The notes under the pieces: generated by a model
Seen by the model: only the letters and a program-made list of their open reading frames with translations
Databases searched by the model: none
What the model was told of the DNA's origin: nothing
Shown: in pieces, positions 1 to 35,646 of the stretch
Numbering within the stretch: the stretch's first letter is position 1
Layout: the number at the start of each line of letters is the position of its first letter
NCBI RefSeq assembly: GCF_020144665.1
Contig: NZ_JAAHBQ010000073.1
Coordinates: forward strand, 1 to 35,646
Length of the DNA: 35,646 nt
Direction: 5' to 3'
DNA from: Oscillatoria salina IIICB1
Lineage (GTDB): Bacteria > Cyanobacteriota > Cyanobacteriia > Cyanobacteriales > SIO1D9
Program-made: the position numbers and the translations under genes

Positions 1-23
1 GGGGGGGTGGGGGAGCCTTACGG

Positions 24-2071
24 GTTTCCATTAATTCAACTTCCGAAGAAGTCAGAAGTGTAAGCAAGTTTGCGAGGTTGACCCAACAACTGGACAGGGT
101 TTCCATTAATTCAACTTCCGAAGAAGTCAGAAGCTTAGGTCAGGGGCCTTCCCCTGCTGATGACGGTTTCCATTAATTCAACTTCCGAAGAAGTCAGAAG
201 AATTAAAAGAGTCAGCTGAAAAAAAAGCTGCAATTCTGGTTTCCATTAATTCAACTTCCGAAGAAGTCAGAAGACGCTTCCCAAGAGGAGGCCAAGAAGG
301 CCTGGGAGGGTTTCCATTAATTCAACTTCCGAAGAAGTCAGAAGACCGGAATAACTGCTTGCAGGCGGGGGCAATATGGTTTCCATTAATTCAACTTCCG
401 AAGAAGTCAGAAGCGCCAGGAGCAGCCTGCTCCTCAGCCGCGGTGTAACGTTTCCATTAATTCAACTTCCGAAGAAGTCAGAAGGTGTCGAAAAAACATT
501 CAAGCAACTTTTTTCAGCTCTTCATGTTTCCATTAATTCAACTTCCGAAGAAGTCAGAAGAAAAAACTTGGAGCCATACCTGGCAAATTATACCGGTTTC
601 CATTAATTCAACTTCCGAAGAAGTCAGAAGTGATGGCTATAGCTGGAAACAGCGTTCAAGCCCCCTCGGTTTCCATTAATTCAACTTCCGAAGAAGTCAG
701 AAGGACGTTACGACGTACTACGGCTGTCCCCCGGACACGTTTCCATTAATTCAACTTCCGAAGAAGTCAGAAGCAATCATCGAGGTTGCACAGGCTCGTG
801 TCCCATTGGACATCGTTTCCATTAATTCAACTTCCGAAGAAGTCAGAAGTATCCTATCCCGAGTACCCTCAGTTAGGGCACTCCACGTTTCCATTAATTC
901 AACTTCCGAAGAAGTCAGAAGTTTTTTCCTGGATGCTGCGGATCCCGGGAAGATTCTAGCAGTTTCCATTAATTCAACTTCCGAAGAAGTCAGAAGACAT
1001 CCAGGTCCGTTCTGATGATTCAGGGAAATAGTTTCCATTAATTCAACTTCCGAAGAAGTCAGAAGTGCCAAAAGTTAAAAAGGGTTACCAACCTAGCTGG
1101 TACGTTTCCATTAATTCAACTTCCGAAGAAGTCAGAAGGAGGAGAATATGATGGGCACATGTTGCTTATCGGGTTTCCATTAATTCAACTTCCGAAGAAG
1201 TCAGAAGCTGCGAGAACATCACTTGGAAACGAGACGGCCAGCGGGTTTCCATTAATTCAACTTCCGAAGAAGTCAGAAGTTGTGGTTTAGGGAGCTAAGC
1301 TGCTCCCTTACTAGTTTCCATTAATTCAACTTCCGAAGAAGTCAGAAGTTTCCTAAATGCTAACAATGCCAAGATTTTGGCCGTTGTTTCCATTAATTCA
1401 ACTTCCGAAGAAGTCAGAAGAAAATCACTATGAACGATTGGGTTTTCTTTAAAAAAAAGTTTCCATTAATTCAACTTCCGAAGAAGTCAGAAGCCTTCCC
1501 TCCCCGTCTCCAAGACGAGGGCCAGGTCCAGTTTCCATTAATTCAACTTCCGAAGAAGTCAGAAGACGTTTTGGCCCAGGAAACTGGCGCTACCACTACA
1601 GAATGTTTCCATTAATTCAACTTCCGAAGAAGTCAGAAGCTCATAACCCCTCGCGGTACCGAAATAGTTGACCGTGTTTCCATTAATTCAACTTCCGAAG
1701 AAGTCAGAAGATTCAAGCATTACTGGGGACCGAGACCCCAGTTCAGGAACGTTTCCATTAATTCAACTTCCGAAGAAGTCAGAAGCACGACTACATACTG
1801 GGGCTGTCCCCCGGACACAAGAGTTTCCATTAATTCAACTTCCGAAGAAGTCAGAAGATGATAACAACGCTGAAATTTTGGCTGTTGCCTATTGTTTCCA
1901 TTAATTCAACTTCCGAAGAAGTCAGAAGGTATCACCATTTATCGCGGATGCCCACCGGACACGGTTTCCATTAATTCAACTTCCGAAGAAGTCAGAAGCG
2001 TCGCACATTACCATAATGGGTCGTGGCGGATCGATTGTTTCCATTAATTCAACTTCCGAAGAAGTCAGAAG
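24..2071 (-). CRISPR. CRISPR array, 29 repeats of 35 bp, 28 complete spacers, transcribed leftward
   Basis: Read on the plus strand, each repeat starts GTTTCCATTAATTCAAC and ends GAAGAAGTCAGAAG. All copies look identical, with starts from 24, 99, 166 and so on to 2037. Spacers are 32-41 bp. Bases 1-23 look like the end of a further spacer, so the array continues beyond the left edge. Transcription from the minus strand is inferred from three things: a promoter at 2103-2132; the repeat stem ACTTC-TTCG-GAAGT, whose loop is a cUUCGg tetraloop only in minus-strand RNA; and the minus-strand repeat end ATGGAAAC, which resembles common crRNA 5' handles. On this reading the spacer at 1999-2036 is the newest. 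No cas gene lies in the window, so the subtype cannot be assigned. Spacer content is described in the findings. Confidence 0.98.
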
Positions 2072-2270
2072 AGGGTCGATCTAGAACCCGCTTACTGAGA
2101 GGATTATAACCTAGTAAAATTCCGGGGGTCAAGTCAGTAGCCGAGTAATTGAGAATTAGTGTCATTAATTGTCTCACTTGAAAGCTTGAAAGTCATACAC
2201 TGACTGGGGTTGGTAGCACTCGACGCAAGAATGGGCATTTCAGCGATTCTTAGACTCCCTCGAAAATGAG
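2072..2270 (-). promoter_or_regulatory. CRISPR leader region
   Basis: This non-coding stretch adjoins the terminal repeat on the side of the promoter, where the leader of a leftward-transcribed array must lie. It contains the promoter at 2103-2132 and a tandem octamer duplication (CTTGAAAG twice, 2177-2192). The octamer could be a recognition site for adaptation proteins, but that is only a guess from position. I see no convincing open frame here. Confidence 0.6.
2103..2132 (-). promoter_or_regulatory. Predicted sigma70-type promoter driving the CRISPR array
   Basis: On the minus strand a -35 element TTGACC (2132-2127) is separated by 18 bases from a consensus -10 TATAAT (2108-2103). The predicted start, near 2096, lies about 25 bases before the first repeat, so the primary transcript would enter the array almost at once. 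The match to consensus and the position argue that this is the leader promoter. There has been no experimental check. Confidence 0.7.
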
Positions 2271-2298
2271 GATGAAAGAAAGCCCGACGAAGCGGGCT
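2271..2298 (-). terminator. Candidate Rho-independent terminator upstream of the CRISPR leader
   Basis: On the minus strand AGCCCG (2298-2293), a six-base loop CTTCGT, and CGGGCT (2286-2281) are followed by a pyrimidine-rich tail TTCTTTC. It would stop leftward transcription coming from the neighbouring element and small gene before it reaches the CRISPR leader. The tail is an imperfect T-run, so efficiency is uncertain. Confidence 0.4.
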
Positions 2299-2334
2299 AG
2301 ATGTAGTTTTCTTCTCTTTTTTAAGTTACTTGAG

Positions 2335-2725
2335 CATCTTGACGCTCCCCTGCCTAAAGGCGCGGGGATTCTTGGTTCAACGACACTCCTTACAACTAAA
2401 AGGAATCAGTCTCGCCGATTCGACCCCTCCCTTGACAAATTAACAAAAAAGCAATTTTATCAAGAGCGGCAATTAGTTCCAGTGGGATATATCTCCCCAA
2501 GCGTAAATTCTCGTGCGCCCCACGATACTCGAAAAAGCAAATTTCTTAACCACTGGTTTTCGGTACTCTGTCGAGTCCGGTGCGTTTTTTAAGAGGTTGT
2601 TCGCGCCTCATGTACTGGTATCGCTTTACGTCGTCAACTTAAGACAGTACCGACGAATCCTGTCTGTACCAGGCTACTTTCTTAGAATAGCATCAAAGCC
2701 GTCCTATAAGGACGGGGCTTAACCC
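2335..2725 (+). mobile_element. Remnant or non-autonomous IS200/IS605-type element
   Basis: The stretch is bounded by two hairpins of the kind found at ends of cyanobacterial IS200/IS605 elements. The left one is CTCCCC-TG-CC-TAAA-GG-CGC-GGGG (about 2345-2369) followed by ATTCTTGG; the right one is CCGTCC-TATAA-GGACGG (2699-2715) within AAGC..GGGGCTT. There is no TnpA, TnpB or IscB frame between them, only short frames without family motifs, so the element cannot move by itself. The interior may specify a structured RNA, listed separately. Assignment rests on end structure and remembered similarity of the end sequences; a sequence search against ISfinder would settle it. Exact boundaries are approximate. 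Confidence 0.5.
2372..2605 (+). ncRNA. Possible HEARO / IscB omega-like structured RNA without its nuclease gene
   Basis: After the left hairpin comes GGTTCAACGACACTCCTTAC, then AACTAAAAGGAATCAG and later TCTTAACCACTGG, which I recall as resembling the HEARO RNA family found upstream of IscB HNH nucleases. Local pairing is visible: CGAAAA (2530-2535) with TTTTCG (2557-2562), continued by TAC (2526-2528) with GTA (2563-2565) across a one-base bulge, with the TTAACCACTGG segment in the loop. No IscB frame follows. The family name is from memory and the fold is partial. The decisive test is an Infernal search with the Rfam HEARO model. Confidence 0.35.
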
Positions 2726-2736
2726 ATTATTCTTGG

Positions 2737-2937
2737 TCATTCGGACTCAGATGGCGATTTTGACTCTGTGGAAGGGTCAAAAATAACTGCAAAAGTTGCA
2801 CTGGGGATTAACCTTTGTAAGACTTGTAGATGAGCGAGTGCATCGTTACGTCGGCGAAATTTGGCTACTACTTGGTTTTGGAAGTTAGGGAAGTTTCGCA
2901 CAATTCGCCAGGGATACAATTGCTCAATGTAAGTCAT
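2737..2937 (-). CDS. Small conserved cyanobacterial protein, 66 aa
   Basis: The product starts MTYIEQLYPWRIVRNFPN and has a central basic stretch (KFRRRNDALAHLQVLQRLIP) and an acidic, serine-rich tail. I recognise the pattern of an N-terminal YPW and an FRRRNDA..HLQVL block from many cyanobacterial hypothetical proteins, but know of no assigned function. The start is supported by a strong Shine-Dalgarno sequence AGGAGG five bases before the ATG. There is no signal peptide and no membrane segment. It is transcribed towards the CRISPR leader, from which the terminator-like hairpin at 2271-2298 may separate it. Confidence 0.8.
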   Translation of the reverse strand: MTYIEQLYPWRIVRNFPNFQNQVVAKFRRRNDALAHLQVLQRLIPSATFAVIFDPSTESKSPSESE

Positions 2938-3154
2938 GGTTTCCTCCTGTGTTTGTCGAGCCTTTTGCTTTTTCGCCTGGTTGTACTTTAATTAAGTTAT
3001 TTTCACGGAAACAGGTCGGGTTGCCTTTGACTTTTTGAGGTAAATATGGTATAGAATTAGAGCCAGAAATTAGTTTCGTGATTCGCACGGAAAAAGCGCG
3101 GTGAAGGTTAGCCCTGACTTATATTGAGTTTAGCTAGTTATTAATTCTGGTTAG

Positions 3155-5245
3155 ATGTCGAAAAAACTACTGTGTCATTTTCTTATCGGTATTCCGGGTA
3201 GTGGAAAGTCTACTTTTGCTAGTCAATTGGTGGAGTTGCTACCTAATACTGCAATTGTCTCTACGGATAGGATACGGGAACAATTATACGGTTCCCAGAC
3301 GATTCAAGGAAGTTGGGAGGAAATTGAGAGGGAGGCGCTAGTTCAATTTGCTGTTAATATCGCTAGGGATAAGGATATAATTTATGATGCGACTAATGCT
3401 AAACGCTGTTATCGGCTGGATATGGTGCAAAAGCTGGCTGATTTCGAGCTAGAATTGATTGGGTGGTATTTGGATACGGAAGTTAAGATTTGTCAGGAAA
3501 GAAATAGAAAGCGATCGCGCCAAGTACCAGAAGTAGTAATTAAGAGTATGGCAGAATCCTTGAAACGCTTTCCACCGATACCAGCCGAAGGGTTTACTGT
3601 TGTCAATCGAGTTGATTTTAGTCAAAAAGAGTTCGATTTACAAACTCTAATTGAGAAGATACCACAGCAAATATCGCGCACCTCAATTAACCGTCATAAT
3701 CGTACCCATCACCGTCAAATTCAATTACACGAATATTCTCGATTAATCGACTTTGAACGCTTATTGCATTTAATTTCTTTAATTTTACGTTATCCGGGTA
3801 TCGGCGCCATGCACGTTAACCAACCGGAAACTTTAGCTGCGATTTTTGGTAAGATTCCCCCAATTAAAACATATATAGCAGAAATTAGTTTATTTGTCAA
3901 GCATTTTGCTGGAAAAGTGTATGGTGAAGAAAAGTATCTTGCTAGGGACTTAGAATGGTTAGAAAAAAATCACTTTCTTCAGCCGATTTCAGCTCAAAAA
4001 ACTAACCAAGTTAACTCCCAATCAGAATCTAACGAATTAGAACTAAATTTACTCGACCAACCCAATCTAATTACTCATCAATATTCAGATATAGAGCCAT
4101 TTCAAAGATTACTAAAAACTATCCGCTTTCTGATCCATCATCCCTTTTTGCGCGACCCAGAACTCACTATTCAAGAAAATTTAATCGCGCAAATGATTCG
4201 CGCAAAAGTATTTGACTTTGTTTCCCGCGATAGTCTCCGTAAAGACATCGAAAAAATCCTCAAACCTTATCAAATTTTACCAGAAAAGCCTCTACGACGC
4301 GGCTATTATGCAGGAACAGCAATTTTCAGTCCGCGAGAATTACAGAAATTATTTCGCTTAGTACAATCTCAAACCCATCATTTAGACAACCCAGTCGAAC
4401 TAGAAATTTACGAAACTTTCCGCGAAAGAATGGAAGCTAGTCAACTTTTAACTGAAACTGATACTTATCCAGTACGAATAATGGGAACAAGAGCAATTGT
4501 TAACAGTGAAAAATTACCATTTTCAGCTCTAGCTAAAAATCCCGAACGAGTTGAAGAAGCAATTGAAACTGGAGAATTACTCGAACTAAATCGGTTTCCG
4601 GGAGTTGGTAAATTTGCGGTGGATAAAGAAGGTTTTTTTCAAGCTTATCCTTTACAATTAGTGTTTCATAATATTGCTTGGTATTTAGGATTTGAAATTG
4701 TTGGTGGTAGTGACGATAAATTGTTAAGATTTGATCGTTTAGACAGACTATTTTTAGGAAGAAATACTGGCAAAAATCGCCCTCATCTTGAGCAAAAAAG
4801 AGCTTGTCAGAAGTTAATGAAATTGTATGCAGCAACACCGGGAATTTATTTAGGAAATAGTGTCAGCGAACAGCGAAAATATCTAAGTAGTAAAAAAGCT
4901 GTAAGAGCTAGCGTTGAAATTCTGCTAGAATTATGGATAAGTGACCGAATTTTTCGTTTTGTTAGTGAAGGTACTCAGCGATTTCCTGTTGGGAAAATGA
5001 AGATGTCACCACCGAGAGAGAAAAATAGTCTTGTTGATAAATCTTTGTTTGTTCTATCTCTAACTGGATCTGAAAAATTTCCGAATCGGTTGCAAGTAAT
5101 CTTACCAAAGTGGTCGTTGTCAGATGTAGATTTGAAGCGTTGGATTTTAGGGTTTGATGGAGAAGTTAAGGTTGTACAACCTCCCGAATATGCTGAATAC
5201 TTTTTGACAGCAGGAAAAGCGATTTGTGCTGCTTACTCACCTTAG
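3155..5245 (+). CDS. P-loop polynucleotide-kinase-like protein fused to a WYL domain, 696 aa
   Basis: Residues 1-155 form an AAA_33/PNKP-type kinase: Walker A GIPGSGKST (12-20), STDRIR around D38, YDATN (77-81), and the basic region RNRKRSRQVPEVVIKSM followed by PPIPAEGF, as in 5'-polynucleotide kinases and zeta-type kinases. The middle (about 190-300) is helical and of unclear kind. The C-terminal half carries a WYL domain, with the literal motif AWYLGFE (W509-Y510-L511) and LLRFDRLDRL downstream, ending in a WCX-like segment. WYL domains bind nucleic acids or nucleotide ligands and often regulate defence loci, so an RNA-repair or defence-regulation role is plausible but inferred. It stands alone on the plus strand. 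The ATG start gives a Walker A at the usual distance from the N-terminus. Confidence 0.85.
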   Translation: MSKKLLCHFLIGIPGSGKSTFASQLVELLPNTAIVSTDRIREQLYGSQTIQGSWEEIEREALVQFAVNIARDKDIIYDATNAKRCYRLDMVQKLADFELELIGWYLDTEVKICQERNRKRSRQVPEVVIKSMAESLKRFPPIPAEGFTVVNRVDFSQKEFDLQTLIEKIPQQISRTSINRHNRTHHRQIQLHEYSRLIDFERLLHLISLILRYPGIGAMHVNQPETLAAIFGKIPPIKTYIAEISLFVKHFAGKVYGEEKYLARDLEWLEKNHFLQPISAQKTNQVNSQSESNELELNLLDQPNLITHQYSDIEPFQRLLKTIRFLIHHPFLRDPELTIQENLIAQMIRAKVFDFVSRDSLRKDIEKILKPYQILPEKPLRRGYYAGTAIFSPRELQKLFRLVQSQTHHLDNPVELEIYETFRERMEASQLLTETDTYPVRIMGTRAIVNSEKLPFSALAKNPERVEEAIETGELLELNRFPGVGKFAVDKEGFFQAYPLQLVFHNIAWYLGFEIVGGSDDKLLRFDRLDRLFLGRNTGKNRPHLEQKRACQKLMKLYAATPGIYLGNSVSEQRKYLSSKKAVRASVEILLELWISDRIFRFVSEGTQRFPVGKMKMSPPREKNSLVDKSLFVLSLTGSEKFPNRLQVILPKWSLSDVDLKRWILGFDGEVKVVQPPEYAEYFLTAGKAICAAYSP

Positions 5246-5441
5246 TTTAACTGCGATTCAGAGATTATTTTCCCGGTCGTACAAATGTACTAACTTCAGT
5301 TTTTAATAGTCGTAATTGGTCGAAAAAGCCCATAGATAGTGCAGCCCAAGTCTTATCCTAATCTTGAAGCTAGAGGTTGAGAAATGGCGATCGCGATAAA
5401 ATAGTTATACCATTACCGATCGCAAACATTAGTAATCTAGA

Positions 5442-6677
5442 TTACTTTTTCTGGATTGGTTTATTCTTCGAGGGCTTTTTCTTGTTCGAGAAATTTTTCC
5501 GATCCGAGGGCTTTTTCTTGTTCGAGAATTTAGGCTTAACTTTAAATGGCTTTTTATAGCGAGGAATTTCATCAGTAGGAGGTTCGATATCTTCCACCCA
5601 CTCAAAACAATTACCTTCTGGTAGAAAGCGAAAATTTCCTTGTATAAACCACTTTTTCGGCAAGTCTTCTTTGGGTGTTTTCGGGTTAAATCTAAATGGC
5701 TGTACCTCTCCTTCGCGTCTCATTCTAATTGGTACGTGCGTTGCTTTAAATTTTTTAGTAGGGTCGGGAGCTTCAGGATTACGATAAATTGAGATTACAG
5801 GTAAGCGAGAAGGAGCGATAAACTGCCAAATTCCACAGAGAGTAAACTGTCCCGGTTCGGTTTCCCATTGATTTTCTTCACACCAAGCTACCACGACAAA
5901 ATACATTTCTGGTGGTTTCCTGGGGATATATAATACTTTGGGATAAACTCGCAGGAACAAGGGTGTTGAGGGATTATTTTGCAGTTGTTTGCTAAAGTTA
6001 TACTTTCCTCCCGGACGAAAAGACAAGCGAAATTGATGTTCTCCTATGGAAATCATCATTTCACCATCATCTCGTCGCGATGCTTGACCGTATAATGTCC
6101 CGATACCTTGGAAGTAGTGTGAAGTTTCTTTCGTTTCTTCCTTCTCCTCAGCATCTCCAGATGCGTCTGCATCCGCAGTTTTCTCTTCTACCTCAGCCGA
6201 TGCAGGAGTAGGGGCTTTTTCTGCTGGTGCTACCTCTAGTGTTGTCTCGGTTTCTTCTACCTCAGCCGATGCAGGAGTAGGGGCTTTTTCTGCTGGTGCT
6301 ACTTCTAGTGTTGTCTCGGTTTCTTCTACCTCAGCCGATGCAGGAGTAGGGGCTTTTTCTGCTGGTGCTACTTCTAGCGTTGTCTCAGTTTCTTCTACCT
6401 CAGCCGAGGTATCTAAATCTACTTTCTCTTCAGTATCATCTACTTTAGCTTGCTCTGGAACCTCAGCAGGGGTAGAAGTAGCCGCCTTTTTCTTAACCTT
6501 TTTCCGACGCTTCGCAGTGGATGTAGCATCCACCTTATCTTTAAGATCGGCATCCGCTTCTACATCTGGCTTTTTCTCAGCCTCAGTAGGTGCAGCGTCT
6601 GCTTTTTTCTCCTCAGCCGCAGCTTTCTTTCTAATTTCAAGAATTTGAAGCATCCTGATTTCTCTAGCAGAAGGCAT
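5442..6677 (-). CDS. Hypothetical cyanobacterial protein with Glu/Ala/Pro repeats and Lys-rich tail, 411 aa
   Basis: Three parts are visible. Residues 1-185 are low complexity: an acidic and alanine-rich segment, a basic cluster TAKRRKKVKKKAA, then three copies of a 23-residue unit starting SAEVEETETTLEVAPAEK. Residues about 186-375 are a folded, aromatic-rich domain (SHYFQGIGTLYGQASRRDDG, then PLFLRVYPKVLYIPRKPPEMYFVVVAW) that looks like a conserved cyanobacterial domain of unknown function, perhaps a beta barrel. The last 35 residues are very lysine-rich with a duplicated SNKKKPS. There is no signal peptide or membrane helix. The charged ends suggest nucleic-acid or polyanion contact, which is inference. 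Convergent with the kinase-WYL gene, about 200 bp apart. Confidence 0.8.
   Translation of the reverse strand: MPSAREIRMLQILEIRKKAAAEEKKADAAPTEAEKKPDVEADADLKDKVDATSTAKRRKKVKKKAATSTPAEVPEQAKVDDTEEKVDLDTSAEVEETETTLEVAPAEKAPTPASAEVEETETTLEVAPAEKAPTPASAEVEETETTLEVAPAEKAPTPASAEVEEKTADADASGDAEEKEETKETSHYFQGIGTLYGQASRRDDGEMMISIGEHQFRLSFRPGGKYNFSKQLQNNPSTPLFLRVYPKVLYIPRKPPEMYFVVVAWCEENQWETEPGQFTLCGIWQFIAPSRLPVISIYRNPEAPDPTKKFKATHVPIRMRREGEVQPFRFNPKTPKEDLPKKWFIQGNFRFLPEGNCFEWVEDIEPPTDEIPRYKKPFKVKPKFSNKKKPSDRKNFSNKKKPSKNKPIQKK
5469..5528 (-). repeat. Duplicated 24-bp unit in the lysine-rich C-terminal tail
   Basis: The same 24-bp sequence, starting CGAGGGCTTTTTCTTGTT, lies at 5469-5492 and 5505-5528 (36-bp period) and encodes the repeated FSNKKKPS block. 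In frame, so a simple length polymorphism of the basic tail is likely. Confidence 0.9.
6186..6410 (-). repeat. Three tandem 69-bp repeats plus a partial fourth, in frame
   Basis: Units start at 6186, 6255, 6324 and (partial) 6393, each opening TTCTACCTCAGCCGA on the plus strand. They differ at only a few positions and encode a 23-residue Glu/Thr/Pro-rich linker unit of the 411-aa protein. The period is a multiple of three, so copy-number change keeps the frame. Confidence 0.95.
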
Positions 6678-6815
6678 AATAACTCAAAAAAAAACACCAA
6701 GTAACCTATAATAACAAAAAGCTAATAAATCCTGCATCTCAAAACTCAACAATTCTCAACTGTATTTTGGCTAGTCGTACTTCTATTTCCTTAAACGGAT
6801 TAAACAGACGCGAGC

Positions 6816-9800
6816 TTACCAGGGACTACCAATCATGGTGAAGGCACTCCAGTAATAAGGATGATTTAGTTGTTTATCGCCGACAACAGTTAAACTAGAG
6901 GGTAAATCAAAACTTTGCTCTCCGGTAATTAATTTTCCTCCTTCTAACTTAACTTGACCTTGAATCATGGCTAATTGGGCTTGTCGCAGTGCTTCTGCTT
7001 TAATTGGGGCTTGTTGTAATTGTTGATAGAAGGTTGTCATTAGACCGAGCGTACCTTCGTCGCTGACATACCAGAGGCTACCTAATGCTGATTTTACACC
7101 AGCTTGGACGGCAAAACCTGCAAATCCTAATTCGGCTTCGCGATCGCCAACTGCGGTTCGACAAGCACTTAATACTAATAATTCCACTATCGGGTTACTT
7201 AATTCTAACTGACGCAATTTGGTTAGTTCTAATTTGCGCTCCCAAAATTGCACGTAAGAATTACTCGGTTCTCCTGCTTTAAATTCGCCATGAGTTGCTA
7301 AATGAATTATACCATAAGCTGCTGAATTTCGCGCGGTTTTTAAGTTTTTTTCAGTAAATTCTTCATTCAAAAAATAGCGCCCTTGCCATAAATTTCCGGC
7401 AATCAATTGTAACTCTATGGGAACCGCAGGTAAAGGGCTTTGGTCGCTAAATTCACTTGCTCCCATTGCTAATACTTGCATTTGCTTGAGATTGCGGTAA
7501 TTTGTATTAGCTAAACTCAAACTGGGCATTAAGCCGACGCTGTATTTTTCTACTACAAATTGATTGCCGTTGTGGAGTGCAGCCACAGGTAAAGAACGCA
7601 AGCCTTCATCCATAATAAAGGCAATATTATTAATTTCTTGTGCCGCTAAATCTGCTTCAACGGGGGCAATTAACCACTGATATAATTGTTGTGCTGATTC
7701 CAGGTAGGGACGGCGCTGCCGGACATCGGTGACTCCCCGACGAAAGCTGTTTGCTACTTCGATGAGTTTGGCTTTGGTGACTCCTGGAACTTGTTTGCGA
7801 ATGGTTTGATTTTGGGGGGTTACTAAGATTAATTCTAGGGTGATTTCTTCTGGTTTCCTAATAGTTCCTTTTACGGTCGGGGGAACAAAAACTACATAAA
7901 GTAAGGCGGGTTTGGTTCCGGTTTGCTGGGCGACATTGGCTAAGATTTTTCCGGCTTCGTCGGTGTTGACTTGGGGGACTTCTTCTAAGCCTAAATAAGT
8001 GGTAAATGTGTCGGTGAAGTTGGTTTCTATTTCTTGTAAGCTGACGCTGGGGATAGTTGCTGTTGTGGCTATTTGATTAATTTGTGGAAGTATTTCTTCT
8101 GCTGCGGTTTCGCTAACTTCTGTTTCTTCTGGTATTTGGCTAATGTCGGTGGGTGCAAATGAGGTTTCGTTGGCTGTAAAAGGTGTTTCTCCTGTTAGTT
8201 GGTTGCTTGAGGTTTCGGTTATTAATGGTTGGATGATTGATGGTTGCGGTGTGGGTTCTATTTCTGGGGTTTCAGCTCTGGGAGGGGCTTCTACTCCGAT
8301 TAAGCCAATATTACCTCGCTGAATGGTGTAGGGGAAAATTTCGCCGAGTTGCAAGGTTGATGTGCCACTGGTGATGATTCCGGCTGTGCCGTTTGTGCTA
8401 GAATCGCCGATGATGAAGGGTATGTCTCCTTCTGCGCCGTGTCTGATGATAATATTGCCGTTACCGTTACTGCCAATTGTGGAGATACTACTATTGTTCC
8501 CGTGGCGATCGCGAAAACTTCCGGTGGCGCGAAAATATCTCCCGGCGGTTATATCTACTTCTCCCCCTTGACCGGCTGTGCCTCCTTGGGCGTTAATAAA
8601 GGTAACTTCGATATCGGCGATCGGATCGAGAAAGACGTTACCTGCATTCCCTACAGTTGCACTACTGTCTATTTCTCCGGTTTGAATGGCGATAAGGGCG
8701 TTGACAAAGATCTCTCCCCCTGTGGTTCCCGATGTGGTTAAATTCTCTGTGGTTACTATACCTTCACTGCTGCTAAGGTTGAGACTTCCTCCGGTGGTGA
8801 TGATGTCGGCTGTGGTTACGTCTCCAATGGCATTTAGGTTGACGCTACCCCCAGATGTGGCGGTTATGGTGTCCGTGGCGGTGATGTTTCCCCCAGATGT
8901 AGCGTTGATGTTTTGGGCGGTTATTCCTGCTGTTGAGAGGTCATTTGTACTGTTTAGCCTTAAGTTAGCGAGGGCAAATTTTTGACCCCAATACCTCCCC
9001 AAGGATATTTTACCATTGCCCGCCGAAATTGTCAAGTCATAATTTTCCTGGGCAGCGCTGTCGAGAATGTTGGTAAAGTTAAGATCGCCGTTGCTAGTAG
9101 TAATGAAGAGATCGTTATTGATAATTATCTCATGGTCGTAATTTTGTGCGTTGATGGTGGTGACGTTACCGTTAAGTTGAGTTGTGCCGCCGCCGCCGAT
9201 GTTCAAGCTGGTCGCGTTGATGGTACTGTTAAATACAGTGGTGCCGTTGTTGTTAATTCTCAGGTTGCCTAAGTTTTGACTATTTCCGACGCTATCTGTA
9301 AAGGTAATATTTCCCGTTCCCGCGTTGATTGTTAAGGATGAGTTACCGTTGAGAGTACCATTAAAGTTGACGTTACCACCGTCGCTGACGAGGAGAGGGT
9401 TGTTGACGATGAGGGTATTTCCTTGAAAATTTAAGTCTTGGTTGGTGGTAGTTAGGTTAGCGTGAAGACTGATATCACCGATAAAAGTTACAGAAGCATT
9501 ATCGACAGCAAGAAGATCGCCTTGAATGAGAATCGAACCAAGAGGAGATTGAATCGTTACCGGATCGGAAAAGACGAGATTATCGTTACCAACGGTAATT
9601 GTACCATTTCCCTCTGCCGATCCGATCGCTATATTCGCAAACCCATCGACTAAATTAGCAATTTCGCTTCCACTTAAGTCTAATTCCCCGGTTACACTTC
9701 CAATTCCGATTTGGCTAGATTCGTTAATTGGGGCTATATTCAGCGTACCATTTCCGGCGACATTACTATTCAATTCGAGATCGGTTGCGCGAAAGTTGAT

Positions 9801-12800
9801 ATCGTCAGCAACATTAATACTTCCGGTGGTTGACAAAATACCGTTACTGATGATGTTGAAATTTCCCCCAATTTCTGCTTCACCGAGATTAGTATTGGTA
9901 GCGTTGACTAAGTTAACATTTCCCAGAGTAGTGAGATTAATTGTACCGCTAGCATTTAAGTTATCGAGAGTGATATCTCCGGTGGTGGTAAAGCTACTGG
10001 TTTGGTTAAAGCTGACGATACCACTATCGGTAATCGTCCCCACCGCAGTAAGATTAAGACTACCAGTAAGATTAGTTTCACCCAAATCGAGATTGTTGCG
10101 ATCGCTGAGGGTAAGATTATTCGCATTCGTAACAACTACCGTGCTAAAGTCGTGACTGTTATCGAGAATAATATCCCCAGTGGTAGCGAAAGTGACAATT
10201 CCGGGGACGATAACAATACCACTATTAGTAATAGTCCCATTCGCGGTAACATCTAAAGTACCTGCGATATTGAGATTATTCAAATCAAGATTGTCAATAT
10301 CGTTAAGAATGACATTATTAGCGTTAGCGATCGCCACACTATTCAAGTTATGCTGATTATCGAGGATGAGATCGTTTCCCCCAGTCGCGAAACTTGCTAA
10401 ACCTGCGACATTTACCACCCCACTAGCGGTAATTATCCCATTTGCAGTAATTCCCAAATTCCCAGAAACATCCACATTTCCTAAATCTAGCTGATTAATA
10501 TCGTTGAGGATAACATTATTCGCGCCGAGGATAGCTACCGTATTAAAATCATGGTCATTATCGAGAATGATATCATTGTCATTCGCATTCAAAGTCGTAA
10601 TTCCACCAATAACCAAATTAGCGCTATCGGTTATTGTCCCACCTGCGGTGACATCTAGATTCCCGGTAAGGTTAATTTCTTCTAACTCTAAACTATCTGG
10701 GTCATTTAACACCAGATTATTTGCACTAACAATAGTTACCGAAGTCAAATCGCTTGGTTCCAGGAGAATAATATCATTACCATTAGCATCTAGGGTAGTT
10801 GTACCGAGAATGTTCAACTCTCCACTATTGGTAATTATGCCATTCGCGGTGACATTGAGATTCTCATCGAGATTAATATTTCCCAAGTCTAAGTCATCGA
10901 TATCGTTGAGGATAACATTTCCCGCGCTAATTACTGAGACGGTATTGAAGTCGTTATCGTTATCGAGAGTAATATCGTTACCCGTCACATCTATATTAGT
11001 AACACCCGCGACAGTTACTATCCCAATATCGCTAAGGAAACCATTTGTGGTGATATCTAGGTTTCCCGTTATGTTAGTCTCTCCCAACTGTAAGTCATTG
11101 ATGTCGTTGAGAATGACATCTTGAGCATTGTTGAGAGCGATCGCGTTAAAATTATTCTGGTTATCGAGAGTAATATCATTCCCAGTTGTATCTATATTAG
11201 TAACACCCGCGACAGTTACTATACCAATATCGCTAAGGAAACCATTTGTGGTGATATCTAGGTTTCCCGTTATGTTAGTCTCTCCCAACTGTAAGTCATT
11301 GATGTCGTTGAGAATGACATCTTGAGAATTAGCGATCGCGATCGCGTTAAAATTATTCTGGTTATCGAGAGTAATATCGTTACCCGTCACATCTATATTA
11401 GTAACACCCGCGACGGTGACTATACCAATATCGCTAAGGAAACCATTTGTGGTGATATCTAGGTTTCCCGTTATGTTAGTTTCTCCCAACTGTAAGTCAT
11501 TGATGTCGTTGAGAATGACATCTTGAGAATTAGCGATCGCGATCGCGTTAAAATTATTCTGGTTATCGAGAGTAATATCGTTACCCGTCACATCTATATT
11601 AGTAATACCCGCGACAGTTACTACCCCAATATCGCTAAGGAAACCATTTGTGGTGATATCTAGGTTTCCCGTTATGTTAGTCTCTCCCAACTGTAAGTCA
11701 TTGATGTCGTTGAGAATGACATCGTTAGCATTGGTTATCGCAATAATATTGAAGTCGTTATCGTTATCGAGAGTAATATCATTCCCCGTTGTATCTATAT
11801 TAGTAATACCCGCGACGGTGACTATACCAATATCGCTAAGGAAACCATTTGTAGTGATATCTAGGTTTCCCGTTATATTAGTGTCTCCCAACTGTAAGTC
11901 ATTGATGTCGTTGAGAATGACATCTTGAGCATTGTTGAGAGCGATCGCGTTAAAATTATTCTGGTTATCGAGAGTAATATCGTTACCCGTCACATCTATA
12001 TTAGTAATACCCGCGACAGTTACTATACCAATATCGCTAAGGAAACCATTTGTGGTGATATCTAGGTTTCCCGTTATATTAGTGTCTCCCAACTGTAAGT
12101 CATTGATGTCGTTGAGAATGACATCGTTAGCATTGGTTATTCCAACAATATTGAAGTCGTTATCGTTATCGAGAGTAATATCATTCCCCGTTGTATCTAT
12201 ATTAGTAACACCCGCGACAGTTAAGATCCCAATATCGCTAAGGAAACCATTCGTCGTCACCTGAAAATCACCCGCAACATCAATATCTCCCAACTCTAAC
12301 TCATCACTGTCATTCAAAATCACATCTTCAGTGCTAGTCAAGAAAACCGTGCTAAAGTTATGCTGATTATCCAGGAGAATACTACCAGCAGCATCAATAT
12401 TCGTATTCCCCAAAATATTCAAGCTACCGCTATCGGTAACATTCCCACCAACAGTAAGCAATAACGTCCCATTAATGTTACTATCGCCTAAGTCTAAGTT
12501 ATTAACCTCATTGAGAATAACATCCTCCGCGCTAATAACCGAAACAGTATTCAAATCATTCTCGTTATCAAGAATAATATCATTCCCCGTCGCATCCAAG
12601 CTAGTCACACCCGCAACCTGTAAGTCACCATTATCAGTAATTATTCCCTTCGCAGTAACATTCAAATCACCCGAAATATTTGACGCATCCAGAATAACCG
12701 CATCATTCTCGACAATCGTTACATTTTGTCCAATAATTTGCAAATTCCCAAACTGATTATTTGCGTTATCCAGAGTTATTTCTCCTGTGGGAGTTGCATC

Positions 12801-15800
12801 CAAAATCGTCACACCCGTCACATTCAAAGCCCCAGTTTGCGAGATCTTAGCTGGAGCGGTAATATTAGTTAAATTTGGTGTCGCTGTCGTAAAATTAACC
12901 GTACCACCGAAATTATTTTCCGCTTGATTTAAAGTAATCGCTTCACCCGCAAAAATGCCGTCAAATGCTTCCCCCGAAGCTAAACTATTAACCGTCAAAT
13001 CACCTGTAACTGTTTGCGAAGGTATCTCGACATTTCCCACACCGCTAACTACAACATCACCATTAGGAAATGTAAATACCGAAAAAATATTACTCGCATT
13101 TGGATCGAGATTAACCTGGGGTGCATCAATATCAATATCACCTGCAACTTGAATAACTCCCACTTGAGAAACATTACCTTCCGAGTCGATAGCTAAATCA
13201 CCACCGACAAAGATAGTCCCTAAAATTGTCTCCCCAGAATTCAACAAAAAGACACCGCCAGTATTAGCTAAACTGGTAGTAAAAGTAGCATCTCCACCGA
13301 CAGTTAAAACGCCGCTATCGGTAATCGCACCCGTGGAAGTAATCATCAAATTACCTGTAATATTAGCCAAACCTAACTCTGTCGGTGCATTTTCATTAAT
13401 ATTGACATTATTACCTGTAAGTTGCAGGATTCCAAATTGATTATTATTGTTGAGAATAATATCGCCAACGCCAGAATTTATCGTCGTTATTCCGGCAATA
13501 TTCAAGTTACCACTATCGGTAATAGTCCCCGCAGTAGTAAGATTTAAACTACCTGTAAGATTGGAATTACCCAAATCTAAATTATTGATATCGTTGAGGA
13601 TAACATTATTTCCTTGAACCAAAGCAACGGTGTTAAAATCATTCGCATTATCGAGGTTAATATTACTTCCAGAAAGAGTCGCAACACCCCCAACCAAGAC
13701 ATCTCCACTATCGGTAATGGCACCATTGGCGCTAAGATCTAAATTACCAGAAATAACAGAGGTAGTTAAATCGACGGCATCGTTTTCAGTAATAGCAACA
13801 TTTTGTCCGATAATAGCTAACGTACCAAATTGATTGTTAGCTTCGGTAAGAGTAATATCTCCTGCTGGTGTCGCATTTAAAGTAACATTCCCAGGAATTG
13901 TTTGTGGTGTTGTTTGCACAATACTGGGTGTAGCGGTGACATTATCGATATCAGAAGTAACTGTATTAATCCTAACTGTACCAGCGAAAGAATTACCGGG
14001 TTGGTCTAAAATAATGGCATCGCTATTAAAAACTTCTGTAAATTGTTCCCCAGCAACGAGACTATTAACGGTAAGATTGCCATTAATTGGGGTTTCGGGA
14101 ATAGCAACTTCCCCAACTCCGCTCACAATTACGTCACCGTTAGGTAAGGTAATAAAGGGGGTAACTGTATTACTAAATTCCAGGGTACCATCGGCAGCAT
14201 TAATAATTACTTCCCCTGCAACTTGAATCTCGCCATTTTGCGAAACTGTACCCTCAGAATTGACAATTAAGTTACCACCAATAATACTATCGCCGAAAAC
14301 TGTATCGCCGGAATTAGTGAAGGAAACATTGCCTAAATTAGCAGCCGTAGTTGTCAAGTTGGCTGTACCAGTTATAGTGAGATTACCACTATCGGTAATT
14401 GCTCCATCAGCAGTAAGATCGAGATTACCTTGAATGTTAGTTATGCGGAGATTAAGATTTGTGTTATTGCGTGCAAATAAGTCTCCGGCTACATTGGGTT
14501 GAAACTGATTAACTTGTAATTCTAAAGGATTGTTAATTGTTCCCACTGAACCTGTGGCATTAAGGTTTAAAATATTGCTAGTAATATCGAGTCCAGTTGG
14601 GGCGCTGCTAATTGCACCTGTATTCAGATTAAGCGTGCTATTATTGCCTAAAATAATGCCGTTATTAAAGGTAGTATCGCCGCCATTGATGGTAAGATTA
14701 GGCGTAATTGTGCTGAAATCTAGTTCTCCGGAAATTGTCACTGCACCCGTGCCGTTTGTCCTACCAATTGTGATGGAATTAAAGCCCGGCTGTATAGCAT
14801 TAATTTCCTGATTTGTCAAGGTCAAAGTATTAATTCCGGAATCATCTGTTGCGCCAAGATTGATATTTTGTCCGGGTGTTGCTGGTTGAATAATTAAGTC
14901 GTTATTGGAGGTGACAATTACGTCACCTCCTTCAAAAGAAATAAAGTCAATTTCGTTACCAATTAAAGTAATTGCTGCTTCATTAGTTAGGAGAGAATCT
15001 GTGAGAAGATTATTAGCAGCAGAGAGAGAAATTATGCCACCATTTCCCATGTCAGAACGAGCATCAATTACATAGGTGGTAACATTAGTACCAGCGTCAA
15101 TAGTAACTGCACCGCTATTAAGATTACCGCTAGATAAGATAATGTCGTTAACGTTGATAAAATCTAGGGCTGATAAAATTATTGTCCCACCAATACCAGT
15201 ATCGGAGTTAGAGAAAATAATATCAGTAGCGATAAATCCTCCAGCTTCAACGGTAACATTTCCTCCGTCGCCAGCCGGGGAACTAGAATCAACATTTAAG
15301 ATGGAAACATCGCCACCAGCAGTTAAGGAAATAATACCACCATCTGCATTACCAGCGATCGCCTGAGTAGCTCCGGAACTATTAAGATTGTCTGTGCTAA
15401 GATTACCACCAGCAGTGACAGAAATTGCACCTCCGGCACCACGTTCGGCGCTAGAATCAATATTAGCTGTAATAATATCGCCACCAGCAGTAACAGCTAT
15501 ATCTCCTGCATCGCCATCATCTCCTTTAATAGAGGAAATTTCTCCGGTAATAATATTACCTGTTGCTGTCAAATTTATTGCACCGGAATCTCCTTCAGCA
15601 GTAGAGTTAAGAATGGTACCATTGCTGTCAATATCGCCACCACTGGTAATAGTTAAGACTCCACCTACTGTAGAGATATCAGCATTAATATCGACTACAT
15701 CTCCAGCGTCTAAAGTCAAGTCGTTAGTAAATGTGCCGTCACCATCAGTAGTAATAATACCATTAGTAACAATTGTACCTCCAGGATTAGGCGATCGCAG

Positions 15801-18284
15801 CGTCGTCGGATTGTTAAACGCCACATCGTCAACTACAGTAATCGTACCGCTACCATCGGCACGTCCAATAATAACCGAGTTGAAACCAGGTTGAATTGTA
15901 GCCAACTCAGCAATGGTAAGATCGAGGCTAGCAATTCCTGCATCTCCTCCGTCACCGAGATTAATATCTTGTTCGGGTGTTACTGTCTGAATTAGCAGAG
16001 TAGCATCATTGCTGATAATATTATCGACTGGTAGAACACCTATACTATCAAGAACATTAAATTCATCAGCAGTAATATTGATATCTCCACCCTGATTCCC
16101 ACCAGTAGCAGTAATACCTGCTATATTAATCGTATCAGTAGCAATCAGTGCGATCGCGCCACCATTGCCAGTATCGGAACTAGAATCTAGAGCATTACCG
16201 TCGATAAAAAGAGCAGCAAGATCGGGATTGATTGTAATATTAGCACCAGAGTTAATAGCGATCGCGCCACCATCACCATCAGTAGAAATGGCGAAAACTG
16301 CTCCTAAGTTAATATTACCAGCCGTGGTAATTTCTATAGTTCCTGCATCACCATCAATCGCATTAGATACTACTTGAGTAATGACAAAATCGCCATTTTG
16401 ACTAATAATTGAAATATTGCCACCATTACCATCTACATCTGGAATTCCTAAACCACCACCACCAGCCCCATCATCTAAGGAACTAGCAACAACGGAATCT
16501 GTGGTAATATCACCACCAGCAGTAATAGTTATCGCTCCTCCATCATTATTATCAGACCTAGAATCAATAAGTCCTGTAGTAATATCACCACCAGCAGTAA
16601 GAGTAATTGCACCTCCAGGAAAACCACTACTGGTGTCGATAGTACCAACGGTGATATTTCCACCTGCTTCGATAGTAATATTTCTTCCTGCTGCTTCGAT
16701 GGTATCAACAATATTCATGGTAAAGTCACCAATACCATTATTATCAGCATCTGCTATAAAACTAATATCACCGCCAAAACCTTGAGTTGGAGCAAAAGTT
16801 AATATACCATCGGTTATATCGCCAATTGTAATATCATTAGTGGCTTCCAAAATTACATCAGCAGTATCAGGAAGTCCTTCTAAAGTTGCTGAGGAAATAG
16901 TGATTGGATTCCCGTTAAAATCAGCAGCTAAAATATCAGGTAAGGCGGCTGCAACTCCTGCGCTTTCTGGATCTGTATCATCAATAAGAATATCAGTCGG
17001 GTCTAATAATAATCTTCCCAAATTACCATTTACGGCACTCAAATCTACACTTCCAACAAAGATTAAATCTTCTTTCCCTGAGATTTCAACAAAGCCACCG
17101 TTACCGGAAATTACTCCACCACGAGCAGTAATATTACCGTAAAATCCTGTTACTTCATCCGCCCAAACTATGACTCTTCCACCATCACCTAAACTCAAAG
17201 CATTGGCGCTAATTGTTGAGTCATTGCTGACAAAAGTACGCAAGGCATTTGGTACAGTTCCCAAGCCTCGATAATCGCCGCCAATTCTAATATTACCGCC
17301 GCCAATTGTGCCGTCAGCGTTAATATTTGCGCCAATAATTCCTACTTTGGTTCCGAAAATATCGAGGTTGCCACCTAGGGAATTAGAGCCATCTAAACTA
17401 CCAGAAACGATCGCAGTTTCGCTAAGATTATGCGGCAAAATTACGTTAGAATTTGTTAATTGAACCGTACCATCGGGATTAACTGTTAAGCCAGTTTCCA
17501 CACCAGTACCTGTTAGTAATCTGGGCAAATCTAAGGGTGTAATTGGTAAATCTTGTCCGGTGTTATCCGTAGGAATTTCTATTTCTAAACTTAACAGTTG
17601 TCCGGCTTGAGAAATTCTCACTAAATTAGTTCCGGGGACGGCGGCAATGGTAATATTACCTCCGGGGGCGCTGAGAGTTCCGGTGTTAATTACGCTACCA
17701 CCAAGTAAGGTTAAATTACTATCTGGAGTGACGCTTAAGTCCCCAGCATTAATTATTACTCCTCCGGTGGCTAAATCAAAGGCGAATATGTTAGGATTAC
17801 CAACTAAATTTTGATATTCATTTGTCCCAAAAACCTGAAACCAATTATCTTCCCCAAAACCAACTCTTGTAGCGGTGGTTGCGAAGAAGTCTCCAGGAAC
17901 GTTTAATTGAGCGTCAGCGCCAAAAACAATCCCGGCGGGGTTAATTAAATAAAGGTTAGAATTGCCGCCGAGAACTTGAATTAAACCGTTAATTATGGAA
18001 GGATCTCCGCCGACTACTCTCCCTAAAATATTGCGAATTTCCGGGTGAGAAAGAAAGCTAGCAATTTGTTCGGAAGATAGTCCAAATTGCTCGAAACTGT
18101 GGAATAAATTAGTTCCGTCTCCGGACAAACTACCGCCTTCGATGTAAAATTCTTGACCATCAATACTGATAATTGTACCTGTACCGTCTGTGGCTGGAGT
18201 AATTGATTGAGCTAAAACAGGATTATTAGTGATTATTCCGATTAAGGAAAGTAAAGAGCAAAACTTCAACCACGATAGTTTCAT
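6816..18284 (-). CDS. Giant two-partner-secretion exoprotein (FHA N-domain, beta-helix repeats) with C-terminal CHAT protease domain, 3822 aa
   Basis: A signal peptide (1-26, ending VLAQ) leads into a filamentous-haemagglutinin/TPS domain with LYLINPAGIVFG around residue 115, the motif that marks TpsA substrates. About 3000 residues of Gly/Asn/Asp/Thr-rich beta-helix repeats follow, including near-identical 67-aa units at about 2011-2446. A Pro/Glu/Thr-rich linker (about 3330-3400) precedes a CHAT caspase-like domain with HLATHGEF (catalytic His3665) and LSACRTAVG (Cys3708), ending YYWSAFTMIGSPW. Family knowledge predicts export through a TpsB outer-membrane pore, but no TpsB gene is in the window. 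The protein is likely surface-exposed with a protease head. No frameshift is seen over 11.5 kb. Confidence 0.92.
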   Translation of the reverse strand: MKLSWLKFCSLLSLIGIITNNPVLAQSITPATDGTGTIISIDGQEFYIEGGSLSGDGTNLFHSFEQFGLSSEQIASFLSHPEIRNILGRVVGGDPSIINGLIQVLGGNSNLYLINPAGIVFGADAQLNVPGDFFATTATRVGFGEDNWFQVFGTNEYQNLVGNPNIFAFDLATGGVIINAGDLSVTPDSNLTLLGGSVINTGTLSAPGGNITIAAVPGTNLVRISQAGQLLSLEIEIPTDNTGQDLPITPLDLPRLLTGTGVETGLTVNPDGTVQLTNSNVILPHNLSETAIVSGSLDGSNSLGGNLDIFGTKVGIIGANINADGTIGGGNIRIGGDYRGLGTVPNALRTFVSNDSTISANALSLGDGGRVIVWADEVTGFYGNITARGGVISGNGGFVEISGKEDLIFVGSVDLSAVNGNLGRLLLDPTDILIDDTDPESAGVAAALPDILAADFNGNPITISSATLEGLPDTADVILEATNDITIGDITDGILTFAPTQGFGGDISFIADADNNGIGDFTMNIVDTIEAAGRNITIEAGGNITVGTIDTSSGFPGGAITLTAGGDITTGLIDSRSDNNDGGAITITAGGDITTDSVVASSLDDGAGGGGLGIPDVDGNGGNISIISQNGDFVITQVVSNAIDGDAGTIEITTAGNINLGAVFAISTDGDGGAIAINSGANITINPDLAALFIDGNALDSSSDTGNGGAIALIATDTINIAGITATGGNQGGDINITADEFNVLDSIGVLPVDNIISNDATLLIQTVTPEQDINLGDGGDAGIASLDLTIAELATIQPGFNSVIIGRADGSGTITVVDDVAFNNPTTLRSPNPGGTIVTNGIITTDGDGTFTNDLTLDAGDVVDINADISTVGGVLTITSGGDIDSNGTILNSTAEGDSGAINLTATGNIITGEISSIKGDDGDAGDIAVTAGGDIITANIDSSAERGAGGAISVTAGGNLSTDNLNSSGATQAIAGNADGGIISLTAGGDVSILNVDSSSPAGDGGNVTVEAGGFIATDIIFSNSDTGIGGTIILSALDFINVNDIILSSGNLNSGAVTIDAGTNVTTYVIDARSDMGNGGIISLSAANNLLTDSLLTNEAAITLIGNEIDFISFEGGDVIVTSNNDLIIQPATPGQNINLGATDDSGINTLTLTNQEINAIQPGFNSITIGRTNGTGAVTISGELDFSTITPNLTINGGDTTFNNGIILGNNSTLNLNTGAISSAPTGLDITSNILNLNATGSVGTINNPLELQVNQFQPNVAGDLFARNNTNLNLRITNIQGNLDLTADGAITDSGNLTITGTANLTTTAANLGNVSFTNSGDTVFGDSIIGGNLIVNSEGTVSQNGEIQVAGEVIINAADGTLEFSNTVTPFITLPNGDVIVSGVGEVAIPETPINGNLTVNSLVAGEQFTEVFNSDAIILDQPGNSFAGTVRINTVTSDIDNVTATPSIVQTTPQTIPGNVTLNATPAGDITLTEANNQFGTLAIIGQNVAITENDAVDLTTSVISGNLDLSANGAITDSGDVLVGGVATLSGSNINLDNANDFNTVALVQGNNVILNDINNLDLGNSNLTGSLNLTTAGTITDSGNLNIAGITTINSGVGDIILNNNNQFGILQLTGNNVNINENAPTELGLANITGNLMITSTGAITDSGVLTVGGDATFTTSLANTGGVFLLNSGETILGTIFVGGDLAIDSEGNVSQVGVIQVAGDIDIDAPQVNLDPNASNIFSVFTFPNGDVVVSGVGNVEIPSQTVTGDLTVNSLASGEAFDGIFAGEAITLNQAENNFGGTVNFTTATPNLTNITAPAKISQTGALNVTGVTILDATPTGEITLDNANNQFGNLQIIGQNVTIVENDAVILDASNISGDLNVTAKGIITDNGDLQVAGVTSLDATGNDIILDNENDLNTVSVISAEDVILNEVNNLDLGDSNINGTLLLTVGGNVTDSGSLNILGNTNIDAAGSILLDNQHNFSTVFLTSTEDVILNDSDELELGDIDVAGDFQVTTNGFLSDIGILTVAGVTNIDTTGNDITLDNDNDFNIVGITNANDVILNDINDLQLGDTNITGNLDITTNGFLSDIGIVTVAGITNIDVTGNDITLDNQNNFNAIALNNAQDVILNDINDLQLGDTNITGNLDITTNGFLSDIGIVTVAGITNIDTTGNDITLDNDNDFNIIAITNANDVILNDINDLQLGETNITGNLDITTNGFLSDIGVVTVAGITNIDVTGNDITLDNQNNFNAIAIANSQDVILNDINDLQLGETNITGNLDITTNGFLSDIGIVTVAGVTNIDVTGNDITLDNQNNFNAIAIANSQDVILNDINDLQLGETNITGNLDITTNGFLSDIGIVTVAGVTNIDTTGNDITLDNQNNFNAIALNNAQDVILNDINDLQLGETNITGNLDITTNGFLSDIGIVTVAGVTNIDVTGNDITLDNDNDFNTVSVISAGNVILNDIDDLDLGNINLDENLNVTANGIITNSGELNILGTTTLDANGNDIILLEPSDLTSVTIVSANNLVLNDPDSLELEEINLTGNLDVTAGGTITDSANLVIGGITTLNANDNDIILDNDHDFNTVAILGANNVILNDINQLDLGNVDVSGNLGITANGIITASGVVNVAGLASFATGGNDLILDNQHNLNSVAIANANNVILNDIDNLDLNNLNIAGTLDVTANGTITNSGIVIVPGIVTFATTGDIILDNSHDFSTVVVTNANNLTLSDRNNLDLGETNLTGSLNLTAVGTITDSGIVSFNQTSSFTTTGDITLDNLNASGTINLTTLGNVNLVNATNTNLGEAEIGGNFNIISNGILSTTGSINVADDINFRATDLELNSNVAGNGTLNIAPINESSQIGIGSVTGELDLSGSEIANLVDGFANIAIGSAEGNGTITVGNDNLVFSDPVTIQSPLGSILIQGDLLAVDNASVTFIGDISLHANLTTTNQDLNFQGNTLIVNNPLLVSDGGNVNFNGTLNGNSSLTINAGTGNITFTDSVGNSQNLGNLRINNNGTTVFNSTINATSLNIGGGGTTQLNGNVTTINAQNYDHEIIINNDLFITTSNGDLNFTNILDSAAQENYDLTISAGNGKISLGRYWGQKFALANLRLNSTNDLSTAGITAQNINATSGGNITATDTITATSGGSVNLNAIGDVTTADIITTGGSLNLSSSEGIVTTENLTTSGTTGGEIFVNALIAIQTGEIDSSATVGNAGNVFLDPIADIEVTFINAQGGTAGQGGEVDITAGRYFRATGSFRDRHGNNSSISTIGSNGNGNIIIRHGAEGDIPFIIGDSSTNGTAGIITSGTSTLQLGEIFPYTIQRGNIGLIGVEAPPRAETPEIEPTPQPSIIQPLITETSSNQLTGETPFTANETSFAPTDISQIPEETEVSETAAEEILPQINQIATTATIPSVSLQEIETNFTDTFTTYLGLEEVPQVNTDEAGKILANVAQQTGTKPALLYVVFVPPTVKGTIRKPEEITLELILVTPQNQTIRKQVPGVTKAKLIEVANSFRRGVTDVRQRRPYLESAQQLYQWLIAPVEADLAAQEINNIAFIMDEGLRSLPVAALHNGNQFVVEKYSVGLMPSLSLANTNYRNLKQMQVLAMGASEFSDQSPLPAVPIELQLIAGNLWQGRYFLNEEFTEKNLKTARNSAAYGIIHLATHGEFKAGEPSNSYVQFWERKLELTKLRQLELSNPIVELLVLSACRTAVGDREAELGFAGFAVQAGVKSALGSLWYVSDEGTLGLMTTFYQQLQQAPIKAEALRQAQLAMIQGQVKLEGGKLITGEQSFDLPSSLTVVGDKQLNHPYYWSAFTMIGSPW
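10945..12251 (-). repeat. About 6.5 near-identical 201-bp tandem repeats inside the exoprotein gene
   Basis: The marker GTGATATCTAGGTTTCCCG recurs at 11050, 11251, 11452, 11653, 11854 (one nearby change) and 12055, exactly 201 bp apart. Each unit encodes 67 residues containing GNLDITTNGFLSDIG and VILNDINDLQLG. Identity is much higher than between the flanking degenerate repeats, which points to recent unequal crossover or gene conversion. Some copies carry the double HIP1 string GCGATCGCGATCGCG while others have replaced it, so variants are shuffled between copies. Confidence 0.95.
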
Positions 18285-18776
18285 TGATTTAGCTCCGGGA
18301 ACTTACGGAAGGAAAAAAGATTTTTGTTTATGGTAACGAATTATCTCAGTATAGGTACTGAAAAGTTAAAGAATTTTTTATAATTAAAGAATAATTGATT
18401 AATTGTTATTTAGTTAAAGAGAAATAGATCGCGTCATCTGAATTGGGCGAATTCAAGGATTTCGGCTTGGATGTATAATTTACTACTTTAATTTTCATTA
18501 GCAATAGCGATATTTATCGTCTAATTCCCAGAATAACAATCCAAGTCTTGTTTATATTTGACTATATTTTAGACTAGACAATTGTGCGTCCGGGATTGAT
18601 GGTGAGGGTACAGGTAAATACCGAGATGATTTTCCGGGTAGCGATCGCACCTCGAAACGGAAAATCAAGGAGTGCTAATATAACAGACAAATGCGATCGC
18701 TGCGAGCGGGAGCAGGAAAAAGAACATTTCTCAAACCTTACCCGCTCGCAAGACGCTTTCGCAAGAAACTAACAAC
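18285..18776. other. Intergenic region between exoprotein gene and tldE-like gene
   Basis: About 490 bp, AT-rich near the exoprotein start, with two HIP1 octamers (near 18640 and 18693). It should hold the exoprotein promoter, but I cannot single out a convincing pair of promoter elements. A short plus-strand open frame (18584-18772) has no recognisable content and overlaps the inverted repeat, so I do not call it a gene. Confidence 0.6.
18701..18750 (-). terminator. 10-bp perfect inverted repeat just downstream of the tldE-like gene
   Basis: TGCGAGCGGG (18701-18710) pairs with CCCGCTCGCA (18741-18750) across a 30-base loop, beginning 27 bases after the tldE-like stop codon on the minus strand. 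The position suits a terminator or an mRNA 3'-end stabiliser. There is no T-run behind the stem and the loop is long, so function is uncertain. Confidence 0.35.
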
Positions 18777-20117
18777 TTATTCGCCCGTAATTGAGAGTGA
18801 ATCAACCCAAATTCGGGGACAAACTCCTCCGGGAGTCAATTCTAAATCCGACTCGACAAAAATAATTGATTTCAGCAATTCCAACCAATCTCCCGCCACC
18901 GTTGCCGAATCAATACTGGTGAATTTTCCTTGTTCGACAATCCAACCATCAAAAGGTAGCGAAAATGAACCTTGGAGAGCATTAACCCCTGCATGAAGTG
19001 CTTGTAAATCATCAATTAAAATCACATTCTCAGCATCTTCTAAACGATATACTTGCGGTGCAGGTTTGCCAGGAAAAACATGATAAAAATTCGAGCTAAC
19101 TGTTACTTTAGCGCCGATGTTAGCGTTTCCTGTGGGTTGAGTATTCAGCCGTTTTGCCGTTCCCGCACTATGAAGAAAATTGGTTAAAACACCATCGGTA
19201 ATAATGGGTACGCGACGGGTGGGCGTACCTTCACCGTCAAAAGTTTCCGCAGCTACATTATCTGGATGCCAAGCATCATCGCACACAGAAAGTAAACGAG
19301 AAGCAATTTCTTGTCCTAAAGATTCTGGAGTAGAAAGACTTTGGTTGTCAAGGATTTTTTGGGCGTTAAATAAATTAGAAAAAGCAGCTAACAAACTTAA
19401 GAAAGCATCGCCAGAAAAGACAACTCGATACTTACCAGACTTAATTTTGCGGTAGTTAAGATGGCTAATAGTTTTTGCGGCAGTTTCTTGGAGACAACCT
19501 TGAATATCCAAATTATCTAAACTGCGGCTAACTTTAAAGCTACCAGCAGAGCGAGGTTTTTTGCCTTCGACTTCGGTTTTGCTGTACAAATAGATCGAAG
19601 CGTAAGAGCGAGCTTCATTACGCATCGCCCCATCGCTGTTGAGATAAAAGCGATCGCGTTCTTGTTGTGCTAAACCGTTATAAGGGACTCCTTTAATCGC
19701 TGGATGAGCTTCTAAAAGTTGTTTTTCAGTCGCGATGAGCTTATCGATTAAAGTTGACACAGGTGCAGAAGCTGCTTTTTCATTGGAGATCTCCCTAGTC
19801 GGAGCCATAGCTTCGGGACTAAAATCAGGTATATTCTCCTTCACCCCGTAGAAACTCGCCTCATAGGCAGTTTTCAAAGCTAATTCTATTCCTTGGGGGT
19901 CAACATCTGTCGTCGAAGTTACACCCATCGTATTATTTTCGTTCCAAACCCGAACGATCGCACTCGAACGATTAGAAGCTTTGACTTGTTTCGGTTCGCC
20001 CTGGTCTACTTGTACTCTAGTTTCATCTACAGAGGAACCGTAGATATCAAACTTTTTGATACCTTGTTTGTGAGCGATTTCTTCAGCCTGGGTTGCTAGT
20101 TCTTTAATTTGAACCAT
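18777..20117 (-). CDS. tldE: TldE/PmbA-family metalloprotease subunit, 446 aa
   Basis: The product begins MVQIKELATQAEEIAHKQG and has the TldD/PmbA fold signature: an N-terminal domain with DIYGSSVDETRVQVDQGEPKQV, a central DFSPEA region, and a C-terminal domain with GVLTNFLHSAGTAKRLNTQPTGNA. It lacks a HExxxH zinc motif, as expected for the TldE (PmbA) partner, which forms a heterodimeric protease with TldD. In bacteria the pair degrades unfolded peptides and processes leader peptides of some modified peptides. I chose the ATG at 20117 over a TTG two codons upstream. It follows tldD after 68 bp in the same direction, so the two are probably an operon. Confidence 0.9.
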   Translation of the reverse strand: MVQIKELATQAEEIAHKQGIKKFDIYGSSVDETRVQVDQGEPKQVKASNRSSAIVRVWNENNTMGVTSTTDVDPQGIELALKTAYEASFYGVKENIPDFSPEAMAPTREISNEKAASAPVSTLIDKLIATEKQLLEAHPAIKGVPYNGLAQQERDRFYLNSDGAMRNEARSYASIYLYSKTEVEGKKPRSAGSFKVSRSLDNLDIQGCLQETAAKTISHLNYRKIKSGKYRVVFSGDAFLSLLAAFSNLFNAQKILDNQSLSTPESLGQEIASRLLSVCDDAWHPDNVAAETFDGEGTPTRRVPIITDGVLTNFLHSAGTAKRLNTQPTGNANIGAKVTVSSNFYHVFPGKPAPQVYRLEDAENVILIDDLQALHAGVNALQGSFSLPFDGWIVEQGKFTSIDSATVAGDWLELLKSIIFVESDLELTPGGVCPRIWVDSLSITGE

Positions 20118-20185
20118 TGTCAATAAAAAATCTTGTTTGAGTAACTTTTCTACCGCCCGCTTGCGGATTTTTGGTTGTAATGGGC

Positions 20186-21658
20186 TTACCTACCACCAAC
20201 AGTAATCGAATCAACCTTCAAATGGGGTTGTCCCACGGTAACGTAAATACTACCGCTCACCGAACCACAGAAACCAGCAGCCAAGCCCAAATCTTGAGAA
20301 CACATCGAAATCTTATTCATAATTTCGGTTGCTTCGCCAATCAAAGTTGCTCCCTTAAGAGGTTTCGTTACCTGACCATTTTCAATCAAATAAGCCTCAG
20401 AAACGCCAAAATTAAACTCGCCTGTAGCCCCGACGCTACCACCGCCCATTTTCTTACAGTAAATTCCTTTATCGATTGAGGCAAATAAATCCTCAACCGC
20501 GTAATCACCAGGCGCAATATAAGTATTTCGCATCCTCGATGCCGCCGCATAGGTATAATTTTGACGGCGACCGCTTCCAGTTCGCGGATGTCCAGTACGC
20601 ATCGAACCCGCACGGTCTGCTAAGAAATTCTTCAAAACGCCATTTTCAATCAATAACGTTCTTTGGGCTGGCATACCTTCGTCGTCCATATCGATTGTAC
20701 CGAAGGCATGGTCAGAAAGTCCTTCATCCCAAGCAGTTAAGCTTTCATGAGCAATTTTTTCGCCTTTTTTATCGCTAAAAGGAGTTGATTTCCGCTCGAT
20801 TTGGGTGGTTTCGAGCAAATGTCCGCAAGCTTCGTGGAAAATCACACCACCAAACTGATTTGCCATGATAATCGGGTAAGTTCCCGATTCGACGTAATCA
20901 GCATAAAGCATTTTTCCGGCAGACTCAGCTACTTCTTCCGCCGCCGCTTGATAGTTCCAATTACGCAAAAATCCGGGGTCGCTGGTATTGCCTTCCCGAT
21001 GACTCATCGAAGCCCGATGCGCGCCATCAGCGCAAAGCAAATTATAACCTACCGATTGAGTCAGGCGAATATCGCGAGCAAAAGTACCATCACTAGCTGC
21101 AACCAAAATTTCTTGCCAATCGCGGAAATAGCGAGCTTGTCTTGATTGTACGCGATTGGCTTTTTGATGCAAAGCTGCATTGGCATCGAGGAGAAGTTCG
21201 CCCATTTCAGCAATGGTACTAGACTGAGATAGCCAGGTTTCTTTTCCTTTGGCTTTGGTATAATCCCTCAGCAGTTCTAAGTTAACTTCGCTAATGTAAG
21301 CATTTGGTCCAGGTAGTTGCAATCCGAGAATCGAAAGTCCTTTTTCTAAAGCTGCTTTTAAACCAGAAAATGATAAATCGTTCGTACTGACGTAGCAGTC
21401 AGCTTTACCCCGAAACACTCTCACTCCTGCACCTGTAGACAGACTAGGGGTGATACTGGTAATCGTGTCATCTTCCGCCAGACAGCTAATGTAGTGGACT
21501 CGTTCGAGGAAAAATTCGATCGCGTCTGCACCGGCGGCACGTCCTAATCCGAGTAACGTAGAGAGGGGAGCCTGCCAACTTTCGTCAAATCTTTCTTTTG
21601 TTGCTGTGTATTGTAAATTAGGCAGTTCTTTGGTTATCAGTAAAGCGGTTGACGGCAT
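20186..21658 (-). CDS. tldD: TldD-family zinc metalloprotease, 490 aa
   Basis: The zinc motif HEACGH (H275, E276, H280) lies in [19 protein letters not shown], and a C-terminal Cys (about 464, in [10 protein letters not shown], with YVTVGQP following) matches the third metal ligand known for TldD. Other family blocks are [19 protein letters not shown] and [17 protein letters not shown]. Length is normal for the family. It is the catalytic partner of the adjacent TldE-like protein and would act in the cytoplasm as a heterodimeric peptidase. A Shine-Dalgarno-like AAGGA precedes the ATG by about eight bases. No peptide-precursor gene is seen beside it, so a specific substrate cannot be named. 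Confidence 0.93.
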
Positions 21659-21824
21659 ATTTTGCTTCCTTAGAGGAGACTAATACTATTATCTCTTGAC
21701 CTTAATTTAGTTTAGCAACTGATTTAAACTAGGTTCAACTTTGAGGATCGGTTTTCCGCTTCTAGTTACGGATTAGTTAGTCTTTTCTTTGATTTCGCTT
21801 GCGCATTGGTGATTTTCTTAATTT

Positions 21825-23393
21825 TTACTTCTCACGGTTTTGGGAATCATTGCCGAGCAATTTTTTCTGCACGACTCGATTTCTTCCCTGTTTTTTGGCT
21901 TGATAAAGTACCTCATCAGCCAAAGCGACCAAGGCTGAACTATTAAAGTCAAGAGTAGGAATTTTACTAACCACACCTAAACTCAAAGTTACATATTTAC
22001 TAACTGGAGACTGTTGGTGAATTATTTTTAAATTTTCTACTGATAAACGAATATTTTCGGCAATACAAACCGCCGCTTCGGCATCAGTATTTGACAAAAT
22101 TACGGCAAATTCTTCGCCACCATAACGAGCGACTAAATTCCCCGGTTTTTTGAGATTATTTTCAATTGCTCGAGCAACTTTTTTTAAACAATCATCTCCA
22201 GCGAGATGACCATAGGTATCGTTATAATTTTTGAAAAAATCAACGTCACAAAAAACGAGAGATAAAGGTGATTTTTCGCGAAACATCCGCCGCCATTCAC
22301 TATGTAAATAATCCTCAAATTTGCGGCGGTTAGCAACTCCAGTTAAACCATCAATGTTAGCAATTCGTTGCAGTTCTTGATTTACCTCTAAGATAGCTGC
22401 TTCAGCCTTTTTGCGTTGAATGAGCGAACCTAATTGCTCGGCCACTGCTTGGACTAATTCAACTAAACGCGGTTCTGATTTTAGAGGATTTTGCTTGTAG
22501 AAAACTATAATTGCTAAGACAAGATTGTCAACAATAATTGGCACGCCAAAAGTTGCTTTTAAGCCAACTTTTTTCGCTATTTGAGAACGAACGCAAACTT
22601 TCTTAGATACATTAGAAACGTCTTCCAGCCATTCTGGTTGCTGGGATGACCAAATCCTACCTGGAAGTCCCACATTAGGAGCAAAAGTTAGCTTTTCGCT
22701 TTTTTGTCGAAATATTTCTAGAGAGGGATTCAGTCCATACCAACCTCGACTTGATTCGAGTATACCTCGTCGTTCGTTGGGTATCCAAGCTTCGCCAAAA
22801 TCCCAATTAATTATTTCACAAACTTGACGCAAAGTTACTTCTAAAGCGGCATGAAAATCGGGGGAGTTACCGATTGCTTTACTGGTAGTTAATAAAAAGC
22901 GAATTTCAGCCTCTACTCGTTTTCTTTCTTCAATTTCTTGTTGCAGAATTTGGTTTTGTAATGCCAGTTTACGAGCTTGTTCTTGAAGCTTAATTTGTAA
23001 GTTTTGTCGAGCGAGCTGATTTTCAACACGCGCCAAAACTTCGGGAAATTGAAACGGTTTAGTAATATAATCAGAACCACCTACCTGAAAAGCTTTTACT
23101 TTATCTTCTGCTTCGTGGAGCGCGCTCAAAAAAATTATCGGTATTTCACTGGTTTGTGGATCTGCTTTCAATTGTTTGCAAACTTCAAAGCCGTTAATTT
23201 CCGGCATATTAATATCTAGTAAGATCAGTTCGGGACGTGCAGTTTTAGTTACGTTTAAAGCGAGTTGCCCGTTAATAGCTTTGCGGACTTTATATCCTTG
23301 TGCAACGAGCATAGTAGCTAAAAGTCGTAAATTATTAGGATTGTCATCTACAATTAAAAGGTCGCCTTTGGCTGGTAACTTCTCGTGGTTCAT
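21825..23393 (-). CDS. Response regulator diguanylate cyclase, REC-GAF-GGDEF, 522 aa
   Basis: A receiver domain (about 8-130) has the acidic pair D16/D17, phospho-acceptor D60 in LILLDINMP and the SDYITKPF lysine. A coiled coil (about 130-165) leads to a GAF domain (about 175-325) and a GGDEF domain (about 345-510) whose active site reads GGEEF (425-429) in ARYGGEEFAVIL, consistent with an active cyclase making cyclic di-GMP. The usual RxxD inhibitory site before the active loop reads KPGN, so product inhibition by that site is probably absent. The cognate histidine kinase is not in the window. The start is the ATG next to a normal REC N-terminus. Confidence 0.93.
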   Translation of the reverse strand: MNHEKLPAKGDLLIVDDNPNNLRLLATMLVAQGYKVRKAINGQLALNVTKTARPELILLDINMPEINGFEVCKQLKADPQTSEIPIIFLSALHEAEDKVKAFQVGGSDYITKPFQFPEVLARVENQLARQNLQIKLQEQARKLALQNQILQQEIEERKRVEAEIRFLLTTSKAIGNSPDFHAALEVTLRQVCEIINWDFGEAWIPNERRGILESSRGWYGLNPSLEIFRQKSEKLTFAPNVGLPGRIWSSQQPEWLEDVSNVSKKVCVRSQIAKKVGLKATFGVPIIVDNLVLAIIVFYKQNPLKSEPRLVELVQAVAEQLGSLIQRKKAEAAILEVNQELQRIANIDGLTGVANRRKFEDYLHSEWRRMFREKSPLSLVFCDVDFFKNYNDTYGHLAGDDCLKKVARAIENNLKKPGNLVARYGGEEFAVILSNTDAEAAVCIAENIRLSVENLKIIHQQSPVSKYVTLSLGVVSKIPTLDFNSSALVALADEVLYQAKKQGRNRVVQKKLLGNDSQNREK

Positions 23394-23895
23394 TGAGAGT
23401 TATTTGCTACTGATTAATCCACTACAAAAAGTTAAACTTGAGTTTGCTGACAATTACAATATAGCAATAATAGGTAAAAATTATTCAGAAAGAGCAGAAA
23501 AAAAGCGATCGCGTAACTATTCGTTGGGTTTGTCTGGGTGATTTCCAACACAATTTGACTCCTGGAATGAGCGAAAGTGAGAAATTTTCTCAAACTACAA
23601 GATACCTTTCGGGTGCTGGCGCTACTGGGTCAATCGCGGCTGCTTGACATATTTTACTCTAAGTTCTCTATTCTCGCGACCGACGATGTTTAACTAAAAT
23701 TTTGACCATTACCCACCAACTTGAGGCTTTTCCCAATCAGAGCTAAATTTGTGGGCTAATTTCGTTTCGATTAGCAGGAAAAAACTGAATTATCCTCATT
23801 CCGGAAGATGTGAATCTGGGCAGTTTCTGACATCTTAATTTTTAGGCGAATTGAAAAATCAATTCTGTTATCGTTTGCTGACAAATAAAATCCTC
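23394..23895. other. Intergenic region between divergent GGDEF regulator and aconitase genes
   Basis: About 500 bp between divergent genes, so it should carry both promoters. One HIP1 site lies near 23507. I see no tRNA, riboswitch or strong inverted repeat. A longer aconitase frame opens at a TTG at 23851 but its first 15 codons do not look like family sequence. Confidence 0.5.
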
Positions 23896-25854
23896 ATGAG
23901 TTTAAACGTTACCCAAAAGTTAATTAAATCTCACCTTGTTTCCGGTTCCCTAACACCAGGAGAAGAAATCGGACTGAAAATTGACCAATCTTTAACCCAG
24001 GATGCCACGGGAACAATGGTGATGCTAGAGTTGGAAGCAATGGGATTAGAGCGGGTAAAAACTGAGCTTTCGGCGCAATATGTCGATCATAATTTATTAC
24101 AAACTGACTATAAAAATGCTGACGATCATTTATTTCTCAGGTCTGCTTGTCAGCGTTTTGGTGTTTGGTATAGTCGCCCCGGGAACGGTATTTCCCACGC
24201 AGTTCACATGGAACGTTTTGGAATTCCGGGGAAAACTTTAATCGGTTCAGATAGTCATACTCCGGCGGCTGGGGGAATGGGAATGCTGGCTTTTGGGGCT
24301 GGCGGAATTGATGTGGCTTTGGCGATGGCTGGCGAACCAATGTATGTGAAAATGCCGCAAGTTTTGGGCGTAAAATTAACGGGAAAATTGCCTGATTGGG
24401 TTAGTGCTAAAGATGTAATTTTGGAGATGTTGCGCCGTTATGATGTAGATGGTGGCAGGGGTAAAATTATTGAATATTACGGTCCGGGATTAGAATGTTT
24501 GAGTGCAATGGATCGTCATGTAATTGCGAATATGGGTACCGAATTAGGCGCGACGACGACAGTTTTTCCCTCAGATTTAGAGATAAAACGCTTTCTGAAA
24601 TCTCAAGGCAGAGAGTCAGATTGGCTGGAAATTGTCGCTGATGAAAATGCAGAATACGATCTACATGAAGAGATTAATCTTTCCGAGTTAGTACCTTTAA
24701 TTGCTTGTCCTTCTTCTCCTGGGAATGTAGTTCCAGTTCGCGAAGTTGAGGGACGAGAAGTTAATCAAGTGGTGATTGGTTCTTCTGCTAACCCCGGACT
24801 GCGAGATTTTTGGATTGTCAGTCAAATTGTGAAAGGAAAAGTCAGTTGCGATCGCACTTCGTTTGATGTTAATCCTACTTCTCGTCAAGTCATTGAAAAT
24901 CTGGCGGCGATGGGAGACGCATTTTTGGATTTAATCCATGCAGGGGCGCGTTTTCACCAAGCTGGCTGTCTCGGCTGTATCGGAATGGGACAAGCCCCTG
25001 CTTCTCATCAAATATCCTTGCGGACGATGCCCCGCAATTTTCCGGGACGTTCGGGTACTGCGGACGATCGAGTTTATTTGTGTAGTCCGGAAACGGCTGC
25101 GGCTGCGGCTTTGACTGGGAAAATTACCGATCCTCGCGATTTGGAAAAACTGTATAACATGAGTTATCCCCAATTCGTCGCCCCAGAAGCGGAAATTGTC
25201 AATACTGAGATGTTGGTTCCACCCCCAGAAGATGGTAGCCAAATCGAGTTAGAAAAAGGACCGAATATTAAGTCTTTCCCGGAATTTGACTCGTTATGCG
25301 ATCGCGCTGAAGTTCCTGTCTTACTGAAAGTGGGAGATAATATTTCCACTGACGAGATTATGCCTGCTGGGGCGCGAGTTTTGCCTTTCCGCAGTAACAT
25401 TCCTGGGATTAGTCAATTTGTCTATTATTTGATGGATGAAACCTTCTCCGAACGGGCAAAAACAGCGCAAGAAAAAGCAGGTGGTCACATTATCATTGCT
25501 GGAGACAATTACGCCCAAGGTTCCAGTCGCGAACACGCGGCGATCGCACCTCGCTATCTCGGACAAATTGCTGTTTTAGCTAAGTCTTATGCTCGCATAG
25601 GTTGGCAAAATTTAGTTAATTTTGGGATCGTCCCTTTAGAATTTGTTAACCCTGATGACTACAATACAATCGATGAAGGAGACACGATTGAAATTTCTGG
25701 TTTGCGTGAAGCTGTGAAAGAGAAAAAAGACCTTACTGTCAAGAATCTCAAGAAACAACACTCCTACCAAGTTACTCACTCCCTCAGCGATCGCCAAATC
25801 GATCTTCTCCTCTCTGGAGGCGTAATTAACTACTACAAAGCTAAACTAGCTTAG
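23896..25854 (+). CDS. Aconitase family hydratase (short, Aquifex-like type), 652 aa
   Basis: Aconitase signatures run through the protein: GSDSHTPAAGGMGMLAFGAGGID, NPTSRQVIENLAAMG, AGCLGCIGMGQAP (C358 and C361 as iron-sulphur ligands), RNFPGRSGT, VYLCSPETAAAAALTG, and a swivel domain with GDNISTDEIMPAG and GDNYAQGSSREHAA. The likely reaction is citrate-isocitrate interconversion in the TCA pathway; a homologous hydratase with another substrate is possible. Where classical aconitases have GSCTN with the third cluster cysteine, this protein has GSSANPG (295-301); another cysteine sits at C271 in IACPSSPG. I take the ATG at 23896 as start because MSLNVTQKLI fits the family N-terminus. Confidence 0.85.
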   Translation: MSLNVTQKLIKSHLVSGSLTPGEEIGLKIDQSLTQDATGTMVMLELEAMGLERVKTELSAQYVDHNLLQTDYKNADDHLFLRSACQRFGVWYSRPGNGISHAVHMERFGIPGKTLIGSDSHTPAAGGMGMLAFGAGGIDVALAMAGEPMYVKMPQVLGVKLTGKLPDWVSAKDVILEMLRRYDVDGGRGKIIEYYGPGLECLSAMDRHVIANMGTELGATTTVFPSDLEIKRFLKSQGRESDWLEIVADENAEYDLHEEINLSELVPLIACPSSPGNVVPVREVEGREVNQVVIGSSANPGLRDFWIVSQIVKGKVSCDRTSFDVNPTSRQVIENLAAMGDAFLDLIHAGARFHQAGCLGCIGMGQAPASHQISLRTMPRNFPGRSGTADDRVYLCSPETAAAAALTGKITDPRDLEKLYNMSYPQFVAPEAEIVNTEMLVPPPEDGSQIELEKGPNIKSFPEFDSLCDRAEVPVLLKVGDNISTDEIMPAGARVLPFRSNIPGISQFVYYLMDETFSERAKTAQEKAGGHIIIAGDNYAQGSSREHAAIAPRYLGQIAVLAKSYARIGWQNLVNFGIVPLEFVNPDDYNTIDEGDTIEISGLREAVKEKKDLTVKNLKKQHSYQVTHSLSDRQIDLLLSGGVINYYKAKLA

Positions 25855-25862
25855 GATAAAAA

Positions 25863-25892
25863 GACATGGCATTTTTTCATCAATGCTGTGTC
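25863..25892 (+). terminator. Hairpin downstream of the aconitase gene
   Basis: GACATGGCATT (25863-25873) pairs with AATGCTGTGTC (25882-25892) over 11 positions, two of them G-U, with an eight-base loop, starting eight bases after the aconitase stop codon. No T-run follows, so it is a weak terminator candidate or a 3'-end stabiliser. Confidence 0.4.
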
Positions 25893-25924
25893 TCATCTCT
25901 ACTAACTTTAAGAAGATAAAACTT

Positions 25925-26149
25925 ATGCAGTGTGTAATTTGTAAACATGGTGAAACTCAACCCGGACAAGCAACTGTTACTTTAGAAAGAGATTCTTCTC
26001 TAGTGGTTTTGAAACAAGTACCAGCAGAAATTTGCGCTAATTGTGGAGAGTATTACTTAAGCGAGTCTGTAACTGAAGAAGTTTTACAAATAGCAGAAGA
26101 AGCTATAAGCAAAAAAGTGGAAGTACAAATTCTTAAATATGCGGCTTAA
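25925..26149 (+). CDS. MqsA/YgiT-type zinc-finger protein, 74 aa, without an adjacent toxin gene
   Basis: Starting at the ATG in MQCVICKHGETQPGQATVTLERD, two CxxC pairs (CVIC and CANCGEYY) form the zinc site typical of YgiT-type domains, the N-terminal half of MqsA antitoxins. The C-terminus is a short helix (SESVTEEVLQIAEEAISKK) with no DNA-binding HTH. In family context such proteins normally pair with a small DUF4258 or MqsR toxin encoded just upstream; here upstream lies aconitase and no such frame is present. It may be an orphan. The longer frame from 25883 adds 14 residues that look non-coding, so I use 25925. Confidence 0.85.
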   Translation: MQCVICKHGETQPGQATVTLERDSSLVVLKQVPAEICANCGEYYLSESVTEEVLQIAEEAISKKVEVQILKYAA

Positions 26150-26238
26150 AATCAAACAAATTATTTAATTTCCAACCAAAAAGTACACTAGCCACCAAGG
26201 TTGTATATAATCTCTTCAAAATTATAATATTTACTTCC

Positions 26239-26277
26239 GAGACACGGTATATTTCTTGAGCAAAAAAACCGTGTCTC
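26239..26277. terminator. Perfect 10-bp inverted repeat between convergent genes
   Basis: GAGACACGGT (26239-26248) and ACCGTGTCTC (26268-26277) enclose a 19-base loop. The site sits between the zinc-finger gene (+) and the small membrane protein gene (-), the right place for a bidirectional terminator. On the minus strand the first arm is followed directly by a T7 run, which is in the loop rather than after the stem. Confidence 0.45.
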
Positions 26278-26311
26278 TAGAAATTAATTCAGCTTATCCA
26301 GCCCAAATTAC

Positions 26312-26536
26312 CTAAACATTGCCATAATAAATTACCGCCAAAATCAAGATAATTGTCAACGGAATTAACGAAAAAGCAATCCCAAACTTCCAAGAAGGTG
26401 TTTTTGCGGGAGTCAAGACATCTTCACCAGGTTCTGGACTTTCATTATGACTTCTGTGTCTTTGTAGTTCTTCTTGTTCCATAACAGCTATATTTTTCAA
26501 TTCATCTGCTGTCCATGTTCGCGTCAATTCCCACAA
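26312..26536 (-). CDS. Small single-helix membrane protein, 74 aa
   Basis: The N-terminal half is hydrophilic (TWTADELKNIAVMEQEELQRHRSHNESPEPGEDV) and the C-terminal half is one clear transmembrane helix (FGIAFSLIPLTIILILAVIYYG) ending two residues later, like a tail-anchored protein. I recognise no function; similar short proteins occur in cyanobacteria. The start is a TTG directly after an in-frame stop; the only downstream ATG would remove 18 residues that look coding, so the TTG is preferred but unsure. It is co-directional with the downstream phosphatase and antiporter genes. Confidence 0.55.
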   Translation of the reverse strand: MWELTRTWTADELKNIAVMEQEELQRHRSHNESPEPGEDVLTPAKTPSWKFGIAFSLIPLTIILILAVIYYGNV

Positions 26537-26602
26537 ATAACCTCAAGCTAGAGGACTATTAACAAAGATAGAACCACCCACATTTGTGAAAATAATCTGT
26601 AT

Positions 26603-27520
26603 TTATTGCCGCAAAATTATCCCTCGATCGAAAATAGTTCCATCCGTACCAATACCCTTAACCACAATTAAATCTGGATAAACATCATAAGCAGCAAAAC
26701 TCAAACGAGAGGCTGAATATGCAGTCCAACTCGAACGTTCTACAGGTCGAGTTCCGCCACCTGCACCGGAAATTAAATAAGTTGTACCGTCAATTGAATT
26801 AGTCCGTTCGTAGTGATGTTCGTGACCATTTATATACAATTGTACGCCATATTTTTTAAATAACGGTGTTAATTTTGGCACTAAAGTTTTATTAAAGCCG
26901 TATGCACCGGAAGCATACAATTGATGATGACCAAAGACCACTTTCCAAGCTGCATTGCTACGACTTAATTCGGTTTCTAACCAAGCTAATTCTGTTTCCC
27001 AATCAGCATTACCATTCGTATCAAGCGCAAAATATTGCACTGGGTCGGTACGAAATGTATAATAACGCTGTCCCTGCATATTAAAGTTAGGATAAAGGGT
27101 TTGCGGGACGCCATTTTCGGTGCGAATATCATGATTTCCTAAACTAGCTTGAAACTTTACTTTTTGCTCTAATAAAAATTGATAGGGACGCTCAAAAACT
27201 AAATTTATTTTCTCAATTTCGCCGTTGTTGTAAATATTATCTCCTGCCATAATTACCAGAGGAAAAGGATTTTGCTGGTAATATTGATTCATCGCTTTAG
27301 CAACCGCATATTGACCTTCTGCACCAGTTCCAGTATCGCCTATAGAAACAAAGCGTAGTAATGGTTCTTCAGCCGGAATTTCTATCTCTGAGTTCAACAA
27401 TTCAGCCGCAGAATTGGCTGTGGTAATAGAGTTAGCATTGGCAAGTATTTTACCTAAGCCAGCGAAAGTTAACCCACCTAGGGTACTAATAATTAAGAAT
27501 TTGCGACGTTTAATTTTCAT
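26603..27520 (-). CDS. Exported metallophosphoesterase / acid phosphatase, 305 aa
   Basis: The N-terminus MKIKRRKFLIISTLGGLTF is a twin-arginine-type signal peptide, ending near LANANS. The calcineurin-like metal sites appear in order: FVSIGDTGTG, MAGDNIY, LGNHD, VFGHHQLY and NGHEHHYER, as in purple acid phosphatases and related enzymes. It probably releases phosphate from organic esters in the periplasm or outside the cell. The substrate is unknown. Length is near that of the short acid phosphatase type, with no extra domain. It lies downstream of an antiporter gene in the same direction, about 90 bp away, with no evident functional link. No Pho box was recognised upstream. Confidence 0.9.
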   Translation of the reverse strand: MKIKRRKFLIISTLGGLTFAGLGKILANANSITTANSAAELLNSEIEIPAEEPLLRFVSIGDTGTGAEGQYAVAKAMNQYYQQNPFPLVIMAGDNIYNNGEIEKINLVFERPYQFLLEQKVKFQASLGNHDIRTENGVPQTLYPNFNMQGQRYYTFRTDPVQYFALDTNGNADWETELAWLETELSRSNAAWKVVFGHHQLYASGAYGFNKTLVPKLTPLFKKYGVQLYINGHEHHYERTNSIDGTTYLISGAGGGTRPVERSSWTAYSASRLSFAAYDVYPDLIVVKGIGTDGTIFDRGIILRQ

Positions 27521-27608
27521 CGGTAGTTTTTGTTAAGAGGACTTAGGTGAAATTGACGAGTAGTTATCAGTGACCAGCTACCAGTTTACCCTACAATTCT
27601 CCCAATCG

Positions 27609-29675
27609 CTAATCCCCTTTCCCCAAGTTAGAATGAGGTTCACCAAATAAAATTAGGGAAGTTTGCAGCGAGTTAATTACTTCTGTGGTTACGTCGCTAA
27701 CAGCTAATCCTCCCGCAGTGCGACGACGCTTCGATCGCATCACGATCGCGTCTGTAGTCTCCGCTTCCCTTAAAATTACTGTGGGGACATTATCGTGGCT
27801 AATAACTTTCACCTCAGTGTTAAGAAATTTGGAGAATTCTGTTTCAATTGCTGTTATTTGTGCTAAAGAAGTTTGTGGCGGACAAACGTGCAAAACAGTC
27901 ACTTTTCCCTGGTTAGTATCAGCCAAAAGTTGAGCAAATCTGACTGTGCGTACTGTTTGGGGAGTTAAGTTTTTGACAGGAACTAAAATTTGAGTGAGAT
28001 AAATTGGTTCCTTGAGTAAGCGTAGCACGGCAACGGGACAATGGGAAGCCCAAAGGACGCGATCGATGACGTTACCAAAAAGACGCGATCGCAGATCGAT
28101 TTCTTCACTCCAACCCATGACAATTAAACTAGCATCTTCTTCGCGTGCTAGCAGTGTAATTCCTTGGGCTACGTCGTCAGCAATTCGTAAAATTGGCTTG
28201 GCTTCAACATTAAATTCGGCGCTAATTTCTGTGGCTTTTTTTAACAATTGACGACAATGTTGTAAACTTATTACTAATTCTGGGTCATCCAAATTACCGC
28301 GATTTTCAGCTACAGATAGCGGCACAATTTTCCCTAATTCATGACTGGCTACTAATGCCGCCATTTCAATCAAATCTCTTTCTGTTTGCGGGTTAGAAAC
28401 GGGAACAATCACGTTAAATTCATTAGTTATTATCTCTGTTCCTTCCTGTCGCTTCTCCCACCATAATAAAGATTTTTTATTGTCTAATTTTGGCTGGGTT
28501 TGAGGTAGTTTGGGGGCAAATTTAGCTGTTAACATTGGTCCGAGAATTGCCGTCACCAACATTAAGACAATTACACCGTTAAACACTGCTTTGGTTAACA
28601 AACCAACTTGATAGCCAACTAAGGCTGCGGCTAAAGTTGCTGCTACTTGCGGCAGAGATAAAGACCACATTACCATTGTCTCGTTCCAATTGTAGCGATA
28701 AAGCAATTTTGTTAGCAAGGCGGCGAGAAATTTACTAACAATTAATCCTAAGACAATAGCTACAGTTAAAGCCAAGCTAGTTGTTAAGCTTTCCGCAAAA
28801 GCGGGTAAATCTAAAAGTAACCCCATATCGATAAAGAAAAAAGGAATAAATAAGACGCTGCCGACAAATTCTACCTTTTCTTTTACTGGAGATTTACCTA
28901 CTACTTCGTTAATCGCTAAACCTGCTAAAAATGCCCCGACGATTTTATCAATATTGATGATTTGGGCGCCAACTGAAGCAATAAAAACTACTAACAAAAT
29001 GAACAAAAATTGATTGCTTTCTTCATCTCCCGTGCGACGAAAATATTCTTTTCCAGCTTTAGCAAAACCGAATAAAATTAGTGCTGAGTAAATAGCCAAA
29101 AAACCTAATTGAATGCTCAAACTGTAGACTGAAAATTCACCAGCGTTAATCGAAACGCAAATAGCTAGCACTAATAACGCACTAATATCGGTAAAAATTG
29201 TCGCCCCAATGGTGACAATAACAGATTCGGCATCTACTAATCCTAAACGCTGAATAATTGGATAACCTAAAAGGGTGTGAGATGCAAATAAAGAGCCAAT
29301 TAAAATTGACGCATTGACCCCAAATCCAAATGTTAATCCGACTAAACTGCCGATAATTAACGGTATAGCAAATGTAAAAAATCCAAATGCTAAGGAACGA
29401 TTTTTGTTTTGCCGAAATTGCTGTAAATCTATTTCTAAACCGGCGACAAACATTAAGTAAATTTTGCCAATGTCTGATAGCAGTTGCATTGTCTCACTGT
29501 CGGAACTAATTAAGTTTAAACCGCTACCACCAAGCACTACTCCTGCTACTAACAAACCTACTAATCCTGGTAGCCTTAGTTTTTCAAACCAAGGGGGAAT
29601 AGTGAAAATTACTAGTAGCAGAATAGTAAAGGAAACTAAGGGATTTTTTGACAACCATTCCTGTATTAATTCCAT
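27609..29675 (-). CDS. CPA2-type cation:proton antiporter with C-terminal universal-stress-like domains, 688 aa
   Basis: Residues about 15-385 form a 12- to 13-helix Na+/H+ exchanger domain (Kef/NhaS class) with LGKIYLMFVAGLEIDL and GAFLAGLAINE, both hallmarks of the CPA2 family. After a linker containing KSLLWWEKRQEG come two UspA-like regions: about 415-545 (FNVIVPVSNPQTERDLIEMAALVASHE ... SHCPVAVLRL, in pieces) and about 555-670 (TQILVPVKNLTPQ to SLILFGEP). Such tails often bind nucleotides and gate the transporter. The protein would move Na+ or K+ against protons in the inner or thylakoid membrane. The start ATG has a GGTG close upstream. Confidence 0.9.
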   Translation of the reverse strand: MELIQEWLSKNPLVSFTILLLVIFTIPPWFEKLRLPGLVGLLVAGVVLGGSGLNLISSDSETMQLLSDIGKIYLMFVAGLEIDLQQFRQNKNRSLAFGFFTFAIPLIIGSLVGLTFGFGVNASILIGSLFASHTLLGYPIIQRLGLVDAESVIVTIGATIFTDISALLVLAICVSINAGEFSVYSLSIQLGFLAIYSALILFGFAKAGKEYFRRTGDEESNQFLFILLVVFIASVGAQIINIDKIVGAFLAGLAINEVVGKSPVKEKVEFVGSVLFIPFFFIDMGLLLDLPAFAESLTTSLALTVAIVLGLIVSKFLAALLTKLLYRYNWNETMVMWSLSLPQVAATLAAALVGYQVGLLTKAVFNGVIVLMLVTAILGPMLTAKFAPKLPQTQPKLDNKKSLLWWEKRQEGTEIITNEFNVIVPVSNPQTERDLIEMAALVASHELGKIVPLSVAENRGNLDDPELVISLQHCRQLLKKATEISAEFNVEAKPILRIADDVAQGITLLAREEDASLIVMGWSEEIDLRSRLFGNVIDRVLWASHCPVAVLRLLKEPIYLTQILVPVKNLTPQTVRTVRFAQLLADTNQGKVTVLHVCPPQTSLAQITAIETEFSKFLNTEVKVISHDNVPTVILREAETTDAIVMRSKRRRTAGGLAVSDVTTEVINSLQTSLILFGEPHSNLGKGD

Positions 29676-30045
29676 ATCACCTTTGCAATTTGGGATTCTA
29701 GCTTGATTAATTAATTTATCTAACTCAATCGCGATCGAGTTAGAATTGATTTATCTGAAATTAGGCAATTGTAGCGGTTTGTTAGCTCTTTTCCGTGATA
29801 AGAATTAGCTATTGCTGAATCTTATTTGCTCTTGTTTCCTTAATTCCTTAAGTTTTGTAACTGTCATGGTAAGTTAAAGTAAATATATGATATTGCAGTA
29901 CTTGGTTCTCGATCGCGCTAGTCAAACTCGGTGTCGGTAGTTAGTAGCGATCGCGGATTTATGTATCTCCTGTGTGGTAAAAACTTTTCTCTTAATTAAA
30001 TATACCTCTGGCGAACCAATTTGTATCCTCATTGACAACATAACT
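29676..30045. other. Intergenic region between antiporter and nagB-like genes
   Basis: About 370 bp between divergent genes with several GCGATCGC or near copies (29731, 29948). It should hold both promoters. A GTG-initiated extension of the nagB-like frame (from 29974) covers its last 72 bases, but its residues do not resemble the family, so I treat it as leader. Nothing else is recognised. Confidence 0.5.
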
Positions 30046-30828
30046 ATGTCTTATCTCAACCCACAGCCGACCAAAACTTTAACTATCGATTCTTTGGCTG
30101 TAGCCATTTATAAAAGTCCCACCAAACTAGCACAGGCGGCGGCGCAAACGGTGCAAAACTATTTACAGGATGTTTTGAGTCAAAAAGAGAAAGCCAGGGT
30201 AGTCTGGGCGACAGGAAGCTCGCAAATCAAATTTTTGGCAGCTTTAACTGCTTTGGGAGGTGTAAACTGGAATCGTGTCACCTGTTTTCATTTAGACGAA
30301 TATTTGGGAATAAAAGCGACACATCCGGGTAGTTTTCGTTATTATTTACAGGAAAAGGTCGAAAATATCGTTAAACCGGGGAAATTTGCTTATCTAGAAG
30401 GTGACACAAATGAACCATTACAGGAATGCGATCGCTACGCTAAACTTATTCAAGCACAACCGATCGACCTTTGTTTTCTCGGAGTTGGTGAAAACGGACA
30501 TTTAGCTTTCAATGAACCTTATTTAGCCGATTTTAACGACCCCTATCCGGTCAAACTGGTAAAGTTAACTAAGGAGACTCGTCAGCAACAAGTAGCTACA
30601 GGATATTTTCCCAAACTTGCGGCTGTACCCAAGTATGCTTTTACACTTACCATCCCGACAATTTTATCAGCCCGGAAAATTATTTGTCTCGCACCAAAAC
30701 AACGGAAAAATTCGATTGTTAGAGAGATGCTAACAGGAAAAATTAGTTCCGCTTGTCCGGCTTCGTTTCTACGACGACAAACTAATGCTACCCTATTTTT
30801 GGATACAGAAGCTGCGAGTTTACTTTAA
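30046..30828 (+). CDS. nagB: Glucosamine-6-phosphate deaminase/isomerase family, 260 aa
   Basis: The family blocks are all there: WATGSSQIKFLAAL (phosphate loop), FHLDEYLGIKATHPGSFRYYL with the catalytic base Asp84, and LGVGENGHLAFNEP (146-158) with His152 and Glu157. The predicted reaction is glucosamine-6-phosphate to fructose-6-phosphate plus ammonia; the related 6-phosphogluconolactonase lacks the LDEY and NEP context. Position 150 is Asn where E. coli NagB has Asp, a substitution I recall from Bacillus-type enzymes, so activity is still expected. Start at MSYLNPQPTK puts the motifs at usual distances. It stands alone, without nagA nearby. Confidence 0.88.
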   Translation: MSYLNPQPTKTLTIDSLAVAIYKSPTKLAQAAAQTVQNYLQDVLSQKEKARVVWATGSSQIKFLAALTALGGVNWNRVTCFHLDEYLGIKATHPGSFRYYLQEKVENIVKPGKFAYLEGDTNEPLQECDRYAKLIQAQPIDLCFLGVGENGHLAFNEPYLADFNDPYPVKLVKLTKETRQQQVATGYFPKLAAVPKYAFTLTIPTILSARKIICLAPKQRKNSIVREMLTGKISSACPASFLRRQTNATLFLDTEAASLL

Positions 30829-30859
30829 TCTCGATAAAATTCTCCAGATGTTATCGAGA
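30829..30859. terminator. Perfect 9-bp hairpin between convergent nagB and EEP genes
   Basis: TCTCGATAA (30829-30837) and TTATCGAGA (30851-30859) enclose 13 bases and begin directly after the nagB-like stop codon. It lies between convergent genes, so a terminator for one or both is likely. There is no long T-run on the plus side. Confidence 0.5.
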
Positions 30860-30900
30860 AATGTTACATTTTAGGATTTTCGAGCGGATTCTCGGCTAAT

Positions 30901-31755
30901 CTAAGCTTGGTAGGTAAGATTTCCCAATAAACCAAAATGATCTGAAGGAAAAACATTGGGTAATTCTGGTGAAATTGGTTCTCTACCGAGCAGTTTAATT
31001 GTGTTTGCTTGCCAACCAGGATATGATGAACGAAGTAAGATGCGATCGAAGCGTACTTGCTTGGCTTTTCCTTTCTGCTCTAACCGCATAATATTAATAT
31101 CAGTATCTTCGGTGTAACCTGCTTCATCACTTCGCAAAACTGACCAAAGATCCTGATAGCTACGGTCAATTTTAGCATTTTCCTCAGTCCAAGAAGAACA
31201 AAAATTGAAATCTCCCATTAAAACAGCATAATCTGCATTTTCCATCAGGGGAAATATTTTTGCAAGTTGTCTTTCTCGTCGAGAAGCGAAATATTTTTTG
31301 CTTTCCAAATGAACTACACCAATTTGGAATCTTTCTTCATTGATAGATAAACTTGCTACTACCAATTTTCGGTACATCGAACTCGGTAGTTCGTACAAAG
31401 CTAGCTGATGAATGGGAATTTTTGAGAGGAGAATAATCCCATAGGGTGTCACAGTTTTTCCCGTAGAGTCGGAAATGTAGTAATTTTCTCTTACCCATTT
31501 TTTTTGCAAAACTAGCTGCAAAAAGCTTGGGGTTACTTCTTGTAAACCAATGACATCAGCCGCACAATTTTTGACGATCTTCAATAAGACTTTAGCACGT
31601 TCTTGGTGATAGTAATCGTCATACCAGACATTGAAAGTTACCAACCTAAGTTGATTCACTTGGATATTACCAAAATTCCCTTGCTCATCAACCCATAACT
31701 GCTGTTCTTGATTAAATCTTTTCGGTTTCAGTTCGACTACTGAATTTAACTCCAT
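30901..31755 (-). CDS. Endonuclease/exonuclease/phosphatase (EEP) family phosphodiesterase, 284 aa
   Basis: The fold is shown by LRLVTFNVWYDDYYHQERAK (first metal site Asn), VIGLQEVTP (metal-binding Glu), VVHLESK, LMGDFNFCSSWTEE (the DxN pair) and a final PSDHFGL (Asp-His pair). The TFNVWYDD...ER start and the GDFNFC motif are closest to the tyrosyl-DNA-phosphodiesterase 2 branch, so removal of a 5' adduct or other phosphodiester cleavage is possible; the substrate is not determined. No signal peptide, so it is cytoplasmic. A short ~35-residue N-terminal extension precedes the catalytic domain. It is convergent with the nagB-like gene. Confidence 0.87.
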   Translation of the reverse strand: MELNSVVELKPKRFNQEQQLWVDEQGNFGNIQVNQLRLVTFNVWYDDYYHQERAKVLLKIVKNCAADVIGLQEVTPSFLQLVLQKKWVRENYYISDSTGKTVTPYGIILLSKIPIHQLALYELPSSMYRKLVVASLSINEERFQIGVVHLESKKYFASRRERQLAKIFPLMENADYAVLMGDFNFCSSWTEENAKIDRSYQDLWSVLRSDEAGYTEDTDINIMRLEQKGKAKQVRFDRILLRSSYPGWQANTIKLLGREPISPELPNVFPSDHFGLLGNLTYQA

Positions 31756-31792
31756 TAGAATAACTTTTAATTAGCAATATTTTTAACCCGAC

Positions 31793-31830
31793 CCTACAGG
31801 AGCGCACCTTTTCCATTATCTAGATAATAA
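31793..31830 (+). repeat. Direct repeat copy 1, 38 bp
   Basis: The core AGGAGCGCACCTTTTCCATT continues into ATCTAGATAATAA. It matches copy 2 at 32021-32058 with about two differences; the distance is 228 bp. It looks like a dispersed intergenic repeat rather than coding sequence. Confidence 0.85.
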
Positions 31831-32020
31831 CACCAAATCTAGATGAGCACAAGCCTTTTTCCCTAAAAAAATGCTTGCCCCAAATAACCGACGAGACAAG
31901 CATCAAAACTCACAAAAAAAGCGATTCACCTCTAGTAACTCAACACAGTCATTATCAGCAAATCTAAACCAAACCCAAAAATCTTTGCGCTTTCCCTTTG
32001 CGCCTTTGCGCGAACCTCCC

Positions 32021-32058
32021 CCTATAGGAGCGCACCTTTTCCATTATCTAAATAATAA
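32021..32058 (+). repeat. Direct repeat copy 2, 38 bp
   Basis: Same core as copy 1, with AAATAATAA in place of AGATAATAA at the right end. The pair may be a trace of a small insertion or of duplication of an interspersed repeat. Confidence 0.85.
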
Positions 32059-32110
32059 ACCAAAACCAACAATTTAGCAAGCACTTACTAAACATAACCA
32101 AGCCTAATTC

Positions 32111-33946
32111 TTAACTCGGTTTCCAGCCCGTCAAAACATTCGGACGTTCAGCCTCCGCAGCAAACATTTTCTCGATCGCAGCTTGACGTTGAGTAGGCGT
32201 TTCTGACGTATAATTCCACAAACTTTCGTAGAAGAAAAACGACACCCCAGCAAAACCCTTATTCCGGACAATTTCCACTTGCCTTGCAATTTGAGAAAAA
32301 GGCACATTACGACCCTTTAAACCAGACAAAATGCCCACTGCGACAGGAATATGCAACCTAGCAGCTTCCATTTCCGGTTGATTTAATTCCCGAACAAAAC
32401 GCTCGTAATCATCCCGATAAACTTGGACGATCAACTCTTCAATCAAACCCAATCGTTCCCACTTTTCCCAATCGAGAAGAAAATACTCCAAAGAATACTC
32501 TTGAGGATTAGGAGAAACCGAAATTAACGCCGTTGGCTGACTATCTTTAACCGCCCGAAAAACCTCTGCCATATATTCAGTAATTTTATCAGCCCGCCAG
32601 CGAATCCATTCAATATTTTTTTCATCACTAGGAGGATTTCTGCCCGCGTGTTCTTGGCGATAAAGATTAATCGTATAATCGTCATAGCCAAAATCATAAG
32701 GAAAGCCAAAATGGTCATCTAATTGAATGCCATCAAGATCGTAATTAGCGACAATTTCTACTAGCAAATCAGTAATAAACTTTTGTACTTCGGGATTAAG
32801 GGGATTAAGCCAAACTCGTTCAAGTCTGCCACCTTCCAACCAAATCGTACTTCCATCTTGACGCTTAGTTAACCACTGTGGATGACGCTTAGCTAATTGT
32901 GACTCAGCAGGTGCCATAAAACCAAATTCAAACCAAGGAATTACCGCCAGATTTTGAGCGCGTGCTTCGGCAATAATTTCCTGGAGAAAATCCCTTCCTT
33001 GTAAACCAGCTTCCGGGTGAATTTGGCGCCCAATTACTGATTCAGCTACCGGGCTAGGATAAAGGGTATAACCGTCATTCCAGACTGTGGGGTAAAGAGT
33101 ATTAAAATTTAACTCATTTAAACGTTTTACTGCGTCAGTAAGTTTATTCCTAGCAAACAAAACATCGCTATCAATATTAGTTAGCCAAACACCGCGCAAC
33201 TCGGTACTAACTAGAGGAGTAACTTTCCCACCAGGAATATATTCCGCAGCAATTAAATTATTTTTTCCTAACCCTTGACAGACAAAAGCAGCTATTTCAC
33301 CGCGAGTAGCAAACTGAGTTGGTTTGAGTTGTTTAACATTGGGGTAATTAACCACCAATTGCTTCTCAGTTGCAGCCGCGATCGCTGAGGTGGCATAATC
33401 AGGAATAGCACTAGCATCGAAGTAATTTTGGCTTAAAGTTTCGCTTACAGGTTGACTGGGAGTATATCCCAAACCTGAAGCTAAAGCTACTAAAGCTTGG
33501 ACGCGAGGTATATTTTGAGTGGGACGAAAAATTTGTTGAGGATAGCCAGACAAAAAATTAGTTTGGTAAGCTTGACGAATGGCATTCGCTGCCCAATAAT
33601 TACTAGTAACGTCGCGAAAATTGCCACCGCTACGAACTACAGGCGCATTAGGAAAGGCATTACTGACAATAGCAGCAAATTCGGCTCTCGAAACCGGTGA
33701 ATTTGGGCGAAAACTGCCATCAGGATAACCACTAATAATTTTCTCCCGGGCGAGTTGCTGAATGCAAGTTTGCGCCCAATGTCCTTGAAGATCTTGGAGT
33801 TGGGTAGTTTGGGGATAACCAGTAAGAGGAAAAAAGACAGTCAGGGTGAAACTGAAAATGAGCAGAAACACTAACCAAGCTTTTCGCCCATACAAGCGAC
33901 TAAAATGAACTAAGCTATCAGCAAAAGTGTTAGATAAAGTTTTCAT
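32111..33946 (-). CDS. SLH-domain glycosidase of the GH10-like (DUF187) family, 611 aa
   Basis: A membrane-type N-terminus (AWLVFLLIFSFTLTVFFP) is followed by three S-layer-homology repeats in about residues 45-230 (GHWAQTCIQQLAREKIISGYPDGSFRP, in part; NYWAANAIRQAY...SGYPQQ; a third with YATSAIAAATEKQLVVNYP). The catalytic domain (about 240-590) has the markers ELRGVWLTNIDSDVL, NTLYPTVWNDGYTLYPS, WFEFGFMAP and DLDGIQLDDHFGFP. Family members cleave glycosidic bonds in cell-wall or extracellular polymers; SLH domains would anchor it to the outer cell wall. Substrate unknown. The ATG at 33946 is preferred over a TTG one codon earlier. Usual length for the cyanobacterial version. Confidence 0.9.
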   Translation of the reverse strand: MKTLSNTFADSLVHFSRLYGRKAWLVFLLIFSFTLTVFFPLTGYPQTTQLQDLQGHWAQTCIQQLAREKIISGYPDGSFRPNSPVSRAEFAAIVSNAFPNAPVVRSGGNFRDVTSNYWAANAIRQAYQTNFLSGYPQQIFRPTQNIPRVQALVALASGLGYTPSQPVSETLSQNYFDASAIPDYATSAIAAATEKQLVVNYPNVKQLKPTQFATRGEIAAFVCQGLGKNNLIAAEYIPGGKVTPLVSTELRGVWLTNIDSDVLFARNKLTDAVKRLNELNFNTLYPTVWNDGYTLYPSPVAESVIGRQIHPEAGLQGRDFLQEIIAEARAQNLAVIPWFEFGFMAPAESQLAKRHPQWLTKRQDGSTIWLEGGRLERVWLNPLNPEVQKFITDLLVEIVANYDLDGIQLDDHFGFPYDFGYDDYTINLYRQEHAGRNPPSDEKNIEWIRWRADKITEYMAEVFRAVKDSQPTALISVSPNPQEYSLEYFLLDWEKWERLGLIEELIVQVYRDDYERFVRELNQPEMEAARLHIPVAVGILSGLKGRNVPFSQIARQVEIVRNKGFAGVSFFFYESLWNYTSETPTQRQAAIEKMFAAEAERPNVLTGWKPS

Positions 33947-34319
33947 CAAAAAGTAGATGTGAGTGACAAAATCGATCTCAGCCTTGATAGGCTATGGATT
34001 ATGACTTGGGCAAAAGGATACAAGTTGCACCGCGATAAGTATACAATCGAGAGTAGACTGGGAAAAAGACGCTTTGGTGTTAGCGAAAAGGTAGAGCAGT
34101 TAAAGCGATTCTGCCCTTTTCCGTGCCAGAATGAAACATCGATCCTGCAAGACAACTAGCGATCGCGATCGCACAATTTTCGGCACTGTGGTAGATTTAG
34201 GGAAATTAATCAAATCTCCAACTTGACCGCTCGACAATCGCCAATCCCTACAAACACTTAACAATTAAATTGGTTTATCTATGCCAAAATAAACTTAGAT
34301 TTCCTCACCAACAACAGCA
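33947..34319. other. Intergenic region between SLH glycosidase and pseudokinase-GUN4 genes
   Basis: About 370 bp between divergent genes; expected to carry both promoters. A double HIP1 string (GCGATCGCGATCGCA) lies at 34160-34174, and a small hairpin AGCCT-TGAT-AGGCT near 33981. No tRNA or gene was recognised. Confidence 0.5.
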
Positions 34320-35642
34320 ATGAACTGGGCGATCGCACAGCAGTTACAAAACGGTAAATTCCTCATCGAAGCTATGCTACAACAAGATGGCTTCGGTGTC
34401 ACTTACAAAGCCTTACATCGGCATTTGCACATCCCGGTAATTATCAAAACTACCGACCAATTTTTCCGCTACCATCCCGAATACCAAGAATACCTGAATC
34501 GCTTTATTCAAGAAGCCCATATCCTAGCTCAATTAGCCCAAGACGGTCATCCTAATTTGGTTCGTGTCTTAGACTTATTCGTCGAAGCCGACCATTATTG
34601 TCTGGTAACGGAATATGTCCAAGGGGAAAACCTATCTGCGCGAGTCAAACAACAAGGTGCATTGCCAGAAACAGAAGCTATTAAGTATATTGAGCAAGTA
34701 GCTCAAGCTTTAACTGTAGTCCATCAAGCGGGAATAGTTCATTGGAATGTCATTCCTGAGAACCTAATCCTGCGTCCCAATGGTAAAGTAGTCTTAAACG
34801 ATTTTACTGCATCGGGAAGAATCGTCAAAGCCACAGCTTCCAAACCATTAGGTAGTTGTCCCTTCGCACCCTACGAAAAAATTATCGAAGGCAACCGTCA
34901 GCCTACTGTAGATATATACAGCCTTTCCGGTACGCTTTACTATTTGATCGCAGGTAAACTCCCAACCAACAGTCTTGCTCGAAAAATCAATAACGAAGAA
35001 CTAATTCCACCTCAAAAACTCGCCTCCGTGAGTTATGCTGTCAACGAAGCGATCGTCCAGGGAATGGAATTAGAACCCAAAAATCGTCCCCAGTCAATGC
35101 AAGAATGGCTTTCACTCTTAACTAATACTCAGCAAGAAGACGATTTAAGCAGCGACAGAGGAATCAACTATACCACACTACGCGATTTCCTAGCCGCAGG
35201 TAAATGGCAAGAAGCAGACCGAGAAACCTGGCGAATTATGTCAAAAATAGCCAACCCAGACACAAATGACTGGCTAAAACCAGAAAACCTCGATAACTTT
35301 TCCTGCCTTGACTTATACACCATCGACCAACTGTGGCGGAAATATAGCAAAAAACGCTTCGGTTTCTCCATCCAAAAGCAAAGATATCAAAGCCTGGGCG
35401 GGAAGCAAGAGTGTAACCGCGAAATTTGGGCGAAATTCAGCGATACCGTAGGTTGGCGCGAAAACGATCGATGGTTATCCGAAAAAGAGTTAACTTATAA
35501 CCTCAGCGCCCCATCCGGACATTTACCTTCTACTCCCTCCGGCTGGGTATACTTAATTGGACATCTTTACAATCGCCTGGAAACAGCCGCTTTCATGAAA
35601 ATGGCGATCGAGCTTTTCTACCAAAAAATTGGTCGCATCTAA
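34320..35642 (+). CDS. Predicted pseudokinase fused to a GUN4 domain, 440 aa
   Basis: Residues 8-270 have a Ser/Thr kinase fold: glycine loop QQDGFGVTY (21-29), VIIK with Lys43, FIQEAHILAQL, and a hinge LVTEYVQGENL. The catalytic loop HRDxKPEN reads HWNVIPEN (141-148), so catalytic Asp is Asn143 and the Lys is Ile145; DFG reads DFT (161-163). This predicts loss of phosphotransfer while nucleotide binding may remain. Residues about 283-430 form a GUN4 domain (TTLRDFLAAGKWQEADRET, LYTIDQLWRKYS.KRFGFS in pieces, then VGWRENDRWL and APSGHLPS), the porphyrin-binding module that stimulates Mg-chelatase. Fusions of kinases with GUN4 are known in cyanobacteria; the protein is probably a tetrapyrrole-sensing regulator (inference). 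Confidence 0.9.
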   Translation: MNWAIAQQLQNGKFLIEAMLQQDGFGVTYKALHRHLHIPVIIKTTDQFFRYHPEYQEYLNRFIQEAHILAQLAQDGHPNLVRVLDLFVEADHYCLVTEYVQGENLSARVKQQGALPETEAIKYIEQVAQALTVVHQAGIVHWNVIPENLILRPNGKVVLNDFTASGRIVKATASKPLGSCPFAPYEKIIEGNRQPTVDIYSLSGTLYYLIAGKLPTNSLARKINNEELIPPQKLASVSYAVNEAIVQGMELEPKNRPQSMQEWLSLLTNTQQEDDLSSDRGINYTTLRDFLAAGKWQEADRETWRIMSKIANPDTNDWLKPENLDNFSCLDLYTIDQLWRKYSKKRFGFSIQKQRYQSLGGKQECNREIWAKFSDTVGWRENDRWLSEKELTYNLSAPSGHLPSTPSGWVYLIGHLYNRLETAAFMKMAIELFYQKIGRI

Positions 35643-35646
35643 CATT

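What the first reader, a model, noticed from the sequence alone, without database searches (positions are those of the whole stretch)
704..1963. Three spacers encode the same conserved viral peptide, GCPPDT
Read in one frame on the plus strand, spacer 704-738 gives DVTTYYGCPPDT (the last codon's third base lies outside the spacer), spacer 1786-1822 gives TTTYWGCPPDTR and spacer 1929-1963 gives ITIYRGCPPDT. The codons differ, mostly at third positions (for example GGC TGT CCC CCG against GGA TGC CCA CCG), and the ends are offset by one to five bases. They are therefore separate acquisitions from homologous but diverged genes, not copies of one spacer. The protein segment is under purifying selection, and this organism or its ancestors met members of that viral family at least three times.
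Basis: partly seen in the sequence, partly recalled or inferred. Interest (0 to 1): 0.85.

Follow-up and report, generated by a model that had tools for sequence, protein, structure and literature searches.

The report
CRISPR spacers tiling one hidden gene
A cyanobacterium's RNA-linked CRISPR arrays hold at least 33 independently captured DNA snippets that, once translated, fit together as pieces of one short, strongly conserved protein gene from a parasite found in no DNA database searched here, possibly an undiscovered RNA virus.

Summary
The three GCPPDT spacers are real and are the tip of a larger pattern. The array (window 24-2071; 29 identical repeats, 28 spacers) is one of four in this genome that share repeat and leader. 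The genome carries a type III-B CRISPR locus with a reverse transcriptase-Cas1 fusion. Across the 217 complete spacers of these arrays, 33 (11 in the window) tile three peptide blocks that probably form one short ORF: [IIEVAQARVPLDIQVRSELGKKYVFFLNANDSEILAVAYYQSGSWRISY], [SYPEYPQLGYSTVTGDRDPSSG] and [SESSTTTYYGCPPDTATVTQECN-stop]. Differences fall at codon positions 1/2/3 as 68/59/198: saturated synonymous change under purifying selection. 32 of 33 read as coding strand, so their crRNAs are antisense to the mRNA, as type III requires. None of 256 spacers from the genome's other arrays (144 from two type I-D systems) belongs. The RT-linked spacers have 50% GC against 38% in the other arrays and about 40% in host DNA. 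No target was found in phage, plasmid, viral-contig or genome collections. Best reading: recurrent RT-linked memory of transcripts from one gene of a fast-diverging, unsampled parasite. An RNA virus or replicon is the leading but unproven source.

The parts
24..2071 (-). CRISPR array: 29 identical 35-nt repeats (GTTTCCATTAATTCAACTTCCGAAGAAGTCAGAAG as read on +), 28 complete spacers; crRNA strand is minus
   Evidence: The reverse-complement repeat ends ...TTAATGGAAAC (xxxGAAAC handle typical of this class) and the conserved leader lies at the right end.
2072..2247 (-). leader, next to the newest spacer
   Evidence: 176 nt aligns at 82-89% identity to the sequence next to the last repeat of the other three arrays.
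704..738 (+). spacer rank 19, block C: DVTTYYGCPPD(T)
   Evidence: leave-one-out score 59; control maximum 30
1786..1822 (+). spacer rank 4, block C: TTTYWGCPPDTR
   Evidence: leave-one-out 59
1929..1963 (+). spacer rank 2, block C: ITIYRGCPPDT
   Evidence: leave-one-out 48
774..814 (+). spacer rank 18, block A: IIEVAQARVPLDI
   Evidence: leave-one-out 35
850..886 (+). spacer rank 17, block B: SYPEYPQLGHS
   Evidence: leave-one-out 42
922..961 (+). spacer rank 16, block A: FFLDAADPGKILA
   Evidence: leave-one-out 29, marginal alone; profile 25.6 bits
997..1030 (+). spacer rank 15, block A: IQVRSDDSGK
   Evidence: leave-one-out 24, weak alone; profile 17.4 bits
1349..1385 (+). spacer rank 10, block A: FLNANNAKILAV
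   Evidence: leave-one-out 37
1711..1750 (+). spacer rank 5, block B: SSITGDRDPSSG; shares a 33-nt identical run, with a CTGGGG..CCCCAG inverted repeat, with L021:2802
   Evidence: leave-one-out 55
1858..1893 (+). spacer rank 3, block A: DNNAEILAVAY
   Evidence: leave-one-out 37
1999..2036 (+). spacer rank 1 (newest), block A: VAHYHNGSWRID
   Evidence: leave-one-out 48
1139..1172 (+). spacer of another recurrent peptide family: GEYDGHMLLI (partner L021:3527 GQYDGHMILI)
   Evidence: score 50; codon-position differences 2/0/7

Best explanation
The window array is part of the spacer memory of an RT-Cas1 type III-B CRISPR-Cas system in a cyanobacterium. Inferred process: the system repeatedly captured pieces of the transcripts of one short protein gene, probably about 90-120 codons, from many highly diverged relatives of one extrachromosomal parasite. 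Reverse transcription by RT-Cas1 followed by integration is the likely route. The arrays are transcribed from the right-hand leader, so the crRNAs are antisense to that gene's mRNA. The Cmr complex could then bind the parasite RNA, cut it and trigger its Cas10/Csx1 response. Holding many overlapping but synonymously different guides to one gene would blunt escape by silent mutation. Shown here: the spacer tiling, codon signature, orientation, recency, absence from the RT-less arrays, and the cas genes. Inferred: RNA as the captured molecule, interference, and that blocks A, B and C are one ORF. Most likely source: an unsampled RNA virus or small RNA replicon (about 0.5); next, a highly expressed gene of an unsampled DNA phage or plasmid (about 0.38).
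For: RT-Cas1 fusion (PF00078 63-269, PF01867 328-614) with Cas10b, Cmr3, Cmr4, Cmr5, Cmr6-like and CARF-HEPN genes near arrays with the same repeat. 33 of 217 spacers from four arrays form blocks A (20), B (6) and C (7). Leave-one-out: 28 of 33 score at least 31, while the maximum among 256 RT-less spacers and 133 spacers from relatives is 30. Profile search shows a clear gap between members and everything else. Differences by codon position 68/59/198, 75% residue identity. Orientation 32 sense to 1 (p about 8e-9). 0 of 144 type I-D spacers belong (p about 2e-8) and 0 of 256 in all RT-less arrays (p about 2e-12). Spacer GC 0.50 versus 0.38-0.39, p about 1e-28, with host DNA 0.40-0.41. Members are leader-proximal: 7 of 7 within ranks 1-13 of 87 in L021 (p 3e-7); 11 of 11 within ranks 1-19 of 86 if the window and the C29 end are one array (p 3e-9). 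At least ten further small families also read on the sense strand with third-position differences 17/14/51. No copy in the host genome outside arrays.
Against: No target sequence has been found, so no protospacer, flank or genome type is known. Joining A, B and C into one ORF rests on very short overlaps and shared recency; the two N-terminal pieces (L015:7884, L014:1747) are singletons. Spacers of the control type I-D array L061 also have no phage match, so a missing match does not itself mark an RNA source. Hitting one short ORF so heavily is unusual for a 3-4 kb RNA phage, and no RdRp motif was noticed by eye among the spacer translations. Orientation bias can come from selection rather than RNA capture. 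The hairpin excess is modest (mean z -0.71 versus -0.36).
Confidence: 0.8

Rival explanations
1. The source is an RNA virus or small RNA replicon (RNA phage, or viroid/Obelisk-like element) of this cyanobacterium, captured through reverse transcription by RT-Cas1.
For: RT-Cas1; no match in the DNA collections searched; absent from all RT-less arrays; distinct 50% GC pool; saturated synonymous divergence among spacers in one genome; some excess of hairpins. About 33 of 71 spacers in the leader-proximal zones fall in about 330 nt; if sampling were even, that would imply a source well under 1.5 kb (inference). Published precedent: 63 spacers matching Obelisks (PMC13096302) and RT type III spacers used to assign riboviruses to bacteria (cited in PMC10847044).
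Against: No RdRp, coat or Oblin homology detected (Pfam and PHROGs negative; Oblin not tested). RNA virus collections are not searchable here.
Confidence: 0.5
2. The source is a highly transcribed short gene (for example capsid or early gene) of an unsampled DNA phage or plasmid; type III immunity acts on its transcripts and favours antisense guides to abundant mRNA.
For: Type III-B systems can act against DNA phages in a transcription-dependent way, and RT-Cas1 acquires from RNA and DNA (PMC5576922). Focus on one short ORF fits an abundant transcript. Most spacers of any kind lack matches.
Against: The two type I-D arrays of the same genome hold no spacer against it (0 of 144); GC of the pool differs strongly; no hit in 50,697 phage records, 72,556 plasmids, 2.9 million IMG/VR contigs or GTDB contigs.
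Confidence: 0.38
3. The spacers derive from transcripts of a cellular gene family of neighbouring bacteria or eukaryotes.
For: RT-Cas1 can capture host transcripts in the Marinomonas system (PMC5576922).
Against: No homologue in the own genome, in 390 genomes of the class, or in genome contigs at the sensitivity used; captured cellular RNA would not be expected to concentrate on one gene or keep one orientation.
Confidence: 0.07
4. Chance peptide resemblance or frame-picking artefact in short spacers.
For: Spacers are only 30-45 nt and six frames were tried; five members are marginal taken alone (24-29).
Against: Shuffled sets give 0-1 pairs scoring at least 40 versus 34 observed; 256 control spacers never exceed 30; third-position excess; one consistent strand.
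Confidence: 0.01

Closest known systems
RT-Cas1 type III-B CRISPR-Cas of Arthrospira platensis (Silas et al. 2017, PMC5513706)
   Same: Cyanobacterial III-B locus with RT-Cas1 plus a separate cas1; spacers with almost no identifiable source, distinct from those of a co-resident RT-less system.
   Different: There the search was reported as nucleotide alignment plus a few translated read matches; here the RT-linked spacers themselves converge on one peptide set, so part of the hidden source can be read without a database match.
Marinomonas mediterranea RT-Cas1 type III-B (PMC5576922)
   Same: RT-Cas1 III-B adaptation and interference modules.
   Different: New spacers there came in nearly random orientation; here 32 of 33 retained family spacers are in the functional antisense-crRNA orientation.
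Synechococcus hot-spring spacers against a lysozyme gene (Heidelberg et al. 2009, PMC2612747)
   Same: Silent and conservative variation around a CRISPR-targeted viral coding site.
   Different: There variation was seen in virome reads around a few spacers; here it is seen among many spacers of one genome, with no target sequence.
Obelisks and other circular RNA replicons matched by CRISPR spacers (PMC13096302)
   Same: Possible small RNA source recorded by bacterial CRISPR arrays.
   Different: No sequence link was shown or testable here; the similarity is only the inferred small target size.

Membership tests
RT-Cas1 type III-B CRISPR-Cas | Reverse transcriptase domain fused to Cas1 | tested here: met
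   L014:7315-9297(-), RVT_1 63-269 E 3e-34, Cas_Cas1 328-614 E 1.5e-90; best PADLOC model Cas1_IIIb
RT-Cas1 type III-B CRISPR-Cas | Cas10b and Cmr effector genes | tested here: met
   Cas10b, Cmr3, Cmr4, Cmr5, Cmr6-like, CARF-HEPN on the same contig
RT-Cas1 type III-B CRISPR-Cas | Array next to RT-Cas1 with the window's repeat | tested here: met
   L014:9528-13749 starts about 230 bases from the RT-Cas1 ORF and has the identical repeat
RT-Cas1 type III-B CRISPR-Cas | Window array physically continuous with that array | tested here: inconclusive
   C29 ends inside a leaderless array and C73 starts inside an array with a leader; same repeat, no joining read
RT-Cas1 type III-B CRISPR-Cas | Spacers acquired from RNA | not testable with these tools
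   Needs acquisition assays with RT mutants
Known phage or viral protein family (PHROGs, Pfam) | Sequence match of the tiled peptide | tested here: not met
   tblastn of phages
RNA bacteriophage (Leviviricetes and others) | Pfam or PHROG match of the tiled peptide | tested here: not met
   No Pfam or PHROG family significant; an RdRp ORF was not looked for systematically
RNA bacteriophage (Leviviricetes and others) | Match in RNA viromes | not testable with these tools
   No RNA virome collection is on hand
Obelisk / viroid-like RNA replicon | Oblin homology, circular rod-like ~1 kb RNA | not testable with these tools
   No Oblin model or genome; mosaic peptides cannot be folded here

The most novel reading that the evidence does not exclude
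The RT-linked arrays record an undiscovered RNA virus or small RNA replicon of a cyanobacterium, and a stretch of its protein can be read directly from the spacers. Comparing translated RT-CRISPR spacers with each other would then be a general, database-free way to uncover the unknown sources of RT-CRISPR spacers.
Probability: 0.45. Interest if true: 0.95.

Novelty: new variant of a known kind. Interest (0 to 1): 0.78.

Why it matters
What RT-Cas1 CRISPR arrays remember has been called enigmatic: millions of Arthrospira spacers gave a single RT-associated match (PMC5513706). Here the RT-linked spacers of one genome converge on one protein once translated, while the genome's RT-less arrays do not. 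That gives a specific probe (a protein profile of about 90 residues) for finding the hidden source, shows why nucleotide searches fail (saturated synonymous divergence), and makes orientation control and RNA versus DNA capture testable in a named locus.

Tried and rejected
DNA pattern for YxGCPPDT in IMG/VR: three hits, all in short frames with nearby stops, judged chance. DNA pattern for YDGHM..I: one chance hit. Patterns for HIHGDxVCP, the 21-nt conserved hairpin and AYxQxGxWRI: none. A1 and A2 alignments in viral and genome contigs: pattern hits but no tblastn support; A1 patterns were poorly placed in the singly covered N-terminus. Four arrays versus phages by blastn: mostly E 0.1-10; the best match (E 1e-3, Arthrobacter phages) is to Pro/Ala/Gln-rich repeats. 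Arrays with related repeats in other genomes of the order: 133 spacers, no family member. PDB, Pfam and PHROG hits at E 0.16-1.5 are chance. Structure prediction was not run: the mosaic peptide is not a sequence of the window or its loci, which the tool does not accept. Open-frame asymmetry across all RT spacers is not significant (57 versus 49), so sense orientation is shown only for the recurrent families. L014:1231 and L014:785 look like remote block A members by eye but did not pass the profile and are not counted.

Full report
OBSERVATION. The window starts inside a CRISPR array. 29 identical 35-nt repeats span 24-2071 and enclose 28 spacers. Their pairwise scores (54, 48, 47) exceed the best pair in each of five shuffled spacer sets (27-32).

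DIRECTION. The repeat read on the minus strand ends in TTAATGGAAAC, the usual form of a crRNA handle. The 176 bases right of the last repeat are 82-89% identical to the sequence beside the corresponding repeat of three other arrays of the genome, with no such similarity at the far end of the L021 array. The leader is therefore on the right, spacer 1999-2036 is the newest, and crRNAs come from the minus strand. A coding sequence read on the plus strand is thus the mRNA sense of a target whose crRNA is antisense.

THE SYSTEM. The genome (5.96 Mb, 163 contigs) has about 228 such repeats, in the window contig C73 and contigs C29, C99 and C113. C29 carries an RT-Cas1 fusion, two separate cas1 genes close by, Cas10b, Cmr3, Cmr4, Cmr5, a Cmr6-like protein and a CARF-HEPN protein. 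One array lies next to RT-Cas1 and runs off the end of C29 without a leader; the window array has a leader but no far end. They are probably one array split by the assembly, but this was not proven. Three further arrays with other repeats (54, 90 and 112 spacers) serve as controls. Two of them sit beside type I-D genes; the third has a cas1 beside it and its subtype is unresolved.

THE TILING. Comparing all spacers with each other at the peptide level gave 34 pairs scoring 40 or more, against 0-1 in shuffled sets, mostly on the plus strand. These are mosaics of different spacers, not one observed protein. Scored only against the other members, 28 of 33 reach 31 or more, whereas 256 RT-less spacers and 133 spacers from relatives never exceed 30. 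Profiles separate members from all other spacers by a wide gap, although members trained the profiles. Overlapping pairs differ at codon positions 1/2/3 as 68/59/198 with 264 of 354 residues identical (computed on a 35-spacer list that includes the two N-terminal singletons, which contribute no pair). That is the signature of real coding sequence with saturated silent change. One member, L021:3452, fits better on the minus strand (37.2 versus 18.0 bits) and is nearly palindromic; the other 32 are sense. At least ten further small families (for example EHIHGDHVCP, YDGHMLLI, DRTQxAINN, CAEANSA) also read on the sense strand with third-position differences 17/14/51.

A SEPARATE SOURCE. No RT-less spacer belongs to the set (0 of 256; type I-D alone 0 of 144). 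RT-linked spacers have mean GC 0.50, the RT-less ones 0.38-0.39 and host DNA 0.40-0.41. RT-linked spacers fold somewhat more stably than shuffled versions, more so than controls, but the effect is modest. Members sit near the leader: all 7 in L021 lie within ranks 1-13 of 87, and the 58 older spacers on the C29 end contain none. The parasite therefore seems to be a recent and repeated encounter.

THE TARGET IS MISSING. No credible match came from the own genome, 390 genomes of the class, 40 relatives, phage and plasmid records, PHROGs, Pfam, PDB, IMG/VR contigs or GTDB contigs. Searches used a mosaic query and short patterns, so remote homologues could be missed, and no RNA virome could be searched. 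The type I-D array L061 also has no phage match.

INTERPRETATION. The firm part is that the RT-linked III-B arrays repeatedly sampled one short coding sequence, or a few neighbouring ones, from diverged members of one parasite family, and kept almost only the orientation that yields working guides. In the Marinomonas RT-Cas1 system, orientation of new spacers was close to random (PMC5576922); the 32:1 record here therefore implies either selection for spacers that worked or an orienting mechanism. The inferred part is the nature of the source. RT-Cas1, absence from the DNA collections and from the RT-less arrays, the distinct base composition and the small apparent target favour an RNA virus or small RNA replicon (about 0.5). 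A highly expressed gene of an unsampled DNA element remains a serious rival (about 0.38).

COMPARISON WITH WHAT IS KNOWN. RT-linked spacer repertoires of Arthrospira were reported as enigmatic, with one match among millions (PMC5513706). Silent variation around CRISPR targets was seen in Synechococcus viromes (PMC2612747). Obelisk-matching spacers have been reported (PMC13096302). In the open-access papers searched I did not find a case where RT-linked spacers of one genome were shown to tile one protein by translation alone; subscription literature and preprints were not searched.

Noticed in passing
window 1-23 and contig C29 end (L014:13749-13766): The window begins with a G-run and a partial spacer; C29 ends inside a leaderless array of the same repeat, suggesting one array of about 88 repeats broken by the assembly.
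   Followed up: partly
L014:9836, L014:11075, L014:11941, L021:5266, L021:6563: A second recurrent peptide family, EHIHGD[HY]VCP(Q/K)GHE, confined to older spacers of the RT-linked arrays; no hit in IMG/VR or phages.
   Followed up: partly
L021:4392, L015:8687, L021:6419, L021:4685, L021:5770: Older RT-linked spacers encode Pro/Asn/Gln-rich low-complexity peptides (NPNPNPNQPN, CEIYRQPPQQQ), suggesting further unknown source proteins.
   Followed up: no
window 1280-1313, 1711-1750; L014:11292; L021:5841; L021:8065: Several RT-linked spacers are near-perfect inverted repeats (for example AACTAGTCCCCTCGGACTAGTT), as if structured RNA had been captured; on average the fold excess is modest.
   Followed up: partly
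L060:55-8891 (contig C49): A 113-repeat array with a cas1 beside it and unresolved subtype; a few of its spacers also pair at peptide level (KLIDxYGxGDW, WETxTRRN).
   Followed up: no
window 6816-18284 (-): A 3822-aa ORF with many 201-bp repeats (67 residues), probably a large repetitive surface or adhesin-like protein.
   Followed up: no
L022:18281-18632: Short tandem repeats encoding (VENEIIVWRFFAQNDM)n between the Cmr genes and a cas1.
   Followed up: no
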